A DNA stretch of 64,000 nt, taken from contig NZ_SRSF01000001.1 in NCBI RefSeq assembly GCF_004803465.1, forward strand, positions 1,302,501 through 1,366,500, given 5' to 3'. The notes beneath the pieces are model-generated. The model worked only from the letters and a program-made list of their open reading frames with translations, ran no database searches and was not told where the DNA came from. A program made the position numbers and the translations under genes. The DNA comes from Neolewinella litorea (GTDB lineage Bacteria > Bacteroidota > Bacteroidia > Chitinophagales > Saprospiraceae). Each line of letters starts with the position of its first letter. Position 1 is the first letter of the stretch. Below are positions 1-64,000 of the stretch, one piece after another.

Positions 1-1
1 G

Positions 2-442
2 GCCCTTGGCCCGCGGGTAGCCCGGCTGACCGACGACCTGCTGGAGTTTGCCGAGGTGCCGCGGGAGATCAAGTTGCTGGACGAGCAAGGCGAGGTGCTG
101 AAGGCCGGCGACCACGACCGGCGGTTCTTTGAGGCGGCCTGGATGCACCGCTACCAGGGCACCTACTACTTTTCCTATTCCACGGGCAATACCCACTACA
201 TCTGCTACGCCACGGGCAGCTCCCCCTATGGGCCATTCACCTACCGGGGGCGCATCCTCTCGCCCGTCATCGGCTGGACCACCCACCATTCGATCTGCGC
301 GGTGGGCGACCGCTGGTACCTTTTCTACCACGATTCCGTACTTTCCCGGGGCATCACCCACCTGCGGTCGGTCAAAATGGCCGAGATCCGCTACCGCCCC
401 GACGGGTCGATCGAAACCCTGGACCCCTACCCGGGCCGATAA
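2..442 (+). CDS. Glycoside hydrolase family 43 protein, C-terminal part (5' end outside window)
   Basis: The reading frame is open from base 2 to a TAA at 440-442, so the gene starts before the window. The visible 146 residues carry blocks typical of GH43 five-bladed propeller enzymes (arabinofuranosidase/xylosidase class): an aromatic YYFSYSTGN segment, a SPYGPF block and GWTTHHSI followed by WYLFYHDS. These enzymes release arabinose or xylose from plant polysaccharides. The catalytic Asp and the signal peptide would lie upstream and cannot be seen. It ends 27 bases before an SDR gene read in the same direction, so the two are probably co-transcribed in a sugar-utilisation locus. The exact substrate cannot be told from this fragment. 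Confidence 0.8.
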   Translation, partial: ALGPRVARLTDDLLEFAEVPREIKLLDEQGEVLKAGDHDRRFFEAAWMHRYQGTYYFSYSTGNTHYICYATGSSPYGPFTYRGRILSPVIGWTTHHSICAVGDRWYLFYHDSVLSRGITHLRSVKMAEIRYRPDGSIETLDPYPGR

Positions 443-469
443 CCACGTCATCCAGATAACTACCCCGAT

Positions 470-1285
470 ATGTCTACTCTATTCGATCTTTCCGGCAAGC
501 ACGCGCTTCTCACCGGCGGTACCGGCGCGCTCGGTACTGCCATGGCCCGCGGTCTGCTTGCCGCCGGGGCGCGGGTTGCCCTGCTTAGCCGTAATCCGGA
601 GAACCTGCAGAGCGCGGCGGATGAACTGGGCGCGGACGCGGGTGCCGTGATCCTGCTGCGCGGCGACGTCACCGACCGCCAAAGCCTGGAGGCCGCCCGC
701 GATGAGCTCAAAAGCAAATGGGGAAAGCTGGACATCCTGGTCAACGCCGCCGGCGGCAACCGGGCGGGGGCCACCATTGGTCCGGAGCAGACCTTTTTCG
801 ACCTCAACCTGGAGGACTTTGCCGGCGTGAGCAAGCTGAACCTGGACGGAACGGTAATCCCAAGCCTCATCTTCGGCCAGCTCATCACCGAAGGGGCGGG
901 GGGCAGTATCGTGAACATCTCCAGCATGGCCGCCGACCGGGCGATCACGCGAGTGGTCGGCTACAGCGCCGCCAAGGCCGGTATCGACAATTTTACCCGC
1001 TGGCTGGCCGTGGAAATGGCGCGTAAATACGACGGCAGGGTCCGCGTGAATGCCATCGCACCTGGGTTTTTCATCGGAGAACAGAACCGGCGGCTGCTCC
1101 TGGAAGAAGACGGCTCGCTCACCGCCCGGGGAAAGACAATCATCGCCAGCACCCCGATGAACCGCTTCGGTAAGGCGGAAGAATTGATCACGACCCTCGT
1201 GTACCTCTGCGCCGATGCCAGCAGTTTCGTTACCGGCATCGTTGTACCCGTTGATGGCGGCTTCAGCGCCTTCTCCGGAGTGTAG
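470..1285 (+). CDS. SDR-family oxidoreductase, D-mannonate oxidoreductase-like
   Basis: A 271-residue classical short-chain dehydrogenase. The N-terminal TGGTGALG loop binds NAD(P), NAAGG follows at about residue 91, and the Ser-Tyr-Lys catalytic set is in SSMAA and YSAAKAG. The C-terminal blocks APGFFIGEQNR and GSLTARG with PVDGGFSAFSGV closely match the SDR form of D-mannonate oxidoreductase (fructuronate reductase), which interconverts D-fructuronate and D-mannonate in hexuronate breakdown. This agrees with the GH43 gene just upstream. Substrate assignment is by family resemblance; a related polyol dehydrogenase is the main alternative. Confidence 0.85.
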   Translation: MSTLFDLSGKHALLTGGTGALGTAMARGLLAAGARVALLSRNPENLQSAADELGADAGAVILLRGDVTDRQSLEAARDELKSKWGKLDILVNAAGGNRAGATIGPEQTFFDLNLEDFAGVSKLNLDGTVIPSLIFGQLITEGAGGSIVNISSMAADRAITRVVGYSAAKAGIDNFTRWLAVEMARKYDGRVRVNAIAPGFFIGEQNRRLLLEEDGSLTARGKTIIASTPMNRFGKAEELITTLVYLCADASSFVTGIVVPVDGGFSAFSGV

Positions 1286-1413
1286 GGTCAGGCGGATAAT
1301 TCCGGCCAACATCGCGAACCGCGCTCACCCAGGTCCAATTAGCACAGAGATATCAGCGGGAAAGTCCTGACGCAATTCTTACCTTGCACACCCCTAACTA
1401 AAGCTTTGCGTTC

Positions 1414-2979
1414 ATGCAACACCACAATCTGCGCGAGAACCTCAAGGTGGCCGCCCTGGTAGAAGATACCATCACCAAGGGCCAGGGTCACCTGAGCGAC
1501 ACCGGCGCCCTCATCATCAATACGGGCAAGTTTACCGGCCGTTCCCCGAAGGACCGCTACATCGTCGAGGACGATATCACCCGCGACACCGTCGACTGGG
1601 GAAAGATCAACATTCCCATCGGCCAGCAGACTTTTGACCAGCTGCTGGAGAAAACCCGGGAGTACGCCAAGGGCCTCGACGCCGTTTACGTCCGCGACGC
1701 CTACGCCTGCGCCAGCCGCAAGTACCGCATTAACATCCGGGTATTCACCGAGTACCCCTGGCAGAATATGTTCGCCTACAACATGTTCCTCCGCCCCGAC
1801 GATGAGCGCATCACCAACCTGCTCACCGACGAGTGGACGATCTACGCTTTCCCCGGCGTGAAGGCCGACCCCGCCGTTCACGGTACGCGGCAGGACAATT
1901 TCAGCATCATCAACTTCACCAAGAAGATGATCCTGATCGGCGGCACTGCCTACACCGGCGAAATCAAGAAGGGCATCTTCTCCGTACTCAACTACGTGCT
2001 GCCCACCCGCCGCGATGTGTTAAGCATGCACTGCTCCGCCAACGTGGGCACCAAGGGCGATACGGCCCTGTTCTTCGGCCTGTCGGGAACGGGAAAGACC
2101 ACCCTGAGCAACGACCCAGACCGCCGGCTGATCGGCGACGACGAGCACGGCTGGAGCCAGGCTAACGTCTTCAACCTCGAAGGCGGCTGCTACGCCAAGG
2201 TGATCGACCTGAGTGAATCGAAAGAGCCCCAGATTTACCGCGCCATCAAGTTCGGTGCCCTGCTGGAAAACATCGGCCTCAAGGAAGACGGACACACCCC
2301 CAACTACGAGGACGACAGCATCACCCAGAACACCCGGGTAAGCTACCCCATCGATCACATCGAGAACATCATGTACAACAGCCGGGGCGACATCCCCCGG
2401 AACATTTTCTTCCTTACCTGTGACGCGTTCGGCGTACTGCCTCCCATCAGCAAGCTGACGCCCGAGCAGGCCATGTACCACTTCATCAGCGGGTACACCG
2501 CCAAGATCGCCGGTACCGAGACGGGCATTACCGAGCCCCAGCCGAACTTTTCGGCCTGCTTCGGCGCGCCGTTCATCCCCCTGCACCCCACGCACTACGC
2601 GGATATGCTCGGTAACAAGCTTAAGCAATCCGCCGACGACGGAGAACCCATCAGCGTGTGGCTGGTAAATACCGGCTGGACGGGCGGCGGCTACGGAGAG
2701 GGTTCGCGCATTGAACTGGCCTTCACCCGCGCCATGATCAAGGCGGCCCTGACCGGTGCGCTGGATGATGTGGAATACGTCACGGACCCGGTCTTCGGAC
2801 TCAGTCGCCCCACGAGCTGCCCGGACGTCCCCAATGCCATCCTCAATCCGCGCGATACCTGGCGCAACGAGAAGCAGTACGATGAGGCCGCAGAGAAGCT
2901 GGCCCACTTGTTCCACAAGAACTTCTCCAACTACGCCAAGGAGGCAGACAAGGCCATCGTCAACGCCGGCCCCGAATAG
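1414..2979 (+). CDS. pckA: Phosphoenolpyruvate carboxykinase (ATP)
   Basis: A 521-residue ATP-type PEPCK, the normal family length. It converts oxaloacetate and ATP to PEP, CO2 and ADP, the entry step of gluconeogenesis, in the cytoplasm. The N-terminal NTGKFTGRSPKDRY block, the kinase-1a P-loop GLSGTGKTT (residues 222-230) and the metal/nucleotide block LIGDDEHGW are all intact, as is the NTGWTGGGYG segment. The start is ATG 1414 with N-terminus MQHHNLREN, as in relatives. It stands alone in a 128-base upstream gap and ends at a strong hairpin shared with the convergent acyltransferase gene. Confidence 0.97.
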   Translation: MQHHNLRENLKVAALVEDTITKGQGHLSDTGALIINTGKFTGRSPKDRYIVEDDITRDTVDWGKINIPIGQQTFDQLLEKTREYAKGLDAVYVRDAYACASRKYRINIRVFTEYPWQNMFAYNMFLRPDDERITNLLTDEWTIYAFPGVKADPAVHGTRQDNFSIINFTKKMILIGGTAYTGEIKKGIFSVLNYVLPTRRDVLSMHCSANVGTKGDTALFFGLSGTGKTTLSNDPDRRLIGDDEHGWSQANVFNLEGGCYAKVIDLSESKEPQIYRAIKFGALLENIGLKEDGHTPNYEDDSITQNTRVSYPIDHIENIMYNSRGDIPRNIFFLTCDAFGVLPPISKLTPEQAMYHFISGYTAKIAGTETGITEPQPNFSACFGAPFIPLHPTHYADMLGNKLKQSADDGEPISVWLVNTGWTGGGYGEGSRIELAFTRAMIKAALTGALDDVEYVTDPVFGLSRPTSCPDVPNAILNPRDTWRNEKQYDEAAEKLAHLFHKNFSNYAKEADKAIVNAGPE

Positions 2980-3006
2980 GTACCGCGCTAAGGCAAAGTT
3001 TCAGGC

Positions 3007-3043
3007 CGGTGGCCGGGAGGGTAGCTTACCCTTCCGGCCACCG
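3007..3043. terminator. Strong hairpin between convergent genes
   Basis: Bases 3007-3023 pair with 3027-3043: 17 base pairs including one G-U, with a 3-base loop. It sits 27 bases after the pckA stop and just after the acyltransferase stop on the other strand, so it can end transcription from both sides. There is only a weak T stretch (ATTT) on the plus side. Confidence 0.7.
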
Positions 3044-3048
3044 CTGAT

Positions 3049-4005
3049 TTAGGGCAAAGGGTGATCTTGTTCCCGCAACGCCCGATCGTACTCCGCCGGC
3101 AGAAAGGGTGCTTCTCGCAGGGCCTGCCGGGCCTCCTCCGGCACCTCCCTTTTCCAGCGGCGGTGGCTCCACAGCCAGGGCACGGGATCGCGGAGGATCT
3201 CCTGCTCCAGTTGACGGGCGAAGGCTTCCGTGATGAACCCCTGCGGTTCGCGCCGCGGGTGGTCGGTGACGGGAATCAGCTCGGCGAGGTATTCCCCGCG
3301 TCTTTCCCGGCGGAGGGTCATGTAGTAGACCGGACGGTTGTACCGTACCGCGTACCGTTCGGGGCCGGCCATGAAACCGGTAGTGCGGCCCAAAAAGGTG
3401 GTCCAGTGCAACTTTTCCCAGCGGGCATTGCTCGGGGCCTGATCGGCGACGAAGAAGTCGACGGTTGGGCTGACGGGTGGGTGTGCGTAAAAGTCGCTAA
3501 CCCAGGACCGCGGTACCATCAGAACGCCCGTCCGCTGGCGGTTGGCGGTGATGAGGCGGTCCATCACCTTGTCCTTCAGTGGGGCGTAGATCGCCATGAG
3601 GGTAAAACCCCGGAGTTGGGAGGGGAAGGAGATGCCGGCTATTTCCCAATTGCTGTAGTGCCCCCCGTAGGCAATGAAACTGCGGCCTTCGGCCCGGAGG
3701 TGGTCCACCGCTTCGGGGTTGAGGATACGGCACCGGCGCACCGCCGCCCGCTCGCTCAGGGAGAACAGCTTGATGCTTTCGACGATCGTCTCGAAGAAGT
3801 AGGAATAGTACGCTTTGGCCAGTGCCATGATCTCGGCCTCACTACGGTCAGGTAAGGACCCACGGAGGTTATCCAGGACCACTTCCCGGCGGTATCCCAC
3901 CCAGTGCCAATTGACCCAGGCCAGCCCCGAAGCGACTCCGTAGAGCACCGGCCACGGCAGGTAACTGAGGGGAAGCAGAACGAGATAATACAGCAGGTAG
4001 GCCAA
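3049..4005 (-). CDS. LpxL/HtrB-type lysophospholipid (lipid A) acyltransferase
   Basis: A 318-residue protein of the Bacteroidota branch of the lipid A late acyltransferase family, which adds a secondary acyl chain to lipid A or a related lipid at the inner membrane. An N-terminal membrane segment (YLLYYLVLLPLSYLPWPVLYG) is followed by the catalytic block GGHYSNWEI, where the HX4D/E motif reads H-x4-E as is usual in this phylum, and later by DFFVADQAP. The only good start is TTG 4005. It follows the merR gene by 20 bases and is probably co-transcribed with it. Confidence 0.85.
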   Translation of the reverse strand: MAYLLYYLVLLPLSYLPWPVLYGVASGLAWVNWHWVGYRREVVLDNLRGSLPDRSEAEIMALAKAYYSYFFETIVESIKLFSLSERAAVRRCRILNPEAVDHLRAEGRSFIAYGGHYSNWEIAGISFPSQLRGFTLMAIYAPLKDKVMDRLITANRQRTGVLMVPRSWVSDFYAHPPVSPTVDFFVADQAPSNARWEKLHWTTFLGRTTGFMAGPERYAVRYNRPVYYMTLRRERRGEYLAELIPVTDHPRREPQGFITEAFARQLEQEILRDPVPWLWSHRRWKREVPEEARQALREAPFLPAEYDRALREQDHPLP

Positions 4006-4025
4006 AGGGAGGGGGAGCGGGGGAT

Positions 4026-4364
4026 TTACAGTTTGTTCTGCAGTTGCTCCAGGCGCCGTCGCACCTTCTGCAGGCTATCGACGATTTCCTGTTTATCGGC
4101 CGAGGGTTTGTTTCCGGAAGCTATCTCCCGACGCGCACCGTCAAGGGTGAATCCGCGCTCCCGTACCAGGTGATAGACCTCGCGGAGTTGCTGGATATTT
4201 TCCTTGGTGAAACGGCGGTCGCCGCGGCTGTTCTTGTTCGGCTTGATGTGGCTGAATTCGTTTTCCCAGAAGCGGATCAGGGAAGTATTCACGTCCAGTT
4301 TCTTGGCCACTTCACCGATCGAATAGTAGCGCTTCAGGTCGTCGTCGTTCTTATCGTTCGGCAT
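4026..4364 (-). CDS. MerR-family transcriptional regulator
   Basis: A 112-residue protein with an N-terminal winged helix: YYSIGEVAKKLDVNTSLIRF at about residues 13-32, then GDRRFTKENI. The rest is a short helical tail without the cysteines of metal-sensing MerR proteins. This short MerR type is widely found as a single core gene in Bacteroidota and its ligand is unknown. It lies 20 bases upstream of the acyltransferase and diverges from pxpB across 153 bases. Confidence 0.85.
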   Translation of the reverse strand: MPNDKNDDDLKRYYSIGEVAKKLDVNTSLIRFWENEFSHIKPNKNSRGDRRFTKENIQQLREVYHLVRERGFTLDGARREIASGNKPSADKQEIVDSLQKVRRRLEQLQNKL

Positions 4365-4505
4365 AGGGGAAGGCTTGGTTGTTCAGGGCCGAAAAGTACG
4401 ACCTTTTGGCAATAGCGCAGGGTGGCCCACGCTACCTGCCGTTCCCGGGTCAGATGGCCGCAGCCCGGCGGGGGCGGGATTGCGGGTCATCCAGTTGCCG
4501 ATGCC

Positions 4506-4513
4506 TAACTTTC
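4506..4513 (+). promoter_or_regulatory. Candidate -7 box of pxpBC
   Basis: TAACTTTC matches the Bacteroidota TAnnTTTG box at all but the last position and ends 4 bases before the GTG start of pxpB. If used, the message would have almost no leader. No TTG at the usual distance is clear. Confidence 0.35.
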
Positions 4514-4517
4514 CCCG

Positions 4518-5192
4518 GTGCGCCTACCCCGCCATATACGCCCTTACGGTCCCTCAGCCCTGTTGCTGGAATGGGAGCCGCGGATCGACGAACGCATCAG
4601 CCGCAGCGTGCACGCCTACGCCGCTGCCATCGCCGACCATCCGGCCATAACGGAATGCGTACCGGGATACGCCTCCCTTCTGATCATGTATCGACCGGAG
4701 GCATGCTCAGCTTACACGCTGCGGGAATACGTATACGGCCTTTCCGTGGAGGAAGGTGATCTGGAGACGGGCAGGCAGCACCTTATTCCGGTGCTGTACG
4801 GGGGGGCGTGGGGACCAGACCTGGATGCGGTAGCCGTCGCGACGGGCAACTCGGCGCAGGAGGTGATCGATCTGCACGCCGGCCGCGAATACCTGGTGTA
4901 TATGCTGGGGTTCCGGCCGGGCTTTGCCTTCCTCGGACCCACCGACGAGCGGTTGCGGGTGGACCGCCGCCCCTCACCCAGGGACCGGGTGCCGGGCGGG
5001 GCCGTGGGGCTGGCGGGCCAACAGACGGGCATCTACCCCGGCGAGGGACCGGGTGGGTGGCAACTCATTGGGCGCTGTCCCCTGCCCCTGCTCGACGGAG
5101 GCGGCCACCCACGCCTACGCGCCGGTGACCGCGTGCGGTTCCAATCGGTAGACGAAGCGACGTTCTTCCAGTATCAAGATCAACACCCATGA
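4518..5192 (+). CDS. pxpB: 5-oxoprolinase subunit PxpB (KipI-like)
   Basis: A 224-residue carboxyltransferase subdomain C/D protein. PxpB works with PxpA and PxpC in ATP-dependent hydrolysis of 5-oxoproline to glutamate in the cytoplasm. Family blocks are LGFRPGFAFLG (about residue 133), the PSPRDRVPGGAVGLAG stretch and TGIYPGEGPGGW. The best start is GTG 4518, giving MRLPRHIRPYG; ATG codons inside the frame would remove conserved sequence. It overlaps pxpC by four bases (ATGA). No pxpA gene lies next to the pair. Confidence 0.92.
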   Translation: MRLPRHIRPYGPSALLLEWEPRIDERISRSVHAYAAAIADHPAITECVPGYASLLIMYRPEACSAYTLREYVYGLSVEEGDLETGRQHLIPVLYGGAWGPDLDAVAVATGNSAQEVIDLHAGREYLVYMLGFRPGFAFLGPTDERLRVDRRPSPRDRVPGGAVGLAGQQTGIYPGEGPGGWQLIGRCPLPLLDGGGHPRLRAGDRVRFQSVDEATFFQYQDQHP

Positions 5193-6049
5193 GCCGTCTT
5201 CTTAGCGTAACTGCGCCAAAGCGGGGCGGCGGCTGGCGATTCGTCGATGGTGGCCGGCCGGGCCTCCGTCACCTGGCCATCCCCGGCGGGGGCCCGGCCG
5301 ACCGGGAAAGTGCCGCAACCGGCAACCTGCTGCTGAAACAGGCGGCGCTGTCCCCCTGCATCGAGATTACGCTCAGCGGCGGGCGATGGCGATTCAACGG
5401 CCAGGGTACGCTGGCCCTGACCGGTGCCGACTTCGGCTGGCAACTGGACGGCCACCCCGTGGACCGGTACACTACCCTTCCTCTGGAAGGTGAACACGAA
5501 TTGCGGGGCGGATTCGCCCGACGGGGGTGCCGGGGGTATCTATGTGTGCGAGGCGACTGGCAACTGCCCAGGGTAATGGGCAGTATCGAAGCAGGTTTGC
5601 CCGGCGCGGTGATGCCGCAGCCGGGATTTTCCTTCCGAGTATCGAGCGACGACCACCAACCCCGACAGCAGGAGGCTCCACCGGTTAGCTTCGGGATGGA
5701 AATGGTTGCGGTTGACGTGGTAGCCGGCCCGGAATGGCACTGGCTCGACCGCAGGCACCGCGATATGCTGTTGAACACCCCTTTCCGGGTCGGGCCCGCG
5801 TCGGACCGGCAGGGGGTGCGACTGGAATTACCCGCGAGCTACGACACTACCCTACCCTCCCTGTTAAGTTCCCCGGTACTGCCCGGCACGGTTCAGTGGA
5901 CGCCGTCCGGACCGATATTGCTCGGGCCGGATGCCCAGACCGTGGGGGGTTATCCCCGCGTGCTGGTGGCCACTGCTTTGCCCGATGCAGTATTTCAGCT
6001 GCGGCCGGGGGGCGAGATAATCTTTCGGATGGTCAAAGGAGATCCTTAA
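5189..6049 (+). CDS. pxpC: 5-oxoprolinase subunit PxpC (KipA-like)
   Basis: A 286-residue biotin-dependent-carboxyltransferase-like protein, the partner of PxpB in 5-oxoproline cleavage. The N-terminus has the family blocks GRPGLRHLAIPGGGPADRES and ALSPCIEITLSGG. The C-terminal part has GGYPRVLVA and ends PGGEIIFRMV, as family members do. Translation is coupled to pxpB by the ATGA overlap. Its 3' end overlaps the convergent atpZ gene by 17 bases. Confidence 0.9.
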   Translation: MSRLLSVTAPKRGGGWRFVDGGRPGLRHLAIPGGGPADRESAATGNLLLKQAALSPCIEITLSGGRWRFNGQGTLALTGADFGWQLDGHPVDRYTTLPLEGEHELRGGFARRGCRGYLCVRGDWQLPRVMGSIEAGLPGAVMPQPGFSFRVSSDDHQPRQQEAPPVSFGMEMVAVDVVAGPEWHWLDRRHRDMLLNTPFRVGPASDRQGVRLELPASYDTTLPSLLSSPVLPGTVQWTPSGPILLGPDAQTVGGYPRVLVATALPDAVFQLRPGGEIIFRMVKGDP

Positions 6050-6242
6050 CGCTGATGTAGAGTCCTCCAATCACACCGATCAGGCTGAGCAGAATGGTGA
6101 GCCAGGGGTTGGTTCCGAATTCCCCGTCGAGCCAAATACCAATGAAGAGACACACCCCAATGGTGCCGATGAGTTGGGCACCAATGCCCATGTACTTCGT
6201 CCAGGCCCGGGCGTCGTTGGTATTGCGTTTGGGGGTGGACAT
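6033..6242 (-). CDS. AtpZ/AtpI-family small membrane protein
   Basis: A 69-residue protein with two predicted membrane helices (GIGAQLIGTIGVCLFIGIWL and LTILLSLIGVIGGLYIS) joined by the DGEFGTNPW loop, the pattern of AtpZ/AtpI proteins associated with F-type ATP synthase assembly or Mg2+ handling. No other atp gene is nearby, which is common in this phylum. The 3' end overlaps pxpC by 17 bases on the opposite strand. It lies 51 bases downstream of the porP/sprF-like gene. Confidence 0.75.
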   Translation of the reverse strand: MSTPKRNTNDARAWTKYMGIGAQLIGTIGVCLFIGIWLDGEFGTNPWLTILLSLIGVIGGLYISVKDLL

Positions 6243-6293
6243 ATCCAGGGGTAGGTTGAACCGCGGGTAACCCGATCAAGGCCCCGGGAAGGT

Positions 6294-7340
6294 TTAGAAG
6301 GTGGGGCAGTATACGCCGCGCCGCTGGTTACCGCAGATTTTGTACTGCAGGGAGAGTTCGAAACCTCCGTTGCCGTCGGTGGCCACCTTCAGGTCACTGG
6401 TGTTGATGTCGTAGCTGAAACCGAGGGCGAAGTTCTCGTAGTCGAACCGGGTGCTCAGGATGAGGGCGTCGGTTAGGACGCTGCTGTCGAGGCGGTTGCT
6501 GACGCGGGTCCACATTCCGACCTGGAAAGCCTGGGTGGCGGCGTTGCGGCCACCGTCGAGGAGGAATTTAAGGTTGGTACCGGCGTTGACCTGGAAGCTG
6601 GGTCCCTGGTTCATGATGATGACGCCGGGTACGAGTCCGAAGCGGCTGTTGAGCATGAATTCACCACCGGCGTGGGCCGTGAAGCGGCTGTACAGCAGGT
6701 CTTTGCCTTCGTTGTCAAAGCTTTGGTTGGCCCGGTTCAGGTGGTGGAAGGCACCGCCAGCGTAGAGACTGTTGTTTTCGTCGAAGACCATGAACCAGAG
6801 GAGGCCCACGCCCATATCGGCGAAGAGGAACTGATCGCGGTCGAGTCCGTTCTCCCCACTCGGCGCGCTGGGGTCGAAACCACCGTCGCCATCGTGTTGG
6901 GAGCCCCACCGTAAGGCCAGGAAGTCGAGGCTACGCTGTGCGGCGCCGAGTTCGGCCCCGGCTACGAGGTAGTTGCCGTACTTGCGGCTGCCGCCCATTT
7001 TCTTGGAGTAGCTGGCGCTCACCTTACCCGTGGTGGTAGCGAAGCTGGCTTCCCCGGCGCGGTCTCCCCAGAAGGTGCCCCCGATGCCGAAGAAATCACT
7101 GCGGCCCACGGCCACGCGCTGGTCGTAGCTGACGCTGTAGGTCTGAAAGGCGTTTTCGCCCAGTACGGAGGCCCACTGGCTCCGGTAGTTTACCGCAATG
7201 CGGCTGTTACAGTTCATCACCCCCGTCATCGCCGGGTTCAGGTTGAGCGGCGACATGTAGAACTGAGAAAAGTGGATATCCTGAGCCTGCAGCGCCGTGG
7301 CGCAGCAGAGCAGAAACAGCAGGGTATGGACTAACTTCAT
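6294..7340 (-). CDS. PorP/SprF-family type IX secretion membrane protein
   Basis: A 348-residue outer-membrane protein. The start at ATG 7340 is chosen because it gives a signal peptide, MKLVHTLLFLLCCATALQAQ, followed directly by the family hallmark DIHFSQFYMSPLNLNPAMTG; upstream in-frame codons only add a charged, non-homologous stretch. PorP/SprF proteins are beta-barrels that help the T9SS and gliding adhesins at the cell surface. Later blocks include YRSQWASV and repeated strands ending with FALGFSYDIN. No other por/gld gene is adjacent, so this may be one of several paralogues that accompany single T9SS cargoes. Confidence 0.92.
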   Translation of the reverse strand: MKLVHTLLFLLCCATALQAQDIHFSQFYMSPLNLNPAMTGVMNCNSRIAVNYRSQWASVLGENAFQTYSVSYDQRVAVGRSDFFGIGGTFWGDRAGEASFATTTGKVSASYSKKMGGSRKYGNYLVAGAELGAAQRSLDFLALRWGSQHDGDGGFDPSAPSGENGLDRDQFLFADMGVGLLWFMVFDENNSLYAGGAFHHLNRANQSFDNEGKDLLYSRFTAHAGGEFMLNSRFGLVPGVIIMNQGPSFQVNAGTNLKFLLDGGRNAATQAFQVGMWTRVSNRLDSSVLTDALILSTRFDYENFALGFSYDINTSDLKVATDGNGGFELSLQYKICGNQRRGVYCPTF

Positions 7341-7453
7341 ATCAAGGGGCGGTTTAAGCTTTTTTTGAGAGACGAAAGGCCGGGCAGAAGGGAAGACGAA
7401 AACAGTCGAAAAAAATGCAGCGGGGCCCTTTTGCAATGTAACGTGCCCTCATT

Positions 7454-7461
7454 CAAAATTA
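7454..7461 (-). promoter_or_regulatory. Candidate -7 box of the porP/sprF-like gene
   Basis: On the minus strand TAATTTTG fits TAnnTTTG exactly. It would give a leader of about 105-110 bases. No TTG is present 18-21 bases upstream. Confidence 0.35.
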
Positions 7462-7473
7462 GTCTTATGCGAT

Positions 7474-7506
7474 AAAAAAAGACCGGTCGCGCAAGCGCAG
7501 CCGGTC
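7474..7506 (-). terminator. Rho-independent terminator on the minus strand
   Basis: On the minus strand GACCGG (7506-7501) pairs with CCGGTC (7486-7481), with a second inner GC-rich stem, and is followed at once by seven T (7480-7474). There is no protein-coding gene on this strand immediately upstream, so the transcript it ends is probably non-coding. Confidence 0.7.
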
Positions 7507-7610
7507 CGGAAATAAACACCTAAAACCCTATTATTCTATTTTGGCGAGGATCCCGCCGTACAGTGCAACTGATTGATGTTGGCTGGCCGACACAACTAAA
7601 AGTTTGCCTG
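7474..7610 (-). ncRNA. Candidate small RNA between porP and the BASS transporter
   Basis: The minus strand holds TTG (7644-7642), 18 bases, then TATTTTTG (7623-7616), a good Bacteroidota promoter, and about 110-135 bases later a strong hairpin plus seven T. The stretch between has no convincing reading frame (a 60-codon frame at 7520-7702 would start upstream of the promoter and is cut off from it). This is the only content I can see in the 321-base gap apart from the porP promoter. The RNA would be antisense to the leader of the transporter gene. It does not match an RNA family I recognise. Confidence 0.35.
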
Positions 7611-7661
7611 TGCCACAAAAATAGGAGTAAAAGTTCATACGCAAAAATCCTTGCGGAAAAA

Positions 7662-8552
7662 ATGGTTGATACATTAATTACCGCCGTATTGGCCCTGATC
7701 ATGTTTTCGATCGGGCTCAGTATGCAGTACGGTGATTTTGGTCGACTGTTTTATGCACCCCGTGTACTGTTTCTGGGGCTTTTCCTGCAATTGGTGGCCC
7801 TACCCTGTACCGCTTTCGTGGTCGCCTCATCGCTTCCGCTACCGCCCTCCTTCGCCCTGGGATTTCTTATTTTAGCTGCTTGTCCGGGCGGACTTTCCAG
7901 TAATTATATTTCCTACCTCCTGCGGGCGAATACAGCACTTGCGGTCAGTTTGACAATTAGCAATTCCTCCCTTGCCCTGCTGACCGTACCCATCATCGTT
8001 AATCTGGCTTTGGAATACTTCCTTCCCGGGGCCGGCGCAGCCCTACTGCCGCTGCTACCGACGGCCTTTCGCATCTTTCTCATCGTGCTGGTACCGGTAC
8101 TGGCCGGCATGGGATTCCGGCACCTGCTCCCGCGCACCGCCGCCCGTCTGCAACCCTTCCTGCGCAAGGGCACCCTGGTGTTGCTCGCTCTGGTATTTCT
8201 GCTGAAAATTGCCGCCCCGCCGGAACAGGGGGGCAGCGCCTTGACCCTGGAGGAAGTAGGGACCATCCTGCCCGCCGCGCTGCTGATCAACGGCGTGGCC
8301 CTTTCGTTTGGAACGGTTTTCGGTGGCCTTTTTGGGATGAACCGTGACAACCAGCTCACCCTGGGCGTGGAAGTAGGCATCCAGAATACCTCGCTGGCTT
8401 TCGTCATCGCGGGCAGTTTCCTCGACAACGAGCAGGCGCTTAAACCCGCCCTGGTGTACGCCATGTTCACCTTCTTTACAGCCCTGGGCTATGGCTTACT
8501 GCTGAAACCCGACCGGTATCATCACCTCCGCCGGGAATTTACCGGCTGGTGA
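7662..8552 (+). CDS. Bile acid:sodium symporter (BASS) family transporter
   Basis: A 296-residue protein with eight to ten hydrophobic helices. The family's two re-entrant signature blocks are present: ACPGGLSSNYIS at about residue 80 and GVEVGIQNTSLAFVIAG at about residue 235. Members take up organic anions with sodium at the inner membrane; bacterial substrates vary and cannot be named here. Start ATG 7662 (MVDTLITAVLALIMF) is chosen because it begins directly with the first helix; the longer frame to 7563 adds a hydrophilic stretch. The 3' end overlaps the convergent adhesin gene by 14 bases. Confidence 0.85.
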   Translation: MVDTLITAVLALIMFSIGLSMQYGDFGRLFYAPRVLFLGLFLQLVALPCTAFVVASSLPLPPSFALGFLILAACPGGLSSNYISYLLRANTALAVSLTISNSSLALLTVPIIVNLALEYFLPGAGAALLPLLPTAFRIFLIVLVPVLAGMGFRHLLPRTAARLQPFLRKGTLVLLALVFLLKIAAPPEQGGSALTLEEVGTILPAALLINGVALSFGTVFGGLFGMNRDNQLTLGVEVGIQNTSLAFVIAGSFLDNEQALKPALVYAMFTFFTALGYGLLLKPDRYHHLRREFTGW

Positions 8553-11283
8553 TCAACTCGATGTACCCGCTGACCGGCGTATCTCCGGCGACGATGCCCT
8601 GCAACTGACGCTCGAAGACCGTGCCCACGTAGTAGTAGGTGCCCGAGGGAAGCGCCTCGCCGTTGAGGTTGGTGCCGTCCCACCGAATTGCCGGATCCTC
8701 GGTTTCAAAGACGAGTTGTCCCCAGCGATTGAAAATCTTGAATTCCACCCGTTCCACGAAACACAGTCCACGCGGTACGAAGAGGTCGTTCTGGTTGTCG
8801 CCGTTGGGGGTAAAAGCGTTTGGCAGGTCGTAAATGGGACAGTTGGTGACGCACACCCGGTTGCTGGGTTGGCTTTCGTTGCCGTTGCCGTCGATGGCGG
8901 TGATGGTGTAGCACCCCACGATGCCCGCAGTGGGGAAGTGGTCGAATGCGAGCAGGTCGTCGCTGTCTACCTGCGCCACCAACTCCGGCGCGCCCGTACT
9001 GTCGGGGGCAAAGAAGATCCGGTAGCCGACAACGTCGTCATCGCCGCATACCTCTTCGGACGATTTCCAGAGCAGGGTATTGAACAGGTTCTCTTCCTCC
9101 GTACAGTCCACGCCGCGATCGCAGACCGATTCTACGGTAAGCTGGGGCGGACAGGGGGCCACGTTATCGTCGGTAACGGCGCAGACCTCCTGACTGCGGT
9201 TCAGCAGGGGGGAGGGAATTTCGTCCAGATTGTAGCTGCCTATGGAGCGTACGTAGTAGCAGTATTCGAGTCCGTTGACCAGTCCGGTGTCGCGGTACAT
9301 CTGATCGGCTACCGTGACGACGCTTTCGTAGGTACCGGCACCGGGGGCCCGGCGGAATACCTCGTAGGCCTGGTTGGTCCAGGGTACCAGTTCGGTCCAG
9401 CTCAGGTCCACGGCTCGGTCAGTGGGGGCTGCAGTCAGGCGCACGCTGCTGGCGGGTTGCGCCTCCCCTACCGGCTCGTTCTCCCCTTCGACGAAGAGTT
9501 CAATGCGGTAGCTGTAGGCCTGGGCCTGGGTGTTCAGGTTATTGTCGGTGTAGCAGGTATCGACGGGGTCGCCGAAGAATGGTCTTTCGTAGGTCTGAAT
9601 GGCCTCGAAGGCAGCGGGGTCGGCCGCTTGTCCTACGGCGCGACTGAGTACGTAGCTGTACGGACCGGTGTTGAGCAGCGTGTCGAGGCTTTGGGCGTCG
9701 GGCAGTATCCAGCATACTTCGATCTGGCCGGAGGTAGTGTTGGTACTTACTACATCGACCTTCGTCAACAGCGGGATGTCCCTGGCTAGTTGGACACATA
9801 TCTCCTCCGAAGCCAGCGATTCTATCTCTTCAAAGATCAATCCGGTACTCGCCGTACGGCGTACCATCACGGCTACGACCCGGTAGCAGTAGGTACGGCC
9901 CCGCTCAACGTCGGTATCGGTGAAAACATACCGGCCATCGGCTATGTCCCGGACTTCCGTATCCGTGATCTGGGTGTACCCCCTGCCGGCCAGGCCGGTC
10001 TGGCAGGTATCGGGCGTAAAGTTGTTGCTACCCTCCCGTCGCCATACGGTGAAGCCCAGAAAATCCGGGTCCTCGTTCTGCTCGCAGGCGTAGGGGTTGG
10101 CCCAGCTCACGGTGATCTCTTCCTCGCCGACCGCAGCCCGCAGGTCGGTGGGGGGCGGTGCCACGACCTTGATGGCTACGGTACGCAGGGTAGCCAGGCC
10201 GGAAGGACGGGGCTCGCCGGTATCTACCGCCCGGATCACCACGAAGTATTCCTGGTTGCTGATGTCGTTGCAGGAGGTTTGCCAGCGAAAGGTCTTACGG
10301 ACGGGATCTTCCTGTGGACTGTTGGATTGCGGCAGGAAGGTGGCGGGGTTGCCGGTCAGGTCAAAGGGGCGGCCGCTGGCCGTGAGGGTGACGCGCTGGT
10401 CGGTATCGGTGAGCGGTGCCGTGCCGATGACATCAAATTCCACGACCTCGCCGGCCACCACGCAGATCTGTTCGCGGGCCAGCTCGATCACGGGCGGATC
10501 GTTGGAGCAATCGTCGACAAAGATCTGCATGTCGCGCACGAGCGTATCCAGGGGTATGCCGTTGCGGTACGACTTCACCATGAAGGCCAGGTTATACTCC
10601 CCGGGAATGGTCGGGGTATCCCAGGTGATCTGTCCCGTCTGCGGGTCAATCTGCAAACTGCCGCTGGAGCCGCTTACCGCGTTGGGCAGTACGTAGTTAG
10701 CGATGGGCGCCCGCGGGGCGAAGGTGGGCACCGTGAATTCGAAAGCCAGGCTGTCGCCGTCCACGTCAAAGGCTCCGGGGTTGTGGGTCCAGACGGAGCC
10801 GATACAGGCGTTGTCGATGGGGTCCTGGCTCAGCTGCGGAGTGGTATTGCATCCGTTGACGATGGGATTAACCAGGGCAAAGGAAGTAAAGACGCTGAAG
10901 GGAATATTGACCGAGCCGGGAATATTGCGCACGTTGCGCACGCGGTTGACGTCCTGAAAACTGAGCACGTAGCGCCCGAAGGCCGGGTACCGGTGGCAGA
11001 AGGTGTACTCGTTGCGCTGAATGCCGGGCGCTACAGGGGTTATGCTGGTACGCCCGATGCGTTCCGTGATGCCGTCGCCCCAGTTGAGGTCCAGACTATC
11101 GCGGTCCACCTCCGTTTGGGCCGTTTCCGTATAAGTGATGATGGTAGCGCAGGCGCGCAGCTGGTCGCCGGGATTGGAGCAGTCGCCCGCCGCCCGGACG
11201 ATGATCTCGCCGGCGCGGTTATGGGTGGCGGTCACCAGGGCGGGGAGCAAGACAAGTAAGGCGAGTAACAGGCGCAGGCGCAT
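8539..11283 (-). CDS. Large secreted protein with Fn3/PKD-like repeats and gliding-associated type B T9SS C-terminal domain
   Basis: A 914-residue exported protein. Start ATG 11283 gives the signal peptide MRLRLLLALLVLLPALVTA. The body has cadherin/PKD-like strands (DVDGDSLAFEF, GEYNLAFMVKSYRNG) followed by several fibronectin-III-like units built on 'Y..YR....' and 'L.W' motifs and many Cys pairs. The end is the gliding-motility-associated C-terminal domain: NAFTPNGDNQNDLF, KIFNRWGQLVFE, WDGTNLNGEALPSGTYYY. That domain directs export by the type IX system, with type B anchoring. Adhesin or surface-matrix role is an inference. It lies close to a PorP/SprF gene, a typical partner of such cargo, though that gene is 1.2 kb away beyond the transporter. 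Confidence 0.9.
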   Translation of the reverse strand: MRLRLLLALLVLLPALVTATHNRAGEIIVRAAGDCSNPGDQLRACATIITYTETAQTEVDRDSLDLNWGDGITERIGRTSITPVAPGIQRNEYTFCHRYPAFGRYVLSFQDVNRVRNVRNIPGSVNIPFSVFTSFALVNPIVNGCNTTPQLSQDPIDNACIGSVWTHNPGAFDVDGDSLAFEFTVPTFAPRAPIANYVLPNAVSGSSGSLQIDPQTGQITWDTPTIPGEYNLAFMVKSYRNGIPLDTLVRDMQIFVDDCSNDPPVIELAREQICVVAGEVVEFDVIGTAPLTDTDQRVTLTASGRPFDLTGNPATFLPQSNSPQEDPVRKTFRWQTSCNDISNQEYFVVIRAVDTGEPRPSGLATLRTVAIKVVAPPPTDLRAAVGEEEITVSWANPYACEQNEDPDFLGFTVWRREGSNNFTPDTCQTGLAGRGYTQITDTEVRDIADGRYVFTDTDVERGRTYCYRVVAVMVRRTASTGLIFEEIESLASEEICVQLARDIPLLTKVDVVSTNTTSGQIEVCWILPDAQSLDTLLNTGPYSYVLSRAVGQAADPAAFEAIQTYERPFFGDPVDTCYTDNNLNTQAQAYSYRIELFVEGENEPVGEAQPASSVRLTAAPTDRAVDLSWTELVPWTNQAYEVFRRAPGAGTYESVVTVADQMYRDTGLVNGLEYCYYVRSIGSYNLDEIPSPLLNRSQEVCAVTDDNVAPCPPQLTVESVCDRGVDCTEEENLFNTLLWKSSEEVCGDDDVVGYRIFFAPDSTGAPELVAQVDSDDLLAFDHFPTAGIVGCYTITAIDGNGNESQPSNRVCVTNCPIYDLPNAFTPNGDNQNDLFVPRGLCFVERVEFKIFNRWGQLVFETEDPAIRWDGTNLNGEALPSGTYYYVGTVFERQLQGIVAGDTPVSGYIELITSR

Positions 11284-11397
11284 GGGCGGTCGGTTGTTCT
11301 GGGCGCGACAACGACATGCCGCTACCGGAAGTAACGCATAATTCAGGAAATTGCTTCGCCGGGTCAGCACCGACGAGCCCAAATGTCTTGGCCTGCG

Positions 11398-11694
11398 CTA
11401 ACTCAGCAAGCCCTGCAACTTCATGGCCAGACCCATGTCGCCCTTGATCTTGACCTTGCCGCTCATCATGGCCATCATGGGGTTCAGCTTACCGCTGCGC
11501 AGTTGCTCAAGGATGTCCACCGAGGTGATCACCACGGTATCGGCGTCCTTGTCTTCGTTGGTCACCTTGGCGGTATCGCCGGTCATATCGATGAAGATGA
11601 CCCCCTCGTCCAGTTGCAGTTTGATGCTTTTGCCGAGGTTGGGGGCGTTGGCGGCCGCTTTGGTTACGCCGTCGTTGAGTTCCTGAAAGGTCAT
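11398..11694 (-). CDS. SCP2 sterol-binding domain protein
   Basis: A 98-residue single-domain protein of the SCP2 lipid-carrier family. The pattern IKLQLDEGVIFIDMTG, DTVVITSVDILEQLRSGKLNPMMA and MSGKVKIKGDMGLAMKL is the standard SCP2 fold sequence with the hydrophobic tunnel residues. Members bind fatty acyl or other lipids in the cytoplasm. It follows the methyltransferase by 60 bases and may share its transcript. Confidence 0.9.
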   Translation of the reverse strand: MTFQELNDGVTKAAANAPNLGKSIKLQLDEGVIFIDMTGDTAKVTNEDKDADTVVITSVDILEQLRSGKLNPMMAMMSGKVKIKGDMGLAMKLQGLLS

Positions 11695-11754
11695 GGTCAG
11701 ATGATTTGCGGCAAGGTAGGCATTGTCGGCGGGCCGGTGGCGCAGGTCCGCATG

Positions 11755-12486
11755 CTACCCGCGCCGGAGTACGTGGTATACGGTAGTGTAGGTGGTAAAT
11801 TCAAGATCCCTGCCGGATGCTCCCTCATCCAGTCTCTCTGACAGTGCTTGCGCCAGAGACTCCGGCAATTCAGCGGCGCCAAAGCGGGCATCCAGTACCG
11901 GCCGCAGTGCGGCCTCGGAAAGGAACAGGGAAGCGAGTTCGGCGGCATCTACCCGGACATTCAGGGTAGCGGTCTGGGAGGAGATTTTCCGGATGGCCGA
12001 CTCCTCCAGACCGGAAAACGTCACGGCGGGGTCGTAGCCGTCGTCCTTGCGATCGGCAACGGCGATGCCCAGCAGTTCGTGACAATAATCGTGCAGGGGT
12101 GCGGTAAAATCGTACACCACTACCGTGGCCCCGGGGCGACCCACTCGCGTGATTTCGTCGAGCAGGAGCTGGGATTTGGCGTAGCAGAGCGACCCGGCGA
12201 AGGTCACCACGTCGAACGACTTGTCGGGGAAGTCCAGGCGGCGTCCTCTTTGCAGGCGGTAGTCGATTCCCGGGCTTTTGGGTGCCAGTTCCAGCATGGC
12301 GGCGCTGGGGTCGGTGCCCGTCACCCGGTCGCAGAAACGCCGCAGCGCGCGGGCGCTGTGCCCCGTGCCGCAGCCGACGTCGAGTCCGCTGGCGTAGCGA
12401 CCGTGTAAGCAGTGTTCCAGGAGTTGACCGTGCAGGGGCGGTCGGTAGGCGGCGTAATACCGCGCGGTTGGTTCGTCGTAGTTCAT
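11755..12486 (-). CDS. Class I SAM-dependent methyltransferase
   Basis: A 243-residue protein with motif I LDVGCGTGHSARAL near residue 35, an acidic loop GTDPSAAML, and the post-I block FDVVTFAGSLCYAKS. These show a Rossmann-type SAM methyltransferase acting on a small molecule. The substrate is not evident. It starts 7 bases after the alaS stop codon, so it is in the alaS transcript, which is an unusual position for a metabolic methyltransferase and may simply reflect compact packing. Confidence 0.85.
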   Translation of the reverse strand: MNYDEPTARYYAAYRPPLHGQLLEHCLHGRYASGLDVGCGTGHSARALRRFCDRVTGTDPSAAMLELAPKSPGIDYRLQRGRRLDFPDKSFDVVTFAGSLCYAKSQLLLDEITRVGRPGATVVVYDFTAPLHDYCHELLGIAVADRKDDGYDPAVTFSGLEESAIRKISSQTATLNVRVDAAELASLFLSEAALRPVLDARFGAAELPESLAQALSERLDEGASGRDLEFTTYTTVYHVLRRG

Positions 12487-12493
12487 ATGTGGA

Positions 12494-15139
12494 TTAGGAC
12501 GAAGCCGCCAGTTGTCCGACCTGCTCCCGGGCCTGTACCAGCACGGCCGGAATACCGCCCGGCTCCTTGCCGCCCGCGGTGGCGAAGAAAGGCTGACCGC
12601 CGCCCCCGCCGCGGATGTGCCGGGCGAGTTCGCGAATCAGGGCACCCGCGTCCAGCGCCCCCTCCCCTTTTCCGGCGAGCCCCTTGCTGATGGCTAGGGT
12701 GAGCAGGGCTTTTCCGTCGTCTTCGCTGGCGAGCAGCACGAAAGCATTGTCGTTTTCCCCGGTAAGCTGGAAGGCCAGGTTCTTGATGGCGGCGGCGTCC
12801 GAGAGCGGCACCTTCTGGGCCAGAAAGCGCACTCCGTTCAGGTCTTCGAAGGCCGATTCCAGTTCCCCCTTCAGGTCACCGGCTCGCTCGGCCTGCAATT
12901 TGTCCAGTTCCTTCTTCAACTGGCGGTTTTCTTCCTGCAGGTTGCGGACGGCGTCGGCGGGACTGGGGTTGCCCTTCAGCAGGCCGCGTACTTCTTCCAG
13001 GGTACCCAGGCGGTCGTTCACGTAGCGTTCGGCGGCCTGGCCGGATACGCCCTCGATGCGCCGTATGCCGGCGGCCAGGGCACTTTCGCTCGTAATCTTG
13101 AAGAGGCCGAGCTCCCCGGTGTACTTCACGTGGGTGCCCCCGCAAAGTTCGGAACTGAACTCGGGGTCGAACGTGATGATACGCACCGTGTCCCCGTACT
13201 TCTCGCCGAAGAGCATCATGGCTCCGCTGTTGCGCGCCTCGGCGATCGGCACATCGCGCTGCTCGAGCAGGGGGATGTTGGCGCGGATCTTCTCGTTTAC
13301 CAGCTGCTCGATGCGCTGCAGTTCTTCGTCGGTGGGCCGCTCGAAGTGGCTGAAGTCGAAGCGGAATTTGCCGGCGCGCACGTCCTGCCCCTTTTGCACG
13401 GCGTGCTTGCCGAGCACCGCGTGGAGAGCGGCATGGAGCAGGTGCGCCGCTGTATGGTTGTTGCTCACGGCCTGCCGCTCCAGGGCGGTCACTTCGGAAT
13501 AAACTTCCCCCTGGGGATCGGCCGGGAGCCGGTCGACGACGTGTACCGTCAGGTCATTTTCCTTCTGGGTATCGGTCACCTGCAGCATCTCCTCCCCTAC
13601 CCGGATGCGGCCGCGGTCGCCGGCCTGGCCGCCGCTTTCGCCGTAGAAGGGGGTGCGGTCGAGTACCAGCTGGTACTGCGGCTTGTCCTTCACCTTCACG
13701 GTACGATACTTCGTGATGCGGGCCCCGGCGTCCGAGAGGACATCGTAGCCGATAAACACGGAGGGCTCGTCGCTGAGCACCGTCCAGTCGCCCACTTCCT
13801 TGGCCGCGTCGCGGCGGCTGCGGTCCTTTTGCTCCTGCAGGGCGGCGCGGAAACCGGCTTCATCTACGCTCAGCCCACGCTCCTCGGCCAGCAGGCGGGT
13901 CAGGTCGATGGGGAAGCCGAAGGTGTCGTAGAGTTCAAAGGCATCGCGGCCGTTGATTGTACCGCCTGTGGTCTCCAGGGCCGCGAAGCGCTGCAGTCCG
14001 TTTTCGAGGGTCTGCAGGAAAGACCGCTCCTCACTTTGGATAATGCGTTCGATCTGTTCGTGCTGCCGGGCGAGTTCCGGGAAGGCGTGGCCCATCTCCC
14101 GCACCAGTACCGGCATGAGCTTGTGCATGAAGGGTTGCTGCTGCCCCAGGAAGGAGTAGGCGTACCGTACGGCCCGGCGCAGGATGCGGCGCACCACGTA
14201 ACCGGCACCGCCGCTCCCGGGGAGTTGTCCGTCGGCAATGGTGAAGGCCACCGCGCGCAGGTGGTCGGCCACCACCCGCATGGCCATGTCTGATTGGGCA
14301 TCCGGGGCGTAGCTGCCGCCGTAACGGTGGCCGCTCAGCCGTTCGATCTCGGCCAGGATGGGCGTAAAGATGTCGGTATCGTAGGTAGCATCCTTGCCCT
14401 GCAGCACCATACAGAGGCGCTCGAATCCCATGCCCGTGTCGACGTGGCGCTCGGGCAGGTTGCCGAGGCTGCCGTCGGCGCGGCGGTTGAACTGAATAAA
14501 CACGTTGTTCCAGATCTCGACCACCCCGCTGCCGTCGACGTTGACCAGTTCCCGGCCGGAGGTGGCCGCGCGGGCCTCATCGGGGCGCAGGTCGACGTGG
14601 ATCTCGGTGCAGGGGCCGCAGGGGCCGGTCTCGCCCATCTCCCAGAAGTTATCCTTTTTGTTGCCGTACAAGACACGGTCTTCGGGTAGGTAACGCAACC
14701 AGAACTGCCGGGCCTCATCGTCGACGGGGATTCCCTCGTCGGGTGCCCCTTCAAAGATCGTGGCGTAGAGCCGGTCGGGGTCGATGCCGAGGCGGTCGGT
14801 GAGCAGCTCCCAGCTCCAGGCGATGGCCTCATCCTTGAAGTAATCGCCGAAGCTCCAGTTGCCCAGCATCTCGAACATGGTGTGGTGGGTGCCGTCGCGG
14901 CCCACGTCGTCGAGGTCATTGTGCTTGCCACTGACGCGCATGCATTTCTGCGTATCGGCTACCCGGCGCTTGTCGGGCACGCGGTCGCCCAGGAAGTAGT
15001 CCTTGAACTGGTTCATGCCGGCGTTGGTGAACATCAGGCTGGGGTCGTCCTTATTGACGATCGGCGCGGAGGGCACGATTTTGTGGTCTTTCTCGCGGAA
15101 AAAATCGAGGAAGGCCCGGCGAATTTCGGTAGCAGTCAT
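12494..15139 (-). CDS. alaS: Alanine--tRNA ligase
   Basis: An 881-residue AlaRS, normal full length. The aminoacylation core begins MTATEIRRAFLDFF with motif 1 FTNAGMNQFKDYFLG. The editing domain has HTAAHLLHAAL and CGGTHV, whose His and Cys residues bind zinc. The C-terminal DHHA1 domain includes the glycine-rich GGGGGQPFFATAGGK. It charges tRNA-Ala and removes mischarged Ser/Gly. ATG 15139 is the start; the frame runs on to 15325 but the extra residues are not alike to the family and would lie upstream of a good promoter. The -7 box ends 4 bases before the ATG. Confidence 0.98.
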   Translation of the reverse strand: MTATEIRRAFLDFFREKDHKIVPSAPIVNKDDPSLMFTNAGMNQFKDYFLGDRVPDKRRVADTQKCMRVSGKHNDLDDVGRDGTHHTMFEMLGNWSFGDYFKDEAIAWSWELLTDRLGIDPDRLYATIFEGAPDEGIPVDDEARQFWLRYLPEDRVLYGNKKDNFWEMGETGPCGPCTEIHVDLRPDEARAATSGRELVNVDGSGVVEIWNNVFIQFNRRADGSLGNLPERHVDTGMGFERLCMVLQGKDATYDTDIFTPILAEIERLSGHRYGGSYAPDAQSDMAMRVVADHLRAVAFTIADGQLPGSGGAGYVVRRILRRAVRYAYSFLGQQQPFMHKLMPVLVREMGHAFPELARQHEQIERIIQSEERSFLQTLENGLQRFAALETTGGTINGRDAFELYDTFGFPIDLTRLLAEERGLSVDEAGFRAALQEQKDRSRRDAAKEVGDWTVLSDEPSVFIGYDVLSDAGARITKYRTVKVKDKPQYQLVLDRTPFYGESGGQAGDRGRIRVGEEMLQVTDTQKENDLTVHVVDRLPADPQGEVYSEVTALERQAVSNNHTAAHLLHAALHAVLGKHAVQKGQDVRAGKFRFDFSHFERPTDEELQRIEQLVNEKIRANIPLLEQRDVPIAEARNSGAMMLFGEKYGDTVRIITFDPEFSSELCGGTHVKYTGELGLFKITSESALAAGIRRIEGVSGQAAERYVNDRLGTLEEVRGLLKGNPSPADAVRNLQEENRQLKKELDKLQAERAGDLKGELESAFEDLNGVRFLAQKVPLSDAAAIKNLAFQLTGENDNAFVLLASEDDGKALLTLAISKGLAGKGEGALDAGALIRELARHIRGGGGGQPFFATAGGKEPGGIPAVLVQAREQVGQLAASS

Positions 15140-15143
15140 GGGG

Positions 15144-15175
15144 CAAAGGTAGTATAGCCCGCAGCTACCCGGCAA
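15144..15175 (-). promoter_or_regulatory. Promoter of alaS with both boxes, start codon at the expected +1
   Basis: On the minus strand TTG (15175-15173), 21 bases, then TACCTTTG (15151-15144). The box ends 4 bases before the alaS ATG, so transcription is expected to begin at or within a few bases of the start codon. Confidence 0.6.
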
Positions 15176-15349
15176 GGTAATCCGCGGCCGGAGGGCGGGA
15201 CGGCTCCGGGGGGCGGCGGCGCGCCGGTGCAATGAATCAGGTACCCCGGCGTTGAGATAGTGGGTGTGGGCGTGGGTGGCTTCGAAAAACACCCTTCGGA
15301 AACCCGGGAAAAGGTAGCATGGCATGACCTATCTCCCGGACTATTTTAC

Positions 15350-15357
15350 GACCTTTG
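15350..15357 (+). promoter_or_regulatory. Candidate -7 box of the mreBCD-mrdA operon
   Basis: GACCTTTG, one mismatch to TAnnTTTG, 41 bases before the mreB ATG. No TTG is seen at the usual distance. The 259-base gap between alaS and mreB contains this box and the divergent alaS promoter and nothing else I can support. Confidence 0.35.
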
Positions 15358-15398
15358 CCAACCGAACTCTGACCCTCACCGGTCTGCAACATAGGGGA

Positions 15399-16436
15399 AT
15401 GCGATTTTTAAACTTTTTTAAGCAGGAGCTGGCCGTGGATCTCGGTACAGCTAATACGCTCATCATGCAAAACGGGGAGATCGTCATCGACGAGCCCTCG
15501 ATTGTTGCCATTGACCGCAAGTCGGAAGAAACCATCGCCGTGGGTCGTCGGGCGATGCAGATGCACGAAAAAACCCACGAGAATATTCAGACGGTCCGCC
15601 CCCTCAAGGATGGGGTGATCGCCGATTTCCGGGCCGCCGAGCAGATGATCAAGGGATTGATCGACATGATCGGCCGCCGTCGGGCCTTCTTTTCCCACCT
15701 GAAAATGGTGATCTGCATCCCTTCGGGCATCACGGAGGTGGAGAAGCGCGCCGTATTCGAAAGCGCCGCCCGGGTGGACGCCAAGGAAACCTACCTGATC
15801 TATGAGCCCATGGCCGCCGCCCTCGGCATCGGCCTCGACGTGGAGGAACCCGTCGGCAACATGATTATCGACATCGGGGGCGGTACCACCGAGATCGCCG
15901 TCATCGCCCTGTCGGGGATCGTGAGCGACCAGTCGATCCGCATCGCCGGTGATGAATTGACGGAGAACATCGTCAATTACATGCGCAAGACCCACAACAT
16001 CCTCATCGGCGAACGCACCGCCGAGCAGATCAAGATTCACGTCGGCAGTGCCCTGCCAGAACTGGACGACCCACCGGCCGACTTCTCGGTCAACGGCCGC
16101 GACCTTCTGAACGGCATTCCGCGGCAGATTACGGTCACCTACCAAGAGATCGCCGGTGCCCTCGACGAGGCGGTAGTGCAGATCGAGGACGCGGTCATCC
16201 GTGCCCTGGAGACCATCCCGCCCGAGCTGGCCAGTGACATCTACAGCACGGGCCTCTACCTGACGGGGGGCGGCGCCATGCTGCGCGGCCTCGACCGCCG
16301 CCTGAGCAAGAAGACCCAACTGCCGGTCCACGTGGCCGAAGAGCCCCTGCTGGCCGTCGTACGCGGTACCAGCAAGGCCCTGCAGGACACCCAGCGCTAC
16401 AAAGCGATTCTCGTACCCGCCAGCAGTGTCAGTTGA
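15399..16436 (+). CDS. mreB: Rod shape-determining protein MreB
   Basis: A 345-residue bacterial actin. Phosphate-1 block AVDLGTANTLI, phosphate-2 block IDIGGGTTEIAVI and the adenosine block GLYLTGGGAMLRGLDRRL are intact. It polymerises under the inner membrane and guides lateral wall synthesis. ATG 15399 is chosen since MRFLNFFKQELAVDLG matches the usual N-terminus; the longer frame from 15324 crosses the candidate promoter. First gene of mreB-mreC-mreD-mrdA; its stop overlaps the mreC ATG by one base. Confidence 0.96.
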   Translation: MRFLNFFKQELAVDLGTANTLIMQNGEIVIDEPSIVAIDRKSEETIAVGRRAMQMHEKTHENIQTVRPLKDGVIADFRAAEQMIKGLIDMIGRRRAFFSHLKMVICIPSGITEVEKRAVFESAARVDAKETYLIYEPMAAALGIGLDVEEPVGNMIIDIGGGTTEIAVIALSGIVSDQSIRIAGDELTENIVNYMRKTHNILIGERTAEQIKIHVGSALPELDDPPADFSVNGRDLLNGIPRQITVTYQEIAGALDEAVVQIEDAVIRALETIPPELASDIYSTGLYLTGGGAMLRGLDRRLSKKTQLPVHVAEEPLLAVVRGTSKALQDTQRYKAILVPASSVS

Positions 16437-17254
16437 TGGGTAGACTGCTGAGAATACTCCTCAACAGCAGCGGCTTATTCACCTTTGCCGGCCTACAACT
16501 CCTTTGTCTTTACCTCATCGTCAACCACAACGATACCCAACGCCAGATCTGGGCGGAAACCAAATCCGTCTACGGCTCCACCCTGTCGGAATTCATTTCC
16601 GACAAGCTGGCTTTCCTCGACGTGGCCCGGGAAAACGAGATCCTGCGCCGCGAAAACGCCGCCCTGCTGGCCCGCATTCCGGGGTCCGGCTACGATACTT
16701 CCGTGGATACACTTCCCGTACGGGATTCCCTGCTGCAGCAGCGCTTCACTTACCTGGCCAGCCGGGTGATCAACAAATCGCCCTACGGCCCCTATAATAC
16801 CCTGGTGATCGACCGCGGCTCCAACCTCGGAGTAGAACGCGGTCAGGGCGTAGTATCCGACGGCGGCCTGCTCGGCATCATCAGCGAAGTGACCCCGCGG
16901 CACGCCCGGGTGATCAGCATCCTGCACCTGGATACGCGCATCAGTGCCGGCCTGGACAACAGTGCCTTCGGGACCCTGAAATGGAACGGCCGCGACCCCC
17001 GGCGGGTCACCATCACCGATATGCCCGATTACGTGCCGATCGCGCCGAACGATACCATTTATACCACGGGTTACTCCAACGTATTCCCTACCGGTCTGCC
17101 CATCGGCACCGTCGAATCCAGCGAGCCCCTGCCCGGCACCGGCAGCCAGGACCTCACCGTGGTGCTCCTCAACGATCCCCTGCTTGCCGCTAACGGCTAT
17201 ATCGTACGCGATCTTTTCAAGGAGGAGCTGGACCAACTCAACCGGGTGCGATGA
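16436..17254 (+). CDS. mreC: Rod shape-determining protein MreC
   Basis: A 272-residue bitopic protein with one N-terminal membrane helix (GLFTFAGLQLLCLYLIV), a coiled-coil stretch around ENEILRRENAALLARI and the periplasmic beta-domain with IDRGSNLGVERGQGVVSDGG and GLLGIISEVTPRHARV. MreC links MreB to the elongation-specific PBP2 in the periplasm. The ATG at 16436 overlaps the mreB stop; a TTG three bases earlier is less likely. It overlaps mreD by four bases. Confidence 0.93.
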   Translation: MGRLLRILLNSSGLFTFAGLQLLCLYLIVNHNDTQRQIWAETKSVYGSTLSEFISDKLAFLDVARENEILRRENAALLARIPGSGYDTSVDTLPVRDSLLQQRFTYLASRVINKSPYGPYNTLVIDRGSNLGVERGQGVVSDGGLLGIISEVTPRHARVISILHLDTRISAGLDNSAFGTLKWNGRDPRRVTITDMPDYVPIAPNDTIYTTGYSNVFPTGLPIGTVESSEPLPGTGSQDLTVVLLNDPLLAANGYIVRDLFKEELDQLNRVR

Positions 17255-17775
17255 CGACGGCGGCCCTGGTCAATAGCGTCCTCCGGTTCTTCCTGTTGCT
17301 GGTGGCGCAGGTCTTCGTCTTTAACCAGATCGCCTGGGGCTGGTCGGGCAAGGATTACCTCTTCGTTTTCGTTTACCCCCTGTTTGTGGCTCTGTTGCCC
17401 ATGCGCACGCCGCGGCCCCTGGTGATCCTGCTGGGCTTTTTGCTGGGAATCTCGATTGACTTCTTCAGCGAAACCCTGGGCCTGCACGCCGGTGCCCTGA
17501 CGTTCACGGCCTACTGCCGGCCCCTGATCCTGCGCCTGGTGCAGCCCCGCGACGGGTACAGCATCAAAGCCTACCCTACCGCGGCGGACCTCGGCAGTGG
17601 CTGGATGTTTCGTTATCTTGCCTTCCTGTTGCTGGCCCACCTGCTGGCCTTCTTTTCACTACAGACCTTTTCCGTGCTGTTCCTCACCGATATCATCATC
17701 AAGACCCTGCTCTCCCTGCCGGCCAGCTTGCTCGTACTCGGTGCCCTGATCCTCATTTTCAATCCCCGCGCCTGA
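17251..17775 (+). CDS. mreD: Rod shape-determining protein MreD
   Basis: A 174-residue multi-pass membrane protein with about five hydrophobic helices, including LLLVAQVFVFNQIAWGW at the N-terminus and a helix ending GISIDFFSETLGLHAGA, the recognisable MreD block. It overlaps mreC by four bases and is one base short of mrdA. MreD is the least conserved rod-complex member, so the assignment rests on fold pattern plus position. Confidence 0.88.
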   Translation: MTTAALVNSVLRFFLLLVAQVFVFNQIAWGWSGKDYLFVFVYPLFVALLPMRTPRPLVILLGFLLGISIDFFSETLGLHAGALTFTAYCRPLILRLVQPRDGYSIKAYPTAADLGSGWMFRYLAFLLLAHLLAFFSLQTFSVLFLTDIIIKTLLSLPASLLVLGALILIFNPRA

Positions 17776-17776
17776 T

Positions 17777-19657
17777 ATGGCAGCCAGCAAACTCGACGTA
17801 CGGACCATCAGCATTCGCACCATCATGGTGGCGATCACGCTGATGCTGCTCGGCAAGGCCTTCCACCTCCAGGTGGTGAGTGATGCCTGGCGGACCCGCG
17901 CCGAAAGCGTGGGCAATAGCCAGATCGATCAGTATCCGGCCCGCGGCCTGATGCTGGACCGCAACGGGAAACTCCTCACCATTAATGAGCCGATCTACCA
18001 GATCGAACTTACCTATCATCAGTTTGCCGCCCATGCGGCCACCTTCGACACCCTGCGGTTCTGCGAGTTGCTTGGCATTACGCGTGATTATTTCGAGGAG
18101 GCCATCCCGCAGGAGTGGGGCGGGAAGTACAGCAAATCGAAGCCCTTCACCTTCCTTTCGAACGTCTCCCCGGCCGTTTACGCCACTTTCCAGGAAAACC
18201 TCTTCCAGTTTCCGGGCTTTTCGGCCAGCTTGCGGTCTTCCCGCAATTATCCGCACACCGTAGCCGCCCACTTACTCGGCTACATGGGTGAAGTAAGCCA
18301 GCGTACGATCGACCGCGGCGAAGGCCGCTACGTTTCCGGTGATTACCACGGCATTTCCGGCCTGGAATACCAATACGAGGATTTGCTGCGCGGCGACAAG
18401 GGCCGCCGCCTGGTGTACCGCGACCGCCTGGGCCGGGAAGCCGGCGAGGTGCTCGACGGGGCACTCGATGTGAACGCCACCGTGGGTACCGACCTGGTAA
18501 CCACCATCGACCTCGACCTGCAGGAATACGGAGAGGAACTGATGGTCAACAAGATCGGCAGCATCGTAGCCCTGGAGCCCAGTACGGGAGAGGTGCTGGC
18601 CATGATCTCGGCCCCGACCTACGATCCGCGTTCCCTCCGCATAGGTCGCGATCGCGGGCGTTCTTTTACGCGGTTGCAGCGCGATACCCTGCAACCCCTG
18701 CTCAACCGGGCCATCAACGGCAAGTACCCCCCCGGCTCGCCCTTCAAGACCCTCGTGGCCCTGATCGCCATGGAAACCGGCACCCTGGAAGCGGACCGCG
18801 GGATCTCCTGTTACGGCGGGTTTGCCAGCGGCGGCCGCGTACTTCTGGGATGCCACAGCCACCCCTCCTGCCGCACCGTCGAGGATGCCATCGCGCAGAG
18901 TTGCAATGCCTACTTCGTGACCGCCTGGCTGGAGAACATCAACCGCTACGGTAGCCTCACCCCGGAGCGCGGGCTGGACGAGTTCAACGAATACCTGTAT
19001 CAGTTTGGGCTCGGGCAGAAGCTGGGCATTGACTTTCCCGGCGAAATCGCCGGCAACGTCCCAACGTCGGAATATTACACCAAGCGCTTCGCCCGCGATC
19101 AGTTCTGGCGCGCCATCTGGATCCGCTCACTGGCCATCGGACAAGGGGAATACGAGCTCACCGCCCTGCAAACCGCCAACATGGCCGCAGCCATCGCCAA
19201 CCGGGGACACTGGTACACGCCCCACCTGGTCAAGGAAGTGCAGGAGGGCGATCAGGGCCTTACCCGCGAACTGACCCCGGAACGTCACGACATCGACATC
19301 GACCGCGACCACTTCGAAACCGTCGTGCGCGGGATGCGCAAAACCGTAACCGAGGGTACCGCCCGCATCGCCAACGTTCCCGGAATTGAGATTTGCGGCA
19401 AGACGGGCACGATCCAGAACTCCCACGGCGACCACTCCAGCTTCGTGGCCTTCGCCCCCGCCAACAATCCGAAGATCGCGATCATGGTCTACGTTGAGAA
19501 CGGCGGCTTCGGCGGAACCGTCGCGGCACCCATCGCCAGCCTGATGATCGAAAAGTACCTCACCGGGGAAATCTCCGAAAACCGCAAGTGGCTGGAGCAG
19601 CGGATGCTGGACAAGGATATGACCCAGCGCGGCGAAAGCACCATCCGCGTCAAGTAG
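17777..19657 (+). CDS. mrdA: Penicillin-binding protein 2 (elongation transpeptidase)
   Basis: A 626-residue class B PBP. One membrane helix lies at residues 8-28, then the dimerisation/pedestal domain with GLMLDRNGKLL, then the transpeptidase domain with all three catalytic motifs: S321-x-x-K324 in PGSPFK, S375-C-N377 and K542-T-G544. It cross-links new peptidoglycan in the lateral wall. Last gene of the mre operon. The usual SEDS partner rodA is not next to it and must be elsewhere. Confidence 0.95.
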   Translation: MAASKLDVRTISIRTIMVAITLMLLGKAFHLQVVSDAWRTRAESVGNSQIDQYPARGLMLDRNGKLLTINEPIYQIELTYHQFAAHAATFDTLRFCELLGITRDYFEEAIPQEWGGKYSKSKPFTFLSNVSPAVYATFQENLFQFPGFSASLRSSRNYPHTVAAHLLGYMGEVSQRTIDRGEGRYVSGDYHGISGLEYQYEDLLRGDKGRRLVYRDRLGREAGEVLDGALDVNATVGTDLVTTIDLDLQEYGEELMVNKIGSIVALEPSTGEVLAMISAPTYDPRSLRIGRDRGRSFTRLQRDTLQPLLNRAINGKYPPGSPFKTLVALIAMETGTLEADRGISCYGGFASGGRVLLGCHSHPSCRTVEDAIAQSCNAYFVTAWLENINRYGSLTPERGLDEFNEYLYQFGLGQKLGIDFPGEIAGNVPTSEYYTKRFARDQFWRAIWIRSLAIGQGEYELTALQTANMAAAIANRGHWYTPHLVKEVQEGDQGLTRELTPERHDIDIDRDHFETVVRGMRKTVTEGTARIANVPGIEICGKTGTIQNSHGDHSSFVAFAPANNPKIAIMVYVENGGFGGTVAAPIASLMIEKYLTGEISENRKWLEQRMLDKDMTQRGESTIRVK

Positions 19658-19718
19658 CCTCCGATATTTTTTTGCCGGGACCGAACGTCTGTACCATGAG
19701 GTACGTTATATTAGTGTA

Positions 19719-19740
19719 AACCCGGTGACCACTGGGTTTT
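19719..19740 (+). terminator. Candidate terminator of the mre operon
   Basis: AACCCGGT pairs with ACTGGGTT (one G-U) around a short loop, followed by TTTTATACATTTTATTT. A smaller GTAC/GTAC hairpin sits just before it at 19691-19704. It is 62 bases after the mrdA stop. Confidence 0.5.
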
Positions 19741-19800
19741 ATACATTTTATTTAATTTCATTCGTAGGAGAGTTTTCTCCACGCACAAAAATTTAACCGC

Positions 19801-20259
19801 ATGGACACTATCAGCAACAAACAGACCAAAGGACTTAACCGACTCATTACCACCCTCTACGACGGAGAGAATGGTTACAAGGAGGCTGCCGAGGAAGTAG
19901 ACAGCGTATCGCTGGCTACCAAATTCCGTGAGTTGAGCCAACAGCGTTACAACTTCGGACACGAAATCAAGCCCTTTATTACCAAACTCGGTGGTAAAGT
20001 CGACAAGGGAGGCAGCACCGGAGCCGCTCTGCACCGCGCCTGGATCGACATCAAGTCGGCCCTCGCTACCCAAGATGAGGCCGCCGTCCTGCAGGAGTGC
20101 ATCCGCGGCGACGAAAGCGCCATCGAAACTTACCGCGACGTGCTTACCGACACCAGCTATTCCAGCGATGTCCGTCAGGTAATCACCCGCCAGCTGGAAA
20201 CCTTCGAGCGCACCGTAGCCGAACTGAAGCAGCTCAAGCAGACTTACAAGAACGTCTAA
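19801..20259 (+). CDS. DUF2383 (PA2169-type) four-helix-bundle protein
   Basis: A 152-residue, almost wholly helical ferritin-like protein. The N-terminal LNRLITTLYDGENGYKEAAE and later RELSQQRYNFGHEIKPFI are typical of the DUF2383/PA2169 family, often stress-induced in bacteria, with no agreed biochemical function. It has its own flanking signals: a GGAGA/TCTCC hairpin in the leader (19767-19780) and a strong terminator just downstream, so it is a single-gene transcript. Confidence 0.85.
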   Translation: MDTISNKQTKGLNRLITTLYDGENGYKEAAEEVDSVSLATKFRELSQQRYNFGHEIKPFITKLGGKVDKGGSTGAALHRAWIDIKSALATQDEAAVLQECIRGDESAIETYRDVLTDTSYSSDVRQVITRQLETFERTVAELKQLKQTYKNV

Positions 20260-20288
20260 GCAACCGAAAGACTTCACAACGTAATCAA

Positions 20289-20317
20289 CCCTCTTGCCTC
20301 CGGCAAGGGGGTTTTTT
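20289..20317 (+). terminator. Rho-independent terminator of the DUF2383 gene
   Basis: A 10-bp stem (20289-20298 with 20302-20311, one G-U), 3-base loop, then six T. It is 29 bases after the stop codon. Confidence 0.9.
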
Positions 20318-20345
20318 GTATTCGCGCCGGCCGGGTCGGTAGTGT

Positions 20346-20353
20346 TATCTTCC
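20346..20353 (+). promoter_or_regulatory. Weak candidate -7 box of purU
   Basis: TATCTTCC, two mismatches to TAnnTTTG, 22 bases before the GTG start and 29 bases after the preceding terminator, which limits where the promoter can be. Confidence 0.25.
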
Positions 20354-20375
20354 CGCCCCTTAATCGTTTTCGCCG

Positions 20376-21233
20376 GTGTCCAACAGTGCCATTCTTCTCA
20401 TACATTGTCCCGATCAACCCGGTTTGGTGGCCCAGGTAACGGAGTTCGTCCACCGCAACCGGGGCAATATCATCAACCTCGACCAGCACGTCGACCGGCA
20501 CGTTGGGCAATTCTTCATGCGCATTGAGTGGGACCTTGAGAACTTTCTCATCCCCGCCGACAAGATCAACGACTACTTCGAAACCCTGATCGGCAAGGCG
20601 TACAATATGGAGTGGCAACTGCACTTCAGCGAAAAGCGGCCCCGGATGGCCATATTCGTCAGCAAAGCCAGCCATTGCCTCTATGACCTTTTGCAGCGTC
20701 ACGGTACGGGCGAATTTGACTGCGAGATCACCGCCATCGTCAGCAATCACCGGCAGCTGGAGTACATCGCCGATCGCTTCGCCATCCCTTTTTATCACAT
20801 TGCCATCGACAAGCACAATAAGGCGGAACAGGAAGAGAAGACCACGGCCTTGTTGCGCAGCCTGGACACCGACTTCATCGTGCTGGCCCGCTACATGCAG
20901 GTGCTTTCCGATGCGTTCTGCCGCACGTGGTCCTACCGCGTGATCAACATTCACCATTCCTTTCTCCCGGCCTTCAAGGGTGCCCGGCCCTACGAGCGCG
21001 CCTTTGAGCGGGGCGTAAAGTTGATCGGGGCTACGAGCCATTACGTGACGGCCGATCTTGACGAGGGGCCCATTATTGCCCAGTCCGTCGAGCCGGTCAG
21101 TCACCACCACACCGTGGACGACCTGAAGCGGATCGGCAAAGACGTTGAGAAGCGCGTACTGAGCCAGGCCGTTTATCTGCAACTGCGTCACCTGGTCCTG
21201 CCCTTTGGTAACCGCACCATTATTTTCAACTGA
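20376..21233 (+). CDS. purU: Formyltetrahydrofolate deformylase
   Basis: A 285-residue protein with an N-terminal ACT domain (ILLIHCPDQPGLVAQVTEFV) and a formyltransferase-fold hydrolase domain. The catalytic Asn-His-Asp set is visible in VINIHHSFLPAFKGARPY and TADLDEGPII. It hydrolyses 10-formyl-THF to THF and formate, balancing one-carbon pools. Start is GTG 20376. The stop is one base before the next ATG, so it is co-transcribed with the ABC ATPase. Confidence 0.95.
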   Translation: MSNSAILLIHCPDQPGLVAQVTEFVHRNRGNIINLDQHVDRHVGQFFMRIEWDLENFLIPADKINDYFETLIGKAYNMEWQLHFSEKRPRMAIFVSKASHCLYDLLQRHGTGEFDCEITAIVSNHRQLEYIADRFAIPFYHIAIDKHNKAEQEEKTTALLRSLDTDFIVLARYMQVLSDAFCRTWSYRVINIHHSFLPAFKGARPYERAFERGVKLIGATSHYVTADLDEGPIIAQSVEPVSHHHTVDDLKRIGKDVEKRVLSQAVYLQLRHLVLPFGNRTIIFN

Positions 21234-21234
21234 C

Positions 21235-21885
21235 ATGCTGGAGGCAACCAATATCAGAAAGAGTTACGGAGACCTGGAAGTGCTACGGGGGGTCGACCTA
21301 AGCATAGGTGCCGCCGAGGTGGTCAGCATCGTCGGCAAGAGCGGGGCCGGCAAAAGTACCTTACTGCATATCCTGGGCACACTGGACCGCCCCGACCGCG
21401 GCCGTCTGCTCATTGGTCAGGAGGACGTGTTCGCGATGCGCGACAAGCGTCTGGCCGCCTTTCGCAACGAACGAATCGGGTTCGTCTTCCAGTTTCACCA
21501 TTTGTTGCCGGAGTTTACCGCGCTGGAGAACGTATGCATCCCCGCCTATATCGGCAACCGCGACCAGGTGGCGGCCGAGCGCCGCGGGCGGGAGTTGCTC
21601 AGCTACCTTGGGCTCGCCAATCGGACCACCCATAAGCCCGCCCAGATGAGCGGGGGCGAACAGCAGCGGGTTGCCGTGGCCCGCGCACTCATGAATGAGC
21701 CCGCCATTGTCTTTGCCGATGAACCGAGCGGCAATCTGGACTCCGTAAATTCACAGGAGTTGCACGAACTGCTGTTCCGCCTGCGGGAGGATTTCGGTCA
21801 GAGTTTCATCATCGTAACCCACAACGAAGAACTGGCCAGCATGAGCGATCGTCGCCTGGAAATGATCGACGGCATTCTGGTGTAA
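21235..21885 (+). CDS. ABC transporter ATP-binding protein, LolD/MacB type
   Basis: A 216-residue ATPase. Walker [10 protein letters not shown] (34-42), Q-loop [18 protein letters not shown], signature [15 protein letters not shown] and Walker [13 protein letters not shown] place it in the LolD/FtsE/MacB group that serves lipoprotein release or envelope mechanotransmission. Start ATG 21235 is chosen because [12 protein letters not shown] is the family N-terminus. No permease gene is adjacent: the next gene is DUF389. In many Bacteroidota lolD stands apart from lolC/E, so LolD is likely but not shown. Confidence 0.85.
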
Positions 21886-23327
21886 TGTCCGCTATGGAAG
21901 ACAAGGATCCCAAGACGAAGTCCGGAGAAACCACCCCCGGTCGGGGCGGAGTGCGCGAATGGTTCAGTGAGTTCATGAACCTGCGCGAGGGCACCGACCG
22001 GGAGGGGGCCGTAAAATCTATTACCAATGGGCGGATCATGCGGGGCAGCAATGCCTGGATGCTGGTATGCTCGATCATGATCGCCAGCCTGGGGCTGAAC
22101 CTGAACTCCGGAGCGGTTATCATCGGCGCGATGCTCATCTCACCGCTGATGAACCCCATCCTGGGCATCGGCCTTGGGGTCGGCACCAACGACCGGGTCA
22201 TGCTGCTCATCGCCCTGCGGAACTTCGGCATCGCCATCGCGATCGCGCTCATCACCAGTTCGGTTTACTTCCTGTTTACGCCGCTGGACATCTTTACCTC
22301 GGAAATGCGTTCCCGCACGGAGCCAACCGTGCTGGACGGCCTCATAGCGGTATTCGGTGGATTGGCGGGCATCATCTCGGTCACCCGGGCCGACAAGACC
22401 AACGCCATACCCGGTGTTGCCATCGCTACGGCCTTGATGCCTCCGCTCTGCGTGGCGGGCTACGGCATCACCGTAGGTCTGAAAACCGGTGGCGACTTCA
22501 CCATCTTCTGGCGTTCCTTTTACCTCTTTTTCCTCAACTCCTTCTTCATCGCGGCTACGGCCTACGTCATCATCCGCTTGCTGCGCTTTCCCTTCCGCAA
22601 GTACATGAACAAGCAGGAAAGCAAGCGCAGCCAAATGATGATCGGCGTCATCAGCGTCCTGATGATCCTGCCCGGCTACTTTATCCTGCGCGATCTGATG
22701 AACCGGCAGCGGGAAACCCGGGCGGTAGAGCTGTTCACCGAACGGTATTTTCCTTCCAGCGCGAGCTCCTCGATTTACGACCGGCGCAATCCCCGCCGCC
22801 CCAGGCTAATCTTCCCGGTCACCAACCGACAAATCCCCCCAGACAGCCTGACGATCTACAGTGAAATGCTGCAACGACCGCCCTACAACGTTGCCGGGGC
22901 GCGGGTGGTGATCGACACCAGCTTCAGCCCCTCGGAGATAGCCAGCATCAAGGGGGAGCTGGCCACCCTCGACGACATCAACAACCGGCTACACTCTCTG
23001 GAGCAGGCCGGTGTAAGGACCGAGCGGGCGCAGAGCCAGATGGCAGAAGCCCTGCGGGGTTACCGCATGGACAGCCTGGATTTCGTCAATTTTTCTCAGC
23101 AGTTGATGCTGGCTTTCCCGGCGGTTACGGGGGTCCGCCTGGGGCAGGCCCAGAGTATGCAACGCAGTGGTCCGGACGACAAGATGCCTTACACCGAGCG
23201 ACTGCCCCTCGTTAGCATAAGGGAGGGGGGCAGCCGGTTGGATGAGGCGGAGGCCGAGCGCCTGCACCAATTTATACAGGGCCAACTGAAACTCGACACC
23301 CTGGTACTGGTGCGGGAACACAACTGA
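21885..23327 (+). CDS. DUF389 multi-pass membrane protein
   Basis: A 480-residue protein. Residues about 60-260 form the DUF389 core with several helices, including GSNAWMLVCSIMIASLGLNL, the signature GAVIIGAMLISPLMNPILGI and IPGVAIATALMPPLCVAGYG. The C-terminal 200 residues are soluble and not recognised. The function of DUF389 is unknown; transport or signalling is a guess. Its ATG overlaps the LolD-type gene stop by one base, so the two are made together, which may hint at a functional link. Confidence 0.85.
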   Translation: MSAMEDKDPKTKSGETTPGRGGVREWFSEFMNLREGTDREGAVKSITNGRIMRGSNAWMLVCSIMIASLGLNLNSGAVIIGAMLISPLMNPILGIGLGVGTNDRVMLLIALRNFGIAIAIALITSSVYFLFTPLDIFTSEMRSRTEPTVLDGLIAVFGGLAGIISVTRADKTNAIPGVAIATALMPPLCVAGYGITVGLKTGGDFTIFWRSFYLFFLNSFFIAATAYVIIRLLRFPFRKYMNKQESKRSQMMIGVISVLMILPGYFILRDLMNRQRETRAVELFTERYFPSSASSSIYDRRNPRRPRLIFPVTNRQIPPDSLTIYSEMLQRPPYNVAGARVVIDTSFSPSEIASIKGELATLDDINNRLHSLEQAGVRTERAQSQMAEALRGYRMDSLDFVNFSQQLMLAFPAVTGVRLGQAQSMQRSGPDDKMPYTERLPLVSIREGGSRLDEAEAERLHQFIQGQLKLDTLVLVREHN

Positions 23328-23371
23328 CCGGCAGCGGCAAACACCCCAGGTAAATATTCGGTTGGGGTGGC

Positions 23372-24328
23372 ATGGGAGATGAAGTACGGGACCTGGGAAC
23401 CATATTCGTTGAGTCCTGGAACAGTTTCCTGGAAGCGATCCCGGGGCTCATCCTGGCGCTGATCATCGTGATTATCGGTCTGTTTGCCGCCCGCTCCATC
23501 GCCCGTTTCTTCGGCTCCAAGATACTGGGCCGAATGGAGGACCCCCTGATGGGCCGGTTTCTGGTGACCACCCTGAAGCTTCTGATCATCATCGGTGCCA
23601 TTCTGCTGGCCTTACGGGCCGCCGGCCTGGGAGGTATAGCCACCGCCCTGTTCAGCGCACTGGGCGCCAGCGCAATCATTCTCGGTTTCGCTTTTCGCGA
23701 CATCGGCGAGAATTTCATCTCCGGCATCATCCTCGCGTTCAACCGCCCCTTCAATGTGAACGATACCATCCGCGTGGTTGACCACTTCGGCAAGGTCAAG
23801 AGCTTGCAGTTCCGCTATACCCACATCAAGACCTTCGACGGCAAGGATGTATACATCCCAAATTCTGACGTTCTGACGCAGCCGGTGCAGAACTACACCG
23901 CCGACGGTTTCATCCGTTACGACTTCATTGTCGGAATTGCCTACGAGGACGACATCCAGGGGGCCAAGGATGTCATTCAGGAAGTCCTGGATACCCACTA
24001 CCGGATCATCCACGATGGGGACCACATCAGTTTTGTTGCCGAAGATACCCTGGCGGCCAGTACCGTCAACCTGAAGGTGTACTTCTGGCTCGATACCAAA
24101 GACTTTCGCGCCGGTGCCCTCCAAGTGCGGGGGGAAGTCATCCGCGACATCAAGAACGCTATCGACGCCAACCACTATAACCTCCCCGCTGACATCACCG
24201 AGATCAAGCTCTACGGCAGCGAGCGTGATATCCCGATCCGGGTGGAGTTTGACGATACCCCAAATTCCGAAGCCGAAAACCTTCCACGCCGCGCCCGCCC
24301 CAAAAAAAATGAGCCGCCCCGTACGTAA
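23372..24328 (+). CDS. MscS-family mechanosensitive ion channel
   Basis: A 318-residue channel with three N-terminal helices, then the pore block ALFSALGASAIILGFAFRDI and the beta-domain DTIRVVDHFGKVKSLQFRYT with IPNSDVLTQPVQNYT. It opens under membrane tension to release solutes after osmotic down-shock. It follows DUF389 by 44 bases. The last codons overlap the terminator hairpin of the convergent hsp20 gene. Confidence 0.93.
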   Translation: MGDEVRDLGTIFVESWNSFLEAIPGLILALIIVIIGLFAARSIARFFGSKILGRMEDPLMGRFLVTTLKLLIIIGAILLALRAAGLGGIATALFSALGASAIILGFAFRDIGENFISGIILAFNRPFNVNDTIRVVDHFGKVKSLQFRYTHIKTFDGKDVYIPNSDVLTQPVQNYTADGFIRYDFIVGIAYEDDIQGAKDVIQEVLDTHYRIIHDGDHISFVAEDTLAASTVNLKVYFWLDTKDFRAGALQVRGEVIRDIKNAIDANHYNLPADITEIKLYGSERDIPIRVEFDDTPNSEAENLPRRARPKKNEPPRT

Positions 24329-24338
24329 CGAAGGCGGC
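24302..24338 (-). terminator. Terminator of hsp20, inside the mscS 3' end
   Basis: On the minus strand a 6-bp GCCGCC/GGCGGC stem (24338-24333 with 24318-24313) is followed 3 bases later by eight T (24309-24302). The plus-strand copy of those bases encodes the last residues of the MscS protein. Confidence 0.55.
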
Positions 24339-24366
24339 CCACTTGGAGGTTGTTGGATCGGTCAGC

Positions 24367-24774
24367 CTAAGCAACCGCGATCTGGCGGGTGGTCTTAACG
24401 GCCTCTTCCCGCTTGGGAAGGGTCAGGCGCAATACTCCGTCGGTGTATTCGGCAACTATCGACTCGTCGTTGATGACGGTGTCGTTTAGCTTGAAGCGAC
24501 GCGAGAAGTCCTGCAGCGAAAATTCCTCACGCAGGTAGCTCGGAGTTGCCTCGTCGCCGGTCTTTTCCGAAGTATAGCTGATCTCCAGTATACCATCGTA
24601 CAGGTCTACGGTAAAGAGATCCTTCCGCCGGCCAGGGGCCAGCATCTCCAGGTAAAACCGGTCTTCTGACTCGCTGATATTCACGGGCGGATGACTGCGG
24701 CGCTCGGCCTGTTGATTGTCGTCGAAGAAACGATACGAAGCCGGGAACGGTCGGTTATAATTAATGAGTTTCAT
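24367..24774 (-). CDS. Hsp20/alpha-crystallin small heat-shock protein
   Basis: A 135-residue small chaperone. The alpha-crystallin domain runs from PPVNISESEDRFYLEMLAPG to about residue 125, with GVLRLTLPKREE near the C-terminus, and a short basic tail. It binds unfolding proteins as oligomers in the cytoplasm. Start ATG 24774 gives MKLINYNRPF; the longer frame adds ten unrelated residues. A pair of palindromes at 24853-24897 upstream may regulate it. Confidence 0.93.
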   Translation of the reverse strand: MKLINYNRPFPASYRFFDDNQQAERRSHPPVNISESEDRFYLEMLAPGRRKDLFTVDLYDGILEISYTSEKTGDEATPSYLREEFSLQDFSRRFKLNDTVINDESIVAEYTDGVLRLTLPKREEAVKTTRQIAVA

Positions 24775-24852
24775 GGCAGATGGTTTGGTGAATGAATAAT
24801 TCAATCACCCCCCAGGCAAATGCCGAACCAATCAACAAGCAGTTGCACTTAA

Positions 24853-24897
24853 TGACATATTGTCACCCTTAATTGTTTTAAATGCGTCAAAATGTCA
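24853..24897 (-). promoter_or_regulatory. Pair of TGACA-type inverted repeats upstream of hsp20
   Basis: TGACATATTGTCA (24853-24865) is a perfect palindrome around a 3-base centre, and CGTCAAAATGTCA (24885-24897) is a partial copy 32 bases further upstream. They lie 79 and 111 bases before the hsp20 ATG, in AT-rich sequence. They look like operator sites for a dimeric regulator. I cannot name the protein. Confidence 0.45.
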
Positions 24898-24925
24898 CAT
24901 CGCAGGAATTCACTCCGCCTGAATA

Positions 24926-24964
24926 CTCGGCGGCCCGCCCTGCAAAGCAGAGCGGGCCGCCGAG
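24926..24964 (-). terminator. Long GC-rich hairpin after the LysM gene
   Basis: Bases 24926-24943 pair with 24947-24964 (17 of 18 positions paired, 3-base loop). It starts 22 bases past the LysM stop on the minus strand. There is no T run after it, so it may act as an RNA 3'-end stabiliser or a factor-dependent terminator. Confidence 0.55.
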
Positions 24965-24985
24965 TTGGAATCACATTTTCAACCG

Positions 24986-25384
24986 TTAAACCGGAGTACG
25001 CCCTTCCGGAAAGGGAATCACTAGGGTCTGGCCAGGATAGATCATATTGGGGTTGTCCAGTACGTCAGTGTTGGCGTTAAAAATGCGCTTGTAGTCCATG
25101 GGATCGCCGTAGTAGGTTTTGGCCATTTTCGACAGGCTGTCTCCTTTTTCTACGGTGTGTTTGGTGTAATACTCAGTATTGGTCACCTTGATATCGGCCT
25201 GAATATCGTGCGGATTCTCGCCGCCGACGCGTTTGATCTCGTCCCAGATCAGGTCCTTTTGCCGCTGCGTCTCTACCGTAGCGCCCAAATGGAGTTTGCC
25301 GGCAACTTCCTTCACGGTGGCGTTGCGGGCGTTCATTTCCTCGCTCATATTCAGCACACTGCGGTACTTCTGTTGTAGGTTCAT
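24986..25384 (-). CDS. LysM-domain protein (Kbp/YgaU-like)
   Basis: A 132-residue protein without a signal peptide. The C-terminal LysM domain reads YTKHTVEKGDSLSKMAKTYY...NPMIYPGQTLVIP-like, preceded by a BON-like region (about residues 20-80). That order is found in the E. coli potassium-binding protein Kbp/YgaU, which is cytoplasmic. Start ATG 25384 is taken since MNLQQKYRSVLNM begins the helical N-terminus. Alone between two hairpins and the downstream lipoprotein gene, 49 bases away. Confidence 0.75.
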   Translation of the reverse strand: MNLQQKYRSVLNMSEEMNARNATVKEVAGKLHLGATVETQRQKDLIWDEIKRVGGENPHDIQADIKVTNTEYYTKHTVEKGDSLSKMAKTYYGDPMDYKRIFNANTDVLDNPNMIYPGQTLVIPFPEGRTPV

Positions 25385-25433
25385 TGGCGTTCTGTTGATG
25401 TGGTACGGCAACGGCCCGCAGGATTTAGTTGTT

Positions 25434-27062
25434 CTAGAGGTCGATCGTTTTTTCCACGGTCCAGTTGGCCCGCAGAGGCTCTATCTCAAAGCGTTGGACG
25501 GTCTCCGGTTGCAGACCGAAGCGCAGGTCACCTACGTCGTAGCGCTCATTGCCGTTGCTGTCGTAAATCAGCTCCATGCGGTAGGTAGCGGGCCGCAGAC
25601 TCTTGTACTCGGCGACGTATTCGAATTGCTCATCGATGTATCGCCGGCTGCCCAACACTACCTGGTCGTTGCCGTCTATCAGACGGACGATGTAGTCAAT
25701 GGTCGGATTCAGGTTGGTGAAGTAGATGACCAGGTCGCCGTACAACTCCCCGGAATCGACGTTCAGGTCAGCTACGATGGAGTCGCGGTTCTGTATGCCG
25801 TACCAGTCGCTGACGGCCCCGGGCAAAACCTCCAGTCGAAAGGGCACGGCGCCCGACCACGAGGCCCGCAGGCGCACCTCCGCCGGGTAGAGCGAATCGA
25901 TCGAGTAGCTGAACGCTACGGGTGCCGGCAGGGTGTCGCGGTACAGGCGCACCCGTGCCGTATCGAGGGAGTCGACCGGACGGTTAAACACCAGCCGAAT
26001 CCCTTCCCCCGGGTTCACCTTGCCCTTGGTTCGGTTGATCAGGGCCAGGGGTAGCGCATCGTCCACGCTGGCTTCCTCACCGGTGACGATAAGGGTATCC
26101 GCCTCAATACCCCGGCGCCCCACCAGCAGGGTATCCGGGCCGGGCTGCCGATAAAACAGCAGGAGGGTGTCGCCAAAGTTGTTGCGGCGGTAGGTTCGGG
26201 AAGCGGACAAGTCTACGCCCCCCGCTGCCTGGTTCAGGGTAAGTTTGATGACGCCATATTCCTCCAGATCGGCCTCCACGATCCGGGGGGAAATGGGTAC
26301 CGGGGAGAGCCGCAGGGCTTCCAGTGCATTCTCCCCGTCGGTCACGGTAATGAGGCTGTCGAGGAAGCCCACGGCCAGCGGCGGAAATACCCCCGTGTAG
26401 TCGGCGTAATAACTGCGGGCCGCGGGGTTGCGCTGCAGGGCGACCACGCGGTAGCGTCCGGGCCGTACGTTACTTATGGTGTAGGTGCCGGCGGCGTCGG
26501 TCTGGGCAAAGTAGGTTGGATTCTGGGTGAAAACGGCGGTATCCGCCAAGTCGCTGTACAGGGTTACGGCGATTTCGTCGAGCGGTTCACCGGTAAACGC
26601 ATCGACCACCGTGCCCGTAACGGAAGCGGTATCGAGGACGGGGCCGGTGGCGAAAACGAAGCGGAGGTTTTCGGTGGGGTTGCCCTCGTTCAGGTCCTTA
26701 ATGGCTCCGCCGATGTTGACCACGTAGGTTACGCTGTCGCGCAGCGTCACGCCCTCCAGGGGAATCAGCAGGGTACGCCGCCGGAGGGTGGGCCGGTTGT
26801 CGCCTTCCAGTTCGATGGGCGGACTGATCAGGATTTCCTGCTGGGGGTCCAGTTCCACCCATTCGTCGAAGGTGAGTTCGATCCTGTCCGGACGGAAGTT
26901 GGTCTGGAAATTGGGGGTGGATTCCTCGAGCACCAGTACCGGCCCCACGGAATCGACCGGTCCGCCGTTGGGCGGGGAAGGAGTAGCGCAGCGCTGCAAA
27001 CCAAAAAACTGGGCCAGCGTAAGGAGGGCCAGGGTGGAAAAGAACAGGAACTTGCGGATCAA
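25434..27062 (-). CDS. Lipoprotein with Ig-like (SbsA-type) and carboxypeptidase-regulatory-like domains
   Basis: A 542-residue exported lipoprotein: signal helix then lipobox FGLQRC, with mature N-terminus CATPSPPNGGPVDSVGP, a pattern that recurs in Bacteroidota Ig-like lipoproteins. Domains: an SbsA-type Ig domain (about residues 40-140, with IELTFDEWVEL), a carboxypeptidase-regulatory-like domain with VTGTVVDAFTGEPL and TDAAGTYTISNVRPGRYRV, and a C-terminal beta-rich part. Function unknown, probably outer-membrane. The start is TTG 27062; a stop 24 bases upstream rules out a much longer N-terminus. Probably last in the operon starting at 29012. Confidence 0.8.
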   Translation of the reverse strand: MIRKFLFFSTLALLTLAQFFGLQRCATPSPPNGGPVDSVGPVLVLEESTPNFQTNFRPDRIELTFDEWVELDPQQEILISPPIELEGDNRPTLRRRTLLIPLEGVTLRDSVTYVVNIGGAIKDLNEGNPTENLRFVFATGPVLDTASVTGTVVDAFTGEPLDEIAVTLYSDLADTAVFTQNPTYFAQTDAAGTYTISNVRPGRYRVVALQRNPAARSYYADYTGVFPPLAVGFLDSLITVTDGENALEALRLSPVPISPRIVEADLEEYGVIKLTLNQAAGGVDLSASRTYRRNNFGDTLLLFYRQPGPDTLLVGRRGIEADTLIVTGEEASVDDALPLALINRTKGKVNPGEGIRLVFNRPVDSLDTARVRLYRDTLPAPVAFSYSIDSLYPAEVRLRASWSGAVPFRLEVLPGAVSDWYGIQNRDSIVADLNVDSGELYGDLVIYFTNLNPTIDYIVRLIDGNDQVVLGSRRYIDEQFEYVAEYKSLRPATYRMELIYDSNGNERYDVGDLRFGLQPETVQRFEIEPLRANWTVEKTIDL

Positions 27063-27122
27063 AGCATCATTACTTGGGGGGTGCTACAAGGACGCCCGAG
27101 GGCCTGGCATGGTTGTCGGGAT

Positions 27123-27830
27123 TCACGGCACCCGCGCTCCGGCGCCCGAAAAGGTATCGACGGCGGCAAGGACGGCGTAGTAAAGGGTAGCGACCAGGCA
27201 AACGCCCCGCCACAGCGGACTGGGTTCGGGATAATACCAGACGTTCATGATCGCCGCCAGGATAAAGGCCACGGAAGCCAGAAGCGTAAGTACCCAACAG
27301 CGACCCCCCCGGCTCGGGTAGGCAAAGAGAATGGGCAAAAAGTGCATCACGGCAAAGCCCAGTACAATGAGTACCAGCCACGTAGCGGACAGGTCCGGCA
27401 GGACGAAGACCAGGATGTACACCACCATGTTCCAGAGCACGGGAAAGCCCACGAAGTGCTTGCCGGAGGGGCTCACCATGCCTTCCATTCCGTAATAGAG
27501 CGCGGCCGACAGGAGCATGGCGAAGCAGCAAAACAGCCGTACCGCGTGGGGCAGGTCCATTGCCTCGTAAAAGAGATAGGCGGGCAGGATGGCGTAGGAA
27601 AAAAAGTCTATAACGTAATCGATCGTCATGCCGCTGACGCGCGGCAGCACTTCACGCACCCGGGCCAGGCGAGCCAGCGAGCCGTCGACGCCGTCAATGA
27701 TCAGGGCCACCAGGATCCAGAGCATGGCCTGGCGAAAGTCGCCCTCGCTGACGGCCAGCAGTCCCATAAATGCGGCCAGTAGTCCGGAAGCGGTAAAAAC
27801 GTGGACGGACCAGGCGGCAATTTTCTGCAT
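27123..27830 (-). CDS. pcs: CDP-alcohol phosphatidyltransferase, phosphatidylcholine-synthase (Pcs)-like
   Basis: A 235-residue, eight-helix enzyme. The CDP-alcohol motif DxxDGxxAR...GxxxDxxxD is complete at D46, D49, G50, A53, R54, G67, D71 and D75. Beyond the motif, several blocks recall rhizobial phosphatidylcholine synthase: AWSVHVFTASG at the N-terminus, REVLPRVSG and GFPVLWNMVVYI. Pcs condenses choline with CDP-diacylglycerol to phosphatidylcholine in the inner membrane. Phosphatidylserine synthase is the main alternative. It lies 19 bases downstream of the EI24-like gene in the 29012-25434 operon. Confidence 0.75.
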   Translation of the reverse strand: MQKIAAWSVHVFTASGLLAAFMGLLAVSEGDFRQAMLWILVALIIDGVDGSLARLARVREVLPRVSGMTIDYVIDFFSYAILPAYLFYEAMDLPHAVRLFCCFAMLLSAALYYGMEGMVSPSGKHFVGFPVLWNMVVYILVFVLPDLSATWLVLIVLGFAVMHFLPILFAYPSRGGRCWVLTLLASVAFILAAIMNVWYYPEPSPLWRGVCLVATLYYAVLAAVDTFSGAGARVP

Positions 27831-27849
27831 CGGGGGTGGGTTACGGCGG

Positions 27850-28725
27850 TCAAGATAGGGACCGCGACGCCTTTCGCTGGGCCTTGCGCTCCCGTTTGGC
27901 CGCGCGTGCCTCAGCCTTGCGTTTCTCTTTGGCGCTCATGCGGTACCCTACCAGGTGCAGATCGCTTTTTTCGCGCAGTACGATACCGGCGGCTACCGAA
28001 GTGACGAGGGGGCCGAGCAGCGTGCCGAACACCGGTACCTTGAGCATAAGAAAAAGGGGCAGGCCCAACCCCATGCAAATGCCGATGTAGTTGCGCACCA
28101 GGTGTCGCATACTCTGCCGGATGGTGAGCCCGAACTGTTCGTTGTAGTTGTCGGCGATGGCGTAACCGAGAATTGTGGATTGCACACCGACGGCGAAGAT
28201 CCATTCCAGACCGCCGGGAAGCAGCCCCCCTCCCACCCCGAGCAGTACCTCCTGCAGAATCAGGGCCATGATGGAAACCTGGATCATTCGGATCTGGGCA
28301 TGCAGGAAGGGCCGAAACTGGTGGGCGGCCTCCGTGTCTTTCTGCACGATGATGCGCAGGGTACGGCGCATGAAGTGGTAAATGACCACTTCCAGCAGTA
28401 CCAGTACTACCCAGTTGAGGGTGCCTTCGGACAAGCTTTGGTAGGCGTCCTGCACCAGTCGCATGATCAGGCTGTCGGAGCCCACGGCCATGGCGTACAG
28501 GGGGGCATCGGAATGGCTCTCGAACCAATCGACCACCTCAGTGATCATGAACAGCCCTACTAATACGCCGATCACCACCAGGGCGCGGGCCACCCAGCCG
28601 TACTGCCGCAGTCCGTACCAGAGCCGGTGGTTGATCATGAACCGCCACGCCCGGGGGAAGGTCATGAGCGTATAAAAGAACTCGTGGACGCCGTAGCGGA
28701 ACCTGGTAATGCGGTCTCTTTCCAT
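27850..28725 (-). CDS. Multi-pass membrane protein, possibly EI24/CysZ-like
   Basis: A 291-residue protein with five or six hydrophobic helices and a very basic Ala/Lys/Arg-rich C-terminal tail (AKEKRKAEARAAKRERKAQR). The N-terminal FPRAWRFMINHRLWYGL and the late segment KVPVFGTLLGPLVTSVAAG resemble EI24-domain proteins of Bacteroidota, but the match is loose and the core motifs are not decisive. It overlaps the upstream 95-residue gene by one base and precedes pcs by 19 bases, so a role in membrane-lipid or envelope biology is possible. No firm function. Confidence 0.55.
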   Translation of the reverse strand: MERDRITRFRYGVHEFFYTLMTFPRAWRFMINHRLWYGLRQYGWVARALVVIGVLVGLFMITEVVDWFESHSDAPLYAMAVGSDSLIMRLVQDAYQSLSEGTLNWVVLVLLEVVIYHFMRRTLRIIVQKDTEAAHQFRPFLHAQIRMIQVSIMALILQEVLLGVGGGLLPGGLEWIFAVGVQSTILGYAIADNYNEQFGLTIRQSMRHLVRNYIGICMGLGLPLFLMLKVPVFGTLLGPLVTSVAAGIVLREKSDLHLVGYRMSAKEKRKAEARAAKRERKAQRKASRSLS

Positions 28726-29012
28726 CAGCTCGACTTCTCGCTGCGGCAGCGGGTGAGCTCTTGTCGCAGGCGTTCATTTTCGGAGCGCAGCTGTTCAATT
28801 TCCTGCAGGCTCGCGTCGGTGGCTCCGTTGCCGTTGGGTGGGGCCTGATAGCTCTCCTCACGCGGCTCGGGCTCGTCCATACCGAGCCAACCCTTCACAT
28901 TGGCCACCGGATCCTCACCGTTGAAGAGGGCCGCGGCGACGTAAACGATCGGCAGGGCAATGAGCAGAAAGATGATAAAACGGCTGAAAACGGTTAATCG
29001 GGTTCGTGGCAT
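28725..29012 (-). CDS. Small membrane protein with C-terminal coiled coil
   Basis: A 95-residue protein: one membrane helix (FIIFLLIALPIVYVAAALF, residues 12-30), a Pro/Glu-rich linker, then a short coiled coil (SLQEIEQLRSENERLRQEL). I do not recognise a family. Such single-helix coiled-coil proteins often scaffold membrane complexes. First gene of an operon with the EI24-like, Pcs-like and lipoprotein genes, with a good -7 box 54 bases upstream. Confidence 0.65.
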   Translation of the reverse strand: MPRTRLTVFSRFIIFLLIALPIVYVAAALFNGEDPVANVKGWLGMDEPEPREESYQAPPNGNGATDASLQEIEQLRSENERLRQELTRCRSEKSS

Positions 29013-29066
29013 GGCTCGGTAATTTCTATCAAGATACGGGTGGTTCGGCTGGTTTCCGGTCCGCTA

Positions 29067-29074
29067 CAAAGGTA
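29067..29074 (-). promoter_or_regulatory. -7 box of the membrane-protein/pcs operon
   Basis: TACCTTTG on the minus strand, exact match to TAnnTTTG, 54 bases before the ATG at 29012. No TTG at 18-21 bases upstream. Confidence 0.45.
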
Positions 29075-29182
29075 AGTCTACTAACGCAGTGGGATATTAG
29101 ACCGGCTGGGGAAGGCCGGGGTCAGAACCTATGGCCTGCCTTGCGTTATATTGCCGAACGAACCTATAAGACCCCGACGCTC

Positions 29183-30394
29183 TTGCCCACTGAAGCCTTT
29201 ATCTACGACGCGCTGCGCAGTCCCCGGGGCCGCGCCGTCCACCCCGCCGACCTTTACGAGGTCAAGCCTATTGAAATCCTTTCCCAGTGCCTTTCCGCCT
29301 TCCAGCGCCGCAGCGGGCGGGACGACCTTCCGCCGGAAATTGACGACCTCATCATCGGGTGCAACACCCCGGCCGGCGACCAGGGTTACAATATTGCCCG
29401 CGCCGCCCTGCTCTATACGGGTTGGGGGCAGGCCCGGGGCGGACTGCAGATCAACCGGTTCAACACGAGCGGATTGGAAGCCATAAACCTGGCCGCCGCC
29501 CGCATCACCGCCGGTTACGGAAAGATCATCATCGCGGGGGGGCTGGAGGTCATGTCGCGGGTACCCACCTACCTCAACGGCGGCCCCATGATGAACGACC
29601 CGGCCACCGTCATCAACAGCCACTACATTCCCCAGGGCGTGGCGGCCGACCTGGTGGCCAGTACGCATGGGCTACTGCAATCGGACCTCGACGCCTACGC
29701 CCTGCGCAGTCACGCCCGCGCGGTTGCCGCCCGCGAATCCGGTTACTTCGCCCCCAGCCTGGAGCCCATCACGGATCAGAACGGGCTGCCCATTCTTTCC
29801 GAAGACACCCTCCCCGACGCCGGGCTCGACCTGGAACAGTTGGCGACGCTGGAACCGCGTTTCGCGGAGATGGGCCTGGCCGGCTTCGACGAGATGGCCC
29901 TGCACCGCTTCCCGCTCGTGGACCACGTGGGCCACGTACACACCAACGGCAATACGAGTCCGCCCGCCGACGGCTGCGCCCTGTGCCTGCTGGGCAACCG
30001 CTCGGCCGGCGAGCGACTCGGATTCAAGGCCCGCGCGCGGATCCGCGCCGTGGCAATGTCGGCCGTCGACGCGACCCTACTCACGGGCGGCGTCAATGCC
30101 AGCGACCTGGCCCTGGAGCAGGCGGGACTGAGCCGGCAGGATATTGACCTGTGGGAATTCAACGAAAGCTTCGCGGCCCCTTCCATCCGCTTCCAGCAGC
30201 GGCTAGGGATTGACGAAGACCGCATCAACGTCCTTGGGGGAAGCATCGCCCTGGGGGAACCCCTGGGGGCGGTGGGCGGCATGATGCTCTGCCAGATCCT
30301 GGACGAACTCGAACGCCGCGACCTCACCCTGGGTAGTCTGACCATCGACGCCGGGGCCGGGCTGGCCGTTTCCACCATCATCGAACGACTATGA
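29183..30394 (+). CDS. Thiolase-fold protein lacking the catalytic Cys, His and Cys residues
   Basis: A 403-residue protein with full-length thiolase architecture: NRF-x-x-SGLEA, GGLEVMSRVP, NESFAAP, GG-IALG-PLGA-G and a C-terminal TIIERL. The nucleophilic Cys of the usual RFCASG motif is Asn94 (codon AAC 29462), the His of GHP is Glu359 (GAA 30257) and the general-base Cys of C-x-GGG is Asp389 (GAC 30347). Asn327 of NE-F is kept. The fold is thus intact but standard thiolysis is not expected. TTG 29183 (MPTEAFIYDALRSPRG) is chosen as start because it matches thiolase N-termini; the frame back to 29006 overlaps the divergent gene. It overlaps the FadJ-like gene by ATGA, so the two are probably one complex. 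Confidence 0.85.
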   Translation: MPTEAFIYDALRSPRGRAVHPADLYEVKPIEILSQCLSAFQRRSGRDDLPPEIDDLIIGCNTPAGDQGYNIARAALLYTGWGQARGGLQINRFNTSGLEAINLAAARITAGYGKIIIAGGLEVMSRVPTYLNGGPMMNDPATVINSHYIPQGVAADLVASTHGLLQSDLDAYALRSHARAVAARESGYFAPSLEPITDQNGLPILSEDTLPDAGLDLEQLATLEPRFAEMGLAGFDEMALHRFPLVDHVGHVHTNGNTSPPADGCALCLLGNRSAGERLGFKARARIRAVAMSAVDATLLTGGVNASDLALEQAGLSRQDIDLWEFNESFAAPSIRFQQRLGIDEDRINVLGGSIALGEPLGAVGGMMLCQILDELERRDLTLGSLTIDAGAGLAVSTIIERL

Positions 30395-32532
30395 TCCATT
30401 ACCGTAAGGACACCGATAATATCGTTACCCTCATCCTGGACATGTCCGGGCGGTCCGGCAACCTGCTGAACCACGAGATCGTGGCGGCATTCGCCCCGGT
30501 GATCCACCACCTCAAGCAGGAGAAGGCCGCCGGTAAGCTCAACGGGGTGATCATCACCTCGGCCAAGAAGGATTTCCTGGAGAGCGGCGACCTGGATTAC
30601 CTGTACCGACTCAACGAACCGGCGCAGGCCTTCGAGGCCGCCCAACAACTCAAGCAGTTCCTCCGCGACGTCGAGGTGCCCGGCGTACCCGTAGCGGCCG
30701 CGATCAACGGCGACGCCCTGGGTACCGGTTTCGAACTGACGCTGGCTTGCCACTACCGCATCGTACTGGCGGATTCCGACCTCCGGCTGGGCCACCCGGA
30801 GGTCAAGATCGGACTGATCCCCAGCGGCGGGGCCATTATCCGGCTGATGTGGTTGCTGGGCATTGAACGGGCCTACCCCTTGCTGCTGGAGGGCAGGCGG
30901 TACAGTCCGCAGGAAGCGCTCAAGGTGGGCCTTATTGACGAACTGGCCGACACCCGCGAGGAGATGCTCATGCGCGCCAAGGCCTGGCTGCTCAAACACC
31001 ACGACGTACGGCGCACCTGGGACGACCCGGACGGCGACATCCCCGGCGGCACGGCCGCCGACCCAAATTTGGGCCACCGCATCCGTCTGCTGACCGCGCG
31101 GCTGTCGGCCAAGACCAACGACCTCTACCCGGCCAAGCGCGCGATCATCGACCTGCTGGCCGAGGCCAGCAAACTGGACTTCGCCACCGCCTATCGCCTC
31201 GACAGTCGGTACTACGCGCGGGTGGCTACCGACCCGGTCACCAAGAATATGATCTCCACCTTTTGGTTCGACAAGCAGGCCGTGCGCGGTGGCGTGGGTC
31301 GGCCCAAGGGCTACGGCAAGTTCCGCGCCCGCCGGGTGGGCGTGATCGGCGCCGGCATGATGGGTTCCGGAATTGCCTTCCTCTGCCTGCGCAACGGCCT
31401 GGAGGTGATACTAAAGGACGTCAGCCAGCCCATTGCCGACCGCGGCAAGGAATACGTGGCCGAAAAGATCGACGAGTATACCGAGCGGGGCACCTTCCAG
31501 CCCGAAGACCGGGAGAAACTCCTCAGCCGGATCACCACCACCAACAGCAGCCACCTGTTCAAGGACTGCGATATCGTGGTCGAGGCCGTCTTCGAAAACA
31601 AGTCGGTAAAAACCAAAGTGACCCGGGAAGCCGAGGAGCACCTGGATGAGTATTCCATCTTCGCCACGAATACCCTTTCCATCCCCATCACGGAACTCGG
31701 CCGGGAAAGCCTGCGTCCCGAAAATTACGTAGGGCTCCACTTCTTCTCCCCGGCCGAAAAAACCTCCGTCGTGGAGGTTGTGGTGGGCGAGCAGACCAGC
31801 GACGAAACCGTGGCCCGGGCCTTCGACTTTGCGATCGCCATCCGAAAACTGCCGATCGTGGTCAAGGACAGCTGGGGCTTCTTTGCCGCCCGCGTGCTCA
31901 ATACCTACATCCTGGAGGGCGTCACCATGCTGCGCGAGGGCTACCCCGCGGCGCTGATCGAGAATATGGGACGGCAGGCCGGCATGAAAAAAGGCCCCTT
32001 GGCCATGGCTGATGAGCTGGGACTGAAGCTCGTGCTGCGCTACGAACAACAAGCCGCCGAGCACTACGGCAAAAGGTACAAGCAGCATCCCGCGGTACCC
32101 GCCCTGACCACCATGCGGGAAGAGCTTGAACGCAGCGGAAAGAGCAAGCGCGCTGGCTTCTACGACTACGACGTGGAGGGTCAGGCCCGCCTCTGGCCCG
32201 GTCTGGCCGAACATTTCCCCGTGACAAAGGACGATTACAACCGGCGCCGCATGAAGGATCGCTTCCTCTTCGCCCAGGTTATTGAAGCCGGGTGGTGCCT
32301 ACAAGAGGACGTCATCGAGCACATCGAAGCGGCCAACCTGGCCAGTGTGTATGGCTGGGGATTCCCGGGCTATACCGGCGGCGTCATGCGATATATCTAC
32401 AGTTACGGACAGGAAAATTTCAAACAACGTTGCGCCGAACTGAAGGACCGCTACGGGCAGCGGTTTACTGTTCCCAAGTACCTGCGTGAACTGGACGCCG
32501 ACAAACTCATTCCCCGTTCGCTATCACGCTGA
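30391..32532 (+). CDS. FadJ/FadB-type 3-hydroxyacyl-CoA dehydrogenase/enoyl-CoA hydratase
   Basis: A 713-residue multifunctional beta-oxidation protein. The N-terminal crotonase domain (1-290) keeps both catalytic glutamates, in AINGDALGTGFEL and GHPEVKIGLIPSGG, though the oxyanion-hole block is SGDLDYL, one residue shorter than the usual GADI form. The NAD domain begins VGVIGAGMMGSGIAF at about residue 315; the catalytic His is in VGLHFFSPAEKTSVVEVV. The usual Asn of GFFVNR reads GFFAAR, as in a sub-family where this position varies. It hydrates enoyl-CoA and oxidises 3-hydroxyacyl-CoA. Coupled to the thiolase-fold gene by a four-base overlap. Confidence 0.92.
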   Translation: MIHYRKDTDNIVTLILDMSGRSGNLLNHEIVAAFAPVIHHLKQEKAAGKLNGVIITSAKKDFLESGDLDYLYRLNEPAQAFEAAQQLKQFLRDVEVPGVPVAAAINGDALGTGFELTLACHYRIVLADSDLRLGHPEVKIGLIPSGGAIIRLMWLLGIERAYPLLLEGRRYSPQEALKVGLIDELADTREEMLMRAKAWLLKHHDVRRTWDDPDGDIPGGTAADPNLGHRIRLLTARLSAKTNDLYPAKRAIIDLLAEASKLDFATAYRLDSRYYARVATDPVTKNMISTFWFDKQAVRGGVGRPKGYGKFRARRVGVIGAGMMGSGIAFLCLRNGLEVILKDVSQPIADRGKEYVAEKIDEYTERGTFQPEDREKLLSRITTTNSSHLFKDCDIVVEAVFENKSVKTKVTREAEEHLDEYSIFATNTLSIPITELGRESLRPENYVGLHFFSPAEKTSVVEVVVGEQTSDETVARAFDFAIAIRKLPIVVKDSWGFFAARVLNTYILEGVTMLREGYPAALIENMGRQAGMKKGPLAMADELGLKLVLRYEQQAAEHYGKRYKQHPAVPALTTMREELERSGKSKRAGFYDYDVEGQARLWPGLAEHFPVTKDDYNRRRMKDRFLFAQVIEAGWCLQEDVIEHIEAANLASVYGWGFPGYTGGVMRYIYSYGQENFKQRCAELKDRYGQRFTVPKYLRELDADKLIPRSLSR

Positions 32533-32578
32533 TGCGTGCTTGTCGATCACATCTGCCTATATTCAGGATGGATTATTG

Positions 32579-32586
32579 TAGATTTG
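32579..32586 (+). promoter_or_regulatory. -7 box of the sigma-54 activator gene
   Basis: TAGATTTG, exact TAnnTTTG, 19 bases before the ATG at 32606 and 46 bases after the fad-operon stop. Confidence 0.45.
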
Positions 32587-32605
32587 GTTACGAACCTCCC
32601 TATTA

Positions 32606-34414
32606 ATGCCGGATAATGCTTGCGATATTGGAGAGATCCTTGAAACGATCCCTATTCCCGGCTTCTTAGCCCACCTGGATGGTGGTATCGTCTACGCAAA
32701 CAAGGCCATGATGGCCATTTCCGGACAGCCTGCCCTGGTGGACATGGACCGAACGGTCTTTGGGCTTGGTATTTTTCATAATCCCGCGGAATTCCGGGGA
32801 TTCATCCAAAGCTTCAAACTCGGCGGCAGCACGCGACGCCTGGTTTTGCCCGTGGGTCGGCTCACCAACTCAGGGCGTCCGCTGGTACTCTTCGCCAGCC
32901 GGGTCAGCTACCGCCAGCACCCCGCCCTCTTCGGCGTCATCAGTCCGGCCACCTCGACCGGGGATGAGATCCTGCGCAGTGAACCCGACGATAACCTCGA
33001 TGCACTGCTGGACAAAGTCGAGACCTACACGCTGCGGGTGCATCGCTCCGGACGGCTAATCCACCTGAATCTACCCCTGCTCATCGAACTCGGATACGAC
33101 CGTAGGGAGCGCACCCCTCCACTGCGTCAGATCGACGCGGAAAACGACGCTCAGCGGCTTACCCAATTGATGGATTCCGCCCTGGTAAGGGGGGATGCCA
33201 CCTACGAAACCTCCTTTCAGCGCAAGGACGGCACCCTCTTTCCGGTCAAGGTGGTCGTGAAACCCATCCGCAAGGTTGAATTCAAGGACCAGTTCATGCT
33301 GACCGCCTACGACCTCACTGAGCGGCGCAACCAGCAGCAACGCGAACAGGCCATGGAGATCAAGCTGGAACGCATGTCCAAGGAGTTGGAGCGCAGACAG
33401 CTCCTCATCAAGGAAAAGTTCGGTACACCGTCCGATTTTACCATCATCAGCAAGAGCCCAGCTTACGCCCGTGTCCTGGAGCAAGTCAATCAGGTGGCCG
33501 CCACCGACAGTACCGTGCTGATTACGGGAGAAACCGGTACGGGCAAGGAGCTCATCGCCCGGGCCATCCATGCCAAAAGCCTCCGGGCCAACCGCCCCTT
33601 GCTCATCCTCAACTGCGGGGCGCTCCCGGCCGACCTCATCGAAAGCGAGCTGTTTGGATACCGGCGGGGTGCCTTCACCGGGGCCCGGGCCGACCACCTC
33701 GGTCGTTTTGAACTGGCCGACGAGGGAACGCTATTCCTCGATGAGATCGGGGAGATGCCTATGCTGCTGCAAACCCGCCTGCTGCGCGTATTGCAGGATG
33801 GCGAATTCACCCCGCTGGGCGCAACCGAAAGCATACAAACGGACGTCAGGATCATCGCGGCCACCAACCGCAACCTGCGCAAGCGGGTCGCGGAGGGAAC
33901 CTTCCGGTCCGACCTGTATTTCCGACTGAACGTCTTCCCCATTCACAGCCTTCCCTTGCGTGAGCGCCGCGAAGACATTCCCGCGCTGATCGACCATTTC
34001 ATCCAGAAACACGCTCCGCCGAACCGGCCGCTTCCCCGGCTGCGGCCCCAGGACTTGGAGAAGTTGATCAACTACGATTACGAGGGCAACGTGCGGGAAC
34101 TGGAGAACATCATCCAGCGCGCGCTCATCATCAGTACGGGCGACATACTGGAGGTTAACTACGAACGCCACGCCCGGTCATCCGCAGAACCTGACGGGGC
34201 GCCGGACAGCATTCCGGAGCCGGAGGTTTTGGATTTCGAGGAGATGCAGCGCCGTCACATCATGGCCGTACTGAGCATGACGGAAGGCAAAGTGAGTGGA
34301 AAGGGCGGGGCCGCGGAGTTGCTCGGGTTGAACGCGCAGACACTGTTCAGCAAGATGCGCAAACTGGGCATCAGCCGGCAGTCCACTAAGTATTCTCCAC
34401 CACCTCAAAACTGA
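32606..34414 (+). CDS. PAS-domain sigma-54-dependent transcriptional activator (NtrC/Fis type)
   Basis: A 602-residue regulator. Two PAS-like domains lie at about residues 10-120 and 125-245, followed by a short coiled coil (QREQAMEIKLERMSKELERR). The AAA+ domain has Walker A GETGTGKE, the sigma-54 contact loop GAFTGA, Walker B GTLFLDEIGEM and an arginine-finger region. A Fis-type helix-turn-helix closes it (GKGGAAELLGLNAQTLFSKM). There is no receiver domain, so the PAS domains probably sense a ligand or partner directly. Its 3' end overlaps the convergent CheB-CheR gene by 29 bases. Confidence 0.93.
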   Translation: MPDNACDIGEILETIPIPGFLAHLDGGIVYANKAMMAISGQPALVDMDRTVFGLGIFHNPAEFRGFIQSFKLGGSTRRLVLPVGRLTNSGRPLVLFASRVSYRQHPALFGVISPATSTGDEILRSEPDDNLDALLDKVETYTLRVHRSGRLIHLNLPLLIELGYDRRERTPPLRQIDAENDAQRLTQLMDSALVRGDATYETSFQRKDGTLFPVKVVVKPIRKVEFKDQFMLTAYDLTERRNQQQREQAMEIKLERMSKELERRQLLIKEKFGTPSDFTIISKSPAYARVLEQVNQVAATDSTVLITGETGTGKELIARAIHAKSLRANRPLLILNCGALPADLIESELFGYRRGAFTGARADHLGRFELADEGTLFLDEIGEMPMLLQTRLLRVLQDGEFTPLGATESIQTDVRIIAATNRNLRKRVAEGTFRSDLYFRLNVFPIHSLPLRERREDIPALIDHFIQKHAPPNRPLPRLRPQDLEKLINYDYEGNVRELENIIQRALIISTGDILEVNYERHARSSAEPDGAPDSIPEPEVLDFEEMQRRHIMAVLSMTEGKVSGKGGAAELLGLNAQTLFSKMRKLGISRQSTKYSPPPQN

Positions 34415-37400
34415 TGTAGCGTAGGCGGCCACTGATGTAGACCGGACGGTAAAGTACCCGGCGCGGGTGGGCATCGTCCACCAGTTCATCTTCAGTGAAA
34501 CGAATCTCTTCCATTGGGCTACCCTCCTTCAGTCGGTTCAACGCACGGCGAAACCGTTCCAGACCCGCGGGGCGAATGAAATCGCTCAGGTAACGATCTG
34601 GGTATTGGTCCGGTGAACGGAGGTGCGTGGGCATGTGATTGACGAGGATCAACTGTTCGTCGAGGTTGATAAGCCCCGCGTCCTGCTGCAGGTAGCTGAG
34701 CGTTTTCTTGTACTGGTCGATGATGGCGGTAGACTGCCGGCGTTCCACCTCGAACTCGGTAATGTCCTGAACCATTACCATTACCTGATTGACCTCGTTG
34801 TCTTCCGGCCGGCTGCCGACCTTGACGATGGGCAGCAGTTGCAGCTTTAAATAGAGCAGTTGGTCGTCCGGGTCACTGATCGTGATGGACAGCTGACCAA
34901 TCTCCTGGTCGTTAAAGGTTGCCCGGAGGGTTTCACTGAATTTGACCTTGTCCTCAACTTCCGTGATCAAATCGGCGAAGTAAATACCGACCAAGTCCTC
35001 CCTCGACCGCCCGGCCAGCGGCCGGTTGATTTCCTCGATGCGGCTGTTCTCGCGCATGATCCCGATCGTCTCCTCGGTATTGTTAAAAATGGCGGCGTAC
35101 TTCTGCGCCATGTCGGTGAGGCGCCGGCGCGTAGTTACCAGGTCGTTGATGTCCACGAAGGTGATCACCACGCCTTCCACCCGGTGCTGATCAGTGACGT
35201 AGGGCAGCATGCGCAGCAAGTAGAAATTGCCATGGCGGTCCTCGATCTCCTGATCGTGCCGGGAATTGGTCTGCAGGACGAAATGGCAGAGTTCCTCGAT
35301 ATTCAGGTTATCGAAGGGGGTAGAGAAGGAGGTGATCGGCCTTCCCAGGTCCGTCACGTGCAGGTCGAACTGCTGCCCCATGCCAGGGGTGAAGCGACGT
35401 ATCCGGAGTTGATTGTCCACGAAGATCGTACTGATCTGCGTGCTCTTCATCAGGTTGTGAACGTCGTTATTGATGTTATTAAGCTCCTCGTTCTTGCGTT
35501 GAAACTCGGCGTTGACCGTATAAAGCTCCTCGTTTACCGACTGAAGTTCCTCATTGGCGCTATGCATTTCCTCGTTGGAAGCCAGCAACTCTCGGTTGCT
35601 GGACTGCAGTTCCTCGTTGGTGGCCTCCAGCTCGTTGTACAATTTCTGCGCGCGTTGCTCGCTGAGCATCAATTGATTCTCCAGCACTTCGATCTTCTCC
35701 CGCAGTTGCCCGTCGGGAGTAAACACTTCCTCGGTACTAGAATGGCTGGCTACCTCCTCCGGCTCCACGGCAGCGGGAAGAAACTCGATCATGGCGACCG
35801 GCGATTCAGGCTGTGCAACATCCTGCAGGCTGAAGCGTACGCGGAGGTACCGCGGGGCAGACTTGGAATCGGCAACGTTTATCCGCTCGAACGCGCCACT
35901 CTTGCCGGTACGCAGAATGCGGTCGACCCCGGCGGTCAGCAGGTTGCGAGCCTCGTCATTCACCACGGATTGCAGGGTGAGGTGGGCATTAAAGCGGGGC
36001 AACCGCAGCATCCCGTTAAAGTCTCCGTTCAGATAAAGGATGGTGTAGTGCTGGTCCACAAACAGCGTGGCCGGCGCGTACCGCTCGGAGAGAAATCGGG
36101 CAAATTGGTCCATAATCGTGGGGCCGAGCTTAGCGGCCGGCCAGGCAGTCGAATTCTCCCCGTCCGGAGCGTCCTTCAGCCGGTAAGGCGTGAGCGGCAG
36201 TTGCCGGCCCCGAGGGAGCGGGTTCTCCTGTGGCGGTTGAATCCGTTGGGCGGATCGGGCATGTTCGCCCTGGCGCTTGCGGTAGATCTTCCAGCGGCGG
36301 TTGATGTCGGTAAATGCCCGTTGCAGGCTACCCAGGCTTTCGCTGGGCCCCAGCATCAGCACCCCGGTCGGATTGAGGCTGAAATAGAAGTTGTTCAGGA
36401 TCCGTTGCTGGTCCTCCCCGTTAATGTAAATCAGGAAATTGCGGCAGGAAAGCAGGTCGATCCGGATGAAGGGCGGATCATCCAGCAGGTTCTGTACTGC
36501 GAACAGGACGTGCTCCTTCAGTTCCTGACACACTGTGTACCCTTGGGGCGAGCGCACGAAATACCGCTGCAGCCACTCCGGCGGCACGTCGGCCGCGATA
36601 TGGTCCGAATAGACTCCTTCCGCGGCGGTAATGATGGCCCTGCGGTCCACATCCGAGCCGAAAATTTTGAAGGGGCGGGAAATGCCGTGGGTCGTTAGGT
36701 AGTCGTGCATCAAAATGGCCAGGGTATAAACCTCTTCGCCCGTAGAGCAGGCGGGTACCCATATCCTCACCTCCCGGTCTTCCGCTACGGCGCATAACTC
36801 GGGCAATACGTCGAGCCGGATGCTGTTAAACGCTTCCTGATCGCGGAAAAAGCGGGTGACGCCAATCAGGAAGCTTTCGCGCAGCAACTGCAGTTCCTCC
36901 TCGTTGCCGAGGGCAAAGTTCACGTATTCCCGCAAACTGGAAAAGGAGCTCAGTAGGATCCGCTTTTCGATCCGACGCAGGATCGTACCCGGGCGATAGC
37001 GATTAAAATCAACTCGGGAGCTTTCGTTGACGCGGTCCAGGAGCGCCTGGCGCAACTCCGTCGGGCTGTAGCGCTCGGGTTCATCGGATGCATTGCCGTT
37101 GGGACTCCCCGTCTTCTGGATGAACGCGGCCAGGCGTCGGGCCAACTGGTCCGGCGGGAGCACCAGGTCCGGCAACTGGTCGCGCAGGGCGGCGCGGGGC
37201 ATGTCCTCGAAGCGTGCCGTCTCCGCGTCCTGAACCATGACCATTCCGCCCCGGTCCTTCACTTCCAGCAGCCCCCGACTTCCGTCGGAGCCCATGCCGG
37301 ACAGCAAAATCGCGATGGCGTCCTCCCCGTGCGCAGTGGCTAGTGTGGTAAAGAAATCGTCGATGGGTCGGTAGTATTCCGATCTGTCCGTAGGCCGGGG

Positions 37401-37676
37401 CAGGGTGCGAAGCGCGTATTTGTCCACCTGAACTTCCAGATCAGGCGCCCGCACGTATACGTGATCGGGCACGGGCACCGTAGTTTCCAGGAGCGGCACC
37501 ACGCGTAGGGAGGTGACCCGTTGGAGGATCTCGGTAGAATAGCTTTCGTGGTCCGGCGACAAATGCTGGACCACCACGTAAGCCAGCCCCAGGCCGGACC
37601 GTAGTTCGGAGAAGAAGGATTCCAATGCCTCCAGGCCGCCGGCAGAGGCTCCAATGCCAACGATTCTTGCGGACAT
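34386..37676 (-). CDS. CheB-CheR-PAS hybrid signalling protein
   Basis: A 1096-residue cytoplasmic protein. Residues 1-190 are a CheB methylesterase domain with the Ser-His-Asp set in GASAGGLEAL, QHLSPDHES and LLSGMGSDGS. Residues about 205-460 are a CheR methyltransferase with WVPACSTGEEVYTLAI. A PAS-like region follows, then a long coiled coil (about 680-760) built on NEEL repeats, and at least two more PAS domains. There is no histidine kinase or receiver. Such hybrids are thought to modify or sense chemoreceptor-like partners outside chemotaxis. No mcp, cheA or cheW gene lies in the window. Confidence 0.93.
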   Translation of the reverse strand: MSARIVGIGASAGGLEALESFFSELRSGLGLAYVVVQHLSPDHESYSTEILQRVTSLRVVPLLETTVPVPDHVYVRAPDLEVQVDKYALRTLPRPTDRSEYYRPIDDFFTTLATAHGEDAIAILLSGMGSDGSRGLLEVKDRGGMVMVQDAETARFEDMPRAALRDQLPDLVLPPDQLARRLAAFIQKTGSPNGNASDEPERYSPTELRQALLDRVNESSRVDFNRYRPGTILRRIEKRILLSSFSSLREYVNFALGNEEELQLLRESFLIGVTRFFRDQEAFNSIRLDVLPELCAVAEDREVRIWVPACSTGEEVYTLAILMHDYLTTHGISRPFKIFGSDVDRRAIITAAEGVYSDHIAADVPPEWLQRYFVRSPQGYTVCQELKEHVLFAVQNLLDDPPFIRIDLLSCRNFLIYINGEDQQRILNNFYFSLNPTGVLMLGPSESLGSLQRAFTDINRRWKIYRKRQGEHARSAQRIQPPQENPLPRGRQLPLTPYRLKDAPDGENSTAWPAAKLGPTIMDQFARFLSERYAPATLFVDQHYTILYLNGDFNGMLRLPRFNAHLTLQSVVNDEARNLLTAGVDRILRTGKSGAFERINVADSKSAPRYLRVRFSLQDVAQPESPVAMIEFLPAAVEPEEVASHSSTEEVFTPDGQLREKIEVLENQLMLSEQRAQKLYNELEATNEELQSSNRELLASNEEMHSANEELQSVNEELYTVNAEFQRKNEELNNINNDVHNLMKSTQISTIFVDNQLRIRRFTPGMGQQFDLHVTDLGRPITSFSTPFDNLNIEELCHFVLQTNSRHDQEIEDRHGNFYLLRMLPYVTDQHRVEGVVITFVDINDLVTTRRRLTDMAQKYAAIFNNTEETIGIMRENSRIEEINRPLAGRSREDLVGIYFADLITEVEDKVKFSETLRATFNDQEIGQLSITISDPDDQLLYLKLQLLPIVKVGSRPEDNEVNQVMVMVQDITEFEVERRQSTAIIDQYKKTLSYLQQDAGLINLDEQLILVNHMPTHLRSPDQYPDRYLSDFIRPAGLERFRRALNRLKEGSPMEEIRFTEDELVDDAHPRRVLYRPVYISGRLRYISFEVVENT

Positions 37677-37855
37677 TAATCTAGTTTAAACGATTCACCT
37701 GACTGGTACGGCCTGCTCGGCGTCCTGGCCGGTGATTCCCATTACATACCAACATTGAAAACACCCACGATTCCCTTGGCCCTAACGATATGTTAAGGCA
37801 GGAGGTCGTAAACATAACAAATTCACCTCACGGAAGGGTATACGCCCCGATAGGT

Positions 37856-38218
37856 TTACAGCTTGAAGTTGGCCCAAATGGCCTTCCAGCGGTTCAGATA
37901 CCGCCGATCGGTGCAAGTATCTGAGATCATCATGGCGCCCAAACGAACCTGATAAGAAATCACTTCGGGCAACAGCGCGTTATGGAGTTGCTCAAGTTCG
38001 CGCTTGAAGCCACCGTCGGCCCGCTCCAGCTCCCGCCGAAAATACGCCAGCTTCTGCCGCGTAATGCGCCAACTCTGCTGGAGTTCCAGCCGGAGCGGCA
38101 GGGGCATCGGCAGATCCTCCGCCAAGGCTACTACCTGGGCGCTCTGCTGGTCAAGAAGGTTGATGTAGTCGAGGGTGTTGTGCTGAAAGTCAGAGGAAGT
38201 ATCCTGAATACTGGACAT
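37856..38218 (-). CDS. Hypothetical helical protein next to the CheB/CheR genes
   Basis: A 120-residue soluble, probably all-helical protein, start ATG 38218 (MSSIQDTSSDF). Motifs seen: ELERADGGFKRELEQL and a Trp-rich end RYLNRWKAIWANFKL. I do not recognise a family. It lies between two CheB-domain genes on the same strand, with gaps of 156 and 179 bases, which suggests but does not show a link to them. The AT-rich gap 38219-38374 before it holds no other gene. Confidence 0.6.
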   Translation of the reverse strand: MSSIQDTSSDFQHNTLDYINLLDQQSAQVVALAEDLPMPLPLRLELQQSWRITRQKLAYFRRELERADGGFKRELEQLHNALLPEVISYQVRLGAMMISDTCTDRRYLNRWKAIWANFKL

Positions 38219-38374
38219 AGGGTGGTGTATTTCTGAACCTGCAGCTTTGCAAAAATCATGCCACATTCTTACATTACTCTATAACAGATATATAAACATC
38301 GATATTACAAACATATATTCTCCATTATCAAATCCGATACAATTCGAGAGCCGGTTTTTATTACATTTAGAGTT

Positions 38375-39439
38375 TTACGAAATATCGTATCCGTCCTCGT
38401 CCCCCGTCTCCCCCGCCTGCTCCCCCGCTACCACCCGACGGGTACGGCCCAATTGTTCCTGGATATCCTGCGCCCGCCGCCGATACCGCTTGACCACCGC
38501 CTCCGTCTCCGTTCCATCCAGTTGCTCGGCCATGCGGCTGAGTAAAAACCGGGTTTCCTCCAGCCACCGACTGATTTCCCCTATCGCCCGCTCGGTTTGG
38601 TCGCGCGTGAGGTTCAGCAGGGCCTCGGCCGTAAACACATGACCCGATGCACAGTCAAATTCCAACTGCCGGCGCGGCCCCCGCTGCTGCAGGGCGTGAT
38701 GACATTCCGGGCAGGTAAGGGGTACGCTGCCCCCCTTATTGTCGTCCGATGGCGACGACGTTGAAGATCCGGTGCCGGTCGGCGCTGCGGATGATTCCCC
38801 CACCCCCTGCGCCGGCGCGGGGGAGTTGGCCTTCGGCGGACCAGTCACCGGCGTGATTTTTTCTCGGCTCAGCCTGCTCAGCAACGTACCGATCTCGGAA
38901 GTGGATATTACGTAATCCACGGAGGTATACCGCATCACCGCTTTCGGCATGTCGGGGAACCTTGCCTCGGCCGGATCCTGCACCACCGCGATCCCGCCGT
39001 TGCGTTTGACCGACCACATCCCCGCCGCTCCGTCGCTGAGGGCCCCGCTCAGCACAACCCCAATGACCCGCTCGCGGTACGTAAAGGAGGCCGAGCGGAA
39101 AAGGGCATCCACGGCCGGTCGGAAGCGGTTCTCCGGGGGGCCCATAGCCACCCCAACCCGATCTCTTTCCACGAGGAGGTGCCGGTCGGCGGGGGCCAGG
39201 TAGATTATCCCCGGCTTGATGACCTCTCCGTCCCGCGCCTTTCTTACGGTCATGCCGGTATGGGGCTGGAGCACGACGTCCAGGTTACTGTAATTATTGG
39301 CGGGCAGGTGCTGCACGATAAAGATGGCGATGTGCAAGTCATCCGGAATGCCCTTGACCAGGGTTACGAGTGCTTCAATCCCTCCGGCTGATGCGCCTAC
39401 CACCACTACGTTTCGGAATGTCGTCTCGAGTAAATTCAT
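38375..39439 (-). CDS. CheB-type methylesterase with C-terminal CxxC domain
   Basis: A 354-residue protein. The CheB domain (1-190) has GASAGGIEAL, QHLPANNYSNL and VVLSGALSDGAAG, so Ser, His and Asp of the esterase triad are kept. It lacks a receiver domain. A Pro/Ser/Ala-rich linker leads to a C-terminal part with CPECHHAL and CASGHVFTAEALL, a Cys/His arrangement shared by stand-alone CheB proteins, and a long helix. ATG 39439 (MNLLETTFRNVVVVGAS) is chosen over the frame extending to 39751. Divergent from the dipeptide epimerase gene. Confidence 0.88.
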   Translation of the reverse strand: MNLLETTFRNVVVVGASAGGIEALVTLVKGIPDDLHIAIFIVQHLPANNYSNLDVVLQPHTGMTVRKARDGEVIKPGIIYLAPADRHLLVERDRVGVAMGPPENRFRPAVDALFRSASFTYRERVIGVVLSGALSDGAAGMWSVKRNGGIAVVQDPAEARFPDMPKAVMRYTSVDYVISTSEIGTLLSRLSREKITPVTGPPKANSPAPAQGVGESSAAPTGTGSSTSSPSDDNKGGSVPLTCPECHHALQQRGPRRQLEFDCASGHVFTAEALLNLTRDQTERAIGEISRWLEETRFLLSRMAEQLDGTETEAVVKRYRRRAQDIQEQLGRTRRVVAGEQAGETGDEDGYDIS

Positions 39440-39514
39440 AGTTGGGTTCAGGCGGCGGTGCGCGGGTTTCGTGAAAATACAACAATGCCGGCAAGGCGGG
39501 TGCTGCCAAGCCGC

Positions 39515-39522
39515 TACCTTCA
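39515..39522 (+). promoter_or_regulatory. Weak candidate -7 box of the epimerase-fumC operon
   Basis: TACCTTCA, two mismatches to TAnnTTTG, 25 bases before the epimerase ATG. Confidence 0.25.
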
Positions 39523-39547
39523 CGCCCGCCCCAAGTTTGGCCCCCTT

Positions 39548-40648
39548 ATGCTGATTCGCGAAATCACCCTTTTTCCGCTTCGCCTGCCCCTCCGCAAGCC
39601 CTTCGTTATTTCCCTGGGCGCGCTGACCCACGCCGAGAACCTTTTCGTGCGGGTGCGCACCGTCGACGGGCGGGAAGGCTGGGGAGAGGCCAGTCCCTTT
39701 CCCACCATCCACGGCGAGACACTGGACGGGGCGGTGGCCATTGGTCGCCACCTCGCGACCCGGCTGTTAGGCACGCCGGCCGATGCGGCACCCGCGTATA
39801 CCGCCCTGATGGCCCGCGCCCTCCACGGCAACCACGCTCTGAAATCTTCCTTCGACCTGGCCCTGCACGACCTGGCCGCCCAGGCCGCCGGCCTGCCCCT
39901 CTACCGGTACCTGGGCGGAAGCGTTAACCGGACCCTGTACACCGATTACACGGTCAGCCTCGGCAGCAGGGAGCAGATGACCGCCGACGCCCGGGATATT
40001 GTGGAGCGGGGTTTCCCCGTGATCAAGATCAAACTGGGGGAGGATCCCCAGGCCGACATCGAACGGGTTGCCGCCATTGCCGCCGCGGTAGGACCCGACA
40101 TCCCCTTGCGCCTGGACGCCAACCAGGGCTGGACCTTCGACGCAGCCGTGGTGGCGCTGCGGGGTATGGCCCCCTTCAACGTCCAGCACTGCGAGGCCCC
40201 CATCGACCGCTACGAATGGACCCGGCTGCCCGAACTGCGGCGGCTGAGCCCCATTCCGCTGATGGCCGACGAGAGTTGCTGGGACCACCACGACGCCCGA
40301 CGCCTGACCGCCATCGGGGCCGTCGACCGCATCAACATCAAGCTGAGCAAATCGGGTGGCCTGCACACCGCCCGCAAGATCATCGAAACCACCGACCTGC
40401 CCCTGCAGGTAGGCGGCTTCCTGGAGTCGCGGCTGGGCTTCACGGCCGCCGCGCACCTGGCGTTGAGCAGCCCGCGGGTGGAGTTCTGCGATTTCGATAC
40501 ACCGCTGATGCACGCCGAAGATGTAGTGGAGGATGGCATTTCCTACGGCCCCGGCGGCACCGTTACGGTCCCGGAAGTGCCAGGGCTCGGCGCCCGGCTG
40601 CGCCCGGAATATCAATTACCTTCGTCCTGCCAAATAACAATTGCATGA
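39548..40648 (+). CDS. Dipeptide (L-Ala-D/L-Glu type) epimerase, enolase superfamily
   Basis: A 366-residue muconate-lactonizing-type enzyme. The catalytic lysines are in VIKIKLG and [10 protein letters not shown], and the metal-binding acids in [15 protein letters not shown] and MADESCW, so the active site is complete. These enzymes racemise dipeptides from peptidoglycan recycling in the cytoplasm. Start ATG 39548 ([19 protein letters not shown]) matches the family; the longer frame to 39458 does not. It overlaps fumC by ATGA. The precise dipeptide is uncertain. Confidence 0.9.
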
Positions 40649-42027
40649 ATACCCGCCAGGAAAAAGACAGCATCGGCTACGTAGACGTACCCGCCGAGCG
40701 CTACTGGGGCGCACAGACCCAGCGCAGTTTCACCAATTTCGAGATCGGAGGCCAGTTGATGCCCCGCGAGGTCATCCACGCCTTCGCCGTCCTCAAGAAG
40801 GCCGCCGCCCGCACCAATGCCTCCCTGGGCGTACTGGAGCGTGGTAAATCAGACCTCATCGGGCGCGTTGCCGACGAGATCCTCAGTGGACAGCTCGACG
40901 AAGAGTTTCCGCTGGTGGTCTGGCAAACCGGTTCCGGCACCCAGTCCAATATGAATGTCAACGAGGTGATCGCCAACCGCGGGCACGTCCTGCAGGGGGG
41001 AGACCTGGCCGATGACCGGAAGGTGCTCCACCCCAACGACGACGTCAACAAAAGCCAATCGAGCAACGACACCTTCCCTACCGCCATGCACATCGCCGCC
41101 TACCAGATCCTGGTGGAGAACACCATTCCCGGGGTGGAACAGCTGCGCGATACCCTGCACGCCAAGGCGGAGGAGATGAAGGACGTCGTCAAGATCGGCC
41201 GCACCCACTTCATGGACGCCACGCCGCTTACGCTGGGCCAAGAGTTCAGCGGCTACGTCAGTCAGCTCGATCACGGTCTGCGGGCTCTGCGCAACACCCT
41301 GGACCACCTTTCGGAGCTCGCCCTGGGCGGTACGGCCGTCGGCACCGGGCTGAACGCACCCGAAGGTTACGCCGAGGCGGTGGCTCAGGAGATCGCCGAC
41401 CTTACCGGTCTCCCCTTCCGGACGGCGGATAACAAGTTCGAAGCCCTGGCAGCCCACGACGCGATTGTCGAATCACACGGTGCGCTCAAGACCCTTGCGG
41501 CCAGCCTGACCAAGATCGGCAACGACATCCGGATGCTTTCCAGCGGACCGCGGTCCGGCATCGGCGAGATCATCATCCCGGCCAACGAGCCCGGCAGCAG
41601 CATCATGCCCGGCAAGGTGAACCCCACCCAGAGCGAAGCCCTGACGATGGCCATGGCCCAGGTGATGGGCAACGACGTAGCCATCAACATCGGCGGCATG
41701 ACGGGGCACTTTGAGCTCAACGTCTTCAAACCCCTGATGATCTACAACTTCCTGGTCAGCGCCCGCCTGATCGGCGATGCGGCCCGCAGCTTCGAACAGA
41801 ATTGCGCGGCCGGCATCGAACCCAACCGCAACCGGATCACCGAGCACTTGAACAACAGTCTGATGCTGGTGACCGCCCTGAACACCAAGATCGGCTACGA
41901 CAAGGCCGCGACCATCGCCAAGAAAGCCTACGCCGAGGATACGACGCTGAAGGCCGCGGCGTTGGACCTGGGCTACCTGACCTCGGAAGAGTTCGACGCC
42001 TGGGTAAAGCCCGAGTCGATGATCTGA
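40645..42027 (+). CDS. fumC: Class II fumarate hydratase
   Basis: A 460-residue fumarase, normal length. It interconverts fumarate and malate in the TCA cycle. The fumarase/aspartase signature [13 protein letters not shown] is intact at about residue 318, with the blocks [14 protein letters not shown] and [16 protein letters not shown]. The start at ATG 40645 overlaps the epimerase stop; a weak -7 box, TACCTTCG, lies inside the epimerase gene at 40617-40624. A strong hairpin ends the operon. Confidence 0.97.
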
Positions 42028-42036
42028 TCCGGCAAC

Positions 42037-42078
42037 CCGACGGTCCGTTCGGGCATTACACGCCCGACGGACCGTCGG
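42037..42078 (+). terminator. Strong hairpin after fumC
   Basis: Seventeen base pairs with one bulged T (42048) and a 7-base loop, 10 bases after the fumC stop. No T run follows. The next gene begins only 17 bases downstream, so the hairpin may also affect its translation. Confidence 0.65.
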
Positions 42079-42094
42079 AACAGCCCCACTCCCC

Positions 42095-44113
42095 ATGGCA
42101 TTTCTCTACCCTTCCTTTTTGTGGGCCCTTGCGCTGATCGCCATTCCGGTGATTATCCACCTGTTCTATTTTCGCCGGTTCCGCAAGGTGTACTTCAGCA
42201 ACGTGCGCTTCCTGCGGGAAGTGAAGGAAGAGACGAGCATGCGCAGCCGGCTGCGCAACCTGCTGATCCTGCTGATGCGCTGTCTGGCCGTGGCCGCGCT
42301 CGTGCTGGCCTTTGCCCAACCCTACCTGCCGGTGCAGGACGGGGTACTCAGGGGGCGCAAGGCAGTCAGCATCTACGTAGACAACAGTTTCAGTATGGGC
42401 GCGGAGGGCGATCGGGCACCCCTGCTGCAGGTGGCCAAGGACCGGGCGCGCGACCTGGTGGGGGCATACGGCCCCGAAGACCGCTTCCAGGTGCTCACCA
42501 ATGCATTCAGCGGCGGCACCCAGCGGCTGGTAGGTCAGCAGGAGGCCCTCGATGCCCTGGAGGCCATTCGGATCGGTCCGGAAAGCCGGCCACTGTCGCG
42601 GGTGCTCGACCGGCAGGTCTCGGCCTTCGGCACCGAAACCCTCGACCACCGGCTGGTGTACCAGATCTCTGACTTTCAGCGGAACGTCACCGACCTGGAA
42701 AACCCCGATACCAGCCTGTCGGTCAATCTGGTCCCCCTGCAGGCCGTACAGGAACGCAACCTGGCCATCGACTCGGCCTGGTTCGACGCCCCGGTGCCGC
42801 AATTGAACCAGAATAACCTGCTGCTCGTCCGCGTACGCAACTTCAGCGACCAGACCCTGGACAACGTGCGCCTTAGCCTCACTTACGACGGACAAACCAA
42901 ACCCGTGGGTACACTATCCCTGCCCCCGCGGGGCTCGGTGATCGACAGCGTCTTTCTGAACATCACCCAGGGGGGAAGCGGCACCGCACGGCTGACCATC
43001 ACCGATTACCCGGTGGAGTTCGACGACGACTACTTTCTGGCCTTCCGGACCACCGATCGGGTTCGCGTGCTCAACATCAACGGCGATGAGGCCTTCGACC
43101 GCAACCTGAGCGCTGCCCTGCGGCTGGGGGTTTTCGAACCTACCCAGGTGCCGGCCCAGCGCATCGATTACGGTGGCCTGTCCGGCTATGATCTGGTGGT
43201 GCTGACCGATATGGACGCGATCGGCAGCGGTCTGGCCGAACAACTGCGACAGTACGTTCGCGACGGCGGCAACCTACTGGTCTTTCCGCCCCGCAACGCC
43301 GACCCGGGCAGCTACAACGCCTTCCTGCAGTCACTGCCCGCCGACGAACTCCTCGCCTACCAGGAACAAAGTCGGGAAGTAAGCGGCCTCAACGACGAAG
43401 CCTTCATCTTCGGTGGGGTGTTCGAGAACCGTCGCTCGGCACTGAACCTGCCCACCACCGCCGGCAACTTTCCCCTTACCCGCTACGGGGCCCGTGCCCA
43501 GGAAGCCCTGCTGACCTACCGCGACGGCAGTACCGCCCTGGCGAAGTATTCCGTCGGCGAAGGCAACCTCTACCTGAGCGCTGCCCCCCTCGCTACCGGC
43601 ATAAATAACCTGTCGCTCAACGCCGAGGTCTTCATCCCCATGCTGTACAAGATGGGCATCAGCAGCGGTCGGCGGCGGCCCGCGGCCTACACCATCGGGC
43701 GCGATGAGGTGATCGAAACAGGCCGGCGGCAGTCGTCGGGGGAGATAGTCTACAAACTTCGCGGCCCCGGCGGAGAATTCATCCCCGAGCAGCGCGCCAT
43801 CGGCAACCGGGTGGCCCTGGGCCTGGGTGGCCAGGTACCCGAAGCGGGCATCTACGAACTGGTCATCAACGACGAAGTCGTCGAGTCCTTCGCCTTTAAC
43901 TACGACCGGACGGAGTCGGACCTGAGCTACACCCCCCTCGACAAACTGGAAAACATCGCCAACACCTCGGTGCTGGACGCCGACAGCCAGGCCGCGCTCC
44001 TCGAAGAGGTGCGCAGCCGCAACGAAGGCCGGCCCCTGTGGCGCTACTTCATCTGGGCTGCCCTGCTCTTCCTCCTGGCCGAAGTGCTCCTGCTGCGGTT
44101 CTGGAAGGTGTAG
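42095..44113 (+). CDS. BatA-domain membrane protein with VWA-like region
   Basis: A 672-residue protein. The N-terminal BatA block, MAFLYPSFLWALALIAIPV and IHLFYFRRFRKVYFSNVRFL, contains the first helix; a second helix is at about residue 60 and a third at the C-terminus (FIWAALLFLLAEVLLLRF). Between them lies a VWA-like region with DNSFSMGAEG, and a periplasmic beta-rich part. Family members occur in the Bacteroidota aerotolerance (Bat) cluster or, as here, next to a dihydroorotase-like gene. Function unknown. Confidence 0.88.
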   Translation: MAFLYPSFLWALALIAIPVIIHLFYFRRFRKVYFSNVRFLREVKEETSMRSRLRNLLILLMRCLAVAALVLAFAQPYLPVQDGVLRGRKAVSIYVDNSFSMGAEGDRAPLLQVAKDRARDLVGAYGPEDRFQVLTNAFSGGTQRLVGQQEALDALEAIRIGPESRPLSRVLDRQVSAFGTETLDHRLVYQISDFQRNVTDLENPDTSLSVNLVPLQAVQERNLAIDSAWFDAPVPQLNQNNLLLVRVRNFSDQTLDNVRLSLTYDGQTKPVGTLSLPPRGSVIDSVFLNITQGGSGTARLTITDYPVEFDDDYFLAFRTTDRVRVLNINGDEAFDRNLSAALRLGVFEPTQVPAQRIDYGGLSGYDLVVLTDMDAIGSGLAEQLRQYVRDGGNLLVFPPRNADPGSYNAFLQSLPADELLAYQEQSREVSGLNDEAFIFGGVFENRRSALNLPTTAGNFPLTRYGARAQEALLTYRDGSTALAKYSVGEGNLYLSAAPLATGINNLSLNAEVFIPMLYKMGISSGRRRPAAYTIGRDEVIETGRRQSSGEIVYKLRGPGGEFIPEQRAIGNRVALGLGGQVPEAGIYELVINDEVVESFAFNYDRTESDLSYTPLDKLENIANTSVLDADSQAALLEEVRSRNEGRPLWRYFIWAALLFLLAEVLLLRFWKV

Positions 44114-44153
44114 CACTCCCCTGCCCTGCCGCCCGGAATTGCGGCCGCTTTGA

Positions 44154-44161
44154 TACCTTTG
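44154..44161 (+). promoter_or_regulatory. -7 box abutting the dihydroorotase-like start
   Basis: TACCTTTG, exact match, ends 7 bases before the ATG at 44169, predicting an mRNA with little or no leader. Confidence 0.5.
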
Positions 44162-44168
44162 CCCGCCT

Positions 44169-45437
44169 ATGCTCCTCCGTTCAGTACTGATCACCGATCC
44201 CGCCAGCCCCCACCACGGGAACACCCGCGACCTGCGGATCACCGGCGGGGTCATCCGCGCCATTGCCGAAGCGCTGGAACCGGAAGGGGATGAAGAGGTG
44301 GTGGCCTACCCCGACGCGCGCGTCTCTCCCGGATTCGTCGACATCGGTGCCTACCTGGGTGACCCCGGCCACGAGGAACGCGAAGACATCGCCAGCCTGA
44401 CCGCCTCGGCCCGCGCCGGCGGCTACGTGGCCGTGGCCGTCCTGCCCAATACGGAGCCCGTACGCCAGACGGTGGCCGACATGACCTACCTGCGCAGCCA
44501 CAACCGCGACGGCGCCGTTGACCTGCTCCCCCTGGCCGCCCTCAGCCGCGATACCGCCGGCCGCGACCTCACGGAAATGATGGAGCTGGACGCGGCTGGC
44601 GCGCTGGCCTTCACCGACGGTCCGGGCCGCAACACCTCCGGCAGTCTGCTGAAGCGGGCGCTCGAATACACCAGGACCTTCGGGGGCGTCATTCTTGAAT
44701 CTGCCTACGACCCCGAACTGGCCGAGGAAGGTCAGATGCACGAAGGTGCCGTCAGCGTGCAGCTTGGCTTGCGCGGCATTCCGACAATGTGCGAGACAAT
44801 CCCCCTGCGCCGCAACCTCTCCATCCTAGAGTACACCGGGGGGCGAATGATCACTCACCTGCTCAGTTCGGCGGACGGACTGGAACTGCTGCGCGAATTC
44901 GGGATCGGCACCAATGGCCTGGCCGGCTGCACCGTCGGGGCCCACCACCTGACGTTCACGGATGCCGACCTGGCCGCTTTCGACCCCAACTTCAAAGTGC
45001 TGCCGCCACTGCGGTCGGAGGAAGACCGCGAGGCCCTGCGCCAAGGCGTCGCGGACGGCAGCATTGCCGCCATCGTGAGCCACCACCGGGCCCGCCACCG
45101 GGAGGAGAAAGACCTGGAATTCAGCTACGCCACCTTCGGGGCCCTGGGCCTGGAGACCGCTTTCCGGCAGCAACTCCGGTGGGCCGACGACGAAGCAAAG
45201 CTTTCGGCCGTGATCGCGGCATTGACGGCCGGGCCCCGCCGGCTCCTCGGGCTCGAACCCCTGCACATCGACACCGGAGCGCCGGCCCGGCTGACGCTCT
45301 ACACCATCAGCGGCGAATCTACCTTCACCGCCGCCGACCTGCCGGGGAAGACCACCAACCACCCCTTGCTCGGACAGTCGTTGCCCGGCCGTATCCTGGG
45401 TACCGTAAACCACGACCGGCTATGGACATCAGCGTAG
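44169..45437 (+). CDS. Dihydroorotase homologue without metal ligands (probably non-catalytic)
   Basis: A 422-residue amidohydrolase-fold protein of the dihydroorotase family, recognisable in SPGFVDIGAYLGDPG, VAVLPNTEPV and KVLPPLRSEEDREAL. The metal-binding His-x-His is replaced by Gly60-Ala-Tyr62, and the Asp of the usual T-D-H-A-P-H motif is His305 (SHHRARH). Active metallo-dihydroorotase chemistry is therefore unlikely. Such paralogues are common in Bacteroidota beside BatA-domain and glycosyltransferase genes; in other bacteria inactive homologues support aspartate transcarbamoylase. Overlaps the glycosyltransferase gene by 16 bases. Confidence 0.88.
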   Translation: MLLRSVLITDPASPHHGNTRDLRITGGVIRAIAEALEPEGDEEVVAYPDARVSPGFVDIGAYLGDPGHEEREDIASLTASARAGGYVAVAVLPNTEPVRQTVADMTYLRSHNRDGAVDLLPLAALSRDTAGRDLTEMMELDAAGALAFTDGPGRNTSGSLLKRALEYTRTFGGVILESAYDPELAEEGQMHEGAVSVQLGLRGIPTMCETIPLRRNLSILEYTGGRMITHLLSSADGLELLREFGIGTNGLAGCTVGAHHLTFTDADLAAFDPNFKVLPPLRSEEDREALRQGVADGSIAAIVSHHRARHREEKDLEFSYATFGALGLETAFRQQLRWADDEAKLSAVIAALTAGPRRLLGLEPLHIDTGAPARLTLYTISGESTFTAADLPGKTTNHPLLGQSLPGRILGTVNHDRLWTSA

Positions 45438-46375
45438 TCGTCCCCCTCTTCAACGAGGAAGAATCCCTGCGGGAACTTACCGAGTGGATCGACCGCGTCA
45501 TGCGGGCCAACGGCTTCACCTATGAGGTGTGGCTAGTCGACGACGGCAGCACCGACGACAGCTGGGCGGTGGTGCGCGAACTTACCGCCCATAACGACTG
45601 CCTCAAGGGCATCAAGTTCCAGCGCAACTACGGCAAAAGTCCGGCACTGAACGTGGGCTTCCAGCACGCTACGGGCGACGTGATCGTCACCCTGGATGCG
45701 GACCTGCAGGACAGTCCGGACGAAATTCCGGCCCTCTACCGAATGATTGTCGAGGAAGGCTACGATGTGGTCTCCGGATGGAAAAAGGAGCGGCGCGACC
45801 CCATCGGCAAAACTATCCCCTCCCGCTTCTTCAATATGGTCACCCGGCTCGTGAGCGGCATCAAACTGCACGACTTTAACTGTGGGCTCAAAAGCTACCG
45901 GCGCAACGTCGTGAAGTCGATCGAGGTCTACGGCGACATGCATCGTCACCTGCCCCTGCTGGCCAAGTGGGCCGGTTTCCGCAAGATCGGCGAAAAGGTC
46001 GTCGAGCACCGCCCACGCAAGTACGGCTACTCCAAGTTCGGTCTCTCGCGGCTCGTGACGGGCTTCCTGGATCTGCTGTCGCTCATGTTCGTCGGCAAGT
46101 TCGGCAAGCGCCCGATGCACCTCTTCGGCACCCTCGGCACCCTGATGTTTCTGATCGGTTTCGTTTCCTCGGTCGTCATCGGCACCACCAAGGTATACGC
46201 CCTGGCCAATAACATGCCCAAGACCCTGGTGACCGACAATCCCTGGTTCTACATCAGCCTTACCACCATGGTGATGGGTACCATCCTGTTCGTCACGGGC
46301 TTCCTGGCGGAGCTGGTGGCCCGCTCCAACCCCGACCGCAACTATTACCTCGTAGAAGAAGTGCTGGATGCTTGA
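45422..46375 (+). CDS. Family 2 glycosyltransferase, polyprenol-phosphate type
   Basis: A 317-residue GT2 enzyme. The catalytic part has ISVVVPLFNEEESL, LVDDGSTDDS and the metal-binding TLDADLQDSPDEIP, followed by CGLKSYRR and GYSKFG. Two C-terminal membrane helices (MHLFGTLGTLMFLIGFV and a second near residue 285) put it in the DPM1/GtrB-like group that puts a sugar on undecaprenyl phosphate at the inner membrane. Start ATG 45422 overlaps the upstream gene by 16 bases; it overlaps tadA by 8 bases. Confidence 0.92.
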   Translation: MDISVVVPLFNEEESLRELTEWIDRVMRANGFTYEVWLVDDGSTDDSWAVVRELTAHNDCLKGIKFQRNYGKSPALNVGFQHATGDVIVTLDADLQDSPDEIPALYRMIVEEGYDVVSGWKKERRDPIGKTIPSRFFNMVTRLVSGIKLHDFNCGLKSYRRNVVKSIEVYGDMHRHLPLLAKWAGFRKIGEKVVEHRPRKYGYSKFGLSRLVTGFLDLLSLMFVGKFGKRPMHLFGTLGTLMFLIGFVSSVVIGTTKVYALANNMPKTLVTDNPWFYISLTTMVMGTILFVTGFLAELVARSNPDRNYYLVEEVLDA

Positions 46376-46811
46376 GGTATACGACGATGCCTACTTCATG
46401 CGGCAGGCCCTGGCGCAGGCCCGCCTGGCGGCCTCCATGGGCGAGATCCCGGTGGGCGCCGTAGTGGTGTCCCACAACCGCATCATCGCCCGGGGCCACA
46501 ACGAAACCGAACGGCTCAACGACGTCACGGCCCACGCCGAGATCATCGCCCTGACCGCGGCGGCGAATCACCTGGGCGACAAGTACCTGCTGGACTGCAC
46601 GCTCTACGTGACCCTCGAACCCTGCCCCATGTGCGCCGGTGCCCTGGCCTGGGCCCAGACCGCCCGCATCGTTTACGGGGCCAGCGACGACAAGCGGGGC
46701 TTCATGCGCTTCGGCCGCGAACTCCTGCACCCGAAAACGAAGCTGGAATTCGGAATCCTGCACGATGAATGCGCCGAACTGATGACGGGATTCTTCCAAA
46801 ACCGGCGTTAA
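46368..46811 (+). CDS. tadA: tRNA-specific adenosine deaminase
   Basis: A 147-residue zinc deaminase. The catalytic HAE (TAHAEIIAL) and the PCPMC zinc block (TLEPCPMCAGAL) are intact, with the tRNA-contact segment GEIPVGAVVV. It converts A34 to inosine in tRNA-Arg(ACG). A free nucleoside deaminase is possible but less likely given the pattern FGRELLHP. Last gene of the dihydroorotase-like operon, overlapping the GT2 gene by 8 bases. Confidence 0.92.
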   Translation: MLEVYDDAYFMRQALAQARLAASMGEIPVGAVVVSHNRIIARGHNETERLNDVTAHAEIIALTAAANHLGDKYLLDCTLYVTLEPCPMCAGALAWAQTARIVYGASDDKRGFMRFGRELLHPKTKLEFGILHDECAELMTGFFQNRR

Positions 46812-46889
46812 ACTTGGATTAAACCACCCTTCCCCTGCACCCGCGTACGCGCCCCGACCGTACTATTGGTGATCCATTGCCCCCGACCA

Positions 46890-47423
46890 ATGCTACGTAT
46901 CCTGCCCCTGTTGCTGTTCTCCCTGCTTTTCCTCACGGGCTGCGGCCCCCGATTGCGACCCTTCACCCAAGACCTTTACGCAGAGCAGCAGTGGGACGAG
47001 GCCGACCTGCGGCGGATCCAGTTCTACCTCTCTGAGGACGTGGTGCTGCAGCGGGAATTGCGCAGCGGCAGTTCGCGGATCCGCAACGGTTCGGTGCAGG
47101 TGATCAACGGGCGCGAGGTGGAGCAGGTGGTTTTTCGCCGCAATACGCCGGGTGTATTCACCTTCAGTCCGAAGGATCAGCGGGTGGCCATTTCCTTTGA
47201 GGACGACGACGACAACTACCTGATCTTCGGGCCCAATCCGAAAAACGGCAACCGCTACTCGCTGCTGGCCAGCGACTGGACGCGCAACAGCGGGACGGTC
47301 AACTACGCCGGCCGCGAATGGCGGGTCTCGAGCGACGACGCTTACGCCAGCTTGCTGATCCCCCTCAAGCGTATCCGGGACGAGGACACCCGCGGTCGCG
47401 TGGTGCGGGGGCGGCGGCTCTAG
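46890..47423 (+). CDS. Small exported lipoprotein
   Basis: A 177-residue protein with signal peptide and lipobox: MLRILPLLLFSLLFLTGC (Cys18 lipidated). Start ATG 46890 is chosen for this signal; the longer frame adds eight residues. The mature part is beta-rich with TQDLYAEQQWDEADLRRIQF and an acidic EDDDD run, a pattern I have seen as a conserved Bacteroidota lipoprotein of unknown function. A TACTATTG box (one mismatch) lies at 46861. Its 3' end overlaps gmk by four bases on the other strand. Confidence 0.75.
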   Translation: MLRILPLLLFSLLFLTGCGPRLRPFTQDLYAEQQWDEADLRRIQFYLSEDVVLQRELRSGSSRIRNGSVQVINGREVEQVVFRRNTPGVFTFSPKDQRVAISFEDDDDNYLIFGPNPKNGNRYSLLASDWTRNSGTVNYAGREWRVSSDDAYASLLIPLKRIRDEDTRGRVVRGRRL

Positions 47424-48001
47424 ATATCGAGGAATTCGCGCGCGATGAGTTCGGCCTCGGCCAGTGCCGCTTGCAGGTCGTCGTTCACCAGCACCCGGTC
47501 GAAGCGATCGGCGTACAGCAACTCCTCCGCCGCGCGGGCGATCCTCACGCGCAGGCTTTCCGAATCTTCGGTCGACCGGTCGCGCAGCCGCTGAAACAGA
47601 ATTTCCTGCGACGGCGGCGCGACGAACACGGCCAGGCTGCCCTGCGGGTACTGCCGCTTGATGGTCGTGGCGCCCTTCACCTCAATGTCGAAGACCACCG
47701 TGCGCCCGGCGTCCCAGATGCGGCGCACCTCCGAGTGGAGGGTGCCGTAAAAGCGCCCCGGGTATACCTCTTCGTACTCCACGAACTCGCCGCGCGCCAC
47801 TTTGGCCAGGAACTCCTCCGGGCTCAGGAAGTAATAGTCTACACCGTCGCGCTCTCCCGGCCGGGGCGGGCGCGTGGTGGCGGACACCGAGAAGGCCAAC
47901 TCCCCGAATTTTTTCAGGAGGTGGCGCACCAGGGTGGTTTTTCCGGCGCCGGAGGGGGCGGTGAAGATCAGTAGTTTTCCGTGGGGCGGCTCAGGCGACA
48001 T
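47420..48001 (-). CDS. gmk: Guanylate kinase
   Basis: A 193-residue kinase that phosphorylates GMP to GDP. The P-loop is FTAPSGAGKTTL (about 12-23), followed by the GMP-binding block SATTRPPRPGERDGVDYYFL and VFDIEVKG. Normal length. It overlaps yicC by 11 bases, an arrangement with yicC that is widespread in bacteria. Confidence 0.96.
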   Translation of the reverse strand: MSPEPPHGKLLIFTAPSGAGKTTLVRHLLKKFGELAFSVSATTRPPRPGERDGVDYYFLSPEEFLAKVARGEFVEYEEVYPGRFYGTLHSEVRRIWDAGRTVVFDIEVKGATTIKRQYPQGSLAVFVAPPSQEILFQRLRDRSTEDSESLRVRIARAAEELLYADRFDRVLVNDDLQAALAEAELIAREFLDI

Positions 48002-48884
48002 TGGCGAGCTGTTCTTTCAGCATTTCGAGGTGTTCCTTCATGGCGACGACCAGTTTTTGCAGGTCGGCGGAGTAGGACTTGGCCCCCAGTGTATTGATTT
48101 CGCGGCCCATTTCCTGACCGATGAAGGCGAGTTTGCGCCCCTTCACCTCATCCTCGTTATTGAGGATTTCGAGGAAGTACTCGCAGTTCTGCGCCAGGCG
48201 TACCTTTTCCTCGTTGATGTCCATCTTTTCCAGGTAGAAGAGCACTTCCTGCTCGTAGCGGTTCTTGTCGACGTTGGCGCGGCCCATGTATTCGGCCAGG
48301 TGGCGTTCCATGCGGGTGCGTACGGCTTCGATGCGCTGGTCGGCATAGTCGTCGACCTGACCGAGCAGTTCCAGTATGGCGCGGACGCGGGTGCCGAGGT
48401 CATCGGCGAGGGCGCTGCCTTCCTGGCTCCGGTATGCGTGCAGGCGGTCCAGGCAGGCTTCCACCACGGCCTGCACGTTTTCCCAGTCGCCCGCTTCCAG
48501 TTCGGCCAGTCCGGTCTCCACGATACCGGGGGTGCGCAGCAGGGCGGGTACGAGTCCGTCCATCGTATGCTCCGGCAGGGGCCGTTTGCCGTGGTCGTTG
48601 AGGCGGAAGTAGACTTCCTGGCTGATGGCCGAGAGCAGGGGCAGGTCGACCTTGACCTTGCCGGCGCCGGATTCGTCGGCGATCTCGACGTTCATTTCCA
48701 GCTTGCCGCGTTTGGCCGCGGCCAGTACCCGCTTGCGCAGTTCCAGTTCGTGGGCCTGCAGGTTGAGGTTAGTGCGCAGGCGCAGGTCGGTCTGCTTGCT
48801 GTTCAGCCCGCGCAATTCGGCGGTATAGGTTTTGCCGCCATCGGTACGGACGGCGCGACCGTAGCCGGTCATGGAAAGGAGCAT
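47991..48884 (-). CDS. yicC: YicC/YloC-family endoribonuclease
   Basis: A 297-residue YicC protein. N-terminal MLLSMTGYGRA and LRGLNSKQTDLRLR and the C-terminal DUF1732 part with EVLFYLEKMDINEE, KGRKLAFIGQEMGREINTLG are as in the family. YicC proteins cleave RNA and affect stress RNA turnover. Start ATG 48884 is chosen; ATG 48872 is also possible. Weak -7 box TATATTCG at 48915-48908. Confidence 0.93.
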   Translation of the reverse strand: MLLSMTGYGRAVRTDGGKTYTAELRGLNSKQTDLRLRTNLNLQAHELELRKRVLAAAKRGKLEMNVEIADESGAGKVKVDLPLLSAISQEVYFRLNDHGKRPLPEHTMDGLVPALLRTPGIVETGLAELEAGDWENVQAVVEACLDRLHAYRSQEGSALADDLGTRVRAILELLGQVDDYADQRIEAVRTRMERHLAEYMGRANVDKNRYEQEVLFYLEKMDINEEKVRLAQNCEYFLEILNNEDEVKGRKLAFIGQEMGREINTLGAKSYSADLQKLVVAMKEHLEMLKEQLANVA

Positions 48885-49070
48885 GGGTGGGGTGTTGATA
48901 AGGGGTGCGAATATAGGAGGAATTGCCGGGGCGCCCGACCCGTGATCGCCGCGATGGTTTGGTGGCTCGGAGCTCAAAAGGTGACAATCGCCAAAGGAAC
49001 CGGAAATAAAGTACCAGTATTACGAAATAATTACCTAAGTGATTGATTACAAAAGAAATAGTGTTGTTAG

Positions 49071-49102
49071 TTGGGTAAAAGTCACCGAAAATCAGATATT
49101 TG
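49071..49102 (+). promoter_or_regulatory. Promoter of the HU gene
   Basis: TTG (49071-49073), 21 bases, GATATTTG (49095-49102), one mismatch to TAnnTTTG, 42 bases before the HU ATG. The same 21-base spacing is seen at alaS. Confidence 0.5.
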
Positions 49103-49144
49103 CACCGCTTTTGAAAACCCGCGCTCGGGAACAAAAATACCAGA

Positions 49145-49462
49145 ATGAGAAAAGCTGATTTAGTGGCAAATATTGCCGACAAGACAGGCATCGCGAAAGT
49201 CGATGTACTGGTCTCTCTTGAAAGTTTCTTCAAAGAGGTCAAGGGAAGCCTCGCAGAAGGTGAAAACGTTTACATCCGCGGCTTCGGCTCTTTTGTAGTC
49301 AAGAAGCGCGCCAAGAAGATTGGTCGCCACATTCAGAAGAACAAGGCCATCGAAATTCCCGAACACTACATCCCGGCCTTCAAGCCGGCTAAAATCTTCG
49401 TTGAACAGGTCAAGGACAAGGTGGCCTCCCTGCCCGACGACGACGAGAGTGACCTGGACTAA
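49145..49462 (+). CDS. HU-family DNA-binding protein
   Basis: A 105-residue nucleoid protein: MRKADLVANIADKTG, then the beta-arm region ENVYIRGFGSFVVKKRAKK with the DNA-bending arm, and an extra acidic C-terminal tail (LPDDDESDLD) longer than in E. coli HU. It binds and bends DNA as a dimer. It is followed without any gap by the TPR gene and probably shares its transcript. Confidence 0.95.
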   Translation: MRKADLVANIADKTGIAKVDVLVSLESFFKEVKGSLAEGENVYIRGFGSFVVKKRAKKIGRHIQKNKAIEIPEHYIPAFKPAKIFVEQVKDKVASLPDDDESDLD

Positions 49463-50257
49463 ATGAGAAAAGCACAGTGGATCGCGGCCGGTATCGCCTT
49501 TGTACTCGTACTCGTGACGTATTGGGGCTGCCCGGTACGCCCACCCGAGATGGAAGACGGTTTCCGCCGCGGTCCGCTGCAGGCTACCGGAGTGCAATCC
49601 CTGATCCGGGAAGCCCACGACGACCTCAACCCGGCCCAAGCCGCTACCCTTTCCGGGCTGGAAGAGCAGCTGCAGGAGGCGGAAGACGATAGTCTGCGCG
49701 TCGAAGTCCTGCGCCAACTGGCCCGCGAGTGGTACCAGGTTGGCAAGCCTTCCATTTCCGGCGCCTATGCCGCCCAGATCGCCGAACTGGAGAACACCGA
49801 AGAGGCCTGGGCGATCACGGCCACGACCTTCAGCCTCTGCCTGCGGCAGGAAGGCATCGACGACAAGACCCGGCAGTTCTGCGGCGCGCAGGCGGAACAG
49901 GCCTACCAGGCCGCCATCAGCCTCAACCCCGGCAACGCCGAGAACCGCATCAACCTGGCGGTGACCTACACCGATAATCCACCGCCCGACAACCCCATGA
50001 AGGGCATCCTCATGCTGCGGGAGCTGGAGCAGCAGTACCCCGACAATCCTCGGGTGTACATCACGCTGGCCCAGTTGGCCATCCGCACCAACCAGCTCGA
50101 TCGGGCCGCCGAGCGCCTGCGCAAGGCCGACGAGCTCGACCCCGGCAATCCCGACGTAGTGTGCCCCCTCGCCAAAGTGTACGAAGACCTCGGCCGGGCA
50201 GGGGAAGCCGATATCTTTGCCCGAAAGTGTTCGGATTTGTTGGGGCAGGAAGGCTGA
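49463..50257 (+). CDS. Tetratricopeptide-repeat protein with N-terminal membrane anchor
   Basis: A 264-residue protein. One N-terminal helix (WIAAGIAFVLVLVTYWGC, with Cys23 possibly lipidated though the lipobox is poor), then a helical region with TPR units such as AEQAYQAAISLNPGNAENRI and AERLRKADELDPGNPDVV. It starts directly after the HU stop codon (TAA-ATG). TPR proteins at this place between HU and the RNase E/G gene are common in Bacteroidota. Function unknown, probably a periplasm-facing scaffold. Confidence 0.85.
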   Translation: MRKAQWIAAGIAFVLVLVTYWGCPVRPPEMEDGFRRGPLQATGVQSLIREAHDDLNPAQAATLSGLEEQLQEAEDDSLRVEVLRQLAREWYQVGKPSISGAYAAQIAELENTEEAWAITATTFSLCLRQEGIDDKTRQFCGAQAEQAYQAAISLNPGNAENRINLAVTYTDNPPPDNPMKGILMLRELEQQYPDNPRVYITLAQLAIRTNQLDRAAERLRKADELDPGNPDVVCPLAKVYEDLGRAGEADIFARKCSDLLGQEG

Positions 50258-50282
50258 ATGCCGCGGCTAACGGAAATATAAC

Positions 50283-50290
50283 TACCTTTG
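50283..50290 (+). promoter_or_regulatory. -7 box of the 31-residue basic protein gene
   Basis: TACCTTTG, exact match, 115 bases before the ATG at 50406. It is 25 bases past the TPR stop, so it marks a new transcription start. Confidence 0.5.
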
Positions 50291-50302
50291 CGGCCCTTGT
50301 TC

Positions 50303-50318
50303 GCCCCCGCGCGGGGGC
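50303..50318 (+). promoter_or_regulatory. GC palindrome in the leader of the small basic gene
   Basis: GCCCCCGCGCGGGGGC is a perfect palindrome that folds as a 6-bp hairpin with a 4-base loop at about +6 to +21 of the predicted message. No T run follows, so it is more likely a leader structure than a terminator. Confidence 0.4.
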
Positions 50319-50405
50319 TTACTACAACTTATGTTCCTCCCAATTTGTATTAATGGGAGAGCATCGCCTCAATCACCCCATTTTTTTAACCTAAACGACT
50401 CTAAT

Positions 50406-50501
50406 ATGCCGTGTGGAAAAAAGCGGAAGCGTCATAAGATTGCTACCCACAAACGGAAGAAGCGCCTGCGCAAGAACCGTCACAAGAAAAAGAACCGCTA
50501 G
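50406..50501 (+). CDS. 31-residue, extremely basic protein (candidate ribosomal protein)
   Basis: ATG 50406 to TAG 50501 encodes MPCGKKRKRHKIATHKRKKR followed by LRKNRHKKKNR: 19 of 31 residues are Lys, Arg or His-adjacent basic. It is too short for usual gene callers. A short family of this form recurs between HU and RNase E/G genes in Bacteroidota. Such composition fits a small RNA-binding ribosomal protein; a phylum-specific protein called bL38 has been described, and this may be it, but I cannot verify that. It has its own promoter and leader hairpin. Confidence 0.7.
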   Translation: MPCGKKRKRHKIATHKRKKRLRKNRHKKKNR

Positions 50502-50526
50502 AAACACTCTAGCAGCATACCCACTG

Positions 50527-50560
50527 CGACCGGGGCGAGCAAAGCGTCCCGCCCCGGTCG
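50527..50560 (+). terminator. Hairpin after the small basic gene
   Basis: An 11-bp perfect stem (CGACCGGGGCG with its complement), 12-base loop, 26 bases past the stop. No T run follows, so it may be a stabilising 3' structure rather than an intrinsic terminator. Confidence 0.5.
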
Positions 50561-50955
50561 TGACCGGTTTGGCAGCTACCCCGTTTCGGCGCCTACACTA
50601 CCCCTCTTTCTGAGACAGCTGCGGAGCCTTTGTGAATACCGCAGTCACTAACGTCTACTTTTACTGCCTTTTTAGTCCACTTTTAAGTTGTGGCATCGGC
50701 TGGCAAATGCGCCGATGTAACCGCCAAGAGACTTTCCGCCACCTGCCGTGTTCGAACACGTGCGGCGGACTTACCCCGGACTTCCCGCGCTACGACGTTT
50801 CCCTATTCGCCTCAGTTCAGCAGGATACCTGGCACCGAGCGGCCCCAGCCCGCCCCCGGTAACCGGTATGTTTTAGTGTATCGGATGCACCCGCATCCCT
50901 CCGTCTACTTTTTACGGCGGGGGGAATTCGTGTATCTACCCAACCCTGTTGCACA
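50561..50955. other. Non-coding stretch upstream of the RNase E/G gene
   Basis: About 395 bases without a supported gene. A 76-codon frame at 50632-50862 has a composition unlike its neighbours and no recognisable features. I see no exact TAnnTTTG box here, so the stretch could be a long leader of the RNase gene read from 50283 or from an unseen promoter. Confidence 0.5.
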
Positions 50956-52509
50956 GTGGAAAAAGAAATGATCGTCTCGAGTACGGGCAAAGAAGTTGAA
51001 GTTGCCTTACTCGAAGACGGAAAACTGGTGGAGATCCACCGTCAGCGGTCTACCGACCAATTCACCGTCGGGGATGTTTTCCTCGGCCGCGTGAAACGGG
51101 TGACCGCCCCCCTGAATGCCGCCTTCGTCGATATCGGACACAAAAAGGACGCCTTCCTGCACTATACCGACCTCGGCCCGAAAGTGCGCACCCTGCAGAA
51201 GTACGCCGACGCGGCCATCAAGGGAAAGCTGTCGACCTCGAAACTCGAAAAGGTCGACTACGAACCGGAAATCGTCAAAACGGGCAAGATCGACGAGGTC
51301 TTCTCCAAGAAGCAGGTCGTACTCACTCAGGTCCTCAAGGAGCCGATCAGCACCAAAGGCCCCCGCCTGAGCTGCGAGATCACCATCCCGGGCCGGTACC
51401 TGGTCATTACGCCCTTCAGCGAAACCGTAGCGGTATCGAAAAAGATCAGCACCAGTGAGGAGCGCAAGCGCCTGCAGTTGCTGGTGGAAAGCATCCGCCC
51501 GGTCAACTTCGGGGTCATCGTCCGCACCGCCGCCGAAGGCAAGGGGGTAGGTGAACTTCTGGAGGAGATCAACTCCCTGATGGACAAATGGAAAGCCATC
51601 GTTGAAGGAGCCAAAAACGCCACGCCACCGGCCAAGCTGCTCAGTGAAGTGGACAAGACCACGGGTCTACTGCGTGACCTCCTTACCCCGGATTTCACGA
51701 AGATCGTGGTCGACGATAAGGACCTCTACGATACCATCAAGGAGTACGTAAAGGACATCGCCAAGGACCGCCCCAATCTCGTTCAGTTCCACAAGGCGAG
51801 CAAGCCGGTCTTCGACGCGCACGGCGTGACCAAGCAGATCAAAAGCAGCTTCGGGAAGACGGCCACCATGGCCAGCGGCGCCTACATCGTCATCGAACAT
51901 ACCGAAGCGATGCACACCATCGACGTCAACAGCGGCAACAAGATGCCGAGTCAGAACCAGACGGAGGCGGTACTGAAGATTAACCTGGAAGCCGCCGAGG
52001 AAATCGCCCGGCAACTGCGCCTGCGTGATATCGGCGGCATCATCGTGATCGACTTTATCGATATGCGCGATGCAGAGCACCGCAAGAAGCTCGCTCAGAC
52101 GATGCGCAACGCGATGAAGAACGACCGCGCGCAGCATACGATCCTGCCACTGAGCAAGTTCGGCCTGATGCAGATCACCCGTCAGCGGGTACGTCCTGAG
52201 GTGAAGATCACCACCGCCGAGAAGTGTCCGACCTGCAACGGCACCGGCAAGGTGAACGCCACGATCCTGCTCACCGACGAGATCGAACGCGACCTAAACT
52301 TCATTATGGAAGCGCGACCCAAGGCCAAGTTGAAACTTAAGGTGCACCCTTACATTTCCGCTTACCTGAAGCGCGGATTGCCCAGCGCCCAGATGAAGTG
52401 GTACATGAAGCACTACCGCTGGCTGGACATCCAGTCCGACAACGACTTCCCGATCACGACCTTCAAGTTCTACGACAGCAAAGACGACGAGATCAAGCTG
52501 CAGAATTAA
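50956..52509 (+). CDS. rng: Ribonuclease E/G family protein
   Basis: A 517-residue RNase G-type protein. The S1 domain begins near FTVGDVFLGRVKRVTAPL, the catalytic core includes HTIDVNSGNK with the metal-binding Asp and later GGIIVIDFIDM (second Asp), and the zinc-link CPTCNGTGKV. It cuts single-stranded RNA in mRNA and rRNA processing. Start GTG 50956 (MEKEMIVSSTGKEVEVAL) fits the family N-terminus better than ATG 50968. A strong bidirectional hairpin follows. Confidence 0.95.
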   Translation: MEKEMIVSSTGKEVEVALLEDGKLVEIHRQRSTDQFTVGDVFLGRVKRVTAPLNAAFVDIGHKKDAFLHYTDLGPKVRTLQKYADAAIKGKLSTSKLEKVDYEPEIVKTGKIDEVFSKKQVVLTQVLKEPISTKGPRLSCEITIPGRYLVITPFSETVAVSKKISTSEERKRLQLLVESIRPVNFGVIVRTAAEGKGVGELLEEINSLMDKWKAIVEGAKNATPPAKLLSEVDKTTGLLRDLLTPDFTKIVVDDKDLYDTIKEYVKDIAKDRPNLVQFHKASKPVFDAHGVTKQIKSSFGKTATMASGAYIVIEHTEAMHTIDVNSGNKMPSQNQTEAVLKINLEAAEEIARQLRLRDIGGIIVIDFIDMRDAEHRKKLAQTMRNAMKNDRAQHTILPLSKFGLMQITRQRVRPEVKITTAEKCPTCNGTGKVNATILLTDEIERDLNFIMEARPKAKLKLKVHPYISAYLKRGLPSAQMKWYMKHYRWLDIQSDNDFPITTFKFYDSKDDEIKLQN

Positions 52510-52510
52510 A

Positions 52511-52546
52511 GAAAGGGGCCTGAACGCTAGCGTTCAGGCCCCTTTC
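52511..52546. terminator. Bidirectional terminator between rng and mscL
   Basis: A 36-base perfect palindrome (16-bp stem, 4-base loop CTAG) directly after the rng stop and 4 bases from the mscL stop. The stem base is AAAG/CTTT on both sides. Confidence 0.85.
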
Positions 52547-52550
52547 CCGT

Positions 52551-52973
52551 TTAGAGCGGGCGCTTGACCAGTTCGTCACGGATCTGAAGCAGGATGTCCT
52601 TTTCCGACGGGCCGGGGGGCGGCGCGGGGGCGGCAGCGGGCTTCGGTTTTTCCGTCATCCGGTTGTAGCTGCGGATGAGCAGGAAGATGGCGAAGGCGAT
52701 GATGATGAAGTCGATGATGCGCTGGATAAAAATGCCGTAGCGGATGGCCGCTCCGGCCTCAACTACATTTCCTTCGGCATCGTACACCGTCTCGGACAGC
52801 GGGATGGTCAATTCCGAGAAATCAACCCCGCCCAGCAGCTGTCCGATGGGCGGCATGAGGATGTCGTTGGTGAAGGAAGTGACAATGGCCCCGAAGGCGC
52901 CGGCGATGATGACCGCGGTGGCGAGCTCGAGCACGTTGCCCTTCATGATGAAGGTCTTGAACTCCTGAAACAT
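52551..52973 (-). CDS. mscL: Large-conductance mechanosensitive channel MscL
   Basis: A 140-residue channel. The N-terminal helix FQEFKTFIMKGNVLELATAV runs into TM1 with VIIAGAFGAIVTSF, the periplasmic loop holds VDFSELTIPL, and TM2 is IDFIIIAFAIFLLIRSYN, followed by a Pro/Ala-rich linker and the C-terminal helix EKDILLQIRDELVK. It is an emergency osmotic valve. Alone on its transcript. Confidence 0.96.
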   Translation of the reverse strand: MFQEFKTFIMKGNVLELATAVIIAGAFGAIVTSFTNDILMPPIGQLLGGVDFSELTIPLSETVYDAEGNVVEAGAAIRYGIFIQRIIDFIIIAFAIFLLIRSYNRMTEKPKPAAAPAPPPGPSEKDILLQIRDELVKRPL

Positions 52974-53037
52974 GGGTGTAACGTTGTGTAGTCCGAAGGA
53001 CTACCGGTGAGTGATGGTACACCCCCAAGATAGCGTA

Positions 53038-53469
53038 CTAGCGCAGACGGTCGGCGCTGCGCACCAGCTTTTCATCCTTGCGGACGTAGCGGGCCGCCAG
53101 GGCGGCAAAGAGCATCGTCAGCACCGGCAGCAGGGCCCCGAAATCCACCTGGGCCTGGGCGGCCGCGGAATCGGTATACCAGAGCACCCCACCGTACACG
53201 GCGTAGGCCAGGGTAATCATAAGCGCTACGTTACACAGCACCACCTGTAGCTTGCGGTTGGTGAACAGGAATATGGCTATGAGGAGCAGCAGACCGGCCG
53301 CCAATACGCCGCCGGTGAGGATCAGGCTGTCGTAAACGTCGTACTGGGCATCCGCGAAGACCTCGCTGCCGGCTACGGGAACTTCGGTTTCCGCGGCGTC
53401 GGTACCGAAAAGGCCGAAGGAAGTGATGGCGCCGAGGGCCAGGAATACGGACTGGATGCGTTGGATCAT
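53038..53469 (-). CDS. DUF4293-family membrane protein
   Basis: A 143-residue protein with four hydrophobic helices, starting MIQRIQSVFLALGAITS, the typical DUF4293 N-terminus, and containing LVVLCNVALMITLAYAV-like and ALLPVLTMLFAALAARYV segments. Start ATG 53469 is chosen; the open frame runs to 53727 but that part overlaps the divergent gene. Function unknown. Own promoter TACCTTTG at 53499-53492. Confidence 0.8.
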   Translation of the reverse strand: MIQRIQSVFLALGAITSFGLFGTDAAETEVPVAGSEVFADAQYDVYDSLILTGGVLAAGLLLLIAIFLFTNRKLQVVLCNVALMITLAYAVYGGVLWYTDSAAAQAQVDFGALLPVLTMLFAALAARYVRKDEKLVRSADRLR

Positions 53470-53491
53470 GGAGTAGGGAATTTCGCGGCCG

Positions 53492-53499
53492 CAAAGGTA
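53492..53499 (-). promoter_or_regulatory. -7 box of the DUF4293 gene
   Basis: TACCTTTG on the minus strand, exact, 22 bases before the ATG at 53469. Confidence 0.5.
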
Positions 53500-53535
53500 G
53501 GCAGCAAAGCGTACATCGGCTTGCTTCCGCCGCGT

Positions 53536-53543
53536 TACCTTTA
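53536..53543 (+). promoter_or_regulatory. -7 box abutting the HEAT-cyclophilin gene
   Basis: TACCTTTA, one mismatch, ends 4 bases before the ATG at 53548. It faces the DUF4293 box 36 bases away, so the two promoters are back to back. Confidence 0.4.
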
Positions 53544-53547
53544 CGGT

Positions 53548-55548
53548 ATGCGGTATCGATTGGCGACCGGACTGGTGCTCTGGATGATTTTCACGGCGTG
53601 TATACCCCCTTCGGAGCAGGGGGAAGCGGCGGTGGTGACCACCGACTTGAGTGACCCCGACGTCCAGCGGGTCTACGAACTGCAGAACGGGCGCGCGGAG
53701 GACAGCCTGCTGACCTATCTCTCCCACCCCGAAGCCCGGCTCCGCTACCTCGCGGCGCGCGCCCTGGGCAGTTTCCCCACCGTGTCCAGCGCTGCCGTGG
53801 ACTCCCTCGGCACCGTATTGGGTGACCCCAATGAGAGCGTGCGTACCCAGGCCGCCTACGCGCTGGGCCAGTCGGGCCAGCCCGCGGCCGCCGATCTGTT
53901 GATGGCCAACTTCGACCGCAGCGGCACCTACCCCGCCTTCAACGCCGCCGTGTTGGCCGCCGCCGGCCGCACCGGGGATGCCGCTACCGTAGACCTGCTG
54001 GCCGGGATATCCACCTATACCCCCGCGGATACCGCCCTGCTGGCCGGACGGGCCTGGGGACTCTACTACGCCGGACTAAAGGGAAACCGCTCCGCTGCTT
54101 CGGATGCCGTGATGATCAACAGCCTGCTGGACCGTTCCCTCGCCCCGGCCGTTCGTCATCCGGCCGCCCATTACCTGTACCGCATCGAGTTTCCGGTGGA
54201 TACCGCCGCCGAGCGGCAATTGCACGAGCAGTTGCGGCGGGAGAAAGACCCCGTGGTGGCTATGGGAATCATCCGCACCCTGGGCCGCAGCGGACTGCTA
54301 CCCGCAAGGGTATCCCTGCTGCGCTTTTATGAGAACAGTACCGACTGGCGCGCCCGGGTGGAAGTGCTGCGGGCCTTTGAAGGTTTCGAGTACGCCGCGG
54401 TGCGGGAATCGGTGATCGAGGCACTTCGCGACCGACACCCGCTGGTGGCCCGCACGGCGGCCGATTACCTGATCGCCAGCGGAATCACGGCCGATGCACC
54501 CCTCTACCTTCAGCTGGCCGAAGCCGGCCTGCCGCACGACCTGAGCCCCCTGCTCTACCGCGCCGCTAACCGCCACCTTTCTCCCTTTCTGACGGACTAC
54601 CGGGACCGCATCAACGACGGCCTGCGCCGGGCATACCGGGACGAGGAAAACGTGTACGTACGCGCCGATATCCTGCGCGCGCTCGGCGAGTTCCCCTGGC
54701 TCTACCGGGAGATATACAACCTCTACCTGGATAGTGATTCGCCGGTGGTGCGGACCGCGGCGGCGGAAACCCTGCAGGCGATTAGCGACCGGGAAGATTT
54801 CGCGGCCTTTTTCCGGTGGAGCAGCCGTCGGGTGCGGGACGAACTCGCCGGACAGTTCCGTCAAATCATCGAGGGTGGCGAGGCCGGACCCGCCTACCAT
54901 GCCGGTCTGGCCCTTACTTCCGGAGCGGACGCCTATCGCGGAGCCTACGCGAACCTGGACTGGCTGGATGCCAGCCTGGAACGATTCGACCTGCCCCGCC
55001 AGATAGAAACCTACCGTGAGGTGCTGGCTGCCCGCAATGCCCTGGGCCAGTCCGACCTGCCGGTGCCTCCCCTGAACGCCGCGAAGGTGCGCCCGATCGA
55101 TTGGCAACTAATCACCAGCCCCGACCCCGTAGAGGTGCAAATAGAAACCTCGGAAGGCCCCATTCGCCTGCGGATGTGGCCTGAGGTGGCTCCCGCAACG
55201 ACCTCCAGTTTCCTGCGGCTGGCCGGTGAAGGATATTACGACGGAAAGGTTTTCCACCGGGTGGTGCCGAATTTCGTCGCCCAGGGGGGTGGACCGCGAG
55301 GTGACGGGTTCGGGTCCGAAGACTTTATCGTCCGGACCGAAACACCGATGGTCCACTGGGATCGTGCGGGTCTGGTAGGCATGGCCAGTGCCGGCAAGGA
55401 TACCGAGGGCGTCCAGTTCTTCATCACCCACCGCCCCACCCCGCACCTCGACGGTGGCTACACCATCTTCGCCGAAGTGATTGAGGGTCAGGAAGCAGTG
55501 GACCGGCTCGTGCCCGGCAGCCGCATCAACCGAATCACCACCCCCTGA
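53548..55548 (+). CDS. HEAT-repeat lipoprotein fused to a cyclophilin-type peptidyl-prolyl isomerase
   Basis: A 666-residue exported lipoprotein: lipobox FTAC at about residue 18. Residues about 40-500 are HEAT-like repeats (RYLAARALGSFPTVS, SVRTQAAYALGQSG and similar). The C-terminal 140 residues are a cyclophilin with SFLRLAGEGYYDGKVFHRVV, FVAQGGGPRG and VGMASAGKDTEGVQFFI, so the isomerase core is present. It probably helps fold envelope or secreted proteins while the HEAT array holds clients. Start ATG 53548 gives the signal; the -7 box ends 4 bases before it. Confidence 0.9.
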   Translation: MRYRLATGLVLWMIFTACIPPSEQGEAAVVTTDLSDPDVQRVYELQNGRAEDSLLTYLSHPEARLRYLAARALGSFPTVSSAAVDSLGTVLGDPNESVRTQAAYALGQSGQPAAADLLMANFDRSGTYPAFNAAVLAAAGRTGDAATVDLLAGISTYTPADTALLAGRAWGLYYAGLKGNRSAASDAVMINSLLDRSLAPAVRHPAAHYLYRIEFPVDTAAERQLHEQLRREKDPVVAMGIIRTLGRSGLLPARVSLLRFYENSTDWRARVEVLRAFEGFEYAAVRESVIEALRDRHPLVARTAADYLIASGITADAPLYLQLAEAGLPHDLSPLLYRAANRHLSPFLTDYRDRINDGLRRAYRDEENVYVRADILRALGEFPWLYREIYNLYLDSDSPVVRTAAAETLQAISDREDFAAFFRWSSRRVRDELAGQFRQIIEGGEAGPAYHAGLALTSGADAYRGAYANLDWLDASLERFDLPRQIETYREVLAARNALGQSDLPVPPLNAAKVRPIDWQLITSPDPVEVQIETSEGPIRLRMWPEVAPATTSSFLRLAGEGYYDGKVFHRVVPNFVAQGGGPRGDGFGSEDFIVRTETPMVHWDRAGLVGMASAGKDTEGVQFFITHRPTPHLDGGYTIFAEVIEGQEAVDRLVPGSRINRITTP

Positions 55549-55558
55549 AGCCGTTTCC

Positions 55559-56245
55559 ATGCCCTCAGCCGTTGAGCACCCCTGGGATCTCTCCCCGACG
55601 GAAGCCGTCAAAATGCAGCGTGAACTCCGCGACCGTATCGTACTGCAACCGCTGGAGATGCCTGTACGTCGCATCGCCGGCGCGGACATATCCTTTAATA
55701 TGTATTCCGACGTGTTCTTCGCCGCCATCGTGGTCCTGGATTACACCACCCTGGAGGTAATAGAATCCGCCTACTTCACCGAAACCGTGTCCTTTCCCTA
55801 CGTTCCCGGGCTGCTATCCTTCCGCGAGATCCCCACCCTGCTCAAGGCCTGGCAGCAACTGAAGGAAAAGCCCGACGTGACCATGGTGGACGGCCACGGG
55901 ATCGCCCATCCGCGCCGCATGGGGATCGCTACCCACTTCGGTCTGGCCACGGGATCACCCACCCTGGGCTGCGCCAAGAAAATCCTTTCGGGCCATTTTA
56001 CCCCTCCCGCCCAGGAGGCCGGCTCGACCAGCCCCATTCTCGACAAGGAGGAGGTGATCGGCTACGCCCTGCGGTCCAAGGCCCGCACCAACCCCCTGTT
56101 CATCTCGCCGGGCCACTTGCTGGACCTGGAGGGCGCGCTGGCCATCGCCCGTCACTGCCTGGGCAAGTACAAACTGCCGGAACCGACACGGCTGGCCCAC
56201 CAGATGGTGAATGCCTACCGCCGGGAGCACGGCGCTAACGACTGA
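55559..56245 (+). CDS. nfi: Endonuclease V (deoxyinosine 3'-endonuclease)
   Basis: A 228-residue repair nuclease. The catalytic Asp is in AGADISF, and the main signature VDGHGIAHPRRMGIATHFGL is complete, with the DNA wedge block upstream (SFPYVPGLLSFREIP). It nicks DNA or RNA near inosine. Start ATG 55559, 10 bases after the upstream stop. The longer frame to 55481 lies within the HEAT-cyclophilin gene. Confidence 0.93.
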   Translation: MPSAVEHPWDLSPTEAVKMQRELRDRIVLQPLEMPVRRIAGADISFNMYSDVFFAAIVVLDYTTLEVIESAYFTETVSFPYVPGLLSFREIPTLLKAWQQLKEKPDVTMVDGHGIAHPRRMGIATHFGLATGSPTLGCAKKILSGHFTPPAQEAGSTSPILDKEEVIGYALRSKARTNPLFISPGHLLDLEGALAIARHCLGKYKLPEPTRLAHQMVNAYRREHGAND

Positions 56246-56265
56246 AGCCCGGTGACTGAACCGCC

Positions 56266-56273
56266 TATCTTTG
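56266..56273 (+). promoter_or_regulatory. -7 box abutting the amidohydrolase gene
   Basis: TATCTTTG, exact TAnnTTTG, ends 5 bases before the ATG at 56279. Confidence 0.45.
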
Positions 56274-56278
56274 CCGGT

Positions 56279-57457
56279 ATGACCGAACTCCGCACCCGCG
56301 TCCGCGCCCTCGCCGAAGAACACACCCCCGCAACGGTGGCGGACCGCCGCCACCTGCACGCGAACCCCGAGTTGAGTTTTGAGGAGCACGAAACGGTGCG
56401 TTACGTAGCCGGGCAATTGGAAGAACTGGCCATTCCCTACCGTCGCCTGGCGGGAACGGGACTGGTGGCCGAGATCCGGGGCGGTAGCGGACCAACCATT
56501 GCCCTGCGCGCCGACCTCGACGCGCTGCCCATCCAGGAGGCGAACCAGGTGCCTTACCGCTCGCAACGTGCGGGCGTCATGCACGCCTGCGGACACGACG
56601 TGCATACCGCTTCCCTGCTGGGTACCGCCCGCATTCTGAAGGGTATCGAACAGGAGCTGCCGGGTACGGTGCGCCTGCTGTTCCAGCCCGGAGAAGAACA
56701 ACTGCCCGGCGGAGCGACACTGATGATCCGCGACGGTGCCCTGCGCGACCCGGCCCCGGCGGCCCTGTTCGGACAGCACGTACACCCGCCCCTGCCGGCC
56801 GGCACCGTAGGGTTCCGACCGGGGATTTACATGGCCAGTACGGATGAGCTTTTCCTGACCGTCCGTGGGCGCGGCGGACACGGCGCGATGCCCCACCAGG
56901 CGGTAGACCCCATCGTGGTCACGGCTCAAGTGATCACGGCCCTGCAGCAGCTCGTGAGCCGGGAAAGTGACCCGACCCTGCCCGTCGTCCTGACCTTCGG
57001 AAAAATCAACAGCGAGGGGGGCGCTACCAACGTTATTCCCAACGCCGTACACCTGGAGGGGACCCTGCGCACCCTCGACGAGGATTGGCGCCGGGAACTG
57101 CACCGCCGGCTGAAGCGGACGGCCGAGGGCATCGCCGCGGCCCTGGGCGGCAGTGCGGAACTGGAAATCCGGCACGGCTACCCCTTTCTGAAGAACGACG
57201 AGCCGCTGACGCACTGGGCGCAGTCCGCCGCCCGCGAACTGCTGGGGCCGGAACGGGTGGTCGACCTGCCGATCCGCATGACCGGCGAGGATTTTGCCTT
57301 CTATACCCACCACCTGCCCGCCTGCTTTTACCGCCTCGGCGTGGGGAGTCCGTCTCCCGTACATACCGATACTTTCGACGTGGACGAGGACTGCCTGACC
57401 ACCGGCAGCGGACTGATGGCCTGGCTGGCGCTGCGCCGCTTGCAGGGGGAGGGCTGA
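56279..57457 (+). CDS. M20-family amidohydrolase (N-acyl-amino-acid or hippurate type)
   Basis: A 392-residue zinc amidohydrolase. Metal ligands are visible in HACGHDVHTASLLG, in QPGEEQ and near the end in VHTDTFDVDEDC. The dimer domain carries GRGGHGAMPHQAVDP. Such enzymes cleave N-acyl amino acids or related amides. Start ATG 56279 is chosen over GTG 56252 because the -7 box lies between them. The natural substrate is unknown. Confidence 0.9.
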   Translation: MTELRTRVRALAEEHTPATVADRRHLHANPELSFEEHETVRYVAGQLEELAIPYRRLAGTGLVAEIRGGSGPTIALRADLDALPIQEANQVPYRSQRAGVMHACGHDVHTASLLGTARILKGIEQELPGTVRLLFQPGEEQLPGGATLMIRDGALRDPAPAALFGQHVHPPLPAGTVGFRPGIYMASTDELFLTVRGRGGHGAMPHQAVDPIVVTAQVITALQQLVSRESDPTLPVVLTFGKINSEGGATNVIPNAVHLEGTLRTLDEDWRRELHRRLKRTAEGIAAALGGSAELEIRHGYPFLKNDEPLTHWAQSAARELLGPERVVDLPIRMTGEDFAFYTHHLPACFYRLGVGSPSPVHTDTFDVDEDCLTTGSGLMAWLALRRLQGEG

Positions 57458-57480
57458 GCGGGTACCGTCGGGCGGCACCT

Positions 57481-57488
57481 TATCTTCG
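57481..57488 (+). promoter_or_regulatory. -7 box abutting rsmA
   Basis: TATCTTCG, one mismatch, ends 5 bases before the ATG at 57494. Confidence 0.35.
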
Positions 57489-57493
57489 CGGCC

Positions 57494-58276
57494 ATGCGCG
57501 CCAAGAAATCCTACGGTCAACACTTCCTCACGAACGAGCATTACGCCCGGCAGATCGCGGAGGCCCTGCAGCTTACCGACCAATACCAGCACGTGCTGGA
57601 GGTGGGGCCCGGTCAGGGTATGCTGACCAAGCACCTGCTGGACCGCCGCGATGCCTTTCATCTGAAGGTCTCCGAGGCCGACCAGGATATGGTACACTAC
57701 CTGAAGGTCCACTATCCGGAACTGGCACCCGACATTCTCGAGGGTGACTTTTTGCGGCAAGCGCTGGAGCGAGTATTCGAAGGAAAGCCGTTCGGATTGG
57801 TGGGCAATTTTCCCTACAACATCTCAAGTCAGATCCTGATCAAACTGCTGGATAATTACCACCTGATCCCCGAAATGGTGGGCATGTTCCAGAAGGAGGT
57901 GGCGGATCGGGTGATCAGTGACCACGGCAGCAAGGTGTACGGCGTGATCGGCGTGCTGGTACAATCGCGGTACTCCCCTTCCCTGGTGATGAACGTAAGC
58001 CGGGGGAACTTCGCGCCCCCTCCGAAAGTAGAAAGCGCGGTGATCCGCCTGGTGCGCCGGGAGCATCCGCTGGTGCCGGACGCGCATTACGGGCTCTTCA
58101 AACACGTGGTCAAGAGTGCCTTCGGTCAGCGCCGGAAAATGCTGCGCAACAGCCTGAAGTCTATTTTCCCCCCGGAAGTCATGGCCGACCTTCCGCTCTT
58201 CGAGCGGCGCCCGGAGCAGGTGAGCCTGCATGACTTTGCCGACCTGACCGAGCGGGCCGTTCCCTACCAGGCATAA
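57494..58276 (+). CDS. rsmA: 16S rRNA (A1518/A1519-N6)-dimethyltransferase
   Basis: A 260-residue KsgA enzyme. KKSYGQHFLTNEHYA, SAM motif VLEVGPGQGMLT, the catalytic NFPYN and APPPKVESAVIRL are all intact. It dimethylates two adenines at the 3' end of 16S rRNA late in small-subunit assembly. It ends next to a hairpin shared with the convergent protease gene. Confidence 0.97.
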   Translation: MRAKKSYGQHFLTNEHYARQIAEALQLTDQYQHVLEVGPGQGMLTKHLLDRRDAFHLKVSEADQDMVHYLKVHYPELAPDILEGDFLRQALERVFEGKPFGLVGNFPYNISSQILIKLLDNYHLIPEMVGMFQKEVADRVISDHGSKVYGVIGVLVQSRYSPSLVMNVSRGNFAPPPKVESAVIRLVRREHPLVPDAHYGLFKHVVKSAFGQRRKMLRNSLKSIFPPEVMADLPLFERRPEQVSLHDFADLTERAVPYQA

Positions 58277-58308
58277 AAAATCCCGCCCCTGCGGTTGCAG
58301 GGGCGGGA
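58275..58308 (-). terminator. Terminator of the M4 protease gene
   Basis: A perfect 12-bp stem with GGTT loop (58281-58308). On the minus strand it is followed by six T (58280-58275), making a classical intrinsic terminator for the M4 gene; it also lies 5 bases past the rsmA stop. Confidence 0.88.
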
Positions 58309-58356
58309 CGGAATAAATTAGCATTAGGTGAATACTTCCTTACGGAGTACTGCGGG

Positions 58357-61300
58357 CTAGTGCTTGATCACGCGTTCCTCGTGGTGCTCGCCGTTGTCCA
58401 GTTGCAGGCGCAGCAGGTAAGCGCCGGCGGGCAGATCACTGACGGCCAGGTTGGTGCGCTGGCCGGTCACTACGGCCTGCTTGACCATTTGGCCGGTCAG
58501 GCTGAAGAGGCGAATGATTCCGGCGGGGTTGTCGCCCGGAGCCATGATCGTCAGTTCATCGGTGAACGGGTTCGGGTAGGTTCCTACGGCGGCGGGGCTG
58601 CCGTCGGTGCGGGCCTGCAGGAAGGGCAGGCTGGTGTCGTCGGCACCGATCGAGAAGTACTGTCCACCGCTCTTCAACTCGGCCACGAAGGCGATGCCGC
58701 CGTCGAAGGTCTCGATGTAGGTAAGGGGTGCTTTCTCGGTCTTGGTACCGGGCTGGCAGACATAGGAGTCGCTGTGGTAGACGGACAGTTCGTGCCGCGA
58801 CTTGCCGGACAGCTGCTCAAAGTTCTCGATCTCTTCGTTGGTCAGGAAGAAACGGACGGTGATCGGCCGTTCCTTCTTGTAGTTGGTGGCCTCGAGCTTG
58901 TAGGTTTTATCCATGAAGATCCCACCGGAGCAACGGTTCTTGCCGCTACCGGCCGTGAGCAGTTTCATCGTGGTACAACCGAAGATCTGGGCGCTGCGGC
59001 TTTCGAAACCGCCGATCACCTTCTTGCCGCCGTCCGTGAGGAAGTAGACGTTCTCGTTGCCGCGCATCCGGCGCTCGGCCGAGGTTACTTCGGTAGCGAT
59101 ACCCAGGTGCTTGGCCGTGACTTTCACGTTCTCGAAGCTGAAGCTGTAGGCGGTATTGACCAGGACGTCGTTGCGCCAGCGCCAGCCGAGGTAGAAGGTG
59201 GTGCCTTCCAGGAAGTCGGGCAGCGTAGCGGCGAAAGATCCTTCGGCGATCGTGCCGGCGGGGCCGACGAAGGGCTCGAAGTCGCGGAAGTCGTTCCAGG
59301 TCTTGCCGTCGAAGGAGTAGGCCAGGTTACCGTAGTCGAAGGGAACGGCTACCGGCTCGAGTCCGGAAACGCCACTCGGAACGTCGGTTTCACCACCGGC
59401 TTTCCAGTCGAAGCTGACGTCGACCGTGTGCAGGCCGCGGGCGTCGATGCGGGGAGAAGACAGGACGAAGTCGTCGCCGACCTGGTCATTGCCGTCGTAA
59501 GTGGGTACGGGAGACAGGTTACCCAGGGCAACCGGGCTGACCATGGCACCGTGGACTACGGAGGAGAACCAACCGTTGGTACCGTTCTTGAGCAGGGAGG
59601 TCGTGGACCAACCGGAGGGCAGGCTGGAGTTGCGCATGTTGTTTTCCAGCAGTACCTCGGTACCGTTGCCGATGGTGAGGGGAACCTCATCGTCCAGGAT
59701 GGTGATTGTGTGGGGCGTACCCTGACCGAGGCTCATGATGATGGTTTCATCGCCTTCGATGAAGCCGTCGTCGTAGATCTCAACCTGGAAGGTATGGACG
59801 GCAAAGCCTTTGCCACGGGTGAAGAACAGCTTGTTCAGCACCTGGTAGTCGACACCCTCCTTGGCGGTACCGCCGAGGCGGACGAAGCCGTCCTTGACGA
59901 CCGAAGCCTGTACTTCGATGATCTTGCCGACGTTGCAACCGCTGGCATCGGTGATGCGCTCGCTGACGAAGGACACGGGCTCGACGAAGGAGGCTACCTG
60001 CTCGCAGTTGAACTGGTCGCCGACGCCGACGCCGTACCAGGCGTTGGTGAGTTCCTTTTCGTAGTTGCCGCAGCTTCCGCCGCCGCTTTCGGTCATGCTG
60101 CGCACGAAGGCAATGGAGGCCGCACGGGCTTCCGCGAAGGTGGCGTTGGGGGTCAGCAGCAGCAGGGTACCGTAAGCGATGCGCTCGGATACTTCAAAGC
60201 CTAGTCCGCTGACGCTGTAGTTGTCGCCGTTGTCGTTGGTTCCGTCTTCACCCTCGGTGAGCAGGTAGAACCACTTGTTCAGGACGCCGGAGTTGGTGTG
60301 AACGCCACACTGGTCGTTGGCGAGGTTGGGGGAACAGTCCTGGCTGACCCAGAAGGCTCCTCCGTAGGTGTCGGGGTCGCCGGCCCGATTGGGCTCGTCC
60401 ATGTAGCGGAGGGCACGCCATCCGCTATCGGGGTACTGTATACCGCCGTCGCGCTCGTCGATTTGCTCGCCGATGCCCCAAGGTGCCATAATACCGGCCA
60501 GGGAAGGATCGACGGCACGGGCCGCGTAGGCTTCGATCGCTGCGCCCCAGATGTCGGAGAAGCCTTCGTTCATGGCACCCGATTCGCGGGCGTAGACAAG
60601 GTCGCTGGTGTTGCTGCAAACGGCGTGGCCGATTTCGTGGCCGCAGACGTCGAGGCTCATGAGGGGGGCGAAAGTACCGTCGGGGTTCAGGCCGCCCTGG
60701 TAGCTGCCGTCGCCGTAGGTCATGGCCGAGCCGTTCCAGAAGGCGTTATCGTAGGCTACCCCGTAATGCAGGAAGCTCTTGATGGCGATATCGTTGTCGT
60801 CGTAGCTGCGGCGACCGTGCACGTCGAGCCAGTAGTCGTATACCATCTGGGTTCCCCAGTGGGCGTCCCAGGCGATGTCATCATTTTCGGCCTCGTTGAA
60901 TTCTCCACCGCGGCGGTGCTCGGCGACGGTCCAATTCAGGTCGTCGTCGGTAAAGGCCTTACCCTGGGCGTAGAGGGCGGCGATGCTCAGCGGAATACCA
61001 CCCTGACCGTTCAGGTCGTAGGTTTCCAGACCGTTGCCGCGGGTGTCGTCACGCAGTACGTAGAGCGGGCCGGTAGCCGGAAGGTTGGTGCGGCTGTCGG
61101 TCAGGGGCAGTCCGCTGTGGGGGTCGGTGAGCCGGGTCTGCTGGTCGACGAGAATGGTCCGGTTGCCCGCGTAACGGGTTTCCACATTAACGGGCGTGGA
61201 GGCATGCTTGATGATGGGGTTCTTGAGCATGATCTTGCCGGTGTGGGCGTTCACGTAGATCCAGGCGCGGCTGAGCGGCTCGCTGGCGTATACGTTGAAC

Positions 61301-61962
61301 TTCCAGGCCAGATCGGGGTCGGCGGCCTCGGTGTCGTAGTCGTCGACGATCACGAGCTCGCCGCCGGGGCGTACCTCATCCAGTTCCCGCTGTACGTGGG
61401 ACAGGAAGTCGGCGGACCACGCCAAACGAACGTACTGGTCGGCGATGTATTCCCAGGCGTACTGCTTGGCACCGACAAAATCCAGGGCGCGCTGCAGCGC
61501 GGCCTCCCGGTTGAGGGTGGGGCTTACGTTTACCGACTGATCAAACTCGTAGTGCTCGCTGCTGAGCAGCTGGAGCCCTTCGGCGTTGGAGACGGCGTTG
61601 TAGCGCCCGTGCTCCACCTTCACGCCTTTGTAGTATTCCTGAAAGCGCTCAACGGTGAGGCCGGACTTGTCGCGGGTGGTGTGGTCCAGGGTAGTGGTGA
61701 TCCCCTGGTCGGCCAGTCCGAAAAGATCGGAGATGACTGCGTCCGTCGCACGACGGGACTGCTGCGCTTTTTCCGTAAATCGCACGAGCGCGGGAGTCTG
61801 ACGCTCCTCGCTCATGATCATTTCCGCTACTTCGGGGCGAGCCTGAAGTTGTTGGTACTTGTCGGGAAGGGGTTGGGACTGAGGTTGAGCGGAAAGCAGC
61901 GAGCAAAAAGCGACGCCCACAGCCAGCAGGCCGGGTCGCGGCGAAAGTAAAGTTCGAAGCAT
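58357..61962 (-). CDS. Secreted M4 (thermolysin-type) metalloprotease with T9SS type A sorting tail
   Basis: A 1201-residue exported protease. A signal peptide (GLLAVGVAFCSLLSAQ) leads to an FTP-type propeptide, then the M4 catalytic domain with H442-E443-I-G-H446 and the third zinc ligand E466 (NEGFSDIWGA). Then come a Calx-beta-like segment (about 655-735), a jelly-roll-like region and a C-terminal sorting domain (YPNPFTDEL, LFSLTGQMVKQ, LPAGAYLLRL). It should be secreted by the type IX system and digest proteins outside the cell. ATG 61962 is the start. Long AT-rich upstream region with paired palindromes. Confidence 0.94.
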   Translation of the reverse strand: MLRTLLSPRPGLLAVGVAFCSLLSAQPQSQPLPDKYQQLQARPEVAEMIMSEERQTPALVRFTEKAQQSRRATDAVISDLFGLADQGITTTLDHTTRDKSGLTVERFQEYYKGVKVEHGRYNAVSNAEGLQLLSSEHYEFDQSVNVSPTLNREAALQRALDFVGAKQYAWEYIADQYVRLAWSADFLSHVQRELDEVRPGGELVIVDDYDTEAADPDLAWKFNVYASEPLSRAWIYVNAHTGKIMLKNPIIKHASTPVNVETRYAGNRTILVDQQTRLTDPHSGLPLTDSRTNLPATGPLYVLRDDTRGNGLETYDLNGQGGIPLSIAALYAQGKAFTDDDLNWTVAEHRRGGEFNEAENDDIAWDAHWGTQMVYDYWLDVHGRRSYDDNDIAIKSFLHYGVAYDNAFWNGSAMTYGDGSYQGGLNPDGTFAPLMSLDVCGHEIGHAVCSNTSDLVYARESGAMNEGFSDIWGAAIEAYAARAVDPSLAGIMAPWGIGEQIDERDGGIQYPDSGWRALRYMDEPNRAGDPDTYGGAFWVSQDCSPNLANDQCGVHTNSGVLNKWFYLLTEGEDGTNDNGDNYSVSGLGFEVSERIAYGTLLLLTPNATFAEARAASIAFVRSMTESGGGSCGNYEKELTNAWYGVGVGDQFNCEQVASFVEPVSFVSERITDASGCNVGKIIEVQASVVKDGFVRLGGTAKEGVDYQVLNKLFFTRGKGFAVHTFQVEIYDDGFIEGDETIIMSLGQGTPHTITILDDEVPLTIGNGTEVLLENNMRNSSLPSGWSTTSLLKNGTNGWFSSVVHGAMVSPVALGNLSPVPTYDGNDQVGDDFVLSSPRIDARGLHTVDVSFDWKAGGETDVPSGVSGLEPVAVPFDYGNLAYSFDGKTWNDFRDFEPFVGPAGTIAEGSFAATLPDFLEGTTFYLGWRWRNDVLVNTAYSFSFENVKVTAKHLGIATEVTSAERRMRGNENVYFLTDGGKKVIGGFESRSAQIFGCTTMKLLTAGSGKNRCSGGIFMDKTYKLEATNYKKERPITVRFFLTNEEIENFEQLSGKSRHELSVYHSDSYVCQPGTKTEKAPLTYIETFDGGIAFVAELKSGGQYFSIGADDTSLPFLQARTDGSPAAVGTYPNPFTDELTIMAPGDNPAGIIRLFSLTGQMVKQAVVTGQRTNLAVSDLPAGAYLLRLQLDNGEHHEERVIKH

Positions 61963-62137
61963 TAGTTCGGTTTTATGGATTTGGAAACGAATTCTAGGGT
62001 TGCCGCGAATCGCACGGCTGATTGGTTTTCACTGAGGTGTTTAGTTCCGGAACTGATGGAGGTACGAAAGACCGGGGCCGATCAGATTCCGACTGCCCGA
62101 AATTAATTGCACTGACAATAAAAAACCTCATGCTATA

Positions 62138-62183
62138 TGTTGTACCTACAGCAATTTTCCGAATAAATGATGTATCTACACCA
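62138..62183 (-). promoter_or_regulatory. Two tandem 16-bp palindromes upstream of the M4 protease
   Basis: TGTTGTACCTACAGCA (62138-62153) and TGATGTATCTACACCA (62168-62183) share the symmetric form TGnTGTA-nC-TACAnCA and begin exactly 30 bases apart, about three helical turns. The second extends to a 26-base near-palindrome (62163-62188). This is typical of two dimers binding on the same DNA face. Regulator unknown. Confidence 0.55.
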
Positions 62184-62390
62184 TTTATCCCAACTAAGCC
62201 AAAACCCAGTGATAACAAGGATTTTGGCACCCCACCGCAGGGCCAACACCTCGGACGAGAGGGCCATTTCCGAGGCCGATCAGAGGCCAAAAAAAACCAA
62301 AAGTTTTTTCAAATCTTTTCGTCAGATCGCCCACTTTCACCGACAAACGGATAAACAACAACACATTCGTTGTCAGTACATTATAATTAT

Positions 62391-62448
62391 CTGAGTCAAT
62401 GCAATCGGTGTAAACTCTCAGAACGCCAGGGCGGAAACCGTCCTTTTT
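62391..62448 (+). ncRNA. Possible short structured RNA or attenuator
   Basis: CTGAG (62391) pairs with CTCAG (62417), and just downstream GGGCGG-AAA-CCGTCC (one G-U) is followed by five T (62444-62448), a weak terminator. No coding gene on this strand precedes it. It could be a small RNA or a leader that stops early before the unknown gene at 62527. Weak evidence. Confidence 0.25.
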
Positions 62449-62526
62449 AGGGCGTGAACGGGCCCGGATATTTGTCGATGTAAAAGGGAAGGCACGCTTC
62501 CCGATTTCCTCGAACAGCCCAAACGA

Positions 62527-62988
62527 ATGTCACTTCTACCCTCTTCCCTCACGACTTACCACCGCGCCTGCCGGTCCGGCCTTTCAGTAGACGTCCGCCT
62601 GGGTTCGCCCGACCTTCGGAATTGCGCGGGACTCGGTATCTGCAGCATCCTGCTTCGGGAGGAAATGCCGGCCCGGCCCGCTTGCCCGGACGGACTACCG
62701 GCCTACCTGCGGCTGGAGCCGGTCACCGGTCGCCTGCTCCTGCACCTGCTGACCGCCGCGGTCACCCCCTTCCTCCACCGTCGGCACTTTCCGGACGGTT
62801 GCCTGACGCTGCCGCAGGACTACGCGCTCCCCCGCGCCCTGACCGATGCTCTTGGACTGCCGGAAGGACCCCACGACATCGCAGCGGGCACCTACCCGAT
62901 CCTGCAAGACGAGGTTTTCGTCACCTGCTCCTTCCGCCTGGGCGCCGCGCACCTACAGGACGGCCACCTGCGCCGGCCGGCCGCCTGA
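62527..62988 (+). CDS. Hypothetical protein upstream of an HlyD-type gene
   Basis: A 153-residue soluble protein, start ATG 62527. Its most striking segment is DLRNCAGLGICSILL, with two cysteines six residues apart; a third lies near CLTLPQDYALP and one near the C-terminus (VTCSFRLG). No family is recognised. It ends 60 bases before the HlyD gene on the same strand, so it may be a cargo, regulator or helper of that exporter. Confidence 0.55.
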   Translation: MSLLPSSLTTYHRACRSGLSVDVRLGSPDLRNCAGLGICSILLREEMPARPACPDGLPAYLRLEPVTGRLLLHLLTAAVTPFLHRRHFPDGCLTLPQDYALPRALTDALGLPEGPHDIAAGTYPILQDEVFVTCSFRLGAAHLQDGHLRRPAA

Positions 62989-63048
62989 TCGCCACTTCTA
63001 CTACCATCATTTTCCGGGCCACGGCCCTACACCCTTAAATTTCTTCAG

Positions 63049-64000
63049 ATGCCTACTGAAGCCCCCCCGCTCTATCCCTTTCCCCTCGTGGAGGGCGTGG
63101 AAGGACTCTACGCCCGCCACGGCCGCACCAGCCGCCTCCTCTACCTCACCGTCGTCCTGGCCCTACTCATCGCGGCGGCGGCCTTGCCCCTGATCCAGAT
63201 CGACGTTAACACTCGTAGTCGGGGCATGCTGCGGCCGGGGCTGCAACTGAGTCCGGTCGCGGCGGCGGTCAGCGGTCGCGTCCTGACTTCCAACCTCCGG
63301 GAGAACGCGGAAGTCTGCGCCGGCGATACCCTGCTGCGGCTGACTACGGACGAACTGGGATCCGAGGCTGATCACCTCCGGGCCCAGGTCCGCGAACGCC
63401 GGCAACTGCTGGCCGATCTGCACGCGCTGGAAGCGGCAACACACCCGGACTACCCTACCCTCGGTACGGCCATCTACCAGCGCGACTACCGCGAGTATCG
63501 CCGGCGGCACGACGAGGCTACCCTGAAACTCGACCACGCCCGCCGCCACGCGGAGCGGCAACGCGAACTGCTGGCCACCGGCTCGGTAGCCCGGATGGAG
63601 GTGGAACAGTCGGAATACGAACGGGAACTACTCGCCGGACAGCTGCAACAACTCACCGAACAACAACAGCGCAGCTGGACGCAGGACCGCCAGCGCCTGA
63701 ATCGGGAAGTGGCCGACCTCAGACGCGAACTCCACCGCCTGGACGAGCGCAGCCGGCAGTATGTCGTTACGGCACCGCTGGACGGTCAGCTCACCCAAAC
63801 GGGAGGATTGCAGGCCGGGACCTTCGTTTCCGCCGGTCAGTTGCTTGCCCAGATCTCCCCCGACGGGGAACTACGGGCGGAAGCTTACGTCAGCCCGGCC
63901 GACATCGGCTTGCTGCGGGAAGGATTGCCGGTACGGTTGCAGCTGGATGCCTTCAACTATCAGCAGTGGGGCCTGGCCAAAGCCACCCTCAGCGAGATCG
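63049..64000 (+). CDS. HlyD-family periplasmic adaptor (membrane fusion protein), cut by window end
   Basis: ATG 63049, open to the window edge: 317 residues seen and no stop. One N-terminal helix (LLYLTVVLALLIAAAALPLI) precedes the first biotinyl-lipoyl half (LSPVAAAVSGRVLTSNLREN), a long coiled-coil hairpin (about residues 100-230) and the second half (VVTAPLDGQLTQTGGLQAGT), then the beta-barrel start. Such proteins bridge an inner-membrane ABC exporter to the outer membrane. The N-terminal helix with a short cytoplasmic lead is like adaptors of peptide/bacteriocin exporters. The partner gene is probably just beyond the window. Confidence 0.88.
   Translation, partial: MPTEAPPLYPFPLVEGVEGLYARHGRTSRLLYLTVVLALLIAAAALPLIQIDVNTRSRGMLRPGLQLSPVAAAVSGRVLTSNLRENAEVCAGDTLLRLTTDELGSEADHLRAQVRERRQLLADLHALEAATHPDYPTLGTAIYQRDYREYRRRHDEATLKLDHARRHAERQRELLATGSVARMEVEQSEYERELLAGQLQQLTEQQQRSWTQDRQRLNREVADLRRELHRLDERSRQYVVTAPLDGQLTQTGGLQAGTFVSAGQLLAQISPDGELRAEAYVSPADIGLLREGLPVRLQLDAFNYQQWGLAKATLSEI

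Follow-up and report, generated by a model that had tools for sequence, protein, structure and literature searches.

The gene at 29183..30394 of the window, by which we mean the whole 64,000-nucleotide stretch of Neolewinella litorea DNA that was analysed, probably encodes a thiolase-fold beta subunit of a FadI/FadJ-type pair in which thiolysis has been lost; the subunit is probably still bound to FadJ, and its pocket probably still binds a ligand. In beta-oxidation complexes, thiolysis is commonly regarded as the reason for having a thiolase subunit. In the 403-aa product described here (FadI/FadA-like by its open reading frame and its domain and profile matches) the catalytic residues are replaced: alignment puts Asn94 (codon AAC, 29462..29464) where thiolases have the nucleophilic Cys (Cys92 in M. 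tuberculosis FadA), Glu359 (GAA, 30257..30259) where they have the GHP His and Asp389 (GAC, 30347..30349) where they have the second catalytic Cys, and Asn327 (30161..30163), the Asn of the NEA motif (NES here), is kept. The codons of the three replaced residues read as the preliminary description had claimed, and they leave the catalytic columns of a competent degradative thiolase (acetyl-CoA C-acyltransferase) occupied by other residues. The adjoining gene (30391..32532; like all features given in this work, on the + strand) encodes a fadJ-like alpha subunit of 713 aa, recognized by domain and profile matches, that combines an enoyl-CoA hydratase and a 3-hydroxyacyl-CoA dehydrogenase, and its start overlaps the stop of the thiolase-like gene in an ATGA (30391..30394). 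Its Glu115, Glu137, His450 and Glu462, whose catalytic roles we take to be those of E. coli FadB, are all intact in the alignment, and such an alpha gene next door, its hydratase and dehydrogenase residues preserved, is the mark of a FadI/FadJ-type pair. The TTG start at 29183 is supported by TTG or ATG at that codon in 18 of 19 genus loci, the exception (L048) having an ATG start one codon downstream.

Membership of the thiolase fold is clear, as both Pfam gathering scores are exceeded (102.8 bits against 26.4 for PF00108, Thiolase_N, and 98.9 against 27 for PF02803, Thiolase_C). The phmmer match to the M. tuberculosis Rv0859 chain covers the full length (E 8e-105) and pairs Asn94 with Cys-beta-92, Glu359 with the GHP His, and Asp389 with the second Cys. 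In the same alignment Gln151 (29633..29635), also kept, falls on Gln-beta-149, which structural work assigns to the acyl-tail tunnel of the M. tuberculosis enzyme (PMC11301753). The AlphaFold2 single-chain model has a fold that is confident overall (pLDDT 80.1, pTM 0.86), with residues 91-93 and 127-139 below pLDDT 50. Against the general thiolase model TIGR01930 the protein scores 280.8, above the curated cut-off of 240.55, whereas against the PRK08242 equivalog it scores 443.3 bits, below the cut-off of 514 that its Cys/His/Cys sisters L006 (653.5) and L007 (605.3) pass and the non-catalytic L114 (495) and L211 (435) fail. An automatic acyltransferase name would therefore be misleading for this protein, an example of how naming by general thiolase models can go wrong. 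The FadJ of the window also lies below the curated FadJ/FadB equivalog cut-offs (435 vs. 869 for PRK11154).

The replacements are fixed throughout the genus, whose members are mostly marine bacteria. All 21 genus genomes carry the set Asn94/Asn327/Glu359/Asp389 (N/N/E/D) and a fadJ downstream of it, and the thiolase-like gene, 64-100% identical to that of the window, has no in-frame stop in any. A separately fetched set of 22 loci, overlapping with these genomes, gave the same picture: all 16 loci with at least 75% identity, 14 of them from Neolewinella or Lewinella, carry N/N/E/D, and the remaining six have Cys/Asn/His/Cys (five) or Cys/Gly/Tyr/Ser (one). The nearest named relative among these loci is that of Neolewinella marina (93% identical). 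Synonymous codons differ among the genus loci at all three sites (AAC/AAT, GAA/GAG, GAC/GAT), and this variation, with the same residues in 21/21 genomes and 16/16 loci, rules out chance and also the sequencing error at the three codons that the preliminary description had named as a danger. That description had further argued that the change is not degenerative drift, and its argument stands, the change being fixed through the genus and the partner hydratase/dehydrogenase apparently intact. Relatives with the normal Cys/His/Cys, which it had named as grounds for refutation, do exist in related genomes, but only outside the genus and at 55% identity or less. Gln151 is kept as Gln in 23/23 genus rows of our alignment (21 genomes, the window entering twice and L171 lying inside L081), and Glu115/Glu137 and His450/Glu462 are intact in 22/22 genus FadJ rows (21 genomes, the window again entering twice). 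In addition, there are cysteines at unusual places: Cys36 is fixed in the genus rows (23/23) and present in 15 of 114 intact rows, Cys370 is fixed as well (23/23) at a position where intact rows mostly have Gly, and Cys265 occurs in 21/23 genus rows where Ala is usual in intact ones.

Could the protein still be a thiolase that works through other residues? The fold is kept, the TIGR01930 cut-off is passed, and the three new cysteines might be thought of as substitutes. However, nucleophile, base and acid have all been replaced, there is no Cys in the four catalytic loops of the genus rows, and the PRK08242 model is failed where the Cys/His/Cys sisters pass it, so that we hold this to be very improbable.

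The ATGA coupling, to which the preliminary description had given weight, is present in the window but only in 10 of 19 genus loci, or 9 distinct genomes (L004 and L036 are identical), and is a subclade feature; in the other genus loci the two genes are adjacent, with gaps of up to ~295 nt. Five genes flanking the window pair were tested, four of which are confined to the eight nearest of the 22 loci, and the fifth is found in those eight plus L042, so none of these five stays with the pair through the genus and the pair itself appears as the conserved unit. Downstream of it (32606-34414 and 34386-37676) lie genes that we named by eye as a sigma-54-type PAS regulator and a CheB/CheR-PAS-like protein, and both were seen in the eight nearest loci only, of the 22.

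We then have the wider picture of the family, for which thiolases were searched in 120 family genomes, with the matches listed down to E ~1e-63 being read, and the window fadJ served as bait in 398 genomes, part of whose matches (80 further regions) were read. Thiolases of at least 370 aa entered an alignment of 159 rows, and FadJ residues were compared among proteins of at least 640 aa and at least 33% identity. The alignment holds 114 rows with Cys/Asn/His/Cys, 23 with N/N/E/D (in the window's genus only) and 22 with other sets; for the 105 rows whose genes are no more than 700 nt apart these numbers are 67, 22 and 16. Beside fadJ, the sets with at least two altered catalytic columns are Q-N-E/D-S/A in 7 genomes of one other genus (L192, L198, L200, L204, L206, L211, and L214), D-D-R-A/G in a further genus (2 genomes), and four sets seen in a single genome each, D-Q-H-G, C-G-Y-S, R-S-F-A, and E-Y-A-P. 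Where the stretch read lacks a fadJ, C-V-Y-S was found in 4 of the 5 genomes examined in another genus (L142, L272, L273, and L274), and a loop-deleted Q-D/E-S form in 2/2 genomes of another genus. A separate thiolase-like subfamily with Cys/Ala/His/Ser (L145, L146) likewise has no fadJ in the stretch read. The single-residue variants CNHP, SNHC, CNQC, and CNHA, each from a single genome, could be assembly errors and were kept out of the evidence, as was CNHS (L141). In every fadJ-linked lineage missing at least two thiolase residues, the hydratase Glu pair and the dehydrogenase His/Glu of FadJ are intact. In the stretches read around many fadJ genes of the family there is no thiolase, which indicates that FadJ is not always dependent on a linked partner.

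The reverse pattern, an alpha chain without a catalytic residue beside an intact thiolase, was also observed. His450 of FadJ is Arg in six loci with a thiolase alongside (L229, L230, L232, L237, L241, and L243), where the partner is Cys/His/Cys in 5 of the 6 rows and C-N-H-A in L230, and in five loci with no thiolase in the stretch read (L239, L247, L250, L228, and L242). In L108, L245, and L249, next to an intact thiolase, FadJ has Gln in place of the hydratase Glu137.

Outside the family, 29 fadJ loci were read from a search of 247 genomes of the class, 11 with a thiolase and 18 without one in the stretch. The adjacent thiolases were Cys/Asn/His/Cys in 10 of 10 full-length cases, and the one fragment lacks the first site and is normal at the others. 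The N/E/D protein was not found outside the window's genus in the genomes searched. The preliminary description had looked to Asn/Glu/Asp conserved across genera as a sign of a functional new subfamily; this was not borne out, since in the genomes searched the triad was seen in the one genus only and the other residue-losing genera differ. A degenerate DNA pattern for GEPLGAxG, run on 395 genomes of the phylum, matched 9, two from the genus and 7 in non-thiolases, the latter at chance level as the backward control pattern matched 6 genomes. This pattern misses other spellings and few family genomes were sampled with it, and within the family it is the 159-row alignment that provides the evidence.

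We preferred the FadJ tree, which suffers less from long branches than the thiolase trees. In it, operons whose thiolases are intact (Cys/Asn/His/Cys) form the sister group of the genus (SH-aLRT 99), and the Gln lineage (Q-N-E/D-S/A) and the other residue-losing lineages are placed apart from it. The fewest changes that account for the loss of at least two thiolase residues on this tree are 5, a count of state changes with regain allowed that rises to 8 if the single-residue variants are included. The AU test did not reject a shared origin for the Asn and Gln lineages (p 0.386), and once its long rows are left out the thiolase tree unites the two with a support of 51; in the thiolase tree the RSFA, EYAP, and CVYS rows have very long branches. 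Near-identical rows were removed before all trees, and 12 long or outgroup rows before the reduced thiolase tree. The best reading of these data is that the beta subunit of the FadI/FadJ-type pair lost thiolysis repeatedly and was itself kept. The different residues of the other genera point to this rather than to one shared Asn/Glu/Asp chemistry, and repeated loss with differing residues beside an intact linked FadJ suggests that thiolysis is dispensable and the subunit is kept for something else. The differing outcomes beside fadJ are a better fit to a dispensable activity that was lost than to one new chemistry.

A thiolase under relaxed selection and heading for loss could leave a similar mark on the catalytic residues, and some of the sister lineages do look relaxed. 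The thiolase/FadJ distance ratio of the Gln lineage is 1.81 and 1.66 in bins of matched FadJ distance (~1.7 overall), the single D-D-R pair reaches 2.66, and the long RSFA, EYAP, and CVYS branches have already been mentioned. For the genus, however, we think such decay highly doubtful. Among nine close members the median dN/dS of the thiolase-like gene is 0.079 (36 pairs), against 0.062 for fadJ (34 of the 36 pairs usable) and 0.065 for the separate FadA (five genomes, 10 pairs), which shows purifying selection, there is no in-frame stop in 21/21 genomes, and the relative rate is near normal. Matched bins were used because the ratio falls with distance (unmatched, it is 0.95 within the genus and 0.63 across all intact pairs), and with pairs whose genes lie up to 700 nt apart they give, for genus and intact thiolases, respectively, 1.01/0.99, 0.89/0.81, and 1.11/0.93, that is, the genus protein is slightly faster relative to FadJ in each bin. 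In the genus, 31 of the 38 positions in the four catalytic loops are invariant, compared with 44% of positions in the rest of the protein, a level reached by 113 of 20000 random window sets. Intact clades at a 95% threshold show a similar excess (34/38 and 25/38), so part of this constraint reflects the fold. Pairs within the genus are not independent, and the dN/dS, rate and loop figures are thus descriptive. Still, the near-normal rate with mostly invariant active-site loops indicates that the pocket of the genus protein probably still does something. A pure scaffold should have a drifting pocket, and both the loops and a rate only slightly above that of intact thiolases speak against it. 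With constraint so close to normal, retained acyl-CoA binding or a new reaction in this pocket would be plausible.

The other way to explain a constrained pocket is a neofunctionalised enzyme, in which Asn, Glu, and Asp would run a new non-thiolytic reaction on the acyl-CoA delivered by FadJ, e.g., the cleavage or hydrolysis of 3-ketoacyl-CoA by water, or an isomerisation in which Glu and Asp act as a pair. We judge this to be unlikely, if a good deal less so than decay or residual thiolysis. The genus stem is long in the thiolase tree (0.82) and short in the FadJ tree (0.19), the intact sister group having 0.32 and 0.26, a comparison that is rough as the two trees use different models; it suggests fast change on the stem, and it was followed by constraint, with the low dN/dS and near-normal relative rate given above and with pocket residues Gln151 and Asn327 kept. 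Besides, the Gln lineage, a second genus with 7 genomes, shares the NEA to NES change with the window protein and has an amide and an acid at the same two positions (Gln94 and Glu/Asp359). There is also a precedent in the steroid aldolases Sal and Ltp2, thiolase relatives that function although they lack the thiolase nucleophile (PMC12329534). However, the Gln lineage, much altered nearby too (Gln151, Gly391, Glu325) and evolving ~1.7 times as fast when set against its FadJ, makes an imperfect parallel, the other residue-losing lineages carry unrelated residues, and none of the five tested flanking genes stays with the pair, so that gene company suggests no pathway. It is thus with little confidence that we mention the more specific version, that Asn/Glu/Asp might be a new catalytic site formed in one burst on the stem and then fixed, with Gln-Asn-Glu/Asp as a partly parallel amide-plus-acid site. 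Equally tentative is the idea that such a site might process FadJ products without a thiol, for instance releasing the acyl group by water and not by CoA.

Returning to the preferred reading, a beta subunit that is no longer thiolytic, to judge by its replaced residues, would most likely still join FadJ in an alpha2beta2 complex and form its beta2 core, which is the simplest reason for keeping it, and its kept pocket would probably bind a ligand. The trifunctional enzymes are described as alpha2beta2 complexes with a beta2 core, and crystals of seven active-site variants are mentioned (PMC11301753). An M. tuberculosis beta chain with Ala at the nucleophile position has been solved (u127097, chain D of 7o1g and three more entries), which tells us that folding does not need the nucleophile; we infer that 7o1g and the three other entries contain the complete complex. 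Thiolytic cleavage of the 3-ketoacyl-CoA that FadJ produces would most likely fall to separate Cys/His/Cys thiolases of the same cell, a division of labour for which candidates are at hand. The genome of N. litorea has a second alpha/beta set, formed by an 835-aa FadB and a Cys/His/Cys FadA-type thiolase, a third Cys/His/Cys thiolase besides that pair and 8 matches to the acyl-CoA dehydrogenase N-terminal domain. Further thiolase matches are present in every one of the 21 genus genomes, and the FadA-type thiolase, read in 10 of them, is Cys/Asn/His/Cys in 10/10. Probably, then, the genus protein has stopped cutting fatty acids and taken another role beside FadJ. The preliminary description had proposed either a structural subunit or a new activity, and both are still to be considered; the evidence favours a retained non-thiolytic subunit, and the constraint on the pocket keeps the second in play.

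The bacterial family seems to have dropped thiolysis from its fadJ-linked subunit several times, and in the window's genus the new residue set is strictly fixed. The repeated losses are natural controls for the non-catalytic roles of the beta subunit, such as assembly, substrate channelling, and product holding, and the genus protein is a candidate, open to testing, for a new activity on the thiolase fold. No published report of this protein was found in the titles and abstract openings among the matches listed. The best full-length match of solved structure is M. tuberculosis FadA (Rv0859; PDB 4b3i, 7o4q, and others). Both proteins have a hydratase/dehydrogenase alpha partner and keep the Gln149 equivalent, but where FadA has Cys92, the GHP His, and the second Cys, the window protein has Asn, Glu, and Asp. 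Also close are the PRK08242-type acetyl-CoA C-acyltransferases beside fadJ in the same family (e.g., L006 and L007), 52-55% identical to it and adjacent to a fadJ ~57% identical to that of the window; these keep Cys/Asn/His/Cys and pass PRK08242, and the window protein does neither. The SCP2-thiolase relatives Ltp2 and Sal, according to the source cited above, are complexed with a hydratase, use Tyr/Tyr or Tyr/Cys in place of the thiolase nucleophile and work with a DUF35 domain, from which it follows that a thiolase fold can change its chemistry after losing the nucleophile (PMC12329534). In contrast, neither protein of the window pair gave a DUF35 match in a domain search, and a string search of the thiolase-like one for YDxF/Y, likewise on sequence, found none. 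Along another line there is BbsCD, reportedly a dehydrogenase of toluene beta-oxidation with inactive pseudoenzyme subunits. By its title, as cited in PMC10818641, it is a short-chain alcohol dehydrogenase, whereas the window protein has a thiolase fold, but again by that title it resembles the window pair in that a catalytically dead subunit is kept as a partner in a CoA-ester pathway.
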